The notes beneath the pieces were generated by a model that saw only the letters and a program-made list of their open reading frames with translations, was not told the DNA's origin and made no database searches. A stretch of DNA of 64,000 nucleotides from Burkholderiales bacterium. Lineage in GTDB: Bacteria; Pseudomonadota; Gammaproteobacteria; Burkholderiales; Burkholderiaceae_D. The translations under genes and the position numbers were made by a program. Of the stretch, positions 1 through 64,000 are shown piece by piece. The first letter of the stretch is position 1, and each line of letters starts with the position of its first letter. The DNA is taken from positions 53,102 to 117,101 of the forward strand of contig JACOUL010000010.1 of assembly GCA_016177875.1 (NCBI GenBank), written 5' to 3'.

Positions 1-279
1 GACTTGCCCATTGGCCAAGAACGCGATGCGCGTCTTGTTGTTTACAGCGACGCGATCAACTTTTACGCCAAGTCGTTTGGCGATTTCATCACCCAGTTCA
101 ACATCAAAGCCAGTCCACTTGCCCGAGTCATCGATATAGTTCATTGGCGGGGTGTCGTTGCCTGTGCCGATGCGAATCGCGCCGGCAGCTTTGACTTTAT
201 CCAGAATGGATTCGGCATTCGCAGCAGAAGTGCCAAAAATGCATGCAATTGATGCAACAATTAATGCGAGTCGTTTCAT
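1..279 (-). CDS. Amino-acid ABC transporter substrate-binding protein, N-terminal part (truncated by window edge)
   Basis: The reverse strand opens with ATG and gives 93 codons without a stop, running off the window. It starts with a clear signal peptide (MKRLALIVASIACIFG..., cut after AANA). The typical start of family-3 periplasmic binding proteins follows: ILDKVKAAGAIRIGTGND, then PPMNY, GFDVELGDEIAKRLGVK and NNKTRIAFLANGQ. Such proteins capture an amino acid in the periplasm and deliver it to an ABC permease. The ligand cannot be told from this fragment. It lies 27 nt downstream of the dehydrogenase gene on the same strand, so co-transcription is possible but unproven. Confidence 0.85.
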   Translation of the reverse strand, partial: MKRLALIVASIACIFGTSAANAESILDKVKAAGAIRIGTGNDTPPMNYIDDSGKWTGFDVELGDEIAKRLGVKVDRVAVNNKTRIAFLANGQV

Positions 280-306
280 GTCTGTAATCAAAGTTTTTGA
301 AATGGT

Positions 307-1512
307 TTAGAGGGTTTTTACTTCAGATGCTAGAGCGGAGGGCTCATCGACTTCATTGAACGACAAGTCTTTTGCGAGCTGATCACCGAAATTTTTCATA
401 TATTTTTCGATGATTGCCGATGAGCGTACAAAGCGGCTTTGGCAAATGCGAACGGTATCGATCGTCGCGTCATGAAAGTCCATGCCGTGATTGCGAAGCC
501 GCTCAATCCATGTCGTCTCAAACTGCCAATGGTGAGACGCGATTTCCAAATTGATTTGCGCAAAAGTTAGATAGGCACGCTGCCGTGTCGGAATACTTTT
601 CAACGGCACGTCGTCCATCTTGGAATAATAAAAAACCTGACGAGGACGAGTAACTTCGAACCACATATCCCAAAGCGTTCGCATTGAGGGTGACGTGGTT
701 TCTGCCGATACGATGTTCATGAATGCGCCATCAGGAAGCCATTCGTACGCAGCCGAAAATGCGTTGCAGAACGCATCTTGATGGATCAGATTTAAGGGAA
801 GCTTCGGTGCGACGGTGTGGAATTCTGCATGATATCGATCGCAAATCAGGCGTTCCAATCCCATCCACTGCTGATACAGCCCGTACCGCTTGCCGCTATA
901 GCGGCCTGTGTCCCTGGTGCCGATCAATATCGAAGGTCGAAGAACCAGAAAAGGCAGATCGCTGGTGGCGACTAATCTTTCAGCTTCGCGCTTGGTACGC
1001 GTGTACTCGGTTGGGTCGGACGCAGGCTCGTCAAGCAGGGATTCTGGTGTAACTTTATTCTGGTAACCTGAGCTATAGGCAGTGGAAATGTAAAGAAATC
1101 TCTTAATGGTAAGCTTCTTTGCCAGTGTCAGAAGATCTTTAGTGTACCGAACATTGACCGCCTCAAGTTTGGCGACGTCGTAATAGTCAAGACAGCCTGC
1201 ACAATGAATTACTTCGTCAACATTCGCTAACGAAGGAACCATATCTGCCAAAGTAGAGGTGTCTTGAGGCAGGGATACTCGGATAATGCGGGACCTTAGC
1301 CCATCGTTCCAGGGAAGCCCTTGGGCCGCACATTCTTCAATAATTGGCTCAAGCAACGACACGTCATCGTGCGAGCTCCTGACAAGGCAACTGATCTTTG
1401 CGGATGTCGAACGCAATAAAGTCGCGACGATCAAGCTACCGAGGTAGCCATTGGCGCCGGTGACTAAAACGTGATCCGCAGAAAATGGCTGCAAGCGTAA
1501 CGCGTTTTCCAT
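307..1512 (-). CDS. Thioester-reductase/fatty acyl reductase-type extended SDR (NAD-binding domain 4)
   Basis: A 401-residue extended short-chain dehydrogenase. The nucleotide-binding GxxGxxG (GANGYLG) lies at residues 19-25, followed by a basic CLVRS segment that suggests NADP. The active-site serine sits in LYISTAYSSG and the YxxxK pair in EYTRTKREAE. The overall pattern matches the Male-sterility/NAD_binding_4 family, which reduces acyl thioesters to aldehydes or alcohols. The substrate is not known. It is the fourth gene of a tight minus-strand operon, 15 nt after the ArsD-like gene. Pairing an acyl reductase with an aldehyde-deformylating-oxygenase-like protein recalls the cyanobacterial two-step alkane pathway, but this enzyme is from a different reductase family than cyanobacterial Aar. 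An ordinary sugar or steroid epimerase is a less likely alternative. Confidence 0.7.
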   Translation of the reverse strand: MENALRLQPFSADHVLVTGANGYLGSLIVATLLRSTSAKISCLVRSSHDDVSLLEPIIEECAAQGLPWNDGLRSRIIRVSLPQDTSTLADMVPSLANVDEVIHCAGCLDYYDVAKLEAVNVRYTKDLLTLAKKLTIKRFLYISTAYSSGYQNKVTPESLLDEPASDPTEYTRTKREAERLVATSDLPFLVLRPSILIGTRDTGRYSGKRYGLYQQWMGLERLICDRYHAEFHTVAPKLPLNLIHQDAFCNAFSAAYEWLPDGAFMNIVSAETTSPSMRTLWDMWFEVTRPRQVFYYSKMDDVPLKSIPTRQRAYLTFAQINLEIASHHWQFETTWIERLRNHGMDFHDATIDTVRICQSRFVRSSAIIEKYMKNFGDQLAKDLSFNEVDEPSALASEVKTL

Positions 1513-1527
1513 ATGTCGCGGTCCCGC

Positions 1528-1965
1528 CTATTGCGCAGGCAAAGCTGCTTCGGACAGCTTTTTCTGGATCATTTCTGTGCTCGGAACGCCGCCATAGAAT
1601 GCGATGCGACCGCCAATAAAGAGCATCGGGAATGCTGCCAATCCATGGGACTGGAACAGGGAAGCCAAGTTATCTTTAAACTGCTTCTGGGCTTCGTCTG
1701 CATTTGCGCCAAGTTCGCGTAATTGCTTTCTTGTTTCGGTGATAGTGGATTCCGTTACGTTGGAATTTACTCCGGTTTCTTCCATCGCTCGTTTGAGATT
1801 GGTCTTAAGCGCTTCATCCTTTGTAGATGCTAACGAGTCGCAACAAGCTGCAGACAATATCGCTATGCCATCTTTATTGAGCAATGCATTCAGATTTGCC
1901 AGGCCTTGGCCGTCATTTGAACTTGCGGATTTCTTCAATCCGAACAATGCGCTTACTTGCAACAT
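1528..1965 (-). CDS. ArsD-like thioredoxin-fold protein with vicinal cysteines
   Basis: A 145-residue cytosolic protein with no signal peptide. Residues 34-45 read IAILSAACCDSL: a beta-strand followed by vicinal Cys41-Cys42, as in the N-terminal strand of the arsenic metallochaperone ArsD. Near the C-terminus, AFPMLFIGGR has the cis-proline (Pro113) of thioredoxin folds and is followed by GGVPS. There is no CxxC redox site, so metal or metalloid binding or relay is more plausible than disulfide exchange. The gene has a good Shine-Dalgarno sequence (AAAGGA) and lies 10 nt after the permease stop. Assignment to the ArsD superfamily is by eye; a glutaredoxin-like redox protein is the alternative. 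Confidence 0.55.
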   Translation of the reverse strand: MLQVSALFGLKKSASSNDGQGLANLNALLNKDGIAILSAACCDSLASTKDEALKTNLKRAMEETGVNSNVTESTITETRKQLRELGANADEAQKQFKDNLASLFQSHGLAAFPMLFIGGRIAFYGGVPSTEMIQKKLSEAALPAQ

Positions 1966-1975
1966 AAATTTTCCT

Positions 1976-2893
1976 TTAGAAGAATTTGGAAGCGAATTCC
2001 ATCACGACACCGATCACGGTCGCAGAAACAATGATGGTCAGTACATGGGTCAGCATGAGTGGAAGCCTGAACAATTTGGTCAGCATGATCATTTCCGGAA
2101 TGCCTGTGCCTGTAGATGCGACCATAAATGCAGCTACTGCACCGACGCCGAGACCTTTACCAAGAAGTGCGATAGCGATGGGGACTACCATGGCAGCATT
2201 CAGATAAAAGGGAACGCCGATTAGCGCCATCGCAAAAATGAGCAAGGGACCGGGAACGCTCTTCTGCAGATTCAGCAAGGCATCTTGCGGTGTGTAGCCA
2301 TAGATGAGTGAGCCAACCAAGATGCCGACGATTAAGTAAGGCGAAGCGGACTTTAATTCGTGCCACGCACCGCGCGCAGCGAAGCGCATCTTTGTACCAA
2401 AACTTACGCTACTGCTGCTGCCCCCCAAGTCGACTGCCCCATCGATGCTCGGACCGCCGGCAGTCGCTCGAACAAACCGAACCATGCCGATTTTGTCCAG
2501 TAAGATGCCGAATGCCACTGATAAACTTGAGGCGAGCACGAGGAACAGAGTCGCTTGTGCCATGGACTTTTCGCGCATTAAAACGATGAGAACGCCTTCG
2601 TTAATGACGGGCGAAGCAACGAGGAAGGTAAAGCAAACTCCAAATCGTACTTTCGAGCGCAACATGCCTGAAAGGACGGGGACAGTAGAGCATGAACAAA
2701 ATGGCGTGACGGCGCCAGCGACGGCTGCGGCAACCGCTCCCATTTCAAGGGAGGTTTTGCGAAGCGCGTCACCGAGTTTTTGCCCTATGCTCTGTTGAAG
2801 CATTCCAACCAAGAAGGCAACCAGAAAGAAAAGCACTGCAAGCGCGGTTCCTTCCTTCAGGATGAAATCGGTTATTGAGTGAAAATCATTCAT
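1976..2893 (-). CDS. DUF318 / ArsP-type membrane permease
   Basis: A 305-residue polytopic membrane protein with about eight hydrophobic segments. The family signature TPFCSCSTVPVLSGML (Cys66, Cys68) is followed by VASPVINEGVLI, and a related second half contains GTGIPEMIMLTKL. DUF318 permeases include ArsP, which exports trivalent organoarsenicals; other members have no known substrate. I chose the ATG encoding MNDFH because AGAGAG lies just upstream; a TTG two codons earlier is possible. The gene sits between the diiron protein and the CC-motif thioredoxin-fold protein with gaps of 31 and 10 nt, so one transcript is likely. The context fits efflux of a compound made or modified by its neighbours, but the substrate is inferred. 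Confidence 0.8.
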   Translation of the reverse strand: MNDFHSITDFILKEGTALAVLFFLVAFLVGMLQQSIGQKLGDALRKTSLEMGAVAAAVAGAVTPFCSCSTVPVLSGMLRSKVRFGVCFTFLVASPVINEGVLIVLMREKSMAQATLFLVLASSLSVAFGILLDKIGMVRFVRATAGGPSIDGAVDLGGSSSSVSFGTKMRFAARGAWHELKSASPYLIVGILVGSLIYGYTPQDALLNLQKSVPGPLLIFAMALIGVPFYLNAAMVVPIAIALLGKGLGVGAVAAFMVASTGTGIPEMIMLTKLFRLPLMLTHVLTIIVSATVIGVVMEFASKFF

Positions 2894-2924
2894 AGTCAAT
2901 CTCTCTTGGTTGGTCTTTCGTCAG

Positions 2925-3860
2925 TTAGCAGCAGGGAGCAACTTTAGTGCTGCGCATTGGCGCGTCGGAGAGACCGCAGGTGGAAACATCTCCGGTGCCG
3001 CAGGAAGAAGGTGCGGCGTCTGAGCGCAGACTGATATCGCCTTTTGGCTGAACACCGTAGCTCGACATGCCGGCAATCAAAGGCATGGTCACCTTGTCGT
3101 CAAAGCCAACTTTCTCGAGCGTCTCCATATAGGTATCAAGCGCTTCGACTCGCAAGGCTTCAATATCGGTTCTGATGCTGTCCAGACCGATGCCGCCGCA
3201 ATCTACCTGGAGTTCGCCGCAGAGCGCATGGCAGCTGGTGCTGATCATGCTAAAGAGTTCTGGCATGACTTTATGGTGTGCCCAGATCAGACTGTCATGA
3301 ACGCCATCGGAATCTTCGGCAATCATGGCCTTAATGCGATTGATGCCGATCTCCAAATGTTCGAGCTCGTCTTCCAGAATTAGGCCGGCAACTTGGGTGG
3401 TCTCAGGATCCGTATCACGGCACAGTACGCGATACAAAACGATCGCCATGGTTTCGGTCATCAAATCCTGGATGATCAGACAGGAAGCTAGATCCTTTTT
3501 GCGAACAGCTTGCGAGAAGATGTTGCGGATGTTGCGCCACTGCGGCTCGACGATTTCTGTTTTGACTGGATAGTTCAAACGCTTACCAAGGCTTGCAAGC
3601 ATCTTGATATGTTTGGACTCTTCTGTGGCTTGTTTAACGGTTTCGATTTTCGCGTCTGTATTCGGCATGATCGGTACCATTTCCGAATAATTTTCGACAG
3701 CCATAATCTCGCCGGAGATGGTGTTCGAAACGATGTAAGCCATCAAATCGAAGTAGCGCTTGTCTTTGCTGTGTTTAAGTGATTCGAAGGACTCAGCCGA
3801 AGCGCCAAATCCTGCGGGGCAAGTTTCGGTAGAAGGTTGTTCAATTGCAGTTGTTGTCAT
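2925..3860 (-). CDS. Aldehyde-deformylating-oxygenase-like diiron protein with cysteine-rich tail
   Basis: A 311-residue ferritin-like helical protein. All six expected diiron ligands can be placed: Glu51 (SGEIMA), Glu81 and His84 (EESKH), Glu136 (MTETMA), Glu165 and His168 (EDELEH). Segments around them resemble cyanobacterial aldehyde deformylating oxygenase: CLIIQDLM, TLEKVGFDDKVTMP and MSSYG match that family's CLLIQSLI, ALENIGFTTREIMRM and MSAYG. That enzyme turns fatty aldehydes into alkanes and formate using O2. Unusual here are an N-terminal extension of about 35 residues, extra cysteines around 210-221, and a roughly 40-residue tail with Cys287, Cys295 and a terminal Cys310-Cys311 pair. 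It is first in the operon and has an AAAGGA ribosome site. The reaction is unknown: it could be an oxygenase on another substrate or a metal-storage protein. Confidence 0.65.
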   Translation of the reverse strand: MTTTAIEQPSTETCPAGFGASAESFESLKHSKDKRYFDLMAYIVSNTISGEIMAVENYSEMVPIMPNTDAKIETVKQATEESKHIKMLASLGKRLNYPVKTEIVEPQWRNIRNIFSQAVRKKDLASCLIIQDLMTETMAIVLYRVLCRDTDPETTQVAGLILEDELEHLEIGINRIKAMIAEDSDGVHDSLIWAHHKVMPELFSMISTSCHALCGELQVDCGGIGLDSIRTDIEALRVEALDTYMETLEKVGFDDKVTMPLIAGMSSYGVQPKGDISLRSDAAPSSCGTGDVSTCGLSDAPMRSTKVAPCC

Positions 3861-3924
3861 GTCGTTCGTCCTTTGCTTTGGAGTGATGGATAAACAATGG
3901 GGCGGTCTGTTTCAATTGTTCAAT

Positions 3925-3996
3925 ATAAATGCAAACATGCGCATAAATGCACTTAAATTTTATATGTATACGTGCACAGATACGCATGTATGCACA
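3925..3996. promoter_or_regulatory. Candidate operator: paired 18-bp-phased direct repeats upstream of the diiron operon
   Basis: ATAAATGCA occurs at 3925-3933 and again at 3943-3951. TGCACA occurs at 3973-3978 and 3991-3996. Each pair is spaced exactly 18 bp in an AT-rich stretch 65-136 bp before the start of the diiron gene. This looks like a regulator binding region and probable promoter. No regulator gene is adjacent except the small ribbon-helix-helix protein at 4342-4542, whose family often binds short direct repeats. The rest of 3861-4341 holds no convincing gene. Confidence 0.35.
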
Positions 3997-4116
3997 AATA
4001 TTATCAGGGTATTTAACTTTTTGTAAACGTATTTTGGGAATTAATTACGAGGAGCCTCTAAACCTCAGAAGAGGCCAGAAACGAGGAGTCACTATTGCAA
4101 ATTATGTAATTTATGA

Positions 4117-4138
4117 CAATCCCATAAATATGGGATTG
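4117..4138. promoter_or_regulatory. Perfect 22-bp palindrome, candidate operator
   Basis: CAATCCCATA and TATGGGATTG are exact reverse complements separated by AA. It lies in a non-coding stretch of about 480 bp between the diiron operon and the ribbon-helix-helix gene. There is no T-tract, so it is more likely a protein-binding site than a terminator. Two copies of ACGAGGAG (4047-4054 and 4081-4088) lie nearby. Target gene unknown. Confidence 0.4.
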
Positions 4139-4341
4139 ACAGTCTACCTAAAGGAACTCCTCAGTGTCGTAAGGAGAATGCAAATTAAGCGACTGATAAA
4201 ACACAATCTGGCAATCTGTTGAGAAATATCAAAAGCTGCCGAAGCTGAACATTGGCAATGTCGGGATCCGATATCGGGTCGGGCGAAGTGTTTTCGAATG
4301 ATGTTGCTGAAATCAGCACCGATCGTCTCTGCATCGTCCGC

Positions 4342-4542
4342 TTATTTCTTTTTCGCAGAAGCAGCACCGCTCCCCACTTTGCTTTTCGTGCTGTAGCTGA
4401 CGCCGTGCTTGTCAAGATATTCCCGCATCAGTTGGCGCACCACTTGAGAGGGAGTCAGATCTTGTGCTGCGCATAGTTCCTCGAACGCTTTCTTTTTCAC
4501 GGGATCGACCAAGACGGTCAAGCGGGCGGTTTTGGCTTCCAT
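4342..4542 (-). CDS. Ribbon-helix-helix DNA-binding protein
   Basis: A 66-residue basic protein. The N-terminal strand KTARLTVLVDPVKKKAFEEL and the helix-turn-helix TPSQVVRQLMREYLDKHG are the ribbon-helix-helix (CopG/Arc-like) pattern, and the tail is lysine-rich. Such proteins dimerise and bind short repeats as repressors. No toxin gene is adjacent, so an antitoxin role is not supported. It may control the neighbouring diiron/permease operon or itself, but this is only inferred from position. AT-rich sequence with a TATAAT-like hexamer lies upstream at about 4570-4585, read on the minus strand. Confidence 0.7.
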   Translation of the reverse strand: MEAKTARLTVLVDPVKKKAFEELCAAQDLTPSQVVRQLMREYLDKHGVSYSTKSKVGSGAASAKKK

Positions 4543-4624
4543 AGTTTTTTATAGAGGGAAAGAAAATGAAAAAATTATAATTTAATTGTAATCGGATGCG
4601 CTAAGCGTGTCATATCGACAGGAT

Positions 4625-5374
4625 CTAGGATCGGATGCCGAGCAGGTCGAGAATGCCGCACACGAAGGTGAGCGGATGCGGCGGGCAGCCGGGCACGTAA
4701 AGCGTGGGCACAAATCGTTCAAGAAAGGCGCGTTCCAGCGCGCTTGATCCTTCAAACGGTCCGCCGGAGATAGCGCAGGCGCCCACTGCGATGACTAGTT
4801 TGGGCTCGGGCATGGCATCCCAACACGACTGCAATGCAGCCGCCATGTTACGCGTGATGGGGCCTGTCAGCACCAAGCCGTCCGCGTGTCGCGGCGACGC
4901 CACGATGTCGATGCCGTAGCGGCCGATATCGAAGTTCACATTGGTGAGCGCATTCACTTCCAGTTCGCAGCCGTTGCATCCGCCGGCGGAGACCGAGCGC
5001 AGCTTCAGCGAGCGGCCGAAACGTTTGCGCAATGCCTCGGATACCTTAATCGGGTCGAGATCGGGACGCGGCTCGCTCACCGTCAGTGCGCCACGCGCTG
5101 TGGCTGCCAGTCTGAAATCGTTGGAGAACGAGAACTTGGCGCTCGGGCAGGCCGGCTCGCAATCTCCGCACAGCACGCAGCGGCCCAAGTCAATGGCGAC
5201 CGGGTCCAGCGTGATCGCATGAGTAGGGCAGACGGACACGCAGGCGTTGCAAGCTGAATCGCAAGCTTGCGCGGCGATTATGGGTTTGCCCCGAAATCCG
5301 ATAGGATGGGCCTGGCGCGGATCGGAAATGTACTGCGTGCCTTGCGAAACTCTGACCGTGATCGATTTGCGCAT
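4625..5374 (-). CDS. hyfI: Hydrogenase-4/complex-I-like small subunit fused to a 2x[4Fe-4S] ferredoxin domain
   Basis: A 249-residue protein with two parts. Residues 1-85 are a ferredoxin module with CxxxCxxCxxxCP and CxxCxxCxxxCP ligand sets, matching the HycF/HyfH/NuoI role. Residues 95-249 are a NuoB/HycG-like domain that keeps the four cysteines of the proximal cluster: CNGC in GGCNGCELEV, Cys in GACAISGG and Cys in PGCPPHP. E. coli HyfH and HyfI are separate proteins, so this is a fusion. It is the last gene of the operon, 36 nt after the large subunit. It probably passes electrons between a soluble donor or acceptor and the large subunit. Confidence 0.8.
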   Translation of the reverse strand: MRKSITVRVSQGTQYISDPRQAHPIGFRGKPIIAAQACDSACNACVSVCPTHAITLDPVAIDLGRCVLCGDCEPACPSAKFSFSNDFRLAATARGALTVSEPRPDLDPIKVSEALRKRFGRSLKLRSVSAGGCNGCELEVNALTNVNFDIGRYGIDIVASPRHADGLVLTGPITRNMAAALQSCWDAMPEPKLVIAVGACAISGGPFEGSSALERAFLERFVPTLYVPGCPPHPLTFVCGILDLLGIRS

Positions 5375-5410
5375 CCTTGTGTCCTGATAGATTATGAAAC
5401 GCGGTCCCGC

Positions 5411-6892
5411 TTAGAGATCGTTCCCGCAATAAGAAAGATCGAAGCTCTTATTGCAGATCGGGAAATCGGAGATCTCGTTGTCGCGTAGCGCGAGCGCGAG
5501 GCCGAACCAATTCGGCAGCGACGGATCCTGCACCTTGTAGTGAAGCAGGCGCCCGTCCGGACCGGTTTCGATTGCCTGCAGCACCGGCCCGCGAAAACCT
5601 TCGCGGATCGAAACACAGAGTTTATCAGCCTGTAATTTCCCTGGAGCGGCACAACGCGCGACATTCAAGTCGCGATCGGTGGCTTGCAAAACTTGCGTGA
5701 GCCAACGCACCGACTCGTCGATCTCTCGCATGCGCAGATGCAGGCGTGCCCAGCAGTCGCCCGATTCTTCCGTCAACACGGCTATCGGATAGGTGCCATA
5801 GGCATGGCCGGGAAAGCTGGCGCGCGTGTCGACGGCTACGCCGCTGCTTCGCGCCGCAAGGCCGGTCAGTCCGAGCTCACGCGCTGCCAAGTTGGTGACC
5901 GTGCCGACACCCTTGAAGCGGGATTGCACGCTGCGCGCGGTAAGCATCAGGTCGTTGACTTCTGCAAAGTCCTTGGCGAAAGCGGCCAAGGTGGCGAGCA
6001 AGTCGCGGCGCAGTTCATCGGTCAGGCCGAAGCGCACGCCGCCCGGCCTTAACCAGCCGCGTCCGAAACGGCTGCCGCAGCAACGCATGGAGGCGTTGAT
6101 GATCGCGGTGCGCAGCCGTCCGTAAGTGGCGCCGCCTTGTAAGAACGCGATGTCGGTCGCCAGGCCGGTTAATGCAACCAGGTGCATGGCCACGCGCTCG
6201 AGTTCGAGCGCAACGCCGCGCACCAGCTCGGCTTCCAGCGCAACGGGCGACTCGGCCAGCGCTTCCATCGCGGCACAATAGGCCCAGGCGTAAGCGACGC
6301 TGCTGTCGCCGGCAATCGATTCGACCAGCGGACAGAGCGCCAGCGGCGGGCGCTGCAGCAATAGCGCCTCGATGCCGCGGTGCTGGTAGCCGAGTTGAAT
6401 TTCCAGATGGTGCACTTGTTCGCCCAGGCACATGAAGCGGAAGTGACCCGGCTCGATCACGCTGGCATGGATCGGCCCGACGCCGACTTCATGCACCTCT
6501 TGTCCGCGCACCGTGAAGAAGGGATGTTCGTTCATGCGCTGCTGGCGTTCGCCCTCGTAGCGTACCGGCTTAAGCCAGGGATGATCGGCGGGCACGATGC
6601 CGGTTTGCTCCCACAATTCGCGTTCGAAAATTTGCGCCGCGGGGTGACGTAGCGTAAGCGAAGGATAGCGCTCGCTGCGGCCAGCCGATGCGCGCAAGAA
6701 GGAGAGCCGGCCCGAGTTGTCTTGTAGAACGGTGGTCACGACTATCCGCTCGTCGGCATCGGGGCGACCTATCAGCGTAAGCAAACGATCGCCAGCATCG
6801 AGCTGGGCCAGGCATTGTTGTGCCCAAACGTCCAGGCCGTTCTGCGCGATATCTCGTACGCTGGCAATCAGCAGCGGCTCGGCGGCTTCCAT
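5411..6892 (-). CDS. hyfG: Large (NuoCD/HycE-like) subunit of an Ehr complex, lacking [NiFe] ligands
   Basis: A 493-residue protein. The first 150 residues resemble the NuoC/30-kDa domain and the rest the NuoD/HycE catalytic subunit (HHLEIQLGYQHRGIE). In true group-4 hydrogenases a CxxC near HRGIE and a C-terminal DPCxxC hold the nickel-iron centre. Here the first is replaced by VESIAGDSS and the second by DLSYCGNDL, so the site cannot bind [NiFe]. That defines the energy-converting-hydrogenase-related (Ehr) group, whose reaction is unknown. I chose the ATG overlapping the upstream stop (TGATG); the open frame extends further upstream only as a shadow of the membrane subunit. No maturation (hyp) genes are nearby, consistent with no [NiFe] site. 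Confidence 0.8.
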   Translation of the reverse strand: MEAAEPLLIASVRDIAQNGLDVWAQQCLAQLDAGDRLLTLIGRPDADERIVVTTVLQDNSGRLSFLRASAGRSERYPSLTLRHPAAQIFERELWEQTGIVPADHPWLKPVRYEGERQQRMNEHPFFTVRGQEVHEVGVGPIHASVIEPGHFRFMCLGEQVHHLEIQLGYQHRGIEALLLQRPPLALCPLVESIAGDSSVAYAWAYCAAMEALAESPVALEAELVRGVALELERVAMHLVALTGLATDIAFLQGGATYGRLRTAIINASMRCCGSRFGRGWLRPGGVRFGLTDELRRDLLATLAAFAKDFAEVNDLMLTARSVQSRFKGVGTVTNLAARELGLTGLAARSSGVAVDTRASFPGHAYGTYPIAVLTEESGDCWARLHLRMREIDESVRWLTQVLQATDRDLNVARCAAPGKLQADKLCVSIREGFRGPVLQAIETGPDGRLLHYKVQDPSLPNWFGLALALRDNEISDFPICNKSFDLSYCGNDL

Positions 6893-8331
6893 CACTGTCC
6901 CCCTATGGATTGCGCCACCAGCAAGAGCAACCGGCCGATGGGTGCCGGCGTGAACACACCAAGCAATATCAGCACGCTGACGAAGCCGAGCTTGGGCAGC
7001 GCGCTCACCCAGGTCTCGTGAATCGCCGGGCCTTGCCGTTCCGATGTTCCCCACAGCATCGGAAAAATCGAGCGGCCGGTAGCCACGAAAATAATCGTCA
7101 GCATGGTGCACATCAGCGTGAACGCGATCAGGTTGCCGGACTGGACGATGCCTGACAGGATCAGCATCTCGGCGATGAAGCCGCCGAACGGCGGGAAGCC
7201 CAGCAGAGCGAAGGTGCCTACCGCGAACAGTACCCCGGAAAACGGCAGCACGTGAATCACGCCGCTCAAGGCCGCCGTCGCATTGGTGCCGTATACCGCG
7301 CGCAAGCGGCCTGCGGTGAGGAACAGCAGCGCCTTGACGAACGCATTGCTGACGACATACAGCACCACGCCATAGGCCGCCGCCTTGCCGACTGATAGCC
7401 CGATGGCGATGACGCCCGACGAACTGACGCAGGCATAGGCGATCAAGCGCTTGTAGTTGCGAGCCGCCATGACTTGGACTGCGGCCACTGTCAACGACAG
7501 GCAGCCCATGATCAGCAGTTCCTGCGATACGAACCCGGTGTCGTGCGCGCGGAATATTTGAAGGATGCGAAACACCGCTACCACGCTGATGTTGAATTGC
7601 ACCGCCGCCAGCAAGGCGCTGGTGCTGGTCGGCGCAGCTTCGTAAGTGGCAGGCAGCCAACCATACAGCGGCGCCAGCCCCAGCTTGCTGCCCAGTCCAA
7701 ACAGCATCAATGCCAGCCCAAGGCGCTGCCAGCTGTCGCCGCCCGCCGGCAAAGTGGTAGCCAGCTGGTCGAGAGCGAAGCTGAGTTCGAGCCCGTGCAG
7801 CTGCGCGCTGCGCGTGAGACACATGAAGCCGAGAAAGGTGAACGCCAGCGACATGCTCGAATACAGCAAGTAGTGCCAGGCGACATGCCGCGGCGCGAGC
7901 GAATCGCCCTGCGCAACCAGCGGCGCGGCGCACAGCGTGGTCAGCTCAATGAAGGCCCACAGCATGAGCAGGTTGTTCGACATCACGCCCAGGTTCATGG
8001 CCAGCATGAACATCACCGAGAGTATCGCCCTCGGCTTCAGGTTTTGCGCCAGCGTGCGCGAGGTGCTGATGCGCGACGACATGTAGACGCTGATGCCCAG
8101 GAATACGGCGTTGATGACCAGCAGGAACAGCAGCGAGGTGGCATCCAGCACGAAGTAGCGTTGCGCAAAGTACAGCGGCAGCGCGGTCAGCGGCGTGCGG
8201 ATAAAAACTGCGATGCAAATGAATAGATTGATGAGCGCCAGCGCAACGAGTGCGGGGCCGACCCAATCCTGGCGTTCGTCCGGATTCGCGGCTGGCCCAG
8301 GGGCGATGACTGCTGCGTCAACGTGGCTCAT
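6892..8331 (-). CDS. hyfF: Hydrogenase-4 component F-like membrane antiporter subunit
   Basis: A 479-residue polytopic protein of the complex-I NuoL/M/N (Mrp antiporter) family. Conserved charged helix motifs are visible: LLMLWAFIELTTL, GLGSKLGLAPLYGWLP and ARNYKRLIAYACVSSSGV. It should form one ion-translocating unit in the inner membrane. The true start is the ATG giving MSHVDAAV, which overlaps the upstream gene as ATGA; the longer open frame upstream is arginine-rich and reads through the previous gene. The HyfF usual length is about 520, so this copy is slightly short. Confidence 0.85.
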   Translation of the reverse strand: MSHVDAAVIAPGPAANPDERQDWVGPALVALALINLFICIAVFIRTPLTALPLYFAQRYFVLDATSLLFLLVINAVFLGISVYMSSRISTSRTLAQNLKPRAILSVMFMLAMNLGVMSNNLLMLWAFIELTTLCAAPLVAQGDSLAPRHVAWHYLLYSSMSLAFTFLGFMCLTRSAQLHGLELSFALDQLATTLPAGGDSWQRLGLALMLFGLGSKLGLAPLYGWLPATYEAAPTSTSALLAAVQFNISVVAVFRILQIFRAHDTGFVSQELLIMGCLSLTVAAVQVMAARNYKRLIAYACVSSSGVIAIGLSVGKAAAYGVVLYVVSNAFVKALLFLTAGRLRAVYGTNATAALSGVIHVLPFSGVLFAVGTFALLGFPPFGGFIAEMLILSGIVQSGNLIAFTLMCTMLTIIFVATGRSIFPMLWGTSERQGPAIHETWVSALPKLGFVSVLILLGVFTPAPIGRLLLLVAQSIGGQ

Positions 8332-8942
8332 TGCATTTCCTCCTGAACTGGCGCAGCGCTTGCCGGCGCCGCGGCGGCCGGCGTGCCGATCAGCCAGCTG
8401 CCTACGCCGACGCTCACCAGATAGACCGCCGTGAGCGCGCCGTGCACCGGCAGCGGCCAGGGTTCCGGCAGCAGCGACTCGAACACGAGAATACCGTTCT
8501 CCATGAACAGCAATGCCGTCAGCTGCGCCGGCGGCGAATCGTTGGTCGACAGCAGCAGCAACGCGATGGCGACCATGGCGCCGACGATGCCGAGCGCGAG
8601 CGCGCCGACATCCGTCATCGCTGTACCGCCGAACTGGAATGCCAAGGTAATCAATGCAATGCCGATCGCCCAAGTGAACAAGTTGGAAGGCATCAAATCG
8701 AAATTCGGATCGGCGCGCCGGCGGATCGCCCGGTGTAAGCACAGCGGCGCGATGACGGCGCGCACGGCGATGACTTCGATCAGCATCACCAGTGCGTGAG
8801 CCGACCATCCGTCATGGCGAATGATGCCATTCCAGCCGAGTGCGACAGCTTGCAGGCACAGCCAGAACGGCGCCGAGCGAATCTTCCCGAAAAAGATTGG
8901 AATCACCGCGCTAAGCAAGAAGAGGATGAGCGGTAGTTTCAT
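8328..8942 (-). CDS. hyfE: Hydrogenase-4 component E-like membrane subunit
   Basis: A 204-residue integral membrane protein starting MKLPLILFLLSAVIPIFF. It has about six hydrophobic helices and the HyfE/NuoK-like segment LTALLFMENGILVFESLL with an intramembrane glutamate. It sits between the NuoH-like and NuoN-like genes, the HyfE position, overlapping its upstream neighbour by one base and its downstream neighbour by four. It likely forms part of the ion path linking the antiporter subunits to the redox arm. Confidence 0.8.
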   Translation of the reverse strand: MKLPLILFLLSAVIPIFFGKIRSAPFWLCLQAVALGWNGIIRHDGWSAHALVMLIEVIAVRAVIAPLCLHRAIRRRADPNFDLMPSNLFTWAIGIALITLAFQFGGTAMTDVGALALGIVGAMVAIALLLLSTNDSPPAQLTALLFMENGILVFESLLPEPWPLPVHGALTAVYLVSVGVGSWLIGTPAAAAPASAAPVQEEMQ

Positions 8943-9862
8943 CAGTTTCCCCAAGTTCCGCCGGCAGCAACCAGGCACAGCGCAGCCGCGACCAATGCGA
9001 CCATCAGGTATTGCGGCACCAGGCGCATTCTCAAACGGGCCGTCAGCGATTCGACGCAACCGACTGCCAGCGCCACTGCACTCATGATCAGTAGCGCGGC
9101 GGCCGCGGCCAGCAGCGGTGCCGCCGATGGATCGAACGGATTCAGCAGCGCCGCGATCAGGCCGGCATACATCGTCATCTTCAGCGCCGCAGCATACTGC
9201 ATGGCTGCCAGTTCGGGGCCGCTGTGGTCGAGGATCATGACTTCGTGGATCATGGTCAGTTCGAGATGCGTCAAGGGATCGTCCACCGGCACGCGCGAGG
9301 CTTCCGCCTGCAGCAGGATGAATAGCGCAACGACGGCGGGCACTGCCAGCCATCGGAACAAATCGGACTGGTGCAGATGGCCGATCAAGCCGGCGAAACT
9401 GGTGTGGCCGGTGGCGATACCGGCGGCGCCGATCAGCAGGAACAGCGCCGGCTCGGCGAACGCGGCGAACGACGCTTCGCGGGCGGCGCCCATGCCTTCG
9501 AACGAGCTGCCGACATCCATGGCCGACAACATTAGGAAGATGCGCGCCAGCCCCAGCGTGTAAGCGAAGACGATGAAGTCAACATCGAACTGCTGCGGCG
9601 CAAAGGCTCCCAGAATGGGCGCGATGGTTATCGCCAGCAGCGACGCTGCCAGCACCACATAGGCGCCGGCCCGGAACAAGGGCGTGGCGACAGTGCTGTA
9701 AACCGGGCGCTTACGCAGCAGCCGTAATAGATCCCAAGCTGATTGCAGCAGCGGCGGGCCTTTGCGCCCGGCCCACCATGCTTTGGTACGATTGACCATG
9801 CCGACCATCATGATCGGCATGGTCAACGCAATGGCGATGTGCAGAACGCTAAGAGTCTTCAT
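8942..9862 (-). CDS. hyfC: Hydrogenase-4 component C / NuoH-like membrane anchor subunit
   Basis: A 306-residue membrane protein of the NuoH/HycD/HyfC family (HyfC about 315). Recognisable segments include RTKAWWAGRKGPPLLQSAWD near the N-terminus, GLARIFLMLSAMDVGSSFEGMG, the acidic loop EASRVPVDDPLTHLELTMIH and a conserved MILDHSGPELA. In complex I this subunit joins the membrane and peripheral arms and forms the quinone-site entrance. The gene shares an ATGA overlap with hyfB and a TGATG with hyfE, indicating translational coupling. Confidence 0.88.
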   Translation of the reverse strand: MKTLSVLHIAIALTMPIMMVGMVNRTKAWWAGRKGPPLLQSAWDLLRLLRKRPVYSTVATPLFRAGAYVVLAASLLAITIAPILGAFAPQQFDVDFIVFAYTLGLARIFLMLSAMDVGSSFEGMGAAREASFAAFAEPALFLLIGAAGIATGHTSFAGLIGHLHQSDLFRWLAVPAVVALFILLQAEASRVPVDDPLTHLELTMIHEVMILDHSGPELAAMQYAAALKMTMYAGLIAALLNPFDPSAAPLLAAAAALLIMSAVALAVGCVESLTARLRMRLVPQYLMVALVAAALCLVAAGGTWGN

Positions 9863-11862
9863 TTCAGCGGCTCTCCCACCAGAACCACGAGCGCCGCGAT
9901 GATGACCATCGCGATCAGGCCGGCGGCGAAAGCGATGCGCGGATCGTCTTCGCGAAGTTTTTTCGACAGCTCGCTCGCCGACGCGTCGCCGCGCCTGATG
10001 ACGGAAAACAGCCGCCGCTCGACTGCGTCTACGCAGTAGGTAAGCACATAAGCATCCGATGGAAAGTAGTCCGCCGGCGCTTTTTGCCGGCGCACCAACA
10101 CCATTACGCTACGGAAGTGGGCGCTGAAATCCGACGAAAAACCGGCGCCCGTATACTGCATGCGCGGGTTGGGCGCATCGTAACCGCAGCCCCAGGTGAC
10201 GTGGTTCGCCGCCGGCTGCCGTACGAGCTTGGCGCGCAGCCACCACATCATGGCGATCGCGGTTACGAGTCCCGCCGAGATCAATCCAATTTTCGACAGC
10301 GTGGCGCTGAGCGGTGCAAGCACGGTGGTGTCCGATACGGACAGCGACGACAGCGCGATCACGGTTGGACCTTGCACCAGCATGAAGCCCAGTGCCGGCA
10401 GTACGCCGAGCATGATGACGCCGATTGCATGCAGCCCGATCGGCACTAGCATCCAGCGGCTCACTTCGGAGGGGCGTGCCGCGTCGGAATCGCGCGGCGC
10501 GCCGAGAAAAACAACGCCGAACGCACGCGTGATGCTTAATGCCGATACCGCGCCGACAAAAGCCAGTACCGCCGCCACCACGCACAGCGCGGCCTTGGCG
10601 CCGAGGGGAATGGCGGCATTGCTGAACAGTCCCGAATAAATCGTGAACTCGCTGGTGAAACCGTTCAATGGCGGCAATGCCGAGATAGCGATTCCGCCGA
10701 TGATGAAGCTTAGCGCGGTCCACGGCATCAGGCGTGCTAGCCCGCCGAGTTTTTCCATGTTGACCGTATGCGTTGCCTGGTAGACCGCGCCGGCGGCATA
10801 GAACAACTGGCACTTGAAGAACGCATGGTTAAGTACGTGCAGTAAACCGCCCGCAAAGCCGATTGCAGCCAGCGCGGAATTATTCCAGGACAGGCCCAGG
10901 CAGCCGACGCCGAAGCCGATTCCGGCGATGCCCACGTTCTCTGTCGACGAATAACCGAGCAGGCGCTTGAGGTCGCGCTGGCCGACCGTGTAAAGGGCAC
11001 CGATCAGCGCCGAGCAGGCCGAAAAGGCGATCAGGGACCAGCCCATCCATTCATCGGGCCGCCCCATCAGCCAGATGAAACGCACCAGCGCATACAAGCC
11101 CGCCTTGTGAATGACCCCGGACATCAGCGCCGATACATGGGCCGGTGCCGCCGCATGGGCACGCGGCAACCACGAATGGAAAGGGAAGAACGCCGACTTT
11201 AGTCCGAAGCTTGTCACCAGCAGCAGGAACACCAGGTTGCGTTCCGGGCCAGGATTTCTCCGCAGCCAGTCGCCGAAGCTGTCCAGTCCCCATGATCCCG
11301 AGTGCGTGTACAGAATCATGAACGCCGCGACCAGGAAGATCAGCCCGATGTGGGTCGATACCAGGTAGTTGAATCCCGCGAATCGCACCTTCTGGTTGGT
11401 GTAATCCCAGATCACCAGCAGCCAGGCCGCCAGCGCGGCGATTTCCCAGCCGAGCAGGAAAACCAACGCATGGTCGCCGGTGTAGACGAGTATGAAGGAG
11501 AGCGAGGTGAAATTGAGCAGCGCGTAATGCAATCCCAGATGGCGCCCGGTGTTGAAATAAGGTCGCAGGTAGCCGACCGCATAGACGCTGCCCAACAGGG
11601 TCATCGGCAACGACCAGGCCAGAAAAAAAGCGCCGAGCGCGTCCAGGCTGATGTGCAGTTTATCGACCGGATAAGCCCAAGCCAGTTCTGCGGCCAGCGG
11701 CTGCCCGCCAAGCAGAACGGGTACGGCGGTAGTCCAGACCAGGCCGGTCGCGGCCACTTGCGATAGAACGCCGATGCCCGCCCGCGTAGCATTGCGCAGC
11801 GGCAGCAAGCACGCAGCAGCGCCTGCCAGCAAGATGACTACGGCGGCGAAGAGTGCGTTCAT
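9859..11862 (-). CDS. hyfB: Hydrogenase-4 component B-like proton-translocating subunit
   Basis: A 667-residue polytopic protein, the same length as HyfB (672). It belongs to the NuoL/HyfB antiporter-like family: LLGWEIAALAAWLLV, FGLKSAFFPFHSWLPRAHAAAPAHVSA-type helix 7-8 motif with its lysine and histidine, and RDLKRLLGYSSTENVG. The C-terminal part is hydrophilic and weakly conserved. I chose MNALFAA because it starts 1 nt after the upstream stop; a longer start would overlap the spermidine-synthase-like gene. It is the first membrane subunit of the Ehr operon. Confidence 0.88.
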   Translation of the reverse strand: MNALFAAVVILLAGAAACLLPLRNATRAGIGVLSQVAATGLVWTTAVPVLLGGQPLAAELAWAYPVDKLHISLDALGAFFLAWSLPMTLLGSVYAVGYLRPYFNTGRHLGLHYALLNFTSLSFILVYTGDHALVFLLGWEIAALAAWLLVIWDYTNQKVRFAGFNYLVSTHIGLIFLVAAFMILYTHSGSWGLDSFGDWLRRNPGPERNLVFLLLVTSFGLKSAFFPFHSWLPRAHAAAPAHVSALMSGVIHKAGLYALVRFIWLMGRPDEWMGWSLIAFSACSALIGALYTVGQRDLKRLLGYSSTENVGIAGIGFGVGCLGLSWNNSALAAIGFAGGLLHVLNHAFFKCQLFYAAGAVYQATHTVNMEKLGGLARLMPWTALSFIIGGIAISALPPLNGFTSEFTIYSGLFSNAAIPLGAKAALCVVAAVLAFVGAVSALSITRAFGVVFLGAPRDSDAARPSEVSRWMLVPIGLHAIGVIMLGVLPALGFMLVQGPTVIALSSLSVSDTTVLAPLSATLSKIGLISAGLVTAIAMMWWLRAKLVRQPAANHVTWGCGYDAPNPRMQYTGAGFSSDFSAHFRSVMVLVRRQKAPADYFPSDAYVLTYCVDAVERRLFSVIRRGDASASELSKKLREDDPRIAFAAGLIAMVIIAALVVLVGEPLK

Positions 11863-11863
11863 A

Positions 11864-12715
11864 TCAGTCGGCCTGTATCGGCGTCGCCGATACGTCATTG
11901 GCGATCATCGCGTCGAAGTCGTCGCGGCGTTTACCGCAGGCGGTCTGCAGCCGTTCAACCAGACCGCAAAAAGAGAATTCATGATGCAAGGCCAGCTGCT
12001 CGGCGCGCTTTGGCAGCGCCGAATTGAGGCTGCGCCCCTCTGCGCATTTCACCGAAAAAACGATACGGTTCATGCTGCCGCTGGCATTGCACCACCACAG
12101 TTTCTCGTCGAAGGCGGCATAAAGCCGCGTCATCACGGAAACAAGATCCGCCGCGTCTCCCCAAAGATTCGATACCAGGACGCCGCCGTCATCCAGTACG
12201 TTGCGGCAAAGCCGATAGAAATCTATGGTGCTGAGCGAGGGCGCCAGCCCATCGGCGGTGAACCCGTCATGCAAGATGATGTCCGGCTTTTCCTTGGCGA
12301 CGGCCAGATAGTCGATTGCATCGGCATGAATGATTTGAAAGCGGTCGTCGTTATCGGGAATGCAGAACTTGCCGCGCAGCGCAATGACGTCGCGGTCAAG
12401 TTCGATAACGGTGACGCGGGTTGCCGGCAGCTTGCGATAGCAATATTTGGCAAGGGAACCTCCCCCTAAGCCGATCATCAGGATATGTCGCGGCTTGGGT
12501 TGAAACAGTAAAAACGCCATCATCGCCCGCGTGTAGCTGAGTAGAAGCTGGTCCGGCGCGGAAATGCGCATCGCGCTTTGAATATATCTTTCATCAAAGT
12601 GCAAAGTCCGCATATCTCCATGGTCGAATGCAAACGGTTTGCCTTGACTCTGATGCAGTACATCGCCAAAGCGATCGGGAAGCGCGATGTCGTCGTCACG
12701 ACGCGATTTTTTCAT
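11864..12715 (-). CDS. Spermidine-synthase-like methyltransferase-fold protein
   Basis: A 283-residue protein with the Rossmann fold of spermidine synthases: ILMIGLGGGSLAKYCYRKLP (cofactor loop), VTVIELDRDVIALRGKF and DRFQIIHADAIDYL, then DIILHDGF. The polyamine-binding D-x-x-D of true spermidine synthase is not evident, so a polyamine role is uncertain. It leads the Ehr operon with only 1 nt before hyfB, which suggests a shared role or simply shared expression. The ATG giving MKKSRRDD is used; a TTG ten codons upstream is the alternative. Neither has a strong ribosome site. Confidence 0.7.
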   Translation of the reverse strand: MKKSRRDDDIALPDRFGDVLHQSQGKPFAFDHGDMRTLHFDERYIQSAMRISAPDQLLLSYTRAMMAFLLFQPKPRHILMIGLGGGSLAKYCYRKLPATRVTVIELDRDVIALRGKFCIPDNDDRFQIIHADAIDYLAVAKEKPDIILHDGFTADGLAPSLSTIDFYRLCRNVLDDGGVLVSNLWGDAADLVSVMTRLYAAFDEKLWWCNASGSMNRIVFSVKCAEGRSLNSALPKRAEQLALHHEFSFCGLVERLQTACGKRRDDFDAMIANDVSATPIQAD

Positions 12716-12799
12716 ATCGGAAGCCGACGGGTAATAACAGGACAAACGTTTGCCATCAATGAATCAACTTACTGAGTGCGCCGAAAAACGACAGGCCAT

Positions 12800-12890
12800 A
12801 AAGCACATAGAAGCTTAATTATACACATTAAAAATGCGACTTATATTCTAATAACATGATAATAAAATGCGTATATTTTTTGCATGAGGC
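12800..12890 (-). promoter_or_regulatory. AT-rich probable promoter of the Ehr operon
   Basis: The gap of about 420 bp between the spermidine-synthase-like gene and fpr contains a strongly AT-rich block. On the minus strand it includes TATAAT (plus coordinates 12818-12823). I see no convincing -35 box at 17 bp. No gene is seen in 12716-13137. Confidence 0.35.
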
Positions 12891-13087
12891 GCGGCCAAGC
12901 TTCAACGAAAACGAGCGAGAAAGTTTGGCGGCAAGCTAAAGACCAGGCCTGAGGGGGAGGGGGATGTGCGGCCGATATTAACCGTTTGGTTTTGTAAGTC
13001 GTGAAGACTTTACGGTAAATCGGCTACGGCGCCACAAAATGCGTAATGCCTTTGCTGTTTGGCAGCAGGCCGTCGAAGTAGAGAGCC

Positions 13088-13117
13088 CGCATGCGGATGC
13101 TGGCACATCCGCATGCG
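13088..13117. terminator. Perfect 12-bp stem-loop downstream of fpr
   Basis: CGCATGCGGATG and CATCCGCATGCG pair perfectly around the loop CTGGCA, 21 bp past the fpr stop on the minus strand. No T-run follows, so it may be an mRNA 3'-end stabiliser or a factor-dependent terminator. Confidence 0.5.
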
Positions 13118-13137
13118 AACAAGTCACTACGCGAGCG

Positions 13138-13911
13138 TCACTTCTCTACAAACGCACGCTCAATCACATAGTGTCCGGGGTGGCTCATATTCCCTTCCGT
13201 GTATCCCCGGTTTTCCAACATCTGCTGGCATTGCTTCAGCATCTGCGGACTGCCGCACAGCATGAAACGGTCATCTTCAACGGTCGGTTGCGGCAGACCC
13301 AAGGATTCGAACAATTTACCGCTCTCGATGAGGTCGGTAATGCGTCCTTGATTCTTGTAGGGTTCGCGCGTAATGGTCGGGAAATAAATCAGCTTTTCCT
13401 TGATCGTATCGCCCAGCCATTCATTCATCGGCAATTCTTGACAAATTTTTTCCTGGTAGGCGAGCTCGCTCACATGGCGGCAACCATGTACCAGGATCAC
13501 TTTCTCGAAACGCTCGTAGACATCCGGGTCTTGAATGATGCTCATGAAAGGCGCGAGACCCGTTCCGGTGGAAAGCAAATATAGCCGCCGTCCCGGATGC
13601 AGGTTCTGCGCGAGCAAAGTACCCGATGATTTTTTCCCGATCAAGACGGAAGTGCCAGGCTGGATATCTTTCAAGCGCGAAGTCAAGGGGCCGTCGGGCA
13701 CCTTGATGCTCAAAAATTCCAGGGTCTCTTCGTAATGCGGACTGACCATGCTGTAGGCCCGCAGCAAAGGTTTGCCCTCGATCGACAAACCGATCATGGT
13801 GAACTGACCGCTCTGGTAACGAAATCCCTTGTCACGCGTCGTCGTGAAAGAAAACAAGCGGTCGGTCCAATGATGGATAGCCAAAACTTCCGCTTCGTAC
13901 AAATTGCTCAT
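13138..13911 (-). CDS. fpr: Ferredoxin--NADP(+) reductase
   Basis: A 257-residue flavoprotein that moves electrons between NADPH and ferredoxin or flavodoxin. The FAD-binding motif RAYSMVSPHYE lies near residue 52, the phosphate loop follows (GPLTSRLKDI), the NADP-binding STGTGLAPFMSI is near 116, and the C-terminus has MLCGSPQM. It ends with FVEK, the bacterial Fpr subclass type. The length matches E. coli Fpr (248). It stands alone on the minus strand. In this organism it may serve oxidative stress or iron-sulfur assembly, and could supply reductant to the diiron or Ehr proteins in the window, but that is speculation. Confidence 0.93.
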   Translation of the reverse strand: MSNLYEAEVLAIHHWTDRLFSFTTTRDKGFRYQSGQFTMIGLSIEGKPLLRAYSMVSPHYEETLEFLSIKVPDGPLTSRLKDIQPGTSVLIGKKSSGTLLAQNLHPGRRLYLLSTGTGLAPFMSIIQDPDVYERFEKVILVHGCRHVSELAYQEKICQELPMNEWLGDTIKEKLIYFPTITREPYKNQGRITDLIESGKLFESLGLPQPTVEDDRFMLCGSPQMLKQCQQMLENRGYTEGNMSHPGHYVIERAFVEK

Positions 13912-14129
13912 CTATTACCCTCTACCGATTAAAAAAATCCCGTTTAAAACTGATCTCTGCAAGCATAAAAAGGCTTCGTACTATACTGATAAATCTCGTC
14001 CAATCAACCATGACATTTGTCACGCCTATGTCATGACATATCGCACTTACACCGGCGTTACAAATCCGGCAATCTTCTTATCCGATTCGCAGCGCATTTT
14101 TCGGCGCTGGCAAGACATTTTCTTCGGCT

Positions 14130-14267
14130 ATGCAGGCAAACAGTATGAATGGTACACAACTCAAGCAGACCTCTCCACTATCCATCAGCCCTTGGCGCAT
14201 CCTCGGCATCACCAGCCTGGCGATTTTTTGGGTTTTTCTCGATATGATGCAGGCGCTGCGGGCCTGA
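14130..14267 (+). CDS. Small hydrophobic protein (45 aa), hypothetical
   Basis: An ATG-initiated frame of 45 codons. A second in-frame ATG at 14145 gives 40 residues. The product has a polar N-terminus and one predicted membrane helix (WRILGITSLAIFWVFLDMMQ), ending QALRA. It is not a shadow of any gene and is followed by a terminator hairpin 29 bp downstream. A partial frame at the right window edge ends in a similar way (WMRQVLQA against DMMQALRA) and is followed by the same hairpin, which supports this as a real small gene. Ribosome site weak; function unknown. Confidence 0.45.
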   Translation: MQANSMNGTQLKQTSPLSISPWRILGITSLAIFWVFLDMMQALRA

Positions 14268-14368
14268 CCGCATTTCTCTTTTATCTCCTCAAAAACAAAA
14301 CGCCCCACTTGTGTGAGGCGTTTTGTCATCAGCCAATTATCAGACTTTTTACACAGCCTGGTAAGCGG
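14252..14368 (+). repeat. Dispersed repeat, copy 1 (small-ORF end plus hairpin plus conserved flank)
   Basis: This stretch matches the reverse complement of 63853-63968 at roughly 80 percent by eye. It includes the last codons of the small ORF, the CTCAAAAACAAAACGCCCC hairpin arm and a well conserved flank CATCAGCCAATTATCAGAC continuing to ACACAGCCTGGTAAGCGG. Conservation beyond the hairpin suggests more than a chance terminator match. Confidence 0.65.
14296..14325. terminator. Bidirectional rho-independent terminator
   Basis: CAAAACGCC and GGCGTTTTG pair around a 12-nt loop, with A- and T-rich tails on both sides. It can end the small ORF on the plus strand and the OmpA-like gene on the minus strand. 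Confidence 0.7.
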
Positions 14369-14392
14369 CCTCTTTTTCTATCATCGTTGACT

Positions 14393-15082
14393 TCACAGAT
14401 CCACAATCACGCGCACGCGGCGATTGACTTCATCTTCCGGACGATTCGGATCGGCAAGCTCGCTTGAGCCCTTGCCTGTTGCCTTGATCTTCGCGTTCGG
14501 AATGCCGTGGCGCGTAATCAAATAATTGCGAGAGGACTGCGCGCGTTTGAGTGATAGCGCTTGATTATAGGTAGCGCTGCCTTTAGCGTCGGCATGGCCT
14601 TCAAGCGTCACTGCGCGGGCGGTCGCCAGCTTATCGGACTTGAGTGCTGCCGCAAGCTGGTCCAACACGTCTTTGCCGTCGCTGCTCAGTTGGTCTGAGT
14701 TGAATTGAAATTTGATTTCCAAGTCAAGAGCGCGACTTTGTGGGCGGTGTGGTGCTGCTGCCTGCGCGTGAGCCTGTGGTTGAGCTTGCGGCCTGGGCAA
14801 CGGGGCCGGCGCGGCAACTTGTTGCACAGCTTCTTGCTGGACGGAAGAGGGGGCGGACGAATCGGCGGCAGGCTCGCGATTTAAAGAAAGTCCCCTGGTT
14901 CTTACAGGTCTTGTCGGCGAATCGGCGGTGTCAGGCGTTAAGGCATTGAGAATCTGGTCGCTGCTCGGTTTGCCGCGCAAAGATTTGACTTCCTGAGCCC
15001 CGACATTGCCGGCTAGGGAGACTGCGATTGCCGCCGTAAACACAGCTAAGTTTCTACGAACCCGAACAACATTGGCGTGCAT
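14393..15082 (-). CDS. OmpA-family protein (peptidoglycan-binding C-terminal domain)
   Basis: A 229-residue exported protein. A signal peptide (cut near NVGAQ, residue 30) is followed by a Pro/Ala/Gln-rich linker (about 85-115) and an OmpA-like domain (about 120-229). The domain has IKFQFNSDQL, the motif TLEGHADAKGSATYNQALSLKRA, and a C-terminal RRVRVIVDL. This domain binds diaminopimelate in peptidoglycan. There is no beta-barrel or lipobox, so it is probably periplasmic. It is transcribed divergently from the curli-like locus and could belong to the same envelope function, though nothing proves it. Confidence 0.85.
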   Translation of the reverse strand: MHANVVRVRRNLAVFTAAIAVSLAGNVGAQEVKSLRGKPSSDQILNALTPDTADSPTRPVRTRGLSLNREPAADSSAPSSVQQEAVQQVAAPAPLPRPQAQPQAHAQAAAPHRPQSRALDLEIKFQFNSDQLSSDGKDVLDQLAAALKSDKLATARAVTLEGHADAKGSATYNQALSLKRAQSSRNYLITRHGIPNAKIKATGKGSSELADPNRPEDEVNRRVRVIVDL

Positions 15083-15366
15083 AAAAACGTCCTTATATAT
15101 GAAGAAAAGTTAATTTAAATCAGGAATATTTTAGGGAACGTGAATAGTTCACAGACTTCGTTCCAGCATCTTGTGTAATGTACCTAACAAGCTTATTATC
15201 GGCAAGTTATCTTGGATGCTGCCGTGCAAGAATCCTGCAGTTGTAGTTGCCGATTGGCAGCACAGGCTTTACTGAAGGAAAGGTAGGACCGGGAGATAAT
15301 GGTGCGCTTGCAGCGTATCCAAAATCCAATTTTTTTGCAGTAACTTTTTTACCCTAGGGAGAAACC
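15083..15366. promoter_or_regulatory. Divergent control region between OmpA-like gene and the curli-like locus
   Basis: This 284-bp stretch contains no gene. GTGAATAGTTCAC at 15140-15152 is a short dyad that could be an operator. A strong ribosome site (GGGAGA, 15358-15363) precedes the first repeat-protein ATG. T-rich sequence lies just upstream. Promoter boxes cannot be assigned confidently. Confidence 0.45.
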
Positions 15367-15900
15367 ATGAAGTTGTCGCACAAACTGATTGCCATCGCTA
15401 TCGCTACCACTCTGTCTGGCGCTGTATATGCTCAATCTCAGTCTAAGGTCAGTGCTGATGATCTGAAGCAAAATCAATCCGGCATGTTGAATTCCCAGCA
15501 AATGGATCTGGGCAATGCAAAAGCGGGTGGCAAGTCCAACGTGAGCGCGAAGAATATTACCCAGAATCAATCTGGTATGTTGAACAAACAAAGCGCTTCC
15601 ATCGGTAACGCTTCTGGCAAAAACAGCGAATCCAAAGTGACGGTCGGTGACGTTAAGCAAAACCAATCCGGTATGCTGAACAATCAGAAATTGGCAATCG
15701 GCGACGCATCCAACGGCGGCAAGTCCAAAGTGAACGTCAAGAAGGTCTCGCAGAAGCAATCCGGTATGCTGAACAATCAGCAAGCTGCTATCGGTAACGC
15801 AGCCAACGGCGGCAAGTCCAACGTCAATCTGAAGAACGTGGACCAAAACCAATCCGGTATGCTGAACAACCAAAAAGCTAACGTAGGCAACGCACAGTAA
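15367..15900 (+). CDS. Secreted curlin-like tandem-repeat protein A
   Basis: A 177-residue protein with a signal peptide cut after VYA (residue 22). The rest is five repeats of 31-32 residues, the last one shortened. Unit pattern: S-N/K-V-x5-Q-x-Q-S-G-M-L-N-x-Q-x3-I/L-G-N/D-A, then a Gly/Lys-rich turn. The Q-x-G-x-x-N core is that of curlin repeats (S-x5-Q-x-G-x-x-N-x-A-x3-Q), but the unit is longer than the 22 residues of CsgA. A beta-solenoid, amyloid-prone fibre subunit is inferred. A terminator follows directly and a CsgG-like gene lies downstream. There are no cysteines. Confidence 0.75.
   Translation: MKLSHKLIAIAIATTLSGAVYAQSQSKVSADDLKQNQSGMLNSQQMDLGNAKAGGKSNVSAKNITQNQSGMLNKQSASIGNASGKNSESKVTVGDVKQNQSGMLNNQKLAIGDASNGGKSKVNVKKVSQKQSGMLNNQQAAIGNAANGGKSNVNLKNVDQNQSGMLNNQKANVGNAQ
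15442..15897 (+). repeat. Five tandem coding repeats (93-96 bp each) in repeat protein A
   Basis: Each unit encodes S-[NK]-V...Q-x-Q-S-G-M-L-N-x-Q...I-G-[ND]-A. CAATCCGGTATGCTGAACAA recurs nearly unchanged, so copy number could vary by recombination. Confidence 0.85.
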
Positions 15901-15919
15901 TTCGTCGTTGGTCCGATAT

Positions 15920-15957
15920 ACGGGGCCGTTGGCCCCGTATTTTTCTGTTTTTTTGTA
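15920..15957 (+). terminator. Rho-independent terminator after repeat gene A
   Basis: ACGGGGCC-GTT-GGCCCCGT forms an 8-bp GC-rich stem, followed by ATTTTTCTGTTTTTTTG. It would let the first subunit be made in excess of the downstream accessory genes through partial read-through. Confidence 0.85.
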
Positions 15958-15971
15958 TTGCTTGGGTCGCC

Positions 15972-16307
15972 ATGAGAAAAGCCCTTTCTTATCTTGCCGG
16001 CTTTGCAGCCGTTTTCTCCTTCGCCGCGGCATTTGCCGCTCCTCCCACTGTCGATCCTGAAGGGCAGAATCTGGACGTAGATCTTTCCGCGAAAATCGCC
16101 AAAGAAAAGTCCAAGGCCAAGAAGGTTGCGGCGCAGAGCAATAGCGATGATTCAGGCAGCAGTAGCAGTAGTAGTTCCGGCTGCGGAACGGTGAACATCA
16201 ACAGCAGCGACTCTAAAAAAAGCAACAGCGGTATCAAAGACATCATGGGTAAACAGACGACAACGATCGTCACCGGACCCGTCATCAACATGGCCAGCTG
16301 TAAGTAA
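15972..16307 (+). CDS. Small Ser-rich secreted protein of the curli-like locus, unknown function
   Basis: A 111-residue protein with a signal peptide cut after AFA (about residue 22). The mature part begins APPTVDPEGQNLDVDLS, has a Lys/Glu-rich helix, then a Ser-rich stretch (SSSSSSSG) and two cysteines (in GCGTVNI and at the C-terminal SCK) that could form a disulfide. It lies between subunit gene A and the CsgG-like gene, where curli operons encode small accessory proteins. No similarity to CsgE or CsgF is visible to me; a chaperone, nucleator or pore partner is possible. Confidence 0.65.
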   Translation: MRKALSYLAGFAAVFSFAAAFAAPPTVDPEGQNLDVDLSAKIAKEKSKAKKVAAQSNSDDSGSSSSSSSGCGTVNINSSDSKKSNSGIKDIMGKQTTTIVTGPVINMASCK

Positions 16308-16346
16308 GGCGGCGCTCCAGATTTGGAATGACAGAAGAGATCAAGC

Positions 16347-17894
16347 ATGAAACGTAAAGCAGCAACCCTGGCGTGCGGCCTAACACTTGCGCTCACCGCT
16401 TGCGTGACAACCGAAGAGTCGGTTCGCAAAGAAGCCAAAGAAGTGACCACGACGCTGCGCGCCGGTCCCGAACAGGCGCCGCTCAAGACGATTACCAACT
16501 TTTCTTCCGGTCTGCGCTGCATGGACAATATGTTCCTCATGTACGGCGTGCGCGACTTGGTCGTGATCAGCGAAGATTTGAGCGATAACACCAAAAAGGT
16601 CTCTGCCGGCACGCGCGACATGTTGTTCTCCGCCGTTTCGGAAATGACCAAGCGTAGTAAAGCAGTGCGCCTGATTGCTTACGGTTCCGACAGCAGCAAC
16701 TTGGTTAGCTTCATGAAAGAAGCTGAAAAGAAAAACTTATTCCAGTTGACGCCGAAATACGGTATTCGCGGTTCCATTACGCAACTGGATGAAAACGTCG
16801 CCAAGAAAACCGAAGGCGGCGGCATATCCATCGGCGAATTCGGCATCGGCCGCGCAGCGACGGCGGCAACGACTATCCTCGGATTAGATCTAACGATGAT
16901 GAGCACCGAAGACTTGTCGATTTTGCCGGGCGTTTCCTCGACCAACTCCGTTGCGATTTTTAAATCCGGTAGCGGCGTAGAAGGCGAGGCCGGCTACAGT
17001 AAGTTCGGCATCAACTATCAAGCCAACTTGTCTCGCTCGGAAGGCACGGCACAGGCATTGCGTAACTTGGTTGAATTGTCTGTCATCGAATTGTTCGGCA
17101 AGTTAACCAAGACGCCGTATTGGGTCTGCTTGGGTGCGAACAGTCAATCGGAAACGGTCAAGAATGAAATCGCCGACTGGTATTCCGGTATGTACAGCGA
17201 CGGCGAGATCGTCTCGTATTGGCAGCAGCAGATGCGCATTCGCGGCGTGTATTCGGGCGAAGTGAACGGTCAAAACGATGATGCCTTGATCGAAGCCATT
17301 ACCGCCTACCGCGAAGCGATGGGTTTGTCGAAGAGCGCGGTAGTCGACCTGAACTTCTTCACTGCCTATCTGGATGCGAATCACTATGACGTCGCACCGA
17401 AGGCGCGGGAAAAACTCGCCGCGAATCGTTCGGCGAAAACAACTGCGCTAGCCGCGAACGATACGACGCCGGTCAAGTTAACGGTCGGATCCCACAAAGG
17501 CGGCAATCAATTCACCCGAGGCGAAAAGCTGACGGTCAAAGTGTCGACCAATCGCGACGCGTATGTCTACTGCTTCATGCAGGACGAGACCAAGAAGATC
17601 GCACGTTTCTTCCCGAATCGCTTTTCCAAGGATGCCTTGGTGAGCGCCAAGAAAGGCTTGCAGATTCCTAAAGGGCAGGAGTTCAGCATCAATGCCAACA
17701 GCAAAGGCGTGAACGAACAAATCATGTGCTTTGGCACAGGCAAAGATGTGTATGCCGACGTGTTGCCGGTAATCGGTGGCGGCGATATCGATGTGCCGAC
17801 CCAAGTGCAGTCGTTTGCGGAAATCAAATCGGCATTTGAAAAGGCGGCGGGTCCGGCCTTGGGTGTCGGCAGCTTTACTTTGAACGTTCGGTAG
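16347..17894 (+). CDS. CsgG-like outer-membrane secretion lipoprotein with PG-binding-like and DUF4384 domains
   Basis: A 515-residue lipoprotein: lipobox LTAC at Cys19. Residues about 50-265 follow CsgG: GIRGSITQLDEN, GGISIGEFGIG, VAIFKSGSGVEGEAGYSKFG, and then ALRNLVELSVIELFGKL as the closing helix. CsgG forms the nonameric pore that exports curli subunits. Residues 285-345 resemble a peptidoglycan-binding_1 module (RIRGVYSGEVNGQNDDALIEA). Residues 375-470 resemble DUF4384 (NRDAYVYCFMQDE, ARFFPNRF). Canonical CsgG (about 277 residues) lacks both extra domains. It lies centrally between two repeat-protein genes. HfaB-type anchors of Caulobacter are related alternatives. Confidence 0.78.
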   Translation: MKRKAATLACGLTLALTACVTTEESVRKEAKEVTTTLRAGPEQAPLKTITNFSSGLRCMDNMFLMYGVRDLVVISEDLSDNTKKVSAGTRDMLFSAVSEMTKRSKAVRLIAYGSDSSNLVSFMKEAEKKNLFQLTPKYGIRGSITQLDENVAKKTEGGGISIGEFGIGRAATAATTILGLDLTMMSTEDLSILPGVSSTNSVAIFKSGSGVEGEAGYSKFGINYQANLSRSEGTAQALRNLVELSVIELFGKLTKTPYWVCLGANSQSETVKNEIADWYSGMYSDGEIVSYWQQQMRIRGVYSGEVNGQNDDALIEAITAYREAMGLSKSAVVDLNFFTAYLDANHYDVAPKAREKLAANRSAKTTALAANDTTPVKLTVGSHKGGNQFTRGEKLTVKVSTNRDAYVYCFMQDETKKIARFFPNRFSKDALVSAKKGLQIPKGQEFSINANSKGVNEQIMCFGTGKDVYADVLPVIGGGDIDVPTQVQSFAEIKSAFEKAAGPALGVGSFTLNVR

Positions 17895-17901
17895 GAATAG
17901 C

Positions 17902-18273
17902 ATGCGAAGTATTTTGTCTATTATGTTTGCAGTGGCCGGCGCGGTCGCGCTGCCGGCGATTGCAGGTACGGAACTGAATGCCAATGCCGCGGCGGCTAGT
18001 ACGGCTACCGGCGCTAAAGGCGTCGCCTTAGTGCCGCCGCCGAGCAATATGGGAGCGGTAGCGCCCTCCGAGCAAGCATCTACGGTGCGCGGGACAAAGC
18101 GGGTCGGCCAGACTTTACGCTGCTGGCAGCATGGCAGGCTTCTCTATGAAGGCACCGGGTTTCGAGCGGATGCGGAAAAGCGGCCCAATGCTGTGACGAT
18201 GCAGCGCACGGATGGCGAATCCGTTGTGGTATATGACCAGAAGGATTCCATCTGCATCCTGTCGAACAAATAA
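17902..18273 (+). CDS. Small secreted protein of the curli-like locus, unknown function
   Basis: A 123-residue protein with a signal peptide cut after AIAG (about residue 22). An Ala-rich N-terminal region precedes a compact C-terminal part with TLRCWQHGRLLYEGTGF and DSICILSNK. The two cysteines could pair. It starts 7 nt after the CsgG-like stop, so it is translated in the same operon. Family not recognised; the C-terminal beta-rich segment might bind the fibre or the pore. Confidence 0.65.
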   Translation: MRSILSIMFAVAGAVALPAIAGTELNANAAAASTATGAKGVALVPPPSNMGAVAPSEQASTVRGTKRVGQTLRCWQHGRLLYEGTGFRADAEKRPNAVTMQRTDGESVVVYDQKDSICILSNK

Positions 18274-18286
18274 AGTGCGGAGCGGT

Positions 18287-18982
18287 ATGAACATCGCGAA
18301 AAAATTTGCAGCCTACACTTGCATGATGGTGGTCGGCTTTGCGTGTATGAGTAAAGCCGCATTTGCCGAGGTGGTGACCCACCAGATGAAAGGTGTATCG
18401 CGTGTTCATTTTAAGCTTCCGGGCGAATTGGATGTGCGTTACGGCACTGAAGAAAAGCTCACCATCGAGGCGCCGGCAAATGTCATCCCCAAGCTCGATG
18501 TCGCCGTTAAAGGCGACATGCTGGTGCTCGGCTCCAAGGGAAGCTTCAAGGCTGAAAAAGAGCTGAAATTCAAATTGACGATCAAGTCGCTGCGTTCCTT
18601 AAAGAGCGACGGCAGCGGCGCGGTCGAGATCGCGAATTTTGCCGGCAACGATATGGACATTGATGCGTCCGGAAGCGGCGGAATGGCGCTGAAAAATCTC
18701 AAACCCGGAAGGCTCGTCGTAGTGATCAAGGGTTCAAGCGACGTATCGGTTTCCGGAAGCGCAAAATCCATCGTCGCGCGGATCGAGGGCAGCGGTTCCA
18801 TCGATGCAGCCGGCTTCCGTACGCAACACGCGGAAGCAACACTGAATGGTTCTGGCGATATCAAGGTTCATGCGGATGAAACACTCAAGGCGGCGATTAA
18901 CGGCGCCGGGAATATCGCTTACAAGGGCAAAGCAAAAGTGACGCAATCCATTAGCGGCGCAGGCAGCGTCGATCGAATTTAA
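18287..18982 (+). CDS. DUF2807 (head GIN domain) exported beta-rich protein
   Basis: A 231-residue protein with a signal peptide (MNIAKKFAAYT..., cut near KAAFA). The mature part is a DUF2807-type repeat of short strands and GSG turns: SDGSGAVEI, DASGSGGMAL, IKGSSDVSVSGSA, RIEGSGSIDAAG, LNGSGDIKV, INGAGNIAYKG and SGAGSVDRI. The family is described as putative autotransporter adhesin. It starts 13 nt after the previous gene and is followed 13 nt later by repeat gene B. A surface or periplasmic partner of the fibre is plausible. The ATG was chosen over a longer frame that overlaps the previous gene. Confidence 0.75.
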   Translation: MNIAKKFAAYTCMMVVGFACMSKAAFAEVVTHQMKGVSRVHFKLPGELDVRYGTEEKLTIEAPANVIPKLDVAVKGDMLVLGSKGSFKAEKELKFKLTIKSLRSLKSDGSGAVEIANFAGNDMDIDASGSGGMALKNLKPGRLVVVIKGSSDVSVSGSAKSIVARIEGSGSIDAAGFRTQHAEATLNGSGDIKVHADETLKAAINGAGNIAYKGKAKVTQSISGAGSVDRI

Positions 18983-18995
18983 TAGGGAGAGAGTG

Positions 18996-19805
18996 ATGAA
19001 AACCATTCGTAAAAGCACGCTTGCTGTCGCGATCGCCGCGTTGTGGATGGCATCGAGCGTGCACGCGCAGTCGCAATCGCAAGTCAAAGCGCAAGACATC
19101 AGCCAAGGCCAGGCCGGCATGCTCAACTCGCAGTCCATGGATTTGGGTAATGCGAAAAACAATGGCAAAGCCAATGTGGAAGTCGGCAATGTGAAGCAAG
19201 GCCAAGCCGGCATGCTGCAGCGGCAGAATATGGCGATCGGTAATGCATCAGGCAACGGCAAGAGCAACGTCAAGGCGGGCACCGTCATACAAGGCCAGGC
19301 CGGTATGTTGAACAATCAGGATATGCAGATTGGTAACGCATCCGGCAATGGTAAGTCCAATGTGCAGGTCGGCGCCGTCGTACAAGGTCAAGCCGGCATG
19401 CTGCAAAATCAGCAAATGAAAGTCGGTAATGCCAGCGGCAATGGTAAGTCGAATGTCAAGGCTGGCGCCGTGGTGCAAGGTCAAGCGGGTATGCTTAACA
19501 ACCAGAAGCTTGAACTGGGCAATGCTTCGGGCAATGGCAAGAGCAATGTCAAGGTTGGCGCAGTCGCGCAAGGCCAGGCCGGCATGCTCAACAACCAGCA
19601 AGCCAAGATCGGCAACGCATCCGGCAATGGCAAATCGAATGTCGTGGTCGGCGCCGTGGTGCAAGGCCAAGCCGGTTTGCTGAACAATCAGCAAGTCAAC
19701 GTCGGCAATGCCTCTTCCGGCAGCTCGAATGTCGTGACCGGCGCCATCGTTCAAGGCCAGGGTGGCATGTTGCAGTCTCAGAAGGTTAACATCGGCAATA
19801 ACTAA
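18996..19805 (+). CDS. Secreted curlin-like tandem-repeat protein B
   Basis: A 269-residue paralogue of protein A: signal peptide ending SSVHA, mature QSQ start as in A, then eight repeats of 31 residues (the last two shorter). Unit pattern: S-N-V-x-x-G-x-V-x-Q-G-Q-A-G-M-L-N-N-Q-x3-I-G-N-A-S-G-N-G-K. It has a strong ribosome site (GGGAGAGAG) and a GTG one codon earlier that could also start. Repeats are closer to one another than those in A, suggesting recent expansion or homogenisation. It may be the nucleator or minor subunit, or the major one; the order A...B differs from csgBA. Confidence 0.75.
   Translation: MKTIRKSTLAVAIAALWMASSVHAQSQSQVKAQDISQGQAGMLNSQSMDLGNAKNNGKANVEVGNVKQGQAGMLQRQNMAIGNASGNGKSNVKAGTVIQGQAGMLNNQDMQIGNASGNGKSNVQVGAVVQGQAGMLQNQQMKVGNASGNGKSNVKAGAVVQGQAGMLNNQKLELGNASGNGKSNVKVGAVAQGQAGMLNNQQAKIGNASGNGKSNVVVGAVVQGQAGLLNNQQVNVGNASSGSSNVVTGAIVQGQGGMLQSQKVNIGNN
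19077..19802 (+). repeat. Eight tandem coding repeats of 93 bp in repeat protein B
   Basis: Eight units with shared GGCCAGGCCGGCATGCT- and GGCAATGGCAAGAGCAATGT-type blocks. Codon variants differ between units, so they are not exact copies. This is a protein-coding repeat rather than CRISPR. Confidence 0.85.
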
Positions 19806-19818
19806 GCTCTCCGCGGAC

Positions 19819-19854
19819 GGACAGTTTGCGATAATAGAAATTCGCAGACTGTCC
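19819..19854 (+). terminator. Hairpin after the curli-like locus
   Basis: GGACAGTTTGCGA pairs with TCGCAGACTGTCC (one T-G pair) around TAATAGAAAT. The T-tract is weak (ATTTCA), so termination may be incomplete. It ends just before the earP start. Confidence 0.55.
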
Positions 19855-19861
19855 ATTTCAA

Positions 19862-21058
19862 ATGTTCCTCCCTAACCAGCCGCAAACTTCCCTCGCAATA
19901 TTTTGTAAGGTCGTCGATAACTATGGCGACATCGGCATTTGCTGGCGTTTGGCAAGACAACTGCAACTGGAACATCGCATTGCCGTCACGCTGTGGGTCG
20001 ACGATTTACGCAGCTTTCAGCGTATCTGCCCAGGCCTTGCGGTTGACGCCGAGGCGCAAGAGTTTGCTGGTGTGACGGTGCGTCATTGGCGCGATCAAGA
20101 AGGCGAATTTTCGACGAGCGAAGTCGCCGACATCGTTATCGAATTTTTTGGATGTGACATTCCCCCGCGCTATGTCGCCGCTATGGCTGAGCGTAGTCCG
20201 CATCCAGTGTGGATCAACCTGGAAGGCTTGAGCGCGGAAGAATGGGTCGAAGGCTGCCATACTCTGCCTTCGCCGCATCCTCGCATGCCCTTGACGAAGT
20301 ATTTTTTCTATCCCGGGTTCACCGGAAAAACCGGCGGCTTGTTGCATGAATCTTCCCTGGAAGAAGAGCGGCGGCAGTTTCAATCCAATCCAGATGCCAT
20401 GCAGGATTTTCTAGCGTGTCTGGGCGTAATGCCGAGCGAGGCAGCATCGTTCAAGATATCTTTGTTTTGCTATCCGCATGCGCCTGTTTCGGCCTTATTC
20501 AAGGCTTGGCAAAATACCGATACTGCCGTGACTTGCCTGGTGCCCGAAGGCGTCGGAGGCGAGGCGGTAAAAGCGTTTCTCGGTACGGAAGCGAAAGTTG
20601 GCATCATGCGTACCCGCGGCGCACTAACTGTGCGCGTCTTGCCCTTTGTTTCGCAACCGGACTACGACAAGTTGTTATGGGCGTGCGATCTCAACTTTGT
20701 GCGCGGCGAGGATTCCTTTGTTCGCGCGCAATGGGCGGACAAACCTTTCATCTGGCACATCTATCCGCAAGATGAAAATTTGCATCATAAGAAATTGCGT
20801 GCATTTTTGACACGCTATGCGGATGGTCTCGAACGTTTGCATGCTTTTTCCTTGTGCTGGAATGGAGTGGCTCTCGAAGGCAACGATGGGATGCCGAATT
20901 GGCCAAGCCTATGGACGCAGTTGCAAGGCGACATTCCAAAAATCGCATTGAAAGCCGTCGAGTGGCGCCATCAAGTGCTGAAAAACGGTGATTTGGCCTC
21001 TAATTTGGTGGCTTTTGCCGATAAGCGTAGGTCAATACCTGAGCAAAACAAGGTATAA
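19862..21058 (+). CDS. earP: Protein-arginine rhamnosyltransferase EarP (EF-P modification)
   Basis: A 398-residue GT-B glycosyltransferase of the DUF2331/EarP family, which attaches rhamnose from dTDP-rhamnose to Arg32 of EF-P. The N-terminal FCKVVDNYGDIGICWRLARQL contains the conserved aspartates of the catalytic region. The C-terminal RGEDSFVRAQWADKPFIWHIY matches the nucleotide-sugar site. It lies just upstream of efp, the usual order. EF-P itself carries Arg32, so the pair should be functional. Confidence 0.93.
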   Translation: MFLPNQPQTSLAIFCKVVDNYGDIGICWRLARQLQLEHRIAVTLWVDDLRSFQRICPGLAVDAEAQEFAGVTVRHWRDQEGEFSTSEVADIVIEFFGCDIPPRYVAAMAERSPHPVWINLEGLSAEEWVEGCHTLPSPHPRMPLTKYFFYPGFTGKTGGLLHESSLEEERRQFQSNPDAMQDFLACLGVMPSEAASFKISLFCYPHAPVSALFKAWQNTDTAVTCLVPEGVGGEAVKAFLGTEAKVGIMRTRGALTVRVLPFVSQPDYDKLLWACDLNFVRGEDSFVRAQWADKPFIWHIYPQDENLHHKKLRAFLTRYADGLERLHAFSLCWNGVALEGNDGMPNWPSLWTQLQGDIPKIALKAVEWRHQVLKNGDLASNLVAFADKRRSIPEQNKV

Positions 21059-21059
21059 T
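21054..21059 (+). promoter_or_regulatory. -10 element of a probable efp promoter
   Basis: TATAAT lies at the end of earP, about 99 bp before the efp start, so efp can be transcribed on its own. The matching -35 is weak (GTCAAT at 17 bp). Confidence 0.45.
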
Positions 21060-21157
21060 ACGCGGTTAATCTTTACGTTGGTAAACGTGAGCTTACGGCG
21101 CTGTTGGCCACGGGGCGACAGACATTTTATGCAACCCATCTTTAACGCAGACTTTTT

Positions 21158-21733
21158 ATGAAATTCGCAAAAGAAATTCGTGTCGGCAACATCATTATGG
21201 TCGACGGCAAGCCTTTTATCGTATTGCGCTCCGACGTCAACGGTTCGAGCCGTACGGGCTTCACATATAAATGGAAGATGAAAAATCTTCTGACGAATTC
21301 GCCTTTGGAAAACGTATTCCGCGGCGACGACAAATTCGACGTGGTGGTTCTCGATAAGAAGCCGGTGACATATTCTTATTTTGCCGACCCGCTGTTTGTA
21401 TTCATGGATGAAGAATACAACCAGTATGAAATCGAGGAAGAAAACCTGGGCGATGCATTGCATTACCTGAAAGAAGGCATGGAGTGCGAAGCCGTTTTTT
21501 ATGACGGTAAAGCGATTTCCGTTGAGTTGCCGATCACCATCGCGCGTAAGATCATTTACTCTGAGCCGGCAGTCAAGGGCAATACATCGGGCAACGTGTT
21601 AAAAGAAGCCAAGATTGAAAATGCCATCGAAGCGAATTGCCACATCGTTCAAGTGCCTTTGTTCGTCAGCCAAGACGATGTGATCGAAATCGATACGCGT
21701 ACTAACGAGTATAAGCGCATCGTTCGCGACTAA
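21158..21733 (+). CDS. efp: Elongation factor P
   Basis: A 191-residue three-domain translation factor that relieves ribosome stalling at polyproline stretches. The N-terminal KOW-like domain has the modification loop GSSRTGF with Arg32, the residue rhamnosylated by EarP; the lysine of the EpmA type is absent. The C-terminal OB domains include [12 protein letters not shown] and [19 protein letters not shown], the closing signature of the family. It is followed by a strong terminator. Confidence 0.96.
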
Positions 21734-21758
21734 GTTTCGCTGAATCGCTGAAATAAAA

Positions 21759-21790
21759 AAACGCTGCTTCATCGGCAGCGTTTTTTTTCG
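21759..21790. terminator. Bidirectional terminator between efp and the M48 peptidase gene
   Basis: AAACGCTGC-TTCATCG-GCAGCGTTT stem with A- and T-tracts on either side, 25 bp after the efp stop and 9 bp before the converging peptidase stop. Confidence 0.88.
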
Positions 21791-21798
21791 TCTTAACT

Positions 21799-22785
21799 TT
21801 AGCGTGCGCGGCGAATTTCCTCAATACGTTCGGTCGTTGGCGGATGACTGGACAAATAGGGTGGGGGTTCGCCTCCTTTTTCGCCGAGCTTTTCGAAGGC
21901 ATGCGCCAAATGCTCGACGCTGATGCCATTAGTCTTGAGCATCGCAATGGCGTAACGGTCTGCTTCACGTTCGGCGTCGCGCGAGTATTTCAAGTCGAGT
22001 ACAAGGGCCGGCAAGCTCACCAAGATGCTGGATACGTCGCCGAACATCGCGGCGGCGGCGGCACCGACTGCCGAGCCCTGGATAATCCGGCGCATCATAT
22101 GGCGCTCATGCAAATGTCCCAATTCATGTGCCAGGATGCCCATCACAGCTTCGTCGGTTTTCGCGAGCTCGATAATTTCGTCGGTCAAAATAATTTGTCC
22201 GGACGGAAGTGCAAACGCGTTGGGGCCGACCTTGCTTTTGCGGAAAATAATCTCGTATTGAGGCACGCCTTCTGCCGGCGGATTGAGGCGTTTGAAGTGC
22301 GCGACCAATTCCGCTTGCCGTGCTCCTGGCAAGGCCGATTTTTCCATCAAGCGGCCATCCAGAAACTGCAGGGTCTCGGCGCCGAGTTTGCGTTGCACAC
22401 TTTCCGGGATGGCCTTGGCGATTGCTTCAGACGCGGCGGGCAAGCCATAGATGTAGGTGGCTATCACGATTAGAATCATGGCAAGACACGCTGCCAACGT
22501 ATAGCGCCAGCTTTGCTGCATCCAGACTACCGCCGAATCCTGAAAGCCGGTCGTTGCCAACAGTTCGTTGAACCCTTGGTTGTCCAGAATTTCTGCGTAT
22601 GCGCCGTCAGGAAACGTCACGCGGCGCGGCGCATTTTTCATGCGTTCGGATACCCGTAATTCCGTGAGGGCACATTGTCTTTCCGCGTCGCCCGTCAGCG
22701 TAAGCATGCCGTCGTTTACCGACAGCGTGACAGCGTGCCGGCGCGAGGTTTTACCGTCGTAATAATTGGCGGGAATCGGCATCAT
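21799..22785 (-). CDS. M48-family metallopeptidase (HtpX/BepA-like), membrane-anchored
   Basis: A 328-residue zinc protease. The HExxH motif is in GILAHELGHLHERHMMR, and the third ligand Glu is likely in SRDAEREADRYAI. An N-terminal segment (about 1-85) precedes one hydrophobic helix (YTLAACLAMILIVIATYIYG), so the catalytic domain is probably periplasmic. The gene starts at a TGATG overlap with the DUF898 gene, so the two proteins are co-translated. Such pairs occur in many betaproteobacteria and suggest envelope quality control. Confidence 0.88.
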   Translation of the reverse strand: MMPIPANYYDGKTSRRHAVTLSVNDGMLTLTGDAERQCALTELRVSERMKNAPRRVTFPDGAYAEILDNQGFNELLATTGFQDSAVVWMQQSWRYTLAACLAMILIVIATYIYGLPAASEAIAKAIPESVQRKLGAETLQFLDGRLMEKSALPGARQAELVAHFKRLNPPAEGVPQYEIIFRKSKVGPNAFALPSGQIILTDEIIELAKTDEAVMGILAHELGHLHERHMMRRIIQGSAVGAAAAAMFGDVSSILVSLPALVLDLKYSRDAEREADRYAIAMLKTNGISVEHLAHAFEKLGEKGGEPPPYLSSHPPTTERIEEIRRAR

Positions 22786-23876
22786 CAAAGCGATAGATCG
22801 AAATCCAAAATATCGGCCATGCCTTCGCCTGCGGCGGACACACTGGCGAGATTGTCGGCGACGAAGCTGTCGATATCCTCCGTCGACACCATGCTCATGG
22901 ACTCGAGACGATAGCGCATGGCGCGAACCTTGGCAAAAGGTGTAAACAAGCCGAAGGTGAAGATGATGCCGAGTAGGTTGGTGACCATGATAAACGTCAT
23001 GCGTTTCCATTCCATGTCGCACTGGAACTGATGAGTGCCGAGTTTAGTGCCGTTCCAGACCACTCGTTGAATCATGGTAAGAAAGGTTGGAAACAGCATG
23101 AACATCCACAGATAAAAAACAATCACGCCGGCTGTAATTCCAATGGCGACGCCCTCTTTGGAGCCGATGCCAAAACCTGCCACAAGGCCGACGAGTATTG
23201 CGGCCGTGAGTCCGCCCAAAGCGAGTAAGAACATGATGCCGTACGCCACATAAAACTTTCCGGCACCCGCATGAAAAGAAAAATAGGTACTACCGTACCG
23301 GCTTTCCTCATGTTGAAATTGTTTGATTTGCTGGTGCACGAGGGGCACCAAAAAATATAGGGTGAAGGGCGCGGCAAGCGGCAACAAGAGAAAGACGGTA
23401 TACGCGCGCCCTAAACTACCGCGAAAGCCGAAGCGGATGCCGCGATAGCCGGAATTGAATAGCTTGAACTGCAGGCTCTTCCAGGCCAGCCATGGGCCTA
23501 CGCCAACAATGACCAGCAATAACACGAGCGCCGCAGGTACGCTGAAATGCAGCAGGGCGTTATACGCCCCCAGCATGCCAACCGCAATGATGCGGCCTTT
23601 TAAGATGGAGACCGGATTGCCGTGATATTCGAAGCTGGAGCCGGCCAGATGGGTGTTGTCGTAGAAGTAGCGCATTCTGCGTACCTTGGCCCAGGCGGAA
23701 TAAATGCCGAGTGTGAGAATTGTCAGTAAAAGGTTGACGATCCAAATGCGAAAATATTCGCTGCCGCTGCCCGTGAAAGTCAACCGTTCGGTACGAGGGG
23801 CCGGTTGTTCGGGGGCGAAGTTTTGTTCGTTTGAAAAACTTGGAAATGCGGATTCCGCAGCTGCCGCACTAGTCAT
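22785..23876 (-). CDS. DUF898 (YjgN-family) polytopic membrane protein
   Basis: A 363-residue protein with a cytoplasmic N-terminus and about six to eight membrane helices. Repeated DUF898 motifs are visible: YFRIWIVNLLLTILTLGIYSAWAKVR near the N-terminus, and the related TFGLFTPFAKVRAMRYRLE near the C-terminus. Function is not known for the family. It is coupled to the M48 peptidase and may be its partner or substrate. The 282 bp upstream, to the bactofilin gene, holds no other gene. Confidence 0.85.
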   Translation of the reverse strand: MTSAAAAESAFPSFSNEQNFAPEQPAPRTERLTFTGSGSEYFRIWIVNLLLTILTLGIYSAWAKVRRMRYFYDNTHLAGSSFEYHGNPVSILKGRIIAVGMLGAYNALLHFSVPAALVLLLVIVGVGPWLAWKSLQFKLFNSGYRGIRFGFRGSLGRAYTVFLLLPLAAPFTLYFLVPLVHQQIKQFQHEESRYGSTYFSFHAGAGKFYVAYGIMFLLALGGLTAAILVGLVAGFGIGSKEGVAIGITAGVIVFYLWMFMLFPTFLTMIQRVVWNGTKLGTHQFQCDMEWKRMTFIMVTNLLGIIFTFGLFTPFAKVRAMRYRLESMSMVSTEDIDSFVADNLASVSAAGEGMADILDFDLSL

Positions 23877-24158
23877 GAATTCTCCCTAATGTTTGTTTTT
23901 TAATTAACGAATGAGCGATGATTTTACGCTGCAGGATTAGCGAAGCGGCTTAAGCATCGAAAAATTTTTTAAAAAAATGGAACAGAACGGAACTTTATCA
24001 AGTTGCCATAGACCAATGCTGGTGTCCTTGATGAATTTGGGACACAAATGCGCCCCGGCGCGAGATTTTTTCCAACTTTGTCACGACATTGTCCGTAACG
24101 AAATGAAGAGCGACGCTTTTCATGGCGGCGTGCCTTGTCTTTTTTTACGGGAGATACC

Positions 24159-24716
24159 ATGCTTCGATCTGAAACGCTTTTTGGCAAGCGCGAAACCAAT
24201 ACGCCGACCCAGCCCTTTTCCGGCAACAGCCTCACGCAAAACAGCGCATCGAGCACTCCGAAGACATCTTCGCCGCTATCGAGCGGCATGCCTGCAGCAC
24301 TTGAGACACCCTCATCCACTTTTGCGAGCACTACTAACATGTCCAGCACTAACGAAACCGGCAGCAAATTGATTGTCGGCCCGAACATCAAACTCAAAGG
24401 CGTCGAGATCACCGATTGCGATACGCTTGTGGTCGAAGGCCGCGTCGAAGCCACCATGGATTCGCGTGTGATCCAGATCGCCGAACGCGGCGCCTTCAAG
24501 GGTTCGGCCGAGATCGATATCGCCGAGATTCGCGGCGAGTTCGATGGCGAGCTGACGGTTCGCCAAAAACTGGTGATTTATTCGACCGGCAAAGTGTCCG
24601 GCAAAATCCGCTACGGCAAAGTCGTTATCGAAGAAGGCGGTCAGTTGGCAGGCGACGTGCAAGTCGGCACCGCTGCCGCTGGTTCGCGCAATCTGTCGGT
24701 TGCAAAAGTCGGTTAA
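24159..24716 (+). CDS. Bactofilin (polymer-forming cytoskeletal protein)
   Basis: A 185-residue protein of the bactofilin/DUF583 family. A disordered Ser/Thr/Pro-rich N-terminus (about 1-70) precedes the right-handed beta-helix: KLIVGPNIKLKGVEITDCDTL, VEGRVEATMDSRVIQI, ERGAFKGSAEIDIAEI, GEFDGELTVRQKL and GKVSGKIRYGKVVIEEGG. Bactofilins form nucleotide-free filaments at the inner membrane and act in cell shape and polar localisation. I chose the ATG behind the GGGAG site; a longer frame has no better site. It stands alone, not next to an M23 peptidase as in some bacteria. Confidence 0.9.
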   Translation: MLRSETLFGKRETNTPTQPFSGNSLTQNSASSTPKTSSPLSSGMPAALETPSSTFASTTNMSSTNETGSKLIVGPNIKLKGVEITDCDTLVVEGRVEATMDSRVIQIAERGAFKGSAEIDIAEIRGEFDGELTVRQKLVIYSTGKVSGKIRYGKVVIEEGGQLAGDVQVGTAAAGSRNLSVAKVG

Positions 24717-24839
24717 TTCGGCGCGAAGATAATCAAACTGTTGTGACAAGACCGGCGCCTGGGGGCGCCGGCATGTCATTCGCTCCTGGCGATCCATCCC
24801 ATGCGACAATAGCGGAAAACGTGACATCCAGGTTTTCCC

Positions 24840-25709
24840 ATGACGCATCCGGAATATATTCTTACGCTCTCTTGTCCCGATCAGCGCGGCATCGTGCATC
24901 GGGTATCCGGCTTTCTGGCCGACCATAGCTGCAATATCATCGACTCCGCCCAATTCGGCGACGCGCAATCGAAATTATTTTTCATGCGCGTGCATTTTGC
25001 TTTGGAGGATACGGTTTTAGGCGACACGGCAATGCGCGCCAAGTTTGCCGAGGTTGCGGCAAAGATGAGCATGAATTGGCAGCTTCATGATGCGCACCGC
25101 AAACCGCGCATGCTGCTGATGGTGTCCAAGATCGGCCATTGCTTGAACGATCTGCTGTTTCGCTACAAGAGCGGTTTGCTGCATGTCGAGATTCCCGCGA
25201 TCGTTTCCAATCACACCGATTTCTATCAGCTCTCGGCCAGCTACAACATTCCTTTCCATCATTTGCCCTTGGCGGCCGGTGCATCGCCGGAGGCGAAGCG
25301 CACGCAGGAAGATCGCATTCTCGAGATCATTCGCAGCAATGAAATCGATCTCGTGGTGCTTGCTCGCTACATGCAAATACTATCGCCGGGGCTATGCCAA
25401 GCTTTAACCGGCAAGGCGATCAATATCCATCATTCCTTTCTACCCAGCTTCAAGGGCGCCAAGCCTTATTACCAGGCGCATGAGCGTGGCGTGAAGCTGA
25501 TCGGCGCAACCGCGCATTTTGTCACCGGCGATTTGGACGAAGGCCCGATCATCGAGCAGGATGTCGAGCGCGTCGATCATGCCATGGACCCGGATACGCT
25601 CACGTCGATCGGCCGCGACGTCGAATGTGTCGTGCTGGCGCGCGCGGTGAAATGGTTTGTCGAGCACCGCATTCTCTTGAATGGGCATAAGACGGTAGTC
25701 TTCAAATAA
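24840..25709 (+). CDS. purU: Formyltetrahydrofolate deformylase
   Basis: A 289-residue enzyme that hydrolyses 10-formyltetrahydrofolate to formate and tetrahydrofolate, balancing one-carbon and purine pools. Residues 1-85 are an ACT-like regulatory domain (LSCPDQRGIVHRVSGFLADH). The formyltransferase-type catalytic domain follows, with Asn/His in NIHHSFLPSFKGAKPY and the Asp in VTGDLDEGPIIEQ. Length matches E. coli PurU (280). It is probably monocistronic. Confidence 0.95.
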   Translation: MTHPEYILTLSCPDQRGIVHRVSGFLADHSCNIIDSAQFGDAQSKLFFMRVHFALEDTVLGDTAMRAKFAEVAAKMSMNWQLHDAHRKPRMLLMVSKIGHCLNDLLFRYKSGLLHVEIPAIVSNHTDFYQLSASYNIPFHHLPLAAGASPEAKRTQEDRILEIIRSNEIDLVVLARYMQILSPGLCQALTGKAINIHHSFLPSFKGAKPYYQAHERGVKLIGATAHFVTGDLDEGPIIEQDVERVDHAMDPDTLTSIGRDVECVVLARAVKWFVEHRILLNGHKTVVFK

Positions 25710-25901
25710 GAGCTTAGTTCTACATCCGGCCCTCTCGGAGGCGCCGTCTACGTTTTCTTGCTTGTGGCGTGAATAGCGCCCAATCTGCTATCCTCCCGCC
25801 ATTCGATTGACATGCATTTGGGCATGTTTTTCGACAACCGGCTTGGAATGACGGTCCGTTTGCAAAATTTATGCAAACGTTTTGAACCTGTTTCGCTTTT
25901 T

Positions 25902-26491
25902 ATGTCGACTCACTCAAAAGAAAAAGAAAACGAAATTGCCGTCGCGCTTCTGGCAAGAATTGCCAAAGAAGAAACAAAGGCAATGGAGGAGTTTTATCGG
26001 ACGTTCAGCCGAGTTGTATATGCGTTCGTCCTGCGGCGGCTGGAAAACACCGTAGAGGCAGAAGAGGTGGTTGTGGAGACGATGTACGAAATTTGGCGAA
26101 ATGCCGGATCGTTCGGCGGGCGTTCGGCGCCCCGCACGTGGCTGCTCGGTATCGCCCATCATAAGATGCTCGACAAGCTGCGCGCGCGCGGCGCGCGTCT
26201 ATCGAATCTGTCGACCAGGAAGAGCTGGAAAACGTCGTGTCGGAAGAACCCGGCGCGTTTGAACGGCTCATGCAGCTGCAGACTCGGGAACAGGTCCTTG
26301 AATGCATGAATGCGCTTCCTGCGGAGCAGCGCGAATGCATTCATCTGATGTTTTATGAAGATTTGTCGATCGCCGAGACCGCCGACATTCAGCAATGTTC
26401 GGAAAACACCGTCAAGACCCGCTTGTTCCATGCGCGCAGGAAGATGAAAATCAGCTTGGACCGGCAAACTCGTTGGCAGATGAAGGCATAA
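25902..26491 (+). pseudogene. ECF RNA polymerase sigma factor, reading frame broken by a CG-repeat slip
   Basis: Frame 1 encodes the sigma-70 region 2 part: MEEFYRTFSRVVYAFVLRRL, EAEEVVVETMYEIWRNAG, RTWLLGIAHHKMLDKLR. After the tract at 26181-26197 (alternating CG) it turns into nonsense. The correct continuation, ASIESVDQEELENVV and region 4 (LPAEQRECIHLMFYEDLSIAETA), lies in the frame reached by deleting two bases or adding one. Slippage of one CG unit explains the shift. It may be a true pseudogene, a phase-variable switch or a sequencing error. The intact anti-sigma and protease genes downstream argue the system is or was recently active. Confidence 0.75.
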
Positions 26492-26506
26492 CAGCCGGTG
26501 ACCATC

Positions 26507-27124
26507 ATGGATAAGAACTTATCAAGCCAACTGCCTTCGTATGTGAATAACACGCTCAGCGATGCCGAGCGCGCGAAGGTGGAAAGCCAGCTGCAACAAT
26601 CGCCGCAAGCCCGTGCCGAAGCGGCGTGGTTGGCCAGCGTGCGCGACCATATTCAAAGCACGCCTGACGAGCGCCTGCCTATGCCCGACGCGGGACTGGG
26701 CCTTTTGATGGCGCGGATCGAGGCGGAAAAGGCAGGCAAAGTTGTCGCCTTACCGCGTCCCCAGAAGCAGGCCGCATGGTGGTACAAGCCGGCATTTGCG
26801 GTAGCGGCGGCAGTGATGGTGGTGCAAGCCTTTGTGCTGCAGGCGACACTATTTCAAGGGCCTGGTGCCGAATCGATTCGTGCGTTGAGCGGCAATCGCG
26901 TGAGCGTGCAGCCCGGCGATATTCTGCAAATCAGTTTTAAAGAGAACGCTTCCGAGGCGCAAATCCGCAATATTCTGGCGGCGATTGACGGCGAAATTGT
27001 CGGCGGTCCCGGCGCTATCGGCGTGTATCAGGTGCGGGTCGGCAAGGGGCAGGGAAATGCCGTTCTGGCTATGTTGCAGCAGAAAAAAGGCATCGTCGAC
27101 TCGGTGAACCTGGCAAAGGATTGA
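26507..27124 (+). CDS. Membrane-bound anti-sigma factor with I9-like periplasmic domain
   Basis: A 205-residue protein. The N-terminal cytosolic part (about 1-80) has the PSYVNNTLSDAERAKVESQL helix typical of zinc-finger-less anti-sigma factors. One membrane helix (YKPAFAVAAAVMVVQAFVL) is followed by about 90 periplasmic residues: ILQISFKENASEAQIRNILA, GEIVGGPGAIGVYQVRV, AVLAMLQQKKGIVDSV. This last part resembles subtilisin-propeptide (I9) folds and the pro-region of the adjacent protease. The gene follows the sigma gene by 15 nt. A GTG three codons upstream is an alternative start. Confidence 0.78.
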   Translation: MDKNLSSQLPSYVNNTLSDAERAKVESQLQQSPQARAEAAWLASVRDHIQSTPDERLPMPDAGLGLLMARIEAEKAGKVVALPRPQKQAAWWYKPAFAVAAAVMVVQAFVLQATLFQGPGAESIRALSGNRVSVQPGDILQISFKENASEAQIRNILAAIDGEIVGGPGAIGVYQVRVGKGQGNAVLAMLQQKKGIVDSVNLAKD

Positions 27125-27143
27125 ACCGCTGCCGGAATATTCC

Positions 27144-29117
27144 ATGGCCCGTTTATTGTTTCTGTTTGTCCTGCTTGCCTGGAGTGGTTCCCTCCGGGCA
27201 GCCCCTCTCACTGTACTGCCCAATAATCAAATTACCGGACTGACATTGAGCGCGGCGACGGCTAGCGCCGGCAATACCGTACGCGTGACAGTCAGCGGTA
27301 TCGGCAATTGCGTGGCCCGTATCGACAGCGGCGGCGCAAAGAACCAAGGCGGGATAACTTACACCGACGTGCCGGGGCCATTCCCCAAATATGAATCGCT
27401 GGTCATCAACGGCGCCCCCGGAACATATATCATCCGTGCATCTCGTTCTTCCTCGCGCGACGCGGTATGTAACGGTGAGGCGTCGGCGACGCTTGTCGTC
27501 ATCGGCAACCCGCCGGCCTCGGCGGCGAATCGCACGAGTGCCGCTTCGTCGACAACGACCTCGACGACACGAACGCCGAGCAGCACGACCAGTACGACAT
27601 CCACCACGCTGGCACCGCGTACTGCGCCGACGGAGCGCACGGCCTCCACGGCCTCCACAGCTCCCCGCAGCACCGCGCCGGTCGATCCATGCAGTTTGTC
27701 GCCGCGCGAACAAGCGGCGATGGGTGTGACATGTTCAGGCGCCGCATCGGGCAGCGGGGGAAACAATTTGCGCCTATCGTCTACGTCCACGACTTCGCCG
27801 TCCACGAGTACAACGTCGGCATCGACTACCACTAGTACGTCGAGATTTTTTGTGACGTCCACCTCGACCTCGACTACAACCACGACTTTCCTCACGTCGC
27901 TATTGTTTACTACCACCAGCTCAAGCTCCACGTCGACCACATCAACGACATCGACAACTGCGCGAGTCACCGGTGAAACCGTGTCGAACGATGCGCCGGC
28001 CATCGATGCCGCAGCTGCCGCTTTACTGCAACGTTACGGCATCGAAGCGTTCGAGCCAGGGCAGCTGATTATTTTGTGGGATGACGCCGGTGAGGTCATG
28101 CAAGGCCTCGCCATCCTCGCGCGCGACTACGGATTGCGGCCGGCGGAGCGCATCGAATTAGGCAATCTGGGCGGAGACGTCGCGACTTTTCAATTGCCGA
28201 GCCAGGAGCAAGCGATTCAGCTGCGCATGGTATTGCGCAAAAAATATCCGGCATGGTACATAGACTTCCATGCGCGCTACATGCCTTTGGACGGGCCGCG
28301 CATTTACCTGCCGGCCAAGATCGACATGCCGCCGCAACCCGCGCAAGCATCGAATGTGCGTATCGGCATGCTCGACAGCGAAGTGGCGGCGATTCCTGCT
28401 TTGCGCAATGTCAGGCTGACGCAGCGTAGTTTCGTGCCGTCGGGTGAAATTCCTGCCGCTAAGGACCATGGTACGGCGGTTGCTGTGCTTATTGCCGGTC
28501 GCGACTCGGCGGCTAAGTTTCGTTCGCTGGCGGAAGGCGCACAGTTGTATGCCGGCGGCATCATGCGCGATCGTGCTGGGCTGAGAGTATCGAACACCGT
28601 CATGCTATTGCAGGGATTGGATTGGCTGGCCGGCAATAGCGTACGCGTGATCAACCTGAGCCTGGGCGGTCCCGGCGACGAGTTAATGGCGAGAGCCTTC
28701 GACAAGCTGCTGGCGCGAGGCGTTGTTGTTGTGGCGGCTGCCGGCAACAGCGGATCGAACGCACCGCCCAGTTATCCGGCGGCTTATCCCGGCGTCATTG
28801 CCGTGACTGCGGTCGATGCGCTTGATCGTATTTACCGTGATGCCAACCGCGGCAGTTACGTCGCGATCGCCGCGCCCGGCGTGGATGTTTGGGTGCCGGA
28901 CGGCGCCAATGGCCACTACGTCAGCGGCACTTCATTTGCCGCTGCAGTGGCGACTGGCGGCGTGGCTGCCATGCTTTCTTCCAATGCCGGCCTGCGAGGC
29001 GAAACGGTCAGGGATATACTCTGCCGCCACTCCCGTGATCTGGGTTCACCGGGGTCGGACGACGTGTTCGGCTGCGGGTTAATTCAGATCGGACACACCC
29101 TGCGCAGCATGAAGTAA
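27144..29117 (+). CDS. Subtilisin-like (S8) serine protease with Ser/Thr-rich linker
   Basis: A 657-residue exported protein. Signal peptide cut near LRAAP. Residues 25-115 form a beta-sandwich-like domain (cysteines in IGNCVARI and AVCNGE). A Ser/Thr-rich linker spans about 120-285, interrupted by a Cys-containing stretch. Residues 290-385 resemble a propeptide (GQLIILWDDAGEVMQGLA). The catalytic triad is Asp411 (IGMLDSEV), His442 (KDHGTAVAV) and Ser597 (SGTSFAAA), with an oxyanion Asn in AAAGNSGSN. The Asp motif DSE differs from the usual D-S/T-G. It follows the anti-sigma gene by 19 nt, so it is probably the regulated output or sensor of that system. Confidence 0.85.
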   Translation: MARLLFLFVLLAWSGSLRAAPLTVLPNNQITGLTLSAATASAGNTVRVTVSGIGNCVARIDSGGAKNQGGITYTDVPGPFPKYESLVINGAPGTYIIRASRSSSRDAVCNGEASATLVVIGNPPASAANRTSAASSTTTSTTRTPSSTTSTTSTTLAPRTAPTERTASTASTAPRSTAPVDPCSLSPREQAAMGVTCSGAASGSGGNNLRLSSTSTTSPSTSTTSASTTTSTSRFFVTSTSTSTTTTTFLTSLLFTTTSSSSTSTTSTTSTTARVTGETVSNDAPAIDAAAAALLQRYGIEAFEPGQLIILWDDAGEVMQGLAILARDYGLRPAERIELGNLGGDVATFQLPSQEQAIQLRMVLRKKYPAWYIDFHARYMPLDGPRIYLPAKIDMPPQPAQASNVRIGMLDSEVAAIPALRNVRLTQRSFVPSGEIPAAKDHGTAVAVLIAGRDSAAKFRSLAEGAQLYAGGIMRDRAGLRVSNTVMLLQGLDWLAGNSVRVINLSLGGPGDELMARAFDKLLARGVVVVAAAGNSGSNAPPSYPAAYPGVIAVTAVDALDRIYRDANRGSYVAIAAPGVDVWVPDGANGHYVSGTSFAAAVATGGVAAMLSSNAGLRGETVRDILCRHSRDLGSPGSDDVFGCGLIQIGHTLRSMK

Positions 29118-29120
29118 GTT

Positions 29121-30035
29121 TCAGTCGGTGGCGACTACTACAAAATTGATCATTTCCTGCGCGTTGTTTCTGAAGCTTAATGAAATCGTTCCATTGACAG
29201 GCTCGACTCTTTGACCCGCCGAATAAGAGTAGAGCCAGCGTTTGCCGCCGTCGGCGCTCATACCGGTCGGATAGTCGCTGCTATATTTACAGCGCAGGGC
29301 GCTGTTAGCCGCTGCTCTAAACATGATGTTGCGGGCAGCAGTCGCCGGAACCTTGATTTCCTTACCTGCATTCGATGACAGTGAAAATTTCGCGATCTGC
29401 GTTTCACCGGGATATGTCCTCAGCGTGAAATCGTCGGCAGGAGATTCTGGTTTGCCCGAAGCGTTCTTGCAAGCGGCGTCGCGCAGCTTATGCGCCTGCT
29501 GACCGATCTCCCCTGCGTTTTTCCATTCTTCGTCTGACCAGGACGACTTGTCGACTTTCCACATGCCGCCTTCTTTGACAAGCTCAATGGTTCCGTAATT
29601 CATTTTTTCACCGGAACTTCCCATTGCCGGAGCCATTCCTTTTACGCGTAGCGTGCCGGTATTGCCTGATGGAGAAATCACTTCATCAACGACCGCGATC
29701 GAGCGCGGTACCAAAGCTTTGGTAAGGGCAAGCGCTTTTTCACCCACTGGCTCGACCTTTATTCGCTGTCTTGAAGACATTGTGTCCAGAAACGTCTTCC
29801 AGCCATCGGCGCGCAAGCTTTGGAAATGCTTCATGTAAGCAGCGCCGAGTACGTCTGTTCCAGCACCGCTTTCAATATTCGTGGCAGATGACTTGGCCGG
29901 TTTGTTCGCTCTGGGCGACGTGGGGCAAGGTTCGTCGGTATAGGTGGTCTTTCCTTGCGCATCGATGCATTTGTTGACGGCGTGCACATCTGCGAGCGCG
30001 ATGATCATGGCGACTGCAAGTAGAAAGCTCTTCAT
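29121..30035 (-). CDS. Secreted DUF4124-domain protein
   Basis: A 304-residue exported protein with a signal peptide cut after VHA. The N-terminal DUF4124 motif NKCIDAQGKTTYTDEPCP has the paired cysteines of the family. The C-terminal 150 residues form a separate domain of unknown type (DDFTLRTYPGETQIAKFSLS and MINFVVVATD). The function of the family is not known. The gene converges on the S8 protease gene with a 3-bp gap and no clear terminator between. Confidence 0.75.
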   Translation of the reverse strand: MKSFLLAVAMIIALADVHAVNKCIDAQGKTTYTDEPCPTSPRANKPAKSSATNIESGAGTDVLGAAYMKHFQSLRADGWKTFLDTMSSRQRIKVEPVGEKALALTKALVPRSIAVVDEVISPSGNTGTLRVKGMAPAMGSSGEKMNYGTIELVKEGGMWKVDKSSWSDEEWKNAGEIGQQAHKLRDAACKNASGKPESPADDFTLRTYPGETQIAKFSLSSNAGKEIKVPATAARNIMFRAAANSALRCKYSSDYPTGMSADGGKRWLYSYSAGQRVEPVNGTISLSFRNNAQEMINFVVVATD

Positions 30036-30100
30036 GTTTTCCCTTTTTTGATTTGGTAGGTGCGGCAGAATTTATTTCTAATATTGAGCGCACCATCCCA

Positions 30101-30772
30101 TCATGCGAGCATTCTTTTGAACCAGGCGCTGATATCGTCAATCTCTTCCTCGCACACCGAATGCTGCATGAGATATTCATGCCATTCGATCTTGTAGCCG
30201 AGCGATTGCAGCAATTCGCGTGAGGCTTTTCCGCGTTGGAAGGGCACGACATTGTCTACGGTGCCATGCGCCATGAAGATAGGCGTGTCCTGATTCGCCG
30301 AGTGGCGTTCGGCGGCAAACTTATCCGCCAGCGGCAGATAGCCGGACAAGCAAAGCAAGCCGGCCAGTTTTTCCGAATGACGCAAACCTGTTTGCAAGGT
30401 CATCGCGCAGCCTTGCGAAAATCCAGCCAGCACAATCCGATTTGCGGGAATGCCGCGCGACTTTTCGCGAGCGATCAATTGCTCGATGGCTGCTTGCGAA
30501 ACGCGTAAGCCTTTTTCATCTTCGCGATTGGTGATTTCCGGCCCCATGATGTCGTACCAGGCACGCATGACATACCCATTGTTGAGCGTTACCGGCATCG
30601 TCGGCGCATGCGGGAAAACAAAGCGAATCGGCGGACATCCGGTGAGGTTCAGTTCGCGCACGATGGGCACGAAGTCATTGCCGTCCGCGCCCAGGCCATG
30701 CAGCCAGATGACTGACACGGTCGGATTGGGCGAGGTTTCGATCTGGATGGCGTCGAGTAAGGGAGTGCTCAT
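30101..30772 (-). CDS. Carboxylesterase / lysophospholipase (alpha/beta hydrolase)
   Basis: A 223-residue cytosolic hydrolase of the YpfH/EstB-type phospholipase-carboxylesterase family. The oxyanion HGLGADGNDF lies near residue 25, the nucleophile serine in VLAGFSQGCAMT near 115, the acid Asp near MAHGTVDNVVPF and the histidine in YLMQHSVCEEEI. It hydrolyses short acyl esters or thioesters. It is 35 nt downstream of mog on the same strand. Confidence 0.9.
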   Translation of the reverse strand: MSTPLLDAIQIETSPNPTVSVIWLHGLGADGNDFVPIVRELNLTGCPPIRFVFPHAPTMPVTLNNGYVMRAWYDIMGPEITNREDEKGLRVSQAAIEQLIAREKSRGIPANRIVLAGFSQGCAMTLQTGLRHSEKLAGLLCLSGYLPLADKFAAERHSANQDTPIFMAHGTVDNVVPFQRGKASRELLQSLGYKIEWHEYLMQHSVCEEEIDDISAWFKRMLA

Positions 30773-30807
30773 TTTTCTTGTCGCGGATGTTTAAGATTTG
30801 ATGCGAA

Positions 30808-31428
30808 TTAGGACTTGACCCGAATTGCCGATTTCGGCCGGAAGGCTTTGCATATCGCTTCATTGGTTTCGATATACGGCCCGCCGATCAAATCGATGCA
30901 ATAGGGAACGGCTGCAAAAATACCCGACACGATGGATTTGCCGTCTGCATCTTTCAAACCTTCCAGCGTTTCTTTAATCGATTTCGGCTGGCCAGGCAAA
31001 TTCATGATAAGTGCGGCATGATCTGCGGTTTCGCGGATGACCGCGACTTGGCGCGAGAGGATGGCGGTCGGAACGAACTGCAAGCTGATTTGGCGCATCT
31101 GTTCGCCGAAGCCGGGCATTTCCTTGGTCGCCACCGCCAAGCTTGCTTCGGGCGTGAGGTCGCGCCGTGCAGGACCGGTGCCGCCGGTGGTCAATACCAA
31201 GTCGCAGCCGACCTCATCGACCAGTTCGATCAAGGTTTTTTCAATGACGGCGCGCTCATCGGGAATCAAGCGGCTTTCCATTTTCCATGGACTGACGAGC
31301 GCTGCGCTGAACCAATCTTGTAAGGCAGGCAGGCCTTGATCTTGATAGACGCCGCTCGATGCGCGGTCCGAGATCGACACCAGACCGATCAAGAGCTCGT
31401 CCGGATTATTCCTGGTCGGTTTGCTCAT
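30808..31428 (-). CDS. mog: Molybdopterin adenylyltransferase Mog
   Basis: A 206-residue enzyme that adenylates molybdopterin, activating it for molybdate insertion in molybdenum cofactor synthesis. Motifs: LIGLVSISDRASSGVYQDQG, the MoCF signature DLVLTTGGTGPARRDLTPEA, and LIMNLPGQPKSIKETLEG. Its start overlaps the end of the darP gene by 23 bp, so they are coupled. No other molybdenum genes are in the window. Confidence 0.93.
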   Translation of the reverse strand: MSKPTRNNPDELLIGLVSISDRASSGVYQDQGLPALQDWFSAALVSPWKMESRLIPDERAVIEKTLIELVDEVGCDLVLTTGGTGPARRDLTPEASLAVATKEMPGFGEQMRQISLQFVPTAILSRQVAVIRETADHAALIMNLPGQPKSIKETLEGLKDADGKSIVSGIFAAVPYCIDLIGGPYIETNEAICKAFRPKSAIRVKS

Positions 31429-31996
31429 CCTGGTTTTCTTCGTGCGTTTGGTCGGAAGATTCTTGCAGCTGCTTCAAAATTTGAAAAATCTCGCGGTAAG
31501 CCTTGGGCGGTTTGTTCTCGGTTTGTTCCTTGCGGGCATTGCGGATCAAGCCGCGCAAGTGTTGGCCATCGAGCTCATGATGTTGCGCCAGCAATTCCGT
31601 GAGTGCTTTGTCGTCTGCCAGCAGCTTATCCCTTTGGCGTTCAAGTGCGTGCAATGCGGCGGCGCTTGATTTGGATGTGCCTTTCCAATTGTCGATTACC
31701 TTTTGAATCGCGTCGACTTCATGTTCTTCCAAGCTGCGCATCTTTTTGCCTACATATTGCAATTGGCGACGGCGGCCTTCATGGTCCTTGATTTGCTGGC
31801 ATTCGAGGATGGCGTCGCGCACGTCTTCCGGCATGGGTACGCTTTTGACGCGTTCGCGCGACTGGGCAATCAATTCTTCGCCCAGTTTTTGCAGGGCGGT
31901 CATCTCGCGCTTCAATTGAGATTTGGAAGGGCGCGTGTATTCCTGTTCGAATTCATTCGATTGGAAGCCGCACGAGCCGCGATTCGGATTTGGCAT
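31406..31996 (-). CDS. darP: Ribosome-associated protein DarP/YjgA (DUF615)
   Basis: A 196-residue charged, mostly helical protein of the YjgA/DUF615 family, which associates with the large ribosomal subunit during assembly. Recognisable segments are KSQLKREMTALQKLGEELI, RRRQLQYVGKKMR and RGLIRNARKEQTENKPPKAYR. The MPNPNRGSC start is favoured over a start 21 codons upstream that would reach into the pmbA leader. It faces pmbA divergently, with a 123-bp intergenic region. Confidence 0.9.
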   Translation of the reverse strand: MPNPNRGSCGFQSNEFEQEYTRPSKSQLKREMTALQKLGEELIAQSRERVKSVPMPEDVRDAILECQQIKDHEGRRRQLQYVGKKMRSLEEHEVDAIQKVIDNWKGTSKSSAAALHALERQRDKLLADDKALTELLAQHHELDGQHLRGLIRNARKEQTENKPPKAYREIFQILKQLQESSDQTHEENQDEQTDQE

Positions 31997-32119
31997 GGTT
32001 TGTTTATTGCTTAGATGGTTTTGTTCAACGACTGCTATCATAGCTCCTTTGTCGTTCATTGCGGGAGTGAGTTAAACCTAGCCATTCTCTCTCCTCAACC
32101 GATTTTATCTAGAAATTTT

Positions 32120-33484
32120 ATGAGCCATTCCGTATTTACACATAGCCAAGATCAGTTAAAGCAGCTCGCGCAAGACGTGCTGCGTTTCGCCAAGGAAAAA
32201 GGCGCTTCGGATGCCGCAGTGGAAATCAGTGAAGGCAACGGCCTATCGGTGACGGTACGCAAAGGCAATATCGAGACCATCGAGCAAAACAAAGATAAAG
32301 GCATCGGCGTCACGATACATCTGGGAAAGGAAGGGCATATTCGGCGCGGCAATGCGAGCACTTCCGATTTTTCCGAACAAGCGCTGAGAGATACCGTAGA
32401 CGCCGCCTACAACATTGCGCGGTTCACGGCCGAAGACGATTGCGCGGGCTTGCCGGATGCCGATACGCTGGAAATGCATCCGCGTGATCTGCATCTATGC
32501 TATCCCTGGCTGATTTCCTCGGCGGATGCGGTGGAGATCGCCAAGCGCATCGAGGCGGCGGCCTTTGATGTCGACAAGCGCATTGCCAATAGCGAAGGGG
32601 CGAGCGTCTACGCGCAGCAATCGCATTTTGTGTTGGCCAATTCACGCGGTTTTATCGGTGGCTATCCGTATTCGCGGCACACACTGTCCGTCGCGCCTAT
32701 CGCCGGCAAGGGTGCCAACATGCAGCGCGACGATTGGTATTCTTCGATGCGCGATCCGGCAAAATTAGCGAAGCCTGAAGAGATTGGCCGCTACGCGGCG
32801 GAGCGTGCCCTGGCGCGCTTGAATGCGCGTAAGCTCGATACCCGCAAATGCCCGGTGCTGTTTGAAGCGCCGCTGGCGACCGGGCTGCTGGGTTCGTTCG
32901 TGCAAGCGATTTCGGGTGGCGCCCTGTACCGTAAGTCGACCTTTCTGCTCGACTCGCTCGGCCATAGCGTGTTCGCCCCGCATATTCAAATCGTGGAAGA
33001 TCCGCATGTCGTCGGTGCGGTCGGCTCGGCTCCTTTCGATGAAGAAGGCGTGAAGACCGGCCACCGCGATGTGGTGAAGGATGGCGTGGTACAGGGCTAT
33101 TTCCTATCGACCTATTCCGCTCGCAAGCTCGGCATGAAGACGACCGGTAACGCCGGCGGTTCGCACAACCTGAAGCTGCAATCTTCTCTGACTCAAGCCG
33201 AGGATGATTTTGCCGGCATGTTGAGAAAACTCGATACAGGTTTATTGGTGACCGAGTTGATGGGCCAGGGCGTTAATTACGTGACGGGCGACTATTCGCG
33301 CGGTGCGTCCGGCTATTGGGTGGAAAATGGCGTGATCCAATATCCGGTTGAGGAAATCACGATCGCGGGCAACATGAAAGACATGTTCCGGCAGATTGTG
33401 GCGATTGGTACCGATACGCTGATTCGCGGCACCAAGGAAACCGGTTCGGTCCTGATCGAAAGCATGACCATCGCCGGAAACTGA
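32120..33484 (+). CDS. pmbA: Metalloprotease PmbA/TldE
   Basis: A 454-residue member of the PmbA/TldE half of the TldD/E complex, which processes peptides such as microcin B17 precursors and the CcdA antitoxin. Family segments: VTVRKGNIETIEQNKDKGIG, SRGASGYWVENGVIQYPVEE and TDTLIRGTKETGSVLIESM. TldE lacks the HExxxH zinc motif and works with TldD, which is not in this window. The start ATG lies behind a weak site; a start 35 codons earlier is less likely. Confidence 0.94.
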   Translation: MSHSVFTHSQDQLKQLAQDVLRFAKEKGASDAAVEISEGNGLSVTVRKGNIETIEQNKDKGIGVTIHLGKEGHIRRGNASTSDFSEQALRDTVDAAYNIARFTAEDDCAGLPDADTLEMHPRDLHLCYPWLISSADAVEIAKRIEAAAFDVDKRIANSEGASVYAQQSHFVLANSRGFIGGYPYSRHTLSVAPIAGKGANMQRDDWYSSMRDPAKLAKPEEIGRYAAERALARLNARKLDTRKCPVLFEAPLATGLLGSFVQAISGGALYRKSTFLLDSLGHSVFAPHIQIVEDPHVVGAVGSAPFDEEGVKTGHRDVVKDGVVQGYFLSTYSARKLGMKTTGNAGGSHNLKLQSSLTQAEDDFAGMLRKLDTGLLVTELMGQGVNYVTGDYSRGASGYWVENGVIQYPVEEITIAGNMKDMFRQIVAIGTDTLIRGTKETGSVLIESMTIAGN

Positions 33485-33504
33485 GCAGTAGTCACTCCGG
33501 CGCG

Positions 33505-34218
33505 TCATCCACCCAGGTAAGCTTCGATCACCCTGGGATTGTCGAGCAGCCTGGCGCCGCTGTCGGCCAGCACGATGCGGCCGGTTTCCAGTACATAGGC
33601 GTGTTGCGCGATGCGCAAAGCCTGGCGGACGTTCTGTTCTACCAGGAAAATCGTCAGGCCGGTCCGGTTGATTTCCTTTAGTACGCGAAAAATCTCTTGC
33701 ACCATCAAGGGTGCTAAGCCCATCGATGGTTCATCCAGCAGCAAGACGCGCGGCTTGGCCATTAATGCGCGAGCGATGGCCAGCATCTGCTGTTCGCCGC
33801 CGGATAGATTGCCGGCCAATGAGTTGCGCCGTTCCTTCAGCACCGGGAACAGGGCATACATGCTTTCCAGGTCGTGAGCCGCCTGATCGCGATCCTTGCG
33901 GGTATAGGTGCCCAGCACCAGGTTCTCTTGCACGGTGAGAGTGGTCAGGATGGCGCGTCCTTCGGCCACCTGCACCACGCCTTTCTTCACGATCCGGTGC
34001 GAGGGCAATTGCGTCAAGTCTTCGCCGTCGAACAGGATGCGCCCGCGCGCGGCTTTCAAGAGGCCCGAGATCGCCAGCAGGGTGGTGCTCTTGCCGGCGC
34101 CGTTGGCGCCGACCAGGGCGGTGATTTCGCCTTCGTTCAAGACCAGGTCGATGCCTTTGACTGCGTCGATGTGGCCGTACGAGACCGCCAAGTCCTGGAT
34201 TTGCAGGATCGCGCTCAT
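33505..34218 (-). CDS. livF: Branched-chain amino-acid ABC transporter ATP-binding protein LivF
   Basis: A 237-residue ATPase: Walker A GANGAGKST, signature NLSGGEQQML, Walker B RVLLLDEPS and MGLAPLMVQEIF. LivF is the second ATPase of the leucine/isoleucine/valine importer. It overlaps livG by 4 bp (ATGA). It is the last gene of the liv operon, which reads livK-livH-livM-livG-livF on the minus strand. Upstream ORF sequence is a livG shadow. Confidence 0.95.
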   Translation of the reverse strand: MSAILQIQDLAVSYGHIDAVKGIDLVLNEGEITALVGANGAGKSTTLLAISGLLKAARGRILFDGEDLTQLPSHRIVKKGVVQVAEGRAILTTLTVQENLVLGTYTRKDRDQAAHDLESMYALFPVLKERRNSLAGNLSGGEQQMLAIARALMAKPRVLLLDEPSMGLAPLMVQEIFRVLKEINRTGLTIFLVEQNVRQALRIAQHAYVLETGRIVLADSGARLLDNPRVIEAYLGG

Positions 34219-34976
34219 GCGGCTTCTTCCTTGCCCAGGTAGGCTTCGATCACGTCGGGATTGGCCTTGATTTCGTCTGGTGCGCCTTCGGCGATGATGC
34301 GGCCGAAATTGAGCACGGCAATACGGTCGCACAGTTCCATCACGAAGCGCATGTCGTGTTCGATCAGGAAGATGCTGTAGCCGCGTTGCCGGATGTTGCG
34401 GATCTCTCGCATGAGTTCGGTCTTTTCCGCCGGGTTCATGCCGGCCACCGGTTCGTCCAGCAGTAGCAGTTTCGGCTCGGTCGCCAGCGCACGGGCGAAT
34501 TCCAGCTTGCGCTGCTCGCCGTAGGATAGGCTGTCGGCCAGCTGCGCTGCCTTGTGGCCCAGTTTGACCCATCCCAGCAATTCCATGGCGCGTTCGCGCG
34601 CCTGCTGTTCCCGCCGGCGAAACGACGGCAGATTGAAGAGCATGCCTGCCACGCCGTAATCGAGATGATCATGCATGCCGACCACGACGTTTTCCAGCAA
34701 TGTCATGTCCTTGAACACGCGGATATTCTGGAAGGTGCGTGCAATCCCGAGGCGGGTAATGCGATGCGGCGCCACGCCGTCGAGTGCGGCGCCATTGAAG
34801 GCGATACTGCCCGAGGATGGCTGTAGCAGGCCGGTGACCAGGTTGAATACGGTGGTCTTGCCGGCGCCGTTCGGCCCGATCAGGCCGAAAATGCCGCCTT
34901 GCGGTACGCTGAAGCTGACGTCCTGCAGCACCCGCAATCCGCCGAAAGACTTGCTGACTTGGTTCAATTGCAGCAT
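34215..34976 (-). CDS. livG: Branched-chain amino-acid ABC transporter ATP-binding protein LivG
   Basis: A 253-residue ATPase with Walker A GPNGAGKTTVFN, signature LSYGEQRKLEFARAL, and LLLDEPVAGMNPAEKTEL, the LivG-specific GMNPxE segment. The MLQLNQVSKSFGGLRVL start is set by the TGATG overlap with livM. It energises import of branched-chain amino acids with LivF. Confidence 0.95.
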   Translation of the reverse strand: MLQLNQVSKSFGGLRVLQDVSFSVPQGGIFGLIGPNGAGKTTVFNLVTGLLQPSSGSIAFNGAALDGVAPHRITRLGIARTFQNIRVFKDMTLLENVVVGMHDHLDYGVAGMLFNLPSFRRREQQARERAMELLGWVKLGHKAAQLADSLSYGEQRKLEFARALATEPKLLLLDEPVAGMNPAEKTELMREIRNIRQRGYSIFLIEHDMRFVMELCDRIAVLNFGRIIAEGAPDEIKANPDVIEAYLGKEEAA

Positions 34977-35857
34977 CAGGCGCCTCCGCTCGCTTGGTGC
35001 CGGCCGCGCAGGCGCTGCCACAGTGTGCGGATGCGGCGCGGATCGCAAATGCCCCTGGGCAGATACAGGATCACCAGGATCAGGATCAGGCCGTTGATGG
35101 CCGTGCGGAACTCCTTGAACTGGCGCAGGACTTCCGGCAGCAGGGTCAGGATGGCGGCGCCGATGGAGGGGCCGACCAGATTACCGGTGCCGCCGAATAC
35201 CGCCATGGTCAGGATATCGACGGCGTTTTCAAAGGCATAGTTGCCGGGGCCGATGGTGAAGGTGTAATGGGCATTCAGGCCGCCGGCCAAGCCGGCAATC
35301 GCAGCACCTAACACGAAGGCCAGCAGCTTGTAGAAGCGGACGTCGATGCCCATCAGACGGGCGGCGACTTCATCTTCCTTGATTGCTTCGAAGGCGCGGC
35401 CGATTTTCGATCGGCGTAGCCGGCCCAGCAGATACAGGACTACTGCCAGGCAGAGCGCCACATGCCAGAACCCGGTCTTTTGCGGAATGCCGTTCAAGCC
35501 CAACGGACCGCCGGTGAATTCGAGATTCAGCACGATGACGCGCACCACTTCGCCGAATCCAAGCGTGGCCATCGCCAGGTAGACTCCGGACAGGCGCAAG
35601 GTCGGTATGCCGATGACGAGAGCGACTACGACCGGCACGGCGATGCCGGCCGCTAGTGCCGCCGCGAACGGTAGCCCGGTATTCATGCTGATGAGCGCCG
35701 CAGCGTAGGCGCCCAATCCCATGAAGGCGGCGTTAGCCATGGACAGCAGACCGCATGATAAGGTGAGATAGATCGACAAGGCCAGCAAGGCATTGACGCC
35801 GATGGAAAACACCACCGTGTTATAGGTTGACCAGAATCCGTCCCACCATTCGAGCAT
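34976..35857 (-). CDS. livM: Branched-chain amino-acid ABC transporter permease LivM
   Basis: A 293-residue polytopic permease with the LivM signature RSKIGRAFEAIKEDEVAARLMGID, which contacts the ATPase, and a conserved NLEFTGGPLGLNGIP. It forms the membrane channel with LivH. It overlaps the livG start and lies 3 nt after livH. Confidence 0.94.
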   Translation of the reverse strand: MLEWWDGFWSTYNTVVFSIGVNALLALSIYLTLSCGLLSMANAAFMGLGAYAAALISMNTGLPFAAALAAGIAVPVVVALVIGIPTLRLSGVYLAMATLGFGEVVRVIVLNLEFTGGPLGLNGIPQKTGFWHVALCLAVVLYLLGRLRRSKIGRAFEAIKEDEVAARLMGIDVRFYKLLAFVLGAAIAGLAGGLNAHYTFTIGPGNYAFENAVDILTMAVFGGTGNLVGPSIGAAILTLLPEVLRQFKEFRTAINGLILILVILYLPRGICDPRRIRTLWQRLRGRHQASGGA

Positions 35858-35860
35858 GGT

Positions 35861-36742
35861 TCAGGCCTTTCTCTCGAGGACCTTGCCGAACATGCCGGAA
35901 GGTTTGATGAGCAGGATCAGAAACAGGAAACCGAAGGCCACCGCGTCGCGAAAGTCGCTGGACAGGTAGGCGACAGCGAAAACTTCGGCAAAGCCCAGGA
36001 ACAAGCCGCCGATCATCGCGCCGCGGATGTCGCCCATGCCGCCCAGGATAATAACGGCGATGCCTTTGTGTAGCATCGGTTGCCCCATGAAGGGCGAGAT
36101 GGCGTTGAAGGAAAGCCCCACCAGCACGCCGGCCGCGCCGCCCAGTGCGGCAGCGACAAACGAAGTCAAATAAAATAAGCCCTCGACATTAATGCCCAAG
36201 AGAGCCGCGGCCTTGGGCGATTCGGCAATGGCACGCAGCGCCCGCCCCAGCTGCGTGCGCTGCATGACCGCCAGCAGCACCAGCATCAGCACGAAGGAAA
36301 TGACGATGATGCCGATTTGCAGGACCGTGATATGCAGGCTGCCCCAGGTCAGGCTTTGTTCGGGGATGGTGCCGAAGGGGAAGCGCTTGTTTTCTGCGCC
36401 GAACAAGCCTTGCGCCAGGCTCGTCATCATGATGGCCACGCCGATGGTCGCGATCATCGGCGACAGATGCGGCGCATGGCGCGCGCGTAGCGGCTTGAGC
36501 ACCAGGTAATCCACGACCAGGCCGACGATACCCGCAGCGAGCATGGCAGCCAGCATCGCCAGCCACAATGGCAGGGCGAGCTTGTCGACCAGGAGCAGAG
36601 CGGCATAGCTGCCGAGCATAAAGATGGCGCCATGCGAGAGATTGATGACGCCGAGCACACCAAACACCAGTGTAAAGCCTAGCGCGAACAGGGCATAGAC
36701 GCTGCCCAGCGAGAGGGCATTCAGGAGTTGTTGTTCGAGCAT
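35861..36742 (-). CDS. livH: Branched-chain amino-acid ABC transporter permease LivH
   Basis: A 293-residue polytopic permease starting MLEQQLLNALSLGSVYALFALG. It carries the EAA-type loop GRALRAIAESPKAAALLGIN and VIILGGMGDIRGAMIGG. It pairs with LivM. The 72-bp gap to livK is the only sizeable gap in the operon and has no clear hairpin. Confidence 0.94.
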   Translation of the reverse strand: MLEQQLLNALSLGSVYALFALGFTLVFGVLGVINLSHGAIFMLGSYAALLLVDKLALPLWLAMLAAMLAAGIVGLVVDYLVLKPLRARHAPHLSPMIATIGVAIMMTSLAQGLFGAENKRFPFGTIPEQSLTWGSLHITVLQIGIIVISFVLMLVLLAVMQRTQLGRALRAIAESPKAAALLGINVEGLFYLTSFVAAALGGAAGVLVGLSFNAISPFMGQPMLHKGIAVIILGGMGDIRGAMIGGLFLGFAEVFAVAYLSSDFRDAVAFGFLFLILLIKPSGMFGKVLERKA

Positions 36743-36814
36743 GGCATTGAAGCGCTACCAAGATTGAGAACAGGCCGGAAATGCGCCAAGCTTCCGGCCT
36801 GCCGGAACGAGGCC

Positions 36815-37969
36815 TTATTTCAGCAGCGTGAACTTGCCGCCCTTGGCGATATTCACGATGGCATCCTGCTGGGCGTCGTAGCCGGTTTCCTTGCCATCCT
36901 TGGAAGGTGCGCGACGGAACGTGAATTTGCCGGTGGCTCCGTTCAGCGTCACGTTGGGCAGGGCATCGCGCAAGACTTGGCGATCTTTTTCCAGGTTGCC
37001 GGACAATTTCACTTTCTTGAGCGCTTCAGCCACGATATGCATGGCGTCGTAGGCTTGCGCGGCGAACTGATCGGGGTCGGAGCCGAACCTGGCCTTGTAG
37101 GATGCGATGAAGCGGCCATTGGCGGGCGTGGCGTTTTCAGCAGACCAGGGGCTGCCGATGATAGTGTTGTCGCCGGCTTCCTTGGCGATCTCGAACAGCT
37201 TGGGCGAGTTCAAGCCGTTGCCGCCGATGAAGGGCTGCTTCATGCCGAGCGCGCGCGTCTGCAGGATGATGTTGGCGGCTTCCTCAGCCAGGCAGGAGCA
37301 AACGATGGCGTCCGGATTGGTCGCCTTGATCTTGGTCAGCTGCGCCTTGAAGTCGACGTCGCCTTTTGCATACGTTTCAGTGTCGGTGACGGGGATCTTC
37401 TGGGCGGCCAGGGTGTTCTTGAAGACATCGTAGCCGTTCTTGGTGAAGGCGTCGTCATTGCCGTAAATGACGGCGACATTCTTCAGCTTGAAATGCTTGG
37501 CGGCGGCACGCACGGTCACCGGCAGCACGTCGGCTTCCATGACCGAATTGCGGAAGGTGTAGGGACCCATTGCAGTAATGCCTTCGGCGGTGTTGCTGGT
37601 GCCGAATACCACCACCTTGGCGGCGTTGGCGATCGGGTCGGCAGCAAAGGCGGAGTTGGACAGGGTCGGGCCGAACAGCATCAGCACCTTGTCCTGGAAA
37701 ATCAGTTTCTTGAAAACGTTGATGGCTTCTTCTTTCTTGCCTTGCTCGTCTTCCGCGATCAGCACGATCTTGTCGCCATTGACACCGCCCTTGCCGTTGA
37801 TTTCGTCGGCAGCCAGGGTAAATCCGTTCTTGATCGCCACACCGTATTTAGCAGCCGGTCCGGACAGGGCTTCGGCCGCGCCGAGCTTGATCTCAGCCGC
37901 GAAGGCGGAAGCACTGACGGCAGCGGCCAGGGCAATCGGAATCAGTTTGAACAGAGTCTCAAAACGCAT
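36815..37969 (-). CDS. livK: Branched-chain amino-acid ABC transporter substrate-binding protein LivK
   Basis: A 384-residue periplasmic binding protein with a signal peptide (MRFETLFKLI..., cut near ASAFAAE). Typical type-I fold segments: IKLGAAEALSGPAAKYGVA, FGPTLSNSAFAADP and YAKGDVDFKAQLTKIKATNPD. It binds leucine, isoleucine, valine or a related amino acid and hands it to LivHM. A TTTCCTCCT ribosome-site complement precedes the start. Confidence 0.93.
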   Translation of the reverse strand: MRFETLFKLIPIALAAAVSASAFAAEIKLGAAEALSGPAAKYGVAIKNGFTLAADEINGKGGVNGDKIVLIAEDEQGKKEEAINVFKKLIFQDKVLMLFGPTLSNSAFAADPIANAAKVVVFGTSNTAEGITAMGPYTFRNSVMEADVLPVTVRAAAKHFKLKNVAVIYGNDDAFTKNGYDVFKNTLAAQKIPVTDTETYAKGDVDFKAQLTKIKATNPDAIVCSCLAEEAANIILQTRALGMKQPFIGGNGLNSPKLFEIAKEAGDNTIIGSPWSAENATPANGRFIASYKARFGSDPDQFAAQAYDAMHIVAEALKKVKLSGNLEKDRQVLRDALPNVTLNGATGKFTFRRAPSKDGKETGYDAQQDAIVNIAKGGKFTLLK

Positions 37970-38060
37970 ATTTCCTCCTAGGTATGAATACGCTATCTAT
38001 CGTAAGCAGAGCAATACCGGCTGTGCCTGCAAAAAATCAAAGATTGATGCCGCGCAAATT

Positions 38061-39455
38061 TTATCCCAGCCGGCTGCGGACTCGGGCGATCGCAGCGCGG
38101 ACTTGGGCCGGAGCTGTACCGCCCACGTGATTGCGCGCTGCGACCGATCCTTCCAGCGTCAGCACAGCGTACACGTCTTGATCGATCAGGGTCGAGAAGG
38201 CGCGCAGCTCGTCCAGGTTCAGTTCGCTTAAATCGCACTTGCGGTCGTCGCAGGCGCGCACCGCGCGTGCCACCGCTTCATGCGCGTCGCGGAAAGGAAG
38301 ACCTTTCTTGACCAGGTAGTCAGCCAGGTCGGTTGCGGTTGCATAACCCTGCAGGGCGGCTGCGCGCATGGCTTCCGGCTTGACGGTGATTCCATGCGCC
38401 ATGTCGGCGAAGATGCGCAAGGTATCGATGACGGTATCGACCGTATCGAACAATGGTTCCTTGTCTTCTTGATTATCCTTGTTGTATGCAAGCGGCTGTC
38501 CCTTCATCAAGGTCAGCAAGCCGATCAGGTGGCCATTGACACGCCCGGTTTTGCCGCGCGCGAGCTCCGGCACATCCGGGTTTTTCTTTTGCGGCATGAT
38601 CGACGAGCCGGTGCAGAAGCGGTCGGCGATGTCGATGAATCCCACGCGCGGGCTCATCCAAATGATCAACTCTTCCGACATGCGGGAAATGTGCGTCATC
38701 ACCAAGGCACTGGCCGCGCAAAATTCGATGGCGAAGTCGCGATCGGAAACGGCGTCAAGCGAGTTATGGCAAACGTCGTCGAAGCCGAGCAACTTGGCGA
38801 CTTGCTCGCGGTCGATCGGGAAAGTGGTGCCGGCCAGGGCAGCGGCGCCGAGCGGGAGGCGATTGACGCGCTTGCGGCAATCCGCCATGCGTTCGGCATC
38901 GCGTCCGAACATTTCGACGTAAGCCAGCATGTGATGGCCGAAGGTTACCGGCTGCGCTACTTGCATGTGCGTGAAACCGGGCAGGATGGTGTCGGCATTC
39001 TTTTCGGCGAGGTCGAGCAGTGCCAGCCGAAATTCACGCAGCAAGCCTTGGATATCGTCGATCGCCGCGCGCATGTAGAGGCGAATATCGGTCGCAACTT
39101 GATCATTGCGCGAACGGCCGGTATGCAAACGCTTGCCGGCGTCGCCCACCAATTCGGTCAAGCGCTTTTCGATATTCAGGTGCACGTCTTCCAAGTCGAG
39201 CAGCCATTCGAACTTGCCGTCGGCGATTTCGGATTGGATCTGCGCCATGCCGCGTTTGATGTCGGCCAGATCTTGGGCGCTGATGATGCCACGCGTGGCG
39301 AGCATTTCGGCATGCGCGAGCGAGCCTTGGATATCGAATTGTGCCAAACGCTTGTCGAAGAACACCGATGCGGTGTAACGTTTGACTAGATCGGAGACCG
39401 GTTCGGAAAAACGGGCCGACCAGGCCTCGCTTTTTTTAGAAAGTTGTGCTGTCAT
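38061..39455 (-). CDS. argH: Argininosuccinate lyase
   Basis: A 464-residue enzyme that splits argininosuccinate into arginine and fumarate, the last step of arginine synthesis. The fumarase/ASL signature [12 protein letters not shown] is near residue 285, the [14 protein letters not shown] loop near 110, and [14 protein letters not shown] near 155. The [12 protein letters not shown] start is preferred over a start 15 codons upstream. It is transcribed divergently from the AlgZ-type kinase gene; this pairing is common in Pseudomonas and Burkholderiales. Confidence 0.96.
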
Positions 39456-39533
39456 AATTGAACTATAAATAGAGGCGTTCCGGCGGCGGCCGAATGCCAT
39501 GATTATAACAAGCGACCATCACTCTGAGCATCC

Positions 39534-40571
39534 ATGCCAGTAACTCCTTCAGCTCCCGTGCCGATAGACGTGGTTATCCCCGACTGCTGCAATACGGGCG
39601 TGATATTTCGCGTGTTATTGGCGGTGAATGCGGTGCTGTTCATTGAAATGCTCCTGCGCAGCGGCGGTTTCCATGCCGGCGTGGCTGAATTCATGCAGAA
39701 TTCGGCCGTGATAGAGGTGGCATGTTTGGGTTCGCTTCTGAGTTTATGCTGGCTGAGACGATTAATTCGCCACGGACCGCACTGGCTGCAGCGGATTGCG
39801 TGCGCAATCGTTCCCGCAATCGTGACCGCCTTCGTCATACGCATGATTGTTCAAAATGCCAACGTTGCCGGCAATTTCCCGCTGCCGATTGTCAAGGGCG
39901 CCGTCGTGGCGGCGCTATTGGGCGCCGTACTGCAGTATTACCTGGAACTGCGTGTGCGCGCTTATTCGCCGGCATTGGTGGAAGCACAGCTGCAGGCATT
40001 GCAAGCGCGCATTCGACCTCATTTTTTGTTTAATAGCTTGAATGCCGTGTTGTCCCTGATTCGCACCGAACCGCGACGTGCCGAGGCGACGCTTGAAGAC
40101 CTGGCGGAGCTGTTTCGGGTATTGATGCGCGACGCGCGCGACCTGACTTCCTTGGAGGAAGAGGTGCGGCTCTGCAAACAGTATTTGTCGATCGAGCAAA
40201 TCCGTTTGGGCGAGCGTTTGCAGGTGAAATGGGATACGGTGGATATTCCAGAAGAAGTGATGCGGCGAGCCAAAATACCTACCTTGCTGTTACAGCCATT
40301 GGTGGAAAACGCGGTGCACTACGGCGTGGAACCGGCACGGCGGCCGAGCCTGATTCAAATCGAAATTACTCGCGTTTTCGACCGGATCGAGATCGCGATT
40401 ACCAATCCATGCTGGAGCGATGAGCCGCCGTCCGGGGGGAACCAAATGGCACTGACCAATATTCGCCAGCGGCTGGCTTTGCTGTACGATGTCGAAGCCC
40501 AGTTGACGACTCTGGCCGTGCGCGGCTTCTTTGAAGTGCGCTTGAGTATTCCCTATGTGAAGGGGGCATGA
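39534..40571 (+). CDS. algZ: LytS/AlgZ-type sensor histidine kinase
   Basis: A 345-residue membrane kinase. Four predicted membrane helices (about 20-140) precede the His_kinase domain, with the phosphoacceptor in RIRPHFLFNSLNAVLSLI near residue 162. The ATP-binding N-box is LLLQPLVENAVHYGVEP. The signal it senses is not known. Its stop overlaps the start of the response regulator (ATGA), a two-component pair like AlgZ/AlgR or FimS/AlgR. In Pseudomonas the pair controls pili and alginate; targets here are unknown. Confidence 0.88.
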   Translation: MPVTPSAPVPIDVVIPDCCNTGVIFRVLLAVNAVLFIEMLLRSGGFHAGVAEFMQNSAVIEVACLGSLLSLCWLRRLIRHGPHWLQRIACAIVPAIVTAFVIRMIVQNANVAGNFPLPIVKGAVVAALLGAVLQYYLELRVRAYSPALVEAQLQALQARIRPHFLFNSLNAVLSLIRTEPRRAEATLEDLAELFRVLMRDARDLTSLEEEVRLCKQYLSIEQIRLGERLQVKWDTVDIPEEVMRRAKIPTLLLQPLVENAVHYGVEPARRPSLIQIEITRVFDRIEIAITNPCWSDEPPSGGNQMALTNIRQRLALLYDVEAQLTTLAVRGFFEVRLSIPYVKGA

Positions 40572-41359
40572 TGGTTCCGAAAATATTTATCGTGGATGAC
40601 GAAGCGCCGGCACGGTCGCGCATGAAAACCTTGCTTGCGGATATCGCGGCGGAGTGCCCGCACCAATTAGTAGGCGAGGCGGACGACGCGCAGGCGGCGT
40701 TGAACGGGATTGTCGCTGCGCTGCCCGACATCGTTCTATTGGACGTGCAAATGCCGGGTATGACCGGCATTGAATTGGCTCGTCATCTCACTCAGGTCCA
40801 ATCCCCGGCGCCTGCCGTGGTATTCGTTAGCGCATTCGATGAGTACGCATTAAAAGCGTTTGAAGTTCATGCGCTCGATTATTTAGTGAAACCGGTACGT
40901 GCCGCTCGCTTGGCTGATGCGATCGCGCGCGTAAGTTTGCTGACCGGCCAGAAGCAAAAGCAATCGTTGGCGGAAGCGTCTGCGACATTGCAGGCCAAGC
41001 GTCGCAATTTTTCCGTGCAAGAGCGTGGGCGCGTCATACTGGTTGCAGTAGTCGATGTCCTCTACCTGCGGGCCGAGGCAAAATACGTCACGCTGCATAC
41101 GACGGCAAAAGATTATCTGATTGAAGAATCGCTCAATTCCATTGAAGATGAATTGGGCGATCTCTTTGTGCGCGTGCATCGCAATGCCTTGGTAGCGCGC
41201 GATGCGATCATCGGTGCGGAACGCGCTGTGAATGCGGTCGATCCCGAAGGAGAAGGAGATAAGGCGCAGGAATCCTGGCAAGTGATACTACGCGGTGTTG
41301 ATGAGCGTTTGCCGATCTCGCGCCGCCAGTGGTCGGTGGTAAAGATGTTGGTGAAGTAG
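40568..41359 (+). CDS. algR: LytTR-family response regulator (AlgR-like)
   Basis: A 263-residue regulator. The receiver domain (about 5-125) has IFIVDDEAPARSRMK, the phosphoacceptor Asp59 in IVLLDVQMPGMTG, and the switch Ser and Lys residues in FVSAFDEYALKAFE and YLVKPV. A LytTR DNA-binding domain (about 160-262) contains VVDVLYLRAEAKYVTLHT and VRVHRNALVARDAI. It binds DNA as in AlgR. Coupled to the kinase gene by a 4-bp overlap. Confidence 0.92.
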   Translation: MMVPKIFIVDDEAPARSRMKTLLADIAAECPHQLVGEADDAQAALNGIVAALPDIVLLDVQMPGMTGIELARHLTQVQSPAPAVVFVSAFDEYALKAFEVHALDYLVKPVRAARLADAIARVSLLTGQKQKQSLAEASATLQAKRRNFSVQERGRVILVAVVDVLYLRAEAKYVTLHTTAKDYLIEESLNSIEDELGDLFVRVHRNALVARDAIIGAERAVNAVDPEGEGDKAQESWQVILRGVDERLPISRRQWSVVKMLVK

Positions 41360-41363
41360 GTTT

Positions 41364-41789
41364 TTACGACATTTTTCCCAGAAAGCTGCGCGCCATAGCA
41401 ATTTCACTGTTTTTTTCGGCTTCCAGTCGCCGTTTTTCCATTTCTTCCGGTGAAATTTTAGGGGCTTCAGGCTTTTTAGCCGGCGTGCCGGGCGCTGCTT
41501 CTTGAGGAATCGCAGCAGGTGCGGCAGGAACAGCAGCCGCAGCTGCTGGTGCCGGAGCGGCGGCTCTTGGGATATCGTCTGCTTTGCCGCTTACTTCGAT
41601 ATAGCCCTCCTCAACCAGGGCTGCCAACAAGTCATTCATGTCGTCGCCTTTAAGCATGCCGTGCAAATCCTGGCGACTGCGCTTCCCATCAACGAAGATC
41701 AATACTTGTCTCATGCGTTGCGTCAGGCCACTGGCGCGCGTCTTGATTTCTTCCTGGCCTTTGGCCGTTTTAGAAAATATTTCGCTCAT
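41364..41789 (-). CDS. Conserved hypothetical protein with Ala/Pro-rich linker
   Basis: A 141-residue protein. The N-terminal 65 residues look like a winged-helix domain (SGLTQRMRQVLIFVDGKRS, LLAALVEEGYIEV). An Ala/Pro-rich linker (about 75-108) joins it to a charged helix (SPEEMEKRRLEAEKNSEIAM) near the C-terminus. No catalytic motif is visible. It converges on algR with 4 bp between stops. Family not recognised; homologues probably occur in related Burkholderiales. Confidence 0.65.
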   Translation of the reverse strand: MSEIFSKTAKGQEEIKTRASGLTQRMRQVLIFVDGKRSRQDLHGMLKGDDMNDLLAALVEEGYIEVSGKADDIPRAAAPAPAAAAAVPAAPAAIPQEAAPGTPAKKPEAPKISPEEMEKRRLEAEKNSEIAMARSFLGKMS

Positions 41790-41962
41790 GATCCTCTACG
41801 CTTTCCACACTATTTCTTTAAATCATTATAGTTTGATTATTGCTCAATACGTACAAATTAAAACCGCTGTTGTTAATTTATAAGTTATTGTTTTTACTAA
41901 TTTTTATTGCAGAGTTCACCGGAAGCTTAAATGAATAAACTGTCTTTATGCATGGTTTTCAG

Positions 41963-44785
41963 TTATCCGGTATTTCTGAGTCCGGCCGCAATTCCGTTAA
42001 TCGATAAATGTATTCCCCGATGCACGCGCTCGTCAACCTTGTTTGACTGTCCGGCCGCTGCGCGATGACGTTTGATTAACTCCACTTGCAGATGGTTGAG
42101 CGGGTCCAAATAGGCAAACCGGTTTTTAATGGAGCGTGCAAGTAAAGGGTTGCCTGCCAATCTTTCCTTGGCGCAGGTGATTTTGCTCAAGCAATCGGTC
42201 GTGCGCGCGTGTTCATCGGCGATACGCTGGAAGATGAGCTTGCGCAGCTTTTTATCCGGTACGAGTTCAGCATAGCGAGATGCGACAGCCAGATCGGTTT
42301 TCGACAGCACCATATCCATGTTGGACAAGAGCGTCGCGAAGAACGGCCATTCTTTGAACATCGTTTGCAGTGTGGAGAATTTCTTATTTTTACCATGGCC
42401 TTCTTCCAGCCAGGATGTCACCGCGCTGCCGAAGCCATACCAGCCCGGCAGCAACAAACGGCATTGTCCCCATGAAAACCCCCAGGGAATTGCGCGCAGG
42501 TCCTCAATCCGGCGCGACGCTTTTCGTGACGCCGGGCGCGAGCCGATATTCAACTCGGCGATTTCAGCGATCGGCGTCGCTGCGAAAAAATAATCGGTAA
42601 AGCCCGGTGTTTCGTAGACGAGATGGCGATAGGCCCGATAAGCACATTCCGACAACTGCGCCATTATTTCTTCGAATTGTGCGAGCTGATTTGCCTTTGC
42701 GCTATCCGCCGCGTGCGGCAACAGGCCTGCTTCCATGGTGGCGGCGACTAGCAGTTCGAGATTGCGGCGGCCGATCTCGGCGTTGGAAAACTTGGATGCG
42801 ATGATTTCGCCTTGTTCGGTTAAGCGGATCTGTCCATTAACCGTTCCCGGCGGTTGCGCCAAAATGGCTTCGTAGCTCGGTCCGCCGCCGCGTCCAACGG
42901 TACCGCCGCGGCCGTGGAACAGGCGTAACGTGATGCCGGCGCGTTTGAATAATTCCACCAGACGCGTCTCTGCTTTATACAGTTCCCAGTTTGACGTCAG
43001 AAAGCCACCGTCTTTGTTCGAGTCGGAATAACCCAGCATCACTTCTTGCAGGTCGTCTTGGCGGGTAATGAGACGACGAACCGGAGGCAGCGTCATCCAC
43101 CTTTCCATAATGTCCGGTGCGCGGCGTAAATCGGGAATGGTTTCGAAGAGCGGGATCACCATCAATTCCATTCGCATATCATCCGCATGCAAAAGTCCCG
43201 TTTCTTTCTGAAGCAACAGGACTTCCAGCAAATCCGAAACGCTTTCAGTGTGCGAGATGATGTAATTGCGGATGGCTCGTTCGCCATAGCGGGTACGGAT
43301 ATCGCGCGCTGTGCGCAGAACCGCCAGTTCCGACGTCGTTTCTTTCGAATACTCAAGATAAGGCGAATACAGCAAGCGCGGCTGAGTGAGTTCAGCCAAC
43401 AGCAGTTTAATCTTGTCATCTTCGGTAAGGCCGGGGTAATTTTCTTGCACCCGGCTTTTGACGAATAATTCAGTCAACACGCGCTCGTGCACGTCCGAAC
43501 TCTGGCGCATATCGAGGGTGGCCAAATGAAAACCGAAAATTTCCGAGGCGCGTTTTAAGGCCGCCAACCGCGGCTTGACCAAAACATGACTGTGATGCGC
43601 ATTGAGCGAATCGATGAGTATCTGTAAGTCGAGCGTGAATTCGGCAGAGCTGGCGTAATGTTCTGCGTGGCCGACTTCGCGACGCAAAATCGCAGTCGCA
43701 CCCAACAGCCGTGCGGTAGCCGCCAAACGTGCATACATGCCGACCAAGGCGCGCCGATAGGGTTCATCCATGCGGTGCGATGACGTATCGGGCGAGGCAT
43801 CGGCTAGGGCTTGCAACTCCTGACTCACATCCACTAGAAGCGTGGAAATCGAGAGTTCGGCGCCGAGTGCATGGCATTCGTCCAGATAAAAGTCAAAGAT
43901 CGTTGCCGATTGCCGTGTCAACGCATGCAGCATGGTCTCTGCATTGACGTTGGGGTTGCCATCGCGATCGCCGCCGATCCAGCTGCCCATTTGAAAGAAC
44001 GGCGGCAAACTATTATCGCCATTTTCTTTTTTTCGATGCGGGAAGTGCGCGGCAATTTCCTCTTCGAGGTCGTCGTAAAGTCCCGGTATCTCCCGAAGAA
44101 AAGTAATGCGGTAATAAGAGAGCGCATTGTCTATTTCGTCTGCCACGGTCAGCTTGGTGTAGCGCAGCATGCGCGTTTGCCACAAAGTCGCGATACGAGC
44201 GCGTAACAACTCCGTATTGCTTGCCAGCTCTTTCGGCGCTAATGGCCGGTCGCGTTCGGCAAGGAGATGGGCAATCGCATGCTCTGCGTCGAGGATGCTT
44301 TTACGTTGAACTTCAGTTGGATGCGCAGTCAGCACAGGCGAAATCAAAGCGCCCTTCAAAAATTGCCGTACCGTGCCGCCAGTTAGACCGGCTTTGTCCA
44401 GTCGCGACAATGCCAAAGCGATACTGCCGGGTTGAGGCGGCGAGCCGGCCAGCATGTGTGCGCGGCGGCGGCGAATGTGATGCTGATCTTCGGCAATGTT
44501 GGCTAGATGTGAAAAATATGAAAACGCCCGTACTACAGTGATCGTCTGATCGCGTGTCAGTTTTTTCAGCATGTGGTCAAGTTCAGCCGCGGCTTGCGGA
44601 TCGGAGTCGCGACGAAAACGTACGGCGGTTTGACGAACGTTCTCTACTACATCGAACACGGCCGCCCCTTCTTGTTCGCGCAATACGTCGCCCAGCAAGC
44701 GTCCTAACAGTCGAATATCTTCTTTTAAAGCGGCATCTTTGTCGTTGCCGGCGTTGGTAAAGGCGGGTTTGATGAGTCTAGCCAT
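41963..44785 (-). CDS. ppc: Phosphoenolpyruvate carboxylase
   Basis: A 940-residue enzyme that carboxylates phosphoenolpyruvate to oxaloacetate, refilling the TCA cycle. Family signatures: [14 protein letters not shown] (catalytic His) near residue 155, [18 protein letters not shown] (second signature) near 585, and the glycine-rich [16 protein letters not shown]. The C-terminus [13 protein letters not shown] is the conserved tail. The MARLIKPAF start is preferred over one ten codons upstream. Single gene; hemC starts 117 bp away on the opposite strand. Confidence 0.96.
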
Positions 44786-44902
44786 GATGGGAGCGTGATA
44801 AAATTTGAGGAGCAAGAGCTTCTAACATGATGTGGCAGCCAGACAGGCTGGTTTCATTATGGTGGAAGCTCTGAGTTTCACAGTGTTACGAAAGAATCCA
44901 TC

Positions 44903-45844
44903 TTGATTTCCCCCGTTCCTTCCCGGCTCGTGATCGCATCGCGTGAAAGCCGGCTAGCCATGTGGCAAGCTGAGCACGTACGTGCAAGGCTCTCCGCATT
45001 ATATCCACAGTGCTCCATCGAGATTCTCGGCATGACCACGCGCGGCGACCAGATCCTCGATCGTGCCTTGTCGCAGGTTGGCGGCAAGGGATTGTTTGTC
45101 AAGGAATTGGAAGTCGCCATGAGCGAGGGCCGTGCTGATTTGGCAGTGCATTCCCTTAAAGACGTTCCGATGGATTTGCCGGAAGGTTTTGAATTGGCGG
45201 CCATGTTAGAGCGCGAGGATCCGCGCGATGCATTTGTTTCCAATGAATACGCATCTCTGGAAGAATTGCCGGCCGGCGCCGCGGTCGGTACCAGCAGTTT
45301 GCGTCGGCAAGCTTTGATTGCTGCGCGTTTTCCTCAATTGGTCATCAAACCTTTGCGAGGCAATCTCGATACGCGTTTATCCAAACTCGATAAAGGCGAA
45401 TACGCTGCGATCATCTTGGCGGCTGCCGGTTTGAAGCGTTTGGGTTTGCCGCAGCGTATCCGCACCCTGATCACGCCGGAAAACAGTTTGCCGGCGCCGG
45501 GGCAAGGCGCGATGGCGATTGAGATCTGCTGTGGCCGACCAGAATTGCGCGAGTTGCTCAAGCCTTTGAATCATGAGAATACCGAGCGCTGCGTAACTGC
45601 CGAGCGGCTCGTCTCCAAGACGTTCAGCGGTAGTTGTCAAATTCCGTTGGCGGCGTATGCGACCATAGGCGAGGATGTCATGCGCTTGCGCGCGATGGTA
45701 GCTACGCCCGACGGCTCGCGCATCGCCGGGGCGGAGGCGATAGGACCTGCGGATGCACCACAAGATTTGGCGCGCCAAGTAGCGCAGGCAATGCAAGCGC
45801 AGGATGCGAATGCCATTCTGGCCGCCTGCAATGCGAATGGCTAA
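44903..45844 (+). CDS. hemC: Porphobilinogen deaminase (hydroxymethylbilane synthase)
   Basis: A 313-residue enzyme that polymerises four porphobilinogens into hydroxymethylbilane. Motifs: [45 protein letters not shown], and the dipyrromethane cofactor Cys in [13 protein letters not shown]. No in-frame ATG exists near the N-terminus, so the start is most likely the TTG giving [11 protein letters not shown], which matches the family's usual length. It starts a heme operon hemC-hemD-hemX-hemY. Confidence 0.95.
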
Positions 45845-46607
45845 GCCGGTTGTTATTACGCGTCCATTAGCGCAGGCGGCTCCGCTTGCCGAGCAAGTGT
45901 CTGCGGTGGGGCGTGCTCCTATCATTTTCCCGCTACTGGAAATTCAGCCTTTACCCGATGCCGCATTTTTGCGAGCCACGCTCGATACCTTGCATCGATT
46001 CGCTTTAATTGCTTTCGTCAGCCCGAATGCCATCGATGCGGCGTTTGCCGTACGTCCCGATTGGCCGCGCGATATTCCGATTGCCATTATTGGTGAAGGC
46101 AGCCGTAAGGCGTTAGCCGCGCATGGCATCACGGATGCAAATGCCATCATCCTCAGTTCTCGCGATCCGGCGCGTACCGATTCGCAGACGCTCTTGGTTG
46201 CGCTAGATAAGGATGCATTGCAGGGCCGGGAAGTGCTGATCGTCCGCGGCGAAACCGGACGCGAATTGCTGGCCGATGAATTGCGCGCTGCTGGCATTGC
46301 AGTGACCCAGGTCGCCGCCTATCGCCGGTCGGCACCGCGGCTCGACGCCTCGACGCGCGCTCAACTGCTACAGTTGATCGATACCGAAAACGACTGGATC
46401 GTGACCAGCTCGGAAGCCATGCGCAATCTCCTGCAAATGGCCGAACAGGTCGCCGGCGAGTCTGCCGTCGCAAAAATGCAACAGCAGCGATTCCTCGTCC
46501 CGCACGCACGTATTGCAGAAACCGCGCATTCGCTGAATTTTCGCAATGTGACTCTGACGGGATCAGGCGACGAACGCCTGCTTGCCGCGTTACAATCTCG
46601 GCCATGA
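45837..46607 (+). CDS. hemD: Uroporphyrinogen-III synthase
   Basis: A 256-residue enzyme that closes and inverts ring D of hydroxymethylbilane. The family is poorly conserved; recognisable parts are [57 protein letters not shown] and [14 protein letters not shown]. It overlaps hemC by 8 bp and hemX by 4 bp. An ATG two codons upstream (45831) is the alternative start. Confidence 0.92.
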
Positions 46608-47758
46608 ACGAACTGCCTTCTTCCGCCGCCGAAGCTGCACCTGCACCTCAACCCGCGGCCGCCGCCGTTTCGAATGCATCGCCGGCGACCGATGCGGGCG
46701 ACCGCCGCGACCGTGCGGCGCGCCGCGTTTTCACCATTGCGCTCTCTGTTCTCGCCGCAATGCTGGTGATTCAGTGGTTTACCGCGCAAAGTCAAATAAG
46801 CGGCTTGCGTAGCGAAGTGGCGCAGCGTTTGCAGGGCGGTGACAGCCTCAATAATGAAACACGTCTTCTCGCGAAATCCGTGCAGGAAAGCGTCAAAGAG
46901 TTGCAAGGCAAGGTGAGCGTATTGGAAAGCCGCCAATCGGAAGCGCAAAGCCAGCAACTGGCATTAGAGCAGCTTTACCAAGAGCTTTCGAAAAACCGGG
47001 ATGACTGGGCGCTGGCCGAAGTCGAGCAAGTGTTATCGACTGCCAGTCAGCAACTGCAATTGGCGGGCAATGTGCAAGGCGCTCTCATTGCTTTACAAAA
47101 TGCCGATCGCAGCTTGGCGCGTTCGGACAAGCCGCAATTCATCGTAATTCGTCGCGCGATTGCGCGCGACCTGGAAAAACTCAAAGCCTTGCCGCAGCTC
47201 GACGTCGCCGGTATCGCCGTGCGCCTCGATAGCGCCATTGGTCAAATCGACGGCATGCCGCTCTTGTCGGACGAAAAGCCGCCGGTGACAGCTGCGCAGC
47301 CGAAAAACGCACCGGCCCGAAGCGCCCGCTCCGCGCATCGCGATACCCCGGCTTCTTCGCGTGCCGCCAAATCGGAAGACTGGACCACCGCATTGCGTGA
47401 TAAATGGGATAGTTGGGCCAATGAAATGTGGCTTGAGGTGAAACAGTTGATCCGGGTGCGTAATGTTGAAACGCCCGATGCTTTGCTCATGTCGCCCACG
47501 CAAGCCTATTACGCGCGCGAGAATTTGAAACTACGACTCTTGAATGCTCGCTTGGCGCTATTGTCGCGCGACGAACGAGCATTCCGCAGCGACTTGGTTG
47601 CCGCGCAAGAAACCATCGTCAAGTATTTCGACACGCGCGCCAAACAGACGCAAACAGTCCAGACGCTGCTGAAGCAAGTTCAAGGCAGCAATTTATCGAT
47701 CCAAATGCCGACCTTGGTCGACAGCTTAAACGCAGTACGCAATTACAAAGCTAGATAA
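46604..47758 (+). CDS. hemX: HemX-like membrane protein (uroporphyrinogen-III C-methyltransferase homologue)
   Basis: A 384-residue protein of the HemX/PF04375 family. An Ala/Pro-rich cytosolic start precedes one membrane helix (VFTIALSVLAAMLVIQWF, about 47-64) and a periplasmic coiled-coil part (LLAKSVQESVKELQGKVSVL) and DWALAEVEQVLSTASQQLQLAG. It lacks the SAM-methyltransferase motifs, so the annotated methyltransferase name is historical. Its role in heme synthesis is not settled. Confidence 0.9.
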   Translation: MNELPSSAAEAAPAPQPAAAAVSNASPATDAGDRRDRAARRVFTIALSVLAAMLVIQWFTAQSQISGLRSEVAQRLQGGDSLNNETRLLAKSVQESVKELQGKVSVLESRQSEAQSQQLALEQLYQELSKNRDDWALAEVEQVLSTASQQLQLAGNVQGALIALQNADRSLARSDKPQFIVIRRAIARDLEKLKALPQLDVAGIAVRLDSAIGQIDGMPLLSDEKPPVTAAQPKNAPARSARSAHRDTPASSRAAKSEDWTTALRDKWDSWANEMWLEVKQLIRVRNVETPDALLMSPTQAYYARENLKLRLLNARLALLSRDERAFRSDLVAAQETIVKYFDTRAKQTQTVQTLLKQVQGSNLSIQMPTLVDSLNAVRNYKAR

Positions 47759-47760
47759 CC

Positions 47761-48957
47761 GTGAAACTGTTCCTCTGGCTTCTTACCCTCTTTGCTTCGG
47801 CTATCGGCCTGGCGGTTTTGACGCGCTTTAATCTCGGCAACGTCGTTTTTTTCTATCCGCCGTACCGGATCGATTTGTCGCTGAATCTTTTCTTGCTGCT
47901 GGCGGTTTTGTTATTCACCTTGCTGTATTTCACGCTTAAAGCAGTGAGCGTTACGCGTCAAATGCCGGCACGTGTGGCCGCGTACCGCCGCGAGAAGCGT
48001 GAACGCGAAGGCAATCGCGCCTTACGCGACGCGCTGAAAGGATTGCTGGAAGGGCGCTTCGGCCACGCGGAAAAAGCAGCATCGCGCGCGATCGAATCAC
48101 CGGACAACGCAGGTCTTGCTTCATTGATCGGCGCTCAGGCCGCTCATCGCATGACTCAGCAACAGCGCCGCGACGCCTGGCTTGCTCGTATCGCCGATGA
48201 TCCTTCGTTACGCACCGCGCGATTGATGACGACGTTGGAATTGATGGTCGACGACCATAATCATGAGGGCGCGATGGAGGCGGTGCGCGAGTTGAACGCC
48301 AGCGGCACGCGGCATATTCATGCCTTACGTCTTGCCTTGAAAGCGAATCAGCAAACGAGAAATTGGCCGGAGGTCTTACGCTTGGTGCGTTCGCTCGATA
48401 AGCATAATGCCTTGCATCCAGCCTTATCGCGCCGCTTGCGTGAGCTGGCTTATGAGGATTTGTTGGATGATTCGACCAACGACGCGGAATCGGTATTGCG
48501 CGTGTGGTACAGCATTCCCGGTGCGGATCGAGTTCAGCCCTATGTCGCTGCGCTCGCCGCGGCGGCGTTCAATACGCGCGGCTTGCATGACGAAGCGCGC
48601 GGCATTGTCGAAAAAGCCCTTGAGCATGAATGGGATGACCGGCTAGTGCGCGCTTATCGCCAGTCGGCTGCGGCGGAAGGCTCGCCGGAATTATTGGCGC
48701 AGATTGAACGCTGCGAACAATGGCAGACCCACCGTCCGACCGATGCCGAACTCGTGCTCACCTTAGGGACGCTATGCCTCAAGCAAAAATTATGGGGCAA
48801 GGCGCAGCATTTTTTGGAGCAGGCACTATCGGACGCGGAAGAAACTACGGCGGTACGCGAAGCGCATTTGAAGCTCGCCCAAATGCATGAAGCATTAGGG
48901 CAGGAGACTCAAGCCCACGGTCATTATCGTCAATGCGCTTTAACAGCGTTGTTATAA
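47761..48957 (+). CDS. hemY: HemY-like TPR membrane protein of heme synthesis
   Basis: A 398-residue protein of the proteobacterial HemY family (distinct from protoporphyrinogen oxidase HemY). Two N-terminal membrane helices (about 1-60) are followed by TPR-like helices, with RYREKRERE-type charged segment (VAAYRREKREREGNRALRDAL), RLREL and LGTLCLKQKLWGKAQHFLEQAL. The start is a GTG 2 nt after the hemX stop. It completes the hemCDXY operon. Confidence 0.9.
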   Translation: MKLFLWLLTLFASAIGLAVLTRFNLGNVVFFYPPYRIDLSLNLFLLLAVLLFTLLYFTLKAVSVTRQMPARVAAYRREKREREGNRALRDALKGLLEGRFGHAEKAASRAIESPDNAGLASLIGAQAAHRMTQQQRRDAWLARIADDPSLRTARLMTTLELMVDDHNHEGAMEAVRELNASGTRHIHALRLALKANQQTRNWPEVLRLVRSLDKHNALHPALSRRLRELAYEDLLDDSTNDAESVLRVWYSIPGADRVQPYVAALAAAAFNTRGLHDEARGIVEKALEHEWDDRLVRAYRQSAAAEGSPELLAQIERCEQWQTHRPTDAELVLTLGTLCLKQKLWGKAQHFLEQALSDAEETTAVREAHLKLAQMHEALGQETQAHGHYRQCALTALL

Positions 48958-48999
48958 GCCCGTATTTTTGCTGCATCGCACCATTCCTGTGTGAAACGT

Positions 49000-49005
49000 T
49001 ATAAT
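49000..49005 (+). promoter_or_regulatory. -10 element of probable ppa promoter
   Basis: TATAAT lies 43 bp before the ppa start. No good -35 at 17 bp is evident. The gap to hemY is 90 bp. Confidence 0.45.
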
Positions 49006-49047
49006 TGCTTCATTTCACCTCTCGCATTTTATTCACTAGGAAGCAAC

Positions 49048-49596
49048 ATGAGTCTCAATAGTGTTCCCGCCGGCCGCGATTTACCGAATGACTTTAACGT
49101 CGTCATCGAAATTCCGATGAATGCCGACCCGGTTAAATATGAAGTCGACAAGGAATCCGGCGCCATTTTCGTCGACCGTTTCATGGGAACGGCGATGCAT
49201 TACCCCTGCAATTATGGGTATATTCCCCACACCATTTCCGCCGACGGCGACCCGGTCGACGTTCTGGTGATTACGCCATTTCCGCTCATTCACGGCGTGG
49301 TAGTACGCTGCCGGCCGATCGGCGTCTTGAAAATGCAAGACGAAGCGGGCGGTGACGCTAAAGTCCTGGCTGTCCCGATCGATAAGATTTTGCCGATTTA
49401 CACTCACTGGCAAAAACCTGAAGATATGAATGCCCTGCGCCTGCAGCAGATCCAGCACTTTTTTGAGCATTACAAAGATTTGGAGCCGGGCAAATGGGTC
49501 AAGGTGGATGGCTGGTATGGCCCGGAAGATGCACGCGCCGAAATCCTGACCGGTGTAGAAAACTATAACAAGGCTGCCAGCAAGCCAAACTTTTAG
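49048..49596 (+). CDS. ppa: Inorganic pyrophosphatase
   Basis: A 182-residue soluble family-I enzyme that hydrolyses pyrophosphate to drive biosynthesis. Motifs: [41 protein letters not shown] and [10 protein letters not shown] with the metal-binding aspartates. The ATG behind AGGAAGCAAC was chosen; a longer frame has no site. A strong terminator follows. Confidence 0.96.
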
Positions 49597-49613
49597 TTCA
49601 AATTCTTCCCAAG

Positions 49614-49643
49614 AAAAAGCGCACATCCTTTGTGCGCTTTTTT
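49614..49643 (+). terminator. Rho-independent terminator after ppa
   Basis: AAAAAGCGCAC pairs with GTGCGCTTTTT around ATCCTTT, with a T-run. Confidence 0.9.
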
Positions 49644-49796
49644 ATCTCGTTTTAAGCCTGGGCCTCTATGGAAATGGGGCCTCGTTGCACAATTGGCGAC
49701 AGCGGGCGATTCTGCCTGAAATCTTATTGTGTGCCGCCGGTTAATAAAGTAGATTAGAAGAAAGAATAATGACAACTTCTACTGAGAGATAAGCAG

Positions 49797-51470
49797 GTGT
49801 CCACTCGTCCGGAATCACCCAATGCAGGCGCACTAGGTTATGCGCCCGACAGCGAGGATTTGAAAGCTGTACGGGAAGAACTGCTCAAAAAAATCCAATG
49901 CAACGCCAATTTACCCGCGTTAGGAACCTCCGTTTCCAAAGTCGTTCAGTTGGCATCATCCAACGACGAGGCGGTACGCAATCTGGCCAACTTCATTATG
50001 TCGGATGCGGGTCTCACGCAAAAGATTTTGCGCGTTTCCAACGCAGCCTGTTACCGTAATAATTCCGGCTCGCCGGTGACGACCATCACCAAAGCGATTT
50101 TTTTGCTGGGCTTTGATAATGTCAAGACGACCGCATTAGGCATGATGCTCGTTGACCGGATGTCGGGCACTAAGGGAGCGGCAGTGCGCAACGAATTGCT
50201 GCACTCCCTGAGCGCCAGCGTATTTGGACGAGAATTGGCGCGGCGCAGTCAATACAAGGATGCTGAAGAAGCTGCGATTGCTGCGCTGTTCAAGAATGTC
50301 GGACGTCTGTTGGTCGCGGCGCACGATCATGCCTTGTATTCGGAAATTAATGCTCTGATTGCCGAAGGCGTGTCGCCTTCGCTGGCGGCGTCGCAAGTCA
50401 TCGGTTGTAATTTCGAAGCCCTGGCCGAAGCTGTTATGGTCGAATGGGATATTCCGGAAACGATCATGTACGCGCTTGCGCCTTTGCCGGCGAGCCAATT
50501 GAAACCGGCAAAAACGCGTCAGGAATGGTTGCAGCAAGTCGCGGCATTCAGCGCGGCGGCGTCCGAGTTGGTGACTAATCCGCAAAATGCCGACGCGCTG
50601 TCCGCGTCCTTGGTAGTGCGATTCGGTACTGCACTCAATTTCGATAAGGAGAGGCTCGCCCAATGGGTGTCCACAGCAAGTCAGGAAACGCAGGCGCTGG
50701 CTGGACAAACGAAATTGGCTTCGCTGCCGGCGGCGCGCTCCACAGCCGCCGAGCAAAAAAATACGGCGTCTCAGCCAGGACAGCCCGAGAAAAAAACAGT
50801 GCAAACCGCTTCCTTGTGGGATGCGCTCGAAGGCGGAAGCACTTCCCAAGACGCGGATAACGATATGGGTTTGCCGGCCGAATTTTTGCTCAATGCAGTT
50901 GACCAGTCGGATCCCACTCGAGTGGCCGAGCGTCACGCCAGCGGCAAACCGAAGAACGCGCGCGACCTGTTGTTTGCAGGTGTGCAAGACGTCACCGAGA
51001 TGATGGCGTCGGGGCGTTGCAAGACCAATGATTTGATTATGCTGGTGTTGGAGACGATATATCGCGGCATGGGATTCCGCTTCGCCACCGTTTGTCTGAA
51101 AGACGTCAAGGCGAATCAATTCCGCGCTCGAATTGCCATGGGCGAAAATAACGCAGCGCGTCAGGCCGGATTCGTATTTTCCGCTACTCCGACGCGCGAT
51201 TTGTTCCATCTCGCGATGGAAAACGACGCCGATTTATTGATTTCCGAAGCCTCGGACCCAAAGATCCGCGATCTCGTTCCTGCATGGCATCGCGCCTTAC
51301 TGCCCGATGCGCGCAGTTTTATTGTTCTGCCGCTCGTGGTGCAGAAAAGGCAACTGGGATTGTTCTACGCTGACCGGGCTTTACCGGCATTGGAAGGCGT
51401 GCCGTCGGACGAGACGGCCATGATCAAGATGCTCAAAGGGCAGGTTGTGGCAGCGCTGAATTCACTCTAG
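49797..51470 (+). CDS. HDOD-domain signalling protein with C-terminal GAF-like domain
   Basis: A 557-residue cytosolic protein. Residues about 30-240 form an HDOD domain (LPALGTSVSKVVQLASS, IMSDAGLTQKILRVSN, AIFLLGFDNVKTTALGMML). HDOD proteins act in signalling but lack HD-GYP catalysis. A Gln/Ala-rich linker (about 290-340) precedes a GAF-like region (about 385-555: NDLIMLVLETIYRGMGFRFATVCL, SFIVLPLVVQKRQLGLFYADR). The start is a GTG. It converges on a Ser/Thr kinase gene, with an unusual palindrome between them, which suggests linked signalling. The stimulus is unknown. Confidence 0.85.
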   Translation: MSTRPESPNAGALGYAPDSEDLKAVREELLKKIQCNANLPALGTSVSKVVQLASSNDEAVRNLANFIMSDAGLTQKILRVSNAACYRNNSGSPVTTITKAIFLLGFDNVKTTALGMMLVDRMSGTKGAAVRNELLHSLSASVFGRELARRSQYKDAEEAAIAALFKNVGRLLVAAHDHALYSEINALIAEGVSPSLAASQVIGCNFEALAEAVMVEWDIPETIMYALAPLPASQLKPAKTRQEWLQQVAAFSAAASELVTNPQNADALSASLVVRFGTALNFDKERLAQWVSTASQETQALAGQTKLASLPAARSTAAEQKNTASQPGQPEKKTVQTASLWDALEGGSTSQDADNDMGLPAEFLLNAVDQSDPTRVAERHASGKPKNARDLLFAGVQDVTEMMASGRCKTNDLIMLVLETIYRGMGFRFATVCLKDVKANQFRARIAMGENNAARQAGFVFSATPTRDLFHLAMENDADLLISEASDPKIRDLVPAWHRALLPDARSFIVLPLVVQKRQLGLFYADRALPALEGVPSDETAMIKMLKGQVVAALNSL

Positions 51471-51629
51471 TAGTCAGTCAGGCTGAATTGCCAGGATCTG
51501 CCGGCTGCTTGAAACCGATGACGGTGTTGCAAATGCTCGACAGGGGGCCACCCTGTCTGCGCTTTGCGCCTTGTCCTCGGCTCCAACCCGCTCGGCATAT
51601 CCCGCCAATCCAACTTGACTGACTACTAG
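51467..51629. repeat. 163-bp imperfect palindrome between the convergent HDOD and kinase genes
   Basis: The ends are a perfect 14-bp inverted repeat, CTAGTAGTCAGTCA at 51467-51480 and its complement at 51616-51629. The first 50 bp of each arm match at about 70-75 percent. The centre (51548) coincides with a GACAGGG-GGCCA-CCCTGTC hairpin at 51539-51557. Both genes end inside the outer arms, so their stop codons lie in the inverted repeat. It could be a MITE-like insertion or a shared terminator that evolved by inverted duplication. No transposase is present. Confidence 0.75.
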
Positions 51630-52678
51630 CGCAAGAACAGAAAAGCGGCTCCCGCAGCCAAAACTGCAGCCGCGGCAAGAATGCCGACCCAAAACATATT
51701 CTTTTTTGCCGGTACCGGCTCATGGTGTTCGATGTCTTCCTGCTCGTCATCGACAGCGCCTTTCTTCGAACGCGCGCGCTTTCCCTTCACCAGGAATCGC
51801 TTTAAGTCATTCGCCATGTCCTGTCCGCATTGGTAGCGTTTTTCCGGTTGCTTGGACATCGCCCTCATCGCTATGTACGAGAGCGCTTCGGGCACTTCGG
51901 GATTTAATTCATGCGGCGGCGCCGGCATTTTCAACGCGATCATGCGCAGCAGTTTTTCCGTTTCTTTTTCCTGGAAGGGACGGCGGCCCGTCAGCATTTC
52001 ATACATCACCGCGCCCAAGGAATACACATCGGAACGCTCGTCGGCCGGCTGGCCGCAAGCCTGCTCCGGCGACATGTAGGTGGGTGTGCCAAGCAAGTTG
52101 TTGTGGAACAGCGTGTAGGGGGCGTCGCCTGTGTTGGCGTATTGATCCGCCACGCGATTCGGTGCGCGCGCAATGCCGAAATCGAGAATCTTCGGCTGGC
52201 TGTTACCGACCATAAAAATATTGGCGGGCTTGATGTCGCGGTGAACGACGCCATTCTTGTGAGCATAATCCAGCGCTTCGGCGACTTTGCCGATGATAGT
52301 GGCGATCTCCGCGAATTCGAAATCATGCTGGCGCGCGAGAAGCCGGCTAAGTTCGCGGCCCTGCAGGTACTCCATCACGATGTAGGTAACGCCCTTATCG
52401 GAATGTGCATCCAGGATATTGACGATATGCGGATGCGATAAGCGACCGGCAGCGCGCGCTTCATTGATGAGCTGCTCTTCGTGATTTCTCTTTTCAACCG
52501 CGGTCAGCTTCGGGTTGAATGTTTTGATCGCCACGTCGCGGTCGATGATCGGATCGCGCGCCAAATAAACGGCGCCAATCGACCCCCTACCAAGCTCACG
52601 GGTAATCACGAAGCGGCCAATGCGCGTAAGCGCCGGTGGTTCGACCGATTTCAAGGCGGAAGCGTTTGGAGTGGACAT
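51626..52678 (-). CDS. PknB-type serine/threonine protein kinase, tail-anchored
   Basis: A 350-residue Hanks-type kinase. Domain about 20-290: glycine loop GRGSIGAVYL, catalytic Lys in VAIKTF, HRDIKPANIF loop, KILDFGIARA and LGTPTYMSPEQACGQ. A basic/acidic linker leads to one C-terminal membrane helix (MFWVGILAAAAVLAAGAAFLFL) with almost no outside part, so there is no extracellular sensor. Probably regulated by a cytosolic partner such as the convergent HDOD-GAF protein, but this is inference. Confidence 0.92.
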   Translation of the reverse strand: MSTPNASALKSVEPPALTRIGRFVITRELGRGSIGAVYLARDPIIDRDVAIKTFNPKLTAVEKRNHEEQLINEARAAGRLSHPHIVNILDAHSDKGVTYIVMEYLQGRELSRLLARQHDFEFAEIATIIGKVAEALDYAHKNGVVHRDIKPANIFMVGNSQPKILDFGIARAPNRVADQYANTGDAPYTLFHNNLLGTPTYMSPEQACGQPADERSDVYSLGAVMYEMLTGRRPFQEKETEKLLRMIALKMPAPPHELNPEVPEALSYIAMRAMSKQPEKRYQCGQDMANDLKRFLVKGKRARSKKGAVDDEQEDIEHHEPVPAKKNMFWVGILAAAAVLAAGAAFLFLR

Positions 52679-52753
52679 TATTCCGAGAGAATGCCTTGAA
52701 GTTTTGCCGATGACAAGTAGCGGCGGTAATTTTCACATTGAATTAACCAATTG

Positions 52754-53887
52754 TCACTTTCTAAACGGCGAGTGATCGTTCAACTCGTCCATGTAGGCAG
52801 CTACTCCCCCGGCTTCGCGCTGCAGGAAGCGCTCGATCGCGTCGGCAAAGGCCGGATGAGCAAGCCAATGCGCCGACCAGGTCGGATGCGGTAAGAAGCC
52901 GCGCGCCATCTTGTGCTCGCCCTGCGCGCCGCCCTCGAAGTTTTGTATGCCGTGCCGAATACAGAATTCCAACGGCTGATAATACGCCGTTTCAAAATGC
53001 AGAAAGGGAATTTCGCGAGCCGCTCCCCAGTAGCGGCCGTAAAGCGTATGTTCATCGTGAATGAGCAGCGAAGAAGCGATCGCTTTGCCGCTGCCCTCGG
53101 CAATCACGAGCAAGATATTCTGCGGCATGCTTGCGCCGATGCGCTGGAAAAATTCCAGGTTCAGATATGGCGTTGAATGATGTGCGGCGTAAGTATCGGC
53201 GTAGCAGCGGTAGAAAAACCGCCAGTCGCAAGCAGTGGCTTCTGCTCCGGGTACATGCCGAAAGCGGATGCCGCTTTCTTTGACTTTGCGCCGCTCGGCG
53301 CGGATATTCTTGCTTTTCTTTTGCGCGAGTGTCGCTAAAAAATCGGCGAAGTCGCGATAGCCCGCATTTTTCCAGTGAAATTGCACGCCGGTGCGCAGTA
53401 TGAAGCCCGCTTCGCTAAGTTGTTTCGCTTGATCCTCGGGAGGGAACAAGATGTGGGTCGATGACAAGCCGTTCTGCTGCTGGAGCATGCACAATGCGTC
53501 GATGAGCGCCGTACGCGACGCGGCGTCCCGCGCCATCAAGCGGTTACCGGCAACCGGCGTAAAAGGAATGGCCGATAGCAGCTTCGGGTAATAGGCTATG
53601 CCGTTGCGGCGATACGCATCGGCCCATGCCCAATCGAATACATATTCGCCGTAAGAATGGTCCTTGGCATACAGGGGCAGAGCAGCGGCTAGTTTTTCGT
53701 CAGCCCATAAGGTGAGATACTGCGGATGCCAGCCGGAGGCAGGACCGGCGCAGCCGGTATCGTGCAAGGTATGCAGAAAGGCGTAGGAGAGAAACGGGTT
53801 GGCTTGGGTTTGCATGCCGACCAGTTCGTCCCAAGCCGGCTGACCGATTTCCACCAGAGAAGAAATAATTCGCGTGCGATAATTCAC
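52754..53887 (-). CDS. GNAT-superfamily peptidoglycan-bridge-type acyltransferase (COG3146)
   Basis: A 377-residue protein of the peptidogalycan-biosynthesis/COG3146 family, with two GNAT-like folds. Typical segments: NPFLSYAFLHTLHDTGCAG, AYYPKLLSAIPFTPVAGNRL, SSTHILFPPEDQ, FHWKNAGYRDFADFLATLAQ, YRRNGIAYY and FEGGAQGEHKMARGFLP. Substrate unknown. The start is a GTG (no ATG fits). It is separate from the kinase gene by 75 bp. Confidence 0.88.
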   Translation of the reverse strand: MNYRTRIISSLVEIGQPAWDELVGMQTQANPFLSYAFLHTLHDTGCAGPASGWHPQYLTLWADEKLAAALPLYAKDHSYGEYVFDWAWADAYRRNGIAYYPKLLSAIPFTPVAGNRLMARDAASRTALIDALCMLQQQNGLSSTHILFPPEDQAKQLSEAGFILRTGVQFHWKNAGYRDFADFLATLAQKKSKNIRAERRKVKESGIRFRHVPGAEATACDWRFFYRCYADTYAAHHSTPYLNLEFFQRIGASMPQNILLVIAEGSGKAIASSLLIHDEHTLYGRYWGAAREIPFLHFETAYYQPLEFCIRHGIQNFEGGAQGEHKMARGFLPHPTWSAHWLAHPAFADAIERFLQREAGGVAAYMDELNDHSPFRK

Positions 53888-53929
53888 AATAATTCGTAAC
53901 AGGCTTTCGTTTTATCCTCACCGTGTTCC

Positions 53930-55938
<2,009 letters not shown>

Positions 55939-55956
55939 TTTTTCCGGACATCGAAG

Positions 55957-55980
55957 GGGCGCTCTAGGGCGCCTTTTTTT
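55957..55980 (+). terminator. Rho-independent terminator after glnB
   Basis: GGCGC-TCTAGG-GCGCC stem followed by TTTTTTTTT. It overlaps the end of the converging smr gene. Confidence 0.8.
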
Positions 55981-56617
55981 ACGCCTGCGCCTTCAAGAGC
56001 ACGATTAGCGCGCCCGCGCCGCCGTCCACCGCTCGCGCTTGGCAAAAGGCGATGACTTCGTTTTTTTGCACCAGCCAATTACGGACCTTGTTCTTGAGCA
56101 CCGGCTCTTTTTTGAACGAGCCCAGGCCTTTTCCGTGAATAACCCGCACACAGCGCAAGCCGCGTTTTCCGGCATCGCGCAAAAAATCGGCTAAGGCTTC
56201 CCGCGCTTCATCGGTGCGCTTGCCGTGTAAATCCAGCTGGTCTTGTATCACCCAATGACCGCGTCGAAGTTTGCGCAATACGTCCGGTCCTATGCCGGGT
56301 CGAGCGAAGCTCAATGCAGCATCGCTGTCGAGCAGGGTTTCGACAGTGAATTCGTCCGATAGGGATTCCTGCAGCGCCGCTTGCTCGTCGGCCATGCGTT
56401 GACGCGCAAGCGGTTTAGGCGGAGGAGGGTGCGAAACAACTTTGCCGCTTTCACGGAGTTGCTTAACGTCGCCGATACTGCGCCGGAAAAGCTCGGCTTC
56501 AGCGCGCGCTTCCTTTTCGCGTTGCAGCTGCTCGGCTTCCGCTTTGCGGCGCTGCTCGCCTTTTTCTTTTAGCTCTTTGCCGAGCCGCTTGAGCTCGGCA
56601 AAATCCTTGATGGCCAT
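55979..56617 (-). CDS. smrA: Smr-domain endonuclease-like protein
   Basis: A 212-residue protein. A long charged N-terminal helix (about 1-50) precedes the Smr domain (about 128-211): IQDQLDLHGKRTDEAREAL, RCVRVIHGKGLGSF and ALIVLLKAQA. The LDLHG and HGKG motifs are those of Smr nucleases, MutS2 relatives that cut branched DNA or mRNA. Its ATG sits 3 bp from the 272-bp repeated element. The exact paralogue (SmrA, SmrB or YdaL) is not determined. Confidence 0.88.
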   Translation of the reverse strand: MAIKDFAELKRLGKELKEKGEQRRKAEAEQLQREKEARAEAELFRRSIGDVKQLRESGKVVSHPPPPKPLARQRMADEQAALQESLSDEFTVETLLDSDAALSFARPGIGPDVLRKLRRGHWVIQDQLDLHGKRTDEAREALADFLRDAGKRGLRCVRVIHGKGLGSFKKEPVLKNKVRNWLVQKNEVIAFCQARAVDGGAGALIVLLKAQA

Positions 56618-56620
56618 GAT

Positions 56621-56892
56621 TAGAACTCATTTCATCAATAAAAGGGCTCGCGAAGATGGGCTGGACGGATGCAGTGCAAGGCGCGACGCGACGCAAAGGG
56701 TGGTTCCCTTTGCTAGTGGCGCAACGCCGCAATGCGCCGTCCAGCCCATCTTCCCGGAGGGTTCGCACCAGAATCGACGCTGGACAGCGTTGCGCTCTTT
56801 GCGAATATGCATGGCTATTCGACGCGTCGCGCGCCTTGCCAGCCCCGATTCTGATGCGAACGCGAACCCTTTTATTGATGAAATGAGTTCTA
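56621..56892. repeat. 272-bp non-coding element with 32-bp terminal inverted repeats
   Basis: TAGAACTCATTTCATCAATA continuing to AAAGGGCTCGCG (56621-56652) is the reverse complement of 56861-56892 with one mismatch. Nested inverted pairs lie inside: GAAGATGGGCTGGACG with CGTCCAGCCCATCTTC (56738-56753), and CGCACCAGAATCG with CGATTCTGATGCG (one mismatch). No open frame looks like a transposase, and no clear target duplication is seen. It separates trxB from smr and removes any simple short spacer, like a MITE. Confidence 0.8.
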
Positions 56893-56914
56893 TCTCCATG
56901 GCGAACGCGCTCGT

Positions 56915-57880
<966 letters not shown>

Positions 57881-58044
57881 TCAGACAAAGTTGCGCGCGT
57901 AGGCAATCAAAAGTTGACAATAATTCTGCGAAAAGAGCCGCAATGCAAAATTTCAACAGCCAGCCATATTATTCAGTTTTGCAGACTGAAAACTAGGTAA
58001 GATTATAGTCGCAAAGAAGCAAGACCGTTCCAAATAAGCCAGTT

Positions 58045-60384
58045 ATGACCCGAACAAGCCAAGCCTATACCCGTAATACCAACCCGGTTGAGGAGCCGCC
58101 GTTACCCGGCCCTTTGGTACGTTTATTGTCCGAAGCGCGCTGGATCGGGCTCGCGGTATTGGCGGTATTCCTGGTGATGATTTTCCTGTCGTACTCCAAA
58201 ATCGATCCCGGTTGGTCACATGCCAATGCCGTGCCCAAGCTGCACAACTGGGGCGGCCGCATCGGCGCCTGGACCGCGGATTTACTCTTATTCGTTTTCG
58301 GCTTGTCGGCTTGGTGGTGGTGCGTGCTGTTGATGCGTTCGGTATGGCTGGGCTATCGGCGCCTGTCGCATAAGTTTCTGTTCAAGAAAGAGCCGGAGCA
58401 AGTCCATAAACACGAGCGCTGGATACGCGGCGCCGGATTTGTGTTGCTCGTGATCGGCAGCGTCGGCCTGGAATTTTTGCGTATGTATTCGCTGAAGGCG
58501 CAGTTGCCGCGCGCTCCCGGTGGGGTGTTGGGCGAATTGATCGGCGCCGCAGCCAATAGTGCTTTTGGTTTTACCGGTGCGACCTTGCTGCTGCTTATGC
58601 TGTTTGGCGTAGGTTTCAGTTTGTACTTTCACGTGTCCTGGCTGGCGGTTGCCGAAAAAGTCGGCGGAGCGATCGAAGCTGCGGTGCTGGGCATTCGCAA
58701 TTCGATTGCGACGCATGAAGACCGTAAGCTCGGTCAGGAGGCGGCAGTCAAACGCGAAGAAGTCGTGGTGCAAGAGCGGGCGAAGATCGAGCAAGCGCAT
58801 CCGCATCCGATCCGCATCGAGCCGCAGGTGGTGGTGGTGCAGAAGTCGGAGCGCGTGGAAAAGGAAAGACAGGTATCGCTCTTCACAGATCTGCCGGATA
58901 CCAATTTGCCGCCTTTGTCATTGCTGGACGAAGCGCCTCCCGCACAGGAAACCGTGCCGATCGAGACGCTCGAATTTACGAGCCGCTTGATCGAGAAGAA
59001 ACTTTCCGATTTTGGTGTCGAAGCCAAGGTGGTCGCGGCTTATCCGGGGCCGGTGATTACGCGCTATGAGATTGAGCCGGCGACCGGTGTCAAGGGCAGC
59101 CAGATCGTCAATTTGGCGCGTGACTTGGCGCGCTCCTTGTCGCTGACTTCGATTCGCGTGGTCGAGACCATTCCCGGCAAGAATTACATGGGCTTGGAGC
59201 TGCCCAACCCGAAGCGGCAGATCGTGCGTTTGACAGAGATCCTCAGTTCTAAGATTTATAACGACAGCGCGTCCAGCTTGACCATCGCCCTTGGTAAGGA
59301 CATCGCCGGCCATCCGGTCATCGCCGATCTGGCCAAGATGCCGCACTTGCTGGTCGCAGGTACCACCGGCTCGGGTAAATCGGTGGGCATCAATGCCACC
59401 ATTCTGTCGCTTTTGTATAAGTCCGATCCCAACCAGGTACGTTTGATTCTGATCGATCCAAAGATGCTGGAAATGTCGGTGTACGAAGGCATTCCGCATT
59501 TGCTGGCGCCGGTGGTGACCGATATGCGTCAGGCGGGCCATGCGTTAAATTGGGCGGTGGCGGAAATGGAACGCCGCTACAAGCTGATGAGCAAACTGGG
59601 CGTGCGCAATTTGGCCGGCTACAACAGCAAGATCGTCGAAGCGGAAAAGAAAGAAGAGAAAATTCCCAATCCATTTAGCCTCACGCCGGATGCGCCCGAA
59701 CCGCTGGAAAAGCTGCCCACCATCGTCATCATCATCGACGAGTTGGCCGACTTGATGATGGTGGTCGGTAAGAAAGTGGAAGAGTTGATCGCGCGTATCG
59801 CGCAAAAAGCGCGCGCGGCCGGCATTCATTTGATCCTGGCGACGCAGCGGCCGTCGGTCGATGTCATCACCGGTTTGATCAAAGCGAACATCCCGACCCG
59901 TATCGCCTTTCAAGTCAGCAGCAAAGTCGACTCGCGCACGATCCTGGATCAGATGGGCGCTGAGGCTTTGCTCGGCATGGGCGATATGCTCTATATGCCG
60001 CCGGGGACCGGCTTGCCGATACGCGTGCATGGCGCCTTCGTGTCCGACGACGAAGTGCACCGTGTGGTCGAACACCTCAAATCCCAAGGGGAACCGAATT
60101 ACATCGAAGGCATCCTAGAAGGTGGCGTTGCCGAGGACGGTGGAGAAGGCGCGCTGATCGGTGAAGGCGGTGGTGGCGGCGAGGCCGATGCCTTGTATGA
60201 CCAGGCGGTGGCGATCGTGTTGAAGAATCGCCGGGCGTCGATCTCCTTAGTTCAACGCCATCTGCGCATCGGTTACAATCGCGCCGCGCGCTTGATCGAA
60301 CAAATGGAACAGAGCGGATTGGTGTCTTCCATGCAATCCAATGGCAATCGCGAAATTCTTGTGCCGGCCGGAAATACAGAATAG
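58045..60384 (+). CDS. ftsK: DNA translocase FtsK
   Basis: A 779-residue septal translocase that pumps chromosome dimers through the closing septum and activates XerCD. Four membrane helices lie in the first 200 residues. A short linker (about 220-310; charged) leads to the motor: Walker [10 protein letters not shown] at about 438-446, Walker [17 protein letters not shown], and the C-terminal gamma winged helix [21 protein letters not shown]. The linker is shorter than in E. coli FtsK (1329 residues), as usual in betaproteobacteria. Confidence 0.95.
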
Positions 60385-60395
60385 GAAAGCATTAC

Positions 60396-61037
60396 GTGAT
60401 TGATTTGAAAATTTTTGCGCCTTCGGTTTTTTTGAGCGCCGCTTTAGCATTTCCTTCCTTGGCGTTCGCTTCTGCGCTTGACCAGTTCAAGGCATTTGTC
60501 GCCAGCGCCAAGTCAGCGCAAGGCACGTTCGCCCAACGCATCGTCAAATCCGATGGACAGCATCGTGCCAAGGTTTCCGATGAAGCGACCGGCACCTTCG
60601 TCTTCGCGCGCCCGGGTAAATTCATTTGGACTTACCAAAAACCGTATGAACAAGTTTTGCAAGCAGACGGCGAAAAGCTCTACATCTACGACAAAGACCT
60701 AAACCAGGTCACCGTCAAGAAACTCGGCAGCGCACTCGGGTCCTCTCCCGCAGCAATTCTTTTCGGCAGTAATGACCTGGAACAGAACTTCACGCTGAAA
60801 GAAGCGGGAAGCAAGCAAGGCTTGGAGTGGCTGGAAGCGACGCCCAAGGCCAAGGACACGACATTCGAGCGTATCGGCATCGGCCTTCGCAATGGCGTGC
60901 CGGAAGCAATGGAATTACGCGACTCGTTCGGCCAAGTTTCGCTGCTGACTTTCGGCAAATTCGAAAAAAATCCTACGCTCAAATCCGAGCAATTCAAATT
61001 CGTTGTGCCTAAAGGCGCCGACGTTTTCCAGCAATAG
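60396..61037 (+). CDS. lolA: Outer-membrane lipoprotein carrier protein LolA
   Basis: A 213-residue periplasmic chaperone that ferries lipoproteins from LolCDE to LolB. The signal peptide is cut after LAFA (about residue 25). LolA motifs: [54 protein letters not shown]. The start is GTG. It lies 11 nt after ftsK and 0 nt before rarA, a typical proteobacterial order. Confidence 0.93.
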
Positions 61038-63673
<2,636 letters not shown>

Positions 63674-63703
63674 TGCGCGGTATCCGGCACACATATACTC
63701 TGC

Positions 63704-63709
63704 TATAAT
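63704..63709 (+). promoter_or_regulatory. -10 element of the tRNA-Ser promoter
   Basis: TATAAT lies 42 bp before the tRNA. No clear -35 box is seen. Confidence 0.55.
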
Positions 63710-63750
63710 CGCACGCTTTCCGCCGGACTCTGGTGGAGTCGACCGAACCA

Positions 63751-63841
<91 letters not shown>

Positions 63842-63852
63842 AAATAGAAGCC

Positions 63853-63968
63853 CCGCTTATCAGGCTGTGTAAAAAGTCTGAGAATTGGCTGATGATGAAA
63901 CGCCCCGCGCAAGTGGGGCGTTTTGTTTTGAGGCGGCAGTTAAAAAATGCTCTCAGGCCTGCAGCACC
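63853..63968 (-). repeat. Dispersed repeat, copy 2 (inverted), with terminator hairpin
   Basis: This is the reverse complement of 14252-14368, about 80 percent identical by eye. It contains the stem AAACGCCCC-ACTTGCGC-GGGGCGTTT and the conserved flank CATCAGCCAATTCTCAGACT continuing to TTTTACACAGCCTG. On the plus strand the hairpin followed by TTTTG could terminate the tRNA transcript; on the minus strand it follows the small ORF end. Confidence 0.65.
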
Positions 63969-64000
63969 TGTCTCATCCAGCCGCTTCCTTTCATGTTGAG
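63953..64000 (-). CDS. C-terminal end of a small protein (truncated by window edge)
   Basis: On the minus strand, 15 codons enter from the edge and end in TGA: ...NMKGSGWMRQVLQA. The last residues resemble the end of the small membrane protein at 14130-14267 (DMMQALRA), and both are followed by the same hairpin repeat. Only the tail is visible, so this is tentative. Confidence 0.3.
   Translation of the reverse strand, partial: LNMKGSGWMRQVLQA

What the first reader, a model, noticed from the sequence alone, without database searches (positions are those of the whole stretch)
15367..19805. Curli-like secretion locus with two 31-residue-repeat subunits and a CsgG-like channel
Six same-strand genes encode repeat protein A, a small secreted protein, a CsgG-like lipoprotein, a second small secreted protein, a DUF2807 protein and repeat protein B. 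All six have signal peptides or a lipobox. The repeats carry the Q-x-G-x-x-N core of curlin, but the period is 31 and the motif (QSGMLNNQ / QAGMLNNQ then IGNA) is distinctive. No csgD, csgE, csgF or csgB homologue is recognised. From CsgG biology I infer export of an amyloid-like or beta-solenoid surface fibre by a variant pathway.
Basis: partly seen in the sequence, partly recalled or inferred. Interest (0 to 1): 0.88.

Follow-up and report, generated by a model that had tools for sequence, protein, structure and literature searches.

The report
Second curli-like fibre export locus
This bacterium carries a conserved gene cluster that encodes two repeat proteins predicted to fold into beta-solenoid fibre subunits and a CsgG-like lipoprotein that likely exports them, separate from the ordinary curli genes found elsewhere in the same genome.

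The parts
14393..15082 (-). OmpA-family protein (229 aa), divergent; proposed peptidoglycan anchor of the module
   Evidence: Pfam OmpA 77.6 bits, cut-off 27.2; relative near the cassette in 7 of 9 named loci, in L006 and L007 about 4 kb downstream
15367..15900 (+). Repeat protein A (177 aa), five repeats of 31-32 residues; proposed fibre subunit
   Evidence: Spacing 31,32,31,31; no Pfam family at E 1
15918..15940 (+). G+C-rich hairpin with a T-rich tail between repeat A and S1; possible attenuator
   Evidence: 10 pairs, but the region's terminator-like count (7) equals the shuffled mean (6.7); fold z -3.46; a hairpin at the same place in 4 of 5 other loci folded
15972..16307 (+). S1, small secreted protein (111 aa) with two conserved Cys near the C-terminus; proposed pore-exit factor or nucleator
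   Evidence: 46 homologues, none with a Pfam domain; alignment
16347..17894 (+). CsgG-like lipoprotein (515 aa) with PG_binding_1-like and DUF4384 regions; proposed export channel
   Evidence: Pfam; model pLDDT 75.4; CsgG best structural match
17902..18273 (+). S2, small secreted protein (123 aa) with conserved RCWQxGR and two Cys; role unknown
   Evidence: Alignment; no Pfam family at E 1; relative in 9 of 9 named loci
18287..18982 (+). DUF2807 (head GIN) secreted protein; proposed surface adhesin or tip
   Evidence: 129.9 bits, cut-off 24.2; relative in 9 of 9 named loci
18993..19805 (+). Repeat protein B (270 aa), eight repeats of 30-31 residues; proposed fibre subunit
   Evidence: Spacing; beta-solenoid model pLDDT 85.5, pTM 0.83

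Best explanation
The locus likely makes a curli-like surface fibre: the CsgG-like lipoprotein is predicted to form an outer-membrane channel that would export the two 31-residue-repeat proteins, which are predicted to fold into three-strand beta-solenoids and would then stack end to end. Inferred steps: the repeat proteins cross the inner membrane by Sec, stay unfolded in the periplasm, pass the CsgG-type pore and fold outside, one 31-residue turn per layer. The peptidoglycan-binding-like and DUF4384 regions fused to the channel, with the OmpA-family partner, would fix the pore to the cell wall and stand in for the periplasmic role of CsgE. S1, with two conserved cysteines around a beta-like stretch, would act at the pore exit as CsgF or CsgB do. 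Repeats A and B would be major and minor subunits (which is which is not resolved) and the DUF2807 protein a surface adhesin or tip. Shown: the genes, the repeats, the conserved cassette, the co-occurrence and the separate canonical curli locus. Predicted: both folds (only repeat B was modelled; repeat A by its alignment to B). Untested: export, fibres, amyloid character, and the roles of S1, S2 and DUF2807.
Against: No experiment. Profile searches of PDB with the lipoprotein did not find CsgG, and hhalign to this genome's CsgG gave E 8.5e-4 but only 24% probability. PG_binding_1 is below cut-off in the window protein and matches 13 of 37 homologues. No pore ring was modelled. Near-identical tandem repeats readily give solenoid models, and Foldseek found no PDB match at E 0.001 for repeat B; realigned matches are generic beta-helices, SufB/D ranking above CsgA. 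The repeats have no aromatic residues, unlike typical amyloid cores (recalled). In 10 of the 18 genomes with the channel gene the repeat profile was not found; some of these have other repeat proteins, but L041 and L042 showed none.
Confidence: 0.7

Rival explanations
1. The repeat proteins are exported by the channel but stay as short surface adhesins or an anchor complex, as proposed for the Caulobacter holdfast anchor HfaABD, and do not polymerise into fibres.
For: HfaB is CsgG-like and HfaA curlin-like, yet they anchor a polysaccharide (PMC6707917, passages); a DUF2807 adhesin-type gene lies in the operon.
Against: Two high-copy-number repeat proteins with regular turns resemble stacking subunits; no polysaccharide genes were recognised among the genes examined beside the cassette, though the wider window was not annotated for them.
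Confidence: 0.15
2. The locus is an ordinary csg operon that has diverged in sequence but keeps the same parts.
For: CsgG-type channel and the Q-x-G-x-x-N core in each repeat.
Against: Curlin_rpt, CsgE and CsgF profiles hit only contig C51; the turn is 31 residues with three predicted strands; the same genome has a recognisable csg set.
Confidence: 0.08
3. The lipoprotein is a periplasmic outer-membrane lipoprotein with the shared core fold, like PelC, HpaA or LptE, and is not a channel; the repeats stay periplasmic or leave another way.
For: PelC, HpaA and LptE also match the model; the CsgG Pfam score is borderline.
Confidence: 0.06

Closest known systems
Curli / type VIII secretion (CsgA, CsgB, CsgE, CsgF, CsgG)
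   Same: CsgG-type lipoprotein channel fold; secreted N/Q-rich repeat proteins with Q-x-G-x-x-N; predicted beta-solenoid
   Different: 31-residue turn with three predicted strands instead of the two-strand arch averaging 23 +/- 5 residues (PMC10192328, passages; PMC12822426, passages); no Curlin_rpt, CsgE or CsgF here; channel fused to DUF4384 and a PG_binding_1-like region; S1, S2, DUF2807 and OmpA partners
Fap system (FapC)
   Same: Imperfect N/Q-rich repeats, one per cross-beta layer; FapC is Foldseek's second row for repeat B (E 0.11, not significant)
   Different: FapC has five strands per repeat in a Greek-key arch with loops between repeats (PMC12392863, passages) and exits by the trimeric FapF barrel (PMC12822426, passages)
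Holdfast anchor HfaABD of Caulobacter
   Same: A CsgG-like protein (HfaB) with a curlin-like partner (HfaA) (PMC6707917, passages)
   Different: Different gene set and role as described there; sequence comparison not made here
MafA of Neisseria
   Same: An outer-membrane lipoprotein that its authors liken to CsgG and link to protein secretion (PMC7738311, passages)
   Different: Exports a different kind of substrate, according to that paper's title and abstract start; no sequence comparison made here

Membership tests
Curli (type VIII) system | CsgG channel protein | tested here: inconclusive
   Profile borderline: 20.6 bits and 21.8, cut-off 20.8; 15 of 37 homologues match at E 0.01; predicted fold clearly CsgG-like
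Curli (type VIII) system | Curlin_rpt (PF07012) in the subunits | tested here: not met
   None in repeat A or B at E 1, nor in B at E 10; genome search hits only C51. For the other 20 rows of A2, Curlin_rpt is not among the 25 of 33 families listed
Curli (type VIII) system | Repeat of about 22-23 residues forming a two-strand arch | tested here: not met
   Period 31, three predicted strands
Curli (type VIII) system | CsgE and CsgF at the locus | tested here: not met
   One hit each in the genome, both on C51; a structural analogue such as S1 or S2 is not excluded
Curli (type VIII) system | Subunits form amyloid fibres outside the cell | not testable with these tools
   Needs purified protein and microscopy
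DUF2807 (PF10988) | Profile score above the curated cut-off | tested here: met
   129.9 bits, cut-off 24.2
DUF4384 (PF14326) | Profile score above the curated cut-off | tested here: met
   65 bits, cut-off 27; 37 of 37 homologues at E 0.01
Fap system | FapC-type fold | tested here: inconclusive
   FapC second Foldseek row, E 0.11, probability 0.02
Fap system | FapF-type export barrel | not tested
   No FapF search was made
Holdfast anchor HfaABD | HfaA, HfaB and HfaD relatives together | not tested
   No Hfa sequences were compared; description from PMC6707917 passages

The most novel reading that the evidence does not exclude
This is one member of a separate class of fibre-export systems centred on Burkholderiales. 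Its fixed core is a wall-tethered CsgG/DUF4384 channel, the S1 exit factor and an OmpA-family anchor. That core works without CsgE or CsgF and accepts interchangeable solenoid subunits whose turn length varies from 31 to about 40 residues, so that fibres of different cross-section leave through one kind of pore, even in cells that also carry true curli genes.
Probability: 0.42. Interest if true: 0.76.

Novelty: new variant of a known kind. Interest (0 to 1): 0.62.

Why it matters
If true, CsgG-type export is not tied to curlin or to CsgE and CsgF, and one bacterium can run two such systems side by side. It would supply natural fibre subunits with a wider, basic, aromatic-free solenoid, useful for asking how turn length and side-chain ladders set fibre shape, and natural relatives of a pore type of interest for nanopore sensing (PMC13397529, passages). 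It also gives a testable function for DUF4384 and DUF2807 proteins in this setting.

Full report
Six + strand genes lie at the stated coordinates. Repeat proteins A and B contain 5 and 8 repeats with spacing 31,32,31,31 and 31,31,31,31,31,31,30. The typical unit of B reads KSNVxVGAVVQGQAGMLNNQxxxIGNASGNG and includes the curlin core Q-x-G-x-x-N. The mature proteins have no aromatic residue and no cysteine, 30% Gln plus Asn, and computed pI of 10.1 and 10.3, with cleavage sites set by eye. They begin within the first repeat; by eye there is no separate Gly-rich leader such as the N22 region described for CsgA.

The cassette is conserved. A scan of one genome per species found 9 loci. In 8 of 9 the order repeat, S1, CsgG-like, S2, DUF2807, repeat is kept, in one of them (L005) with the first repeat gene cut by the contig end; the ninth contig (L009) begins at the CsgG-like gene and keeps the four genes from there on. 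An OmpA-family gene is near in 7 of 9, in L006 and L007 about 4 kb downstream; the two without it are short contigs. In 399 sampled genomes of the order, the window's own included, 18 carry the CsgG-like gene at E 1e-20 and 8 the repeat profile at E 1e-6; all 8 are among the 18. Random placement would give that with probability 2.9e-12, a figure that ignores kinship. In the class sample 3 of 369 genomes match, one of them the window's own and the other two with the gene in two pieces. Among 60 relatives the gene was found in 3, the window's own included; it was not found in 5 of 5 other same-genus and 30 of 30 other same-family genomes. The system is therefore patchy, which suggests horizontal spread or repeated loss.

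The wider family seems to use other repeats. I fetched 18 order loci from 17 genomes. With profiles from the 9 named loci plus a C-terminal motif of my own, S1 was found in 13 of these 18 (7 by profile, 6 by motif only) and in 8 of the 9 named loci. OmpA was found in 9 of 18 and 7 of 9, but OmpA is a common domain. Seven of the 18 loci carry repeat proteins found by the 31-residue profile; of these, L036-L038 have a period of 35. By eye, L039, L043, L044, L045 and L050 carry other secreted repeat proteins with periods of about 35-39 near the channel gene; L046 and L049 carry weaker ones of about 39-40. L041 and L042 showed none, and L047 and L048 were not read by eye. L052, a weak CsgG-like hit (E 8.4e-16) and outside the 18, has DUF2807 and OmpA-family neighbours and a short protein with a period of about 51.

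Canonical curli genes are separate. On contig C51 the same genome has two Curlin_rpt proteins (83.9 and 83.3 bits), csgG (242.7), csgF (95) and csgE (92.5). Genome searches with CsgE, CsgF and Curlin_rpt hit only C51. Two CsgG-type loci therefore coexist, and the window locus has no match to the CsgE or CsgF profiles. CsgD was not searched.

Mechanism, by inference: Sec export, CsgG-type pore, folding outside into a stack of 31-residue layers. The fused wall-binding-like region and the OmpA-family partner would tether the pore. S1 has two conserved cysteines around a beta-like stretch and lies just upstream of the channel gene in most loci where it was found (not in L045), so I propose it as the exit factor. 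A G+C-rich hairpin after repeat A (15918-15940) has a counterpart at the same place in 4 of 5 other loci folded, not in L011. It stands out over shuffles in three of these five (z -3.46, -3.21, -2.44) and not in L003 and L004 (-0.01, -1.12). Terminator-like sites as a whole are no commoner here than in shuffles, and only the window was scanned. If it acts as an attenuator, repeat A would be made in excess. Use of a CsgG-like protein outside curli has precedent in HfaB (PMC6707917, passages), and MafA has been likened to CsgG (PMC7738311, passages).

Verdict: a new variant of CsgG-dependent surface-fibre export, well supported as a gene system and by fold predictions, untested as a fibre.

Noticed in passing
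L051 (G000:C51:68000-82000): A canonical curli locus (two Curlin_rpt proteins, csgG, csgF, csgE) in the same genome as the window.
   Followed up: yes
L052 (G050:C6:127000-140000): A shorter CsgG-like gene (373 aa) beside DUF2807, OmpA-family and small secreted genes, one with a period of about 51; it may be a reduced form of the module.
   Followed up: partly
L050:7281-9392: A 703-residue secreted repeat protein (period 37) directly next to a CsgG-like gene in genome G217.
   Followed up: partly
L007: A contig titled Myxococcaceae bacterium carries a cassette very like the betaproteobacterial one in L006; possibly a misassigned contig or a recent transfer.
   Followed up: no
window 15918-15940: A strong hairpin with a T-rich tail between repeat A and S1; hairpins lie at the same place in 4 of 5 other loci folded.
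   Followed up: partly
window 19862-21733: EarP and EF-P genes lie directly downstream; the pair is kept in four same-genus genomes without the fibre cassette in the fetched stretches.
   Followed up: yes
L040:1627-3254: The CsgG-like gene is read in two overlapping frames, so it looks frameshifted or misread in this genome.
   Followed up: no
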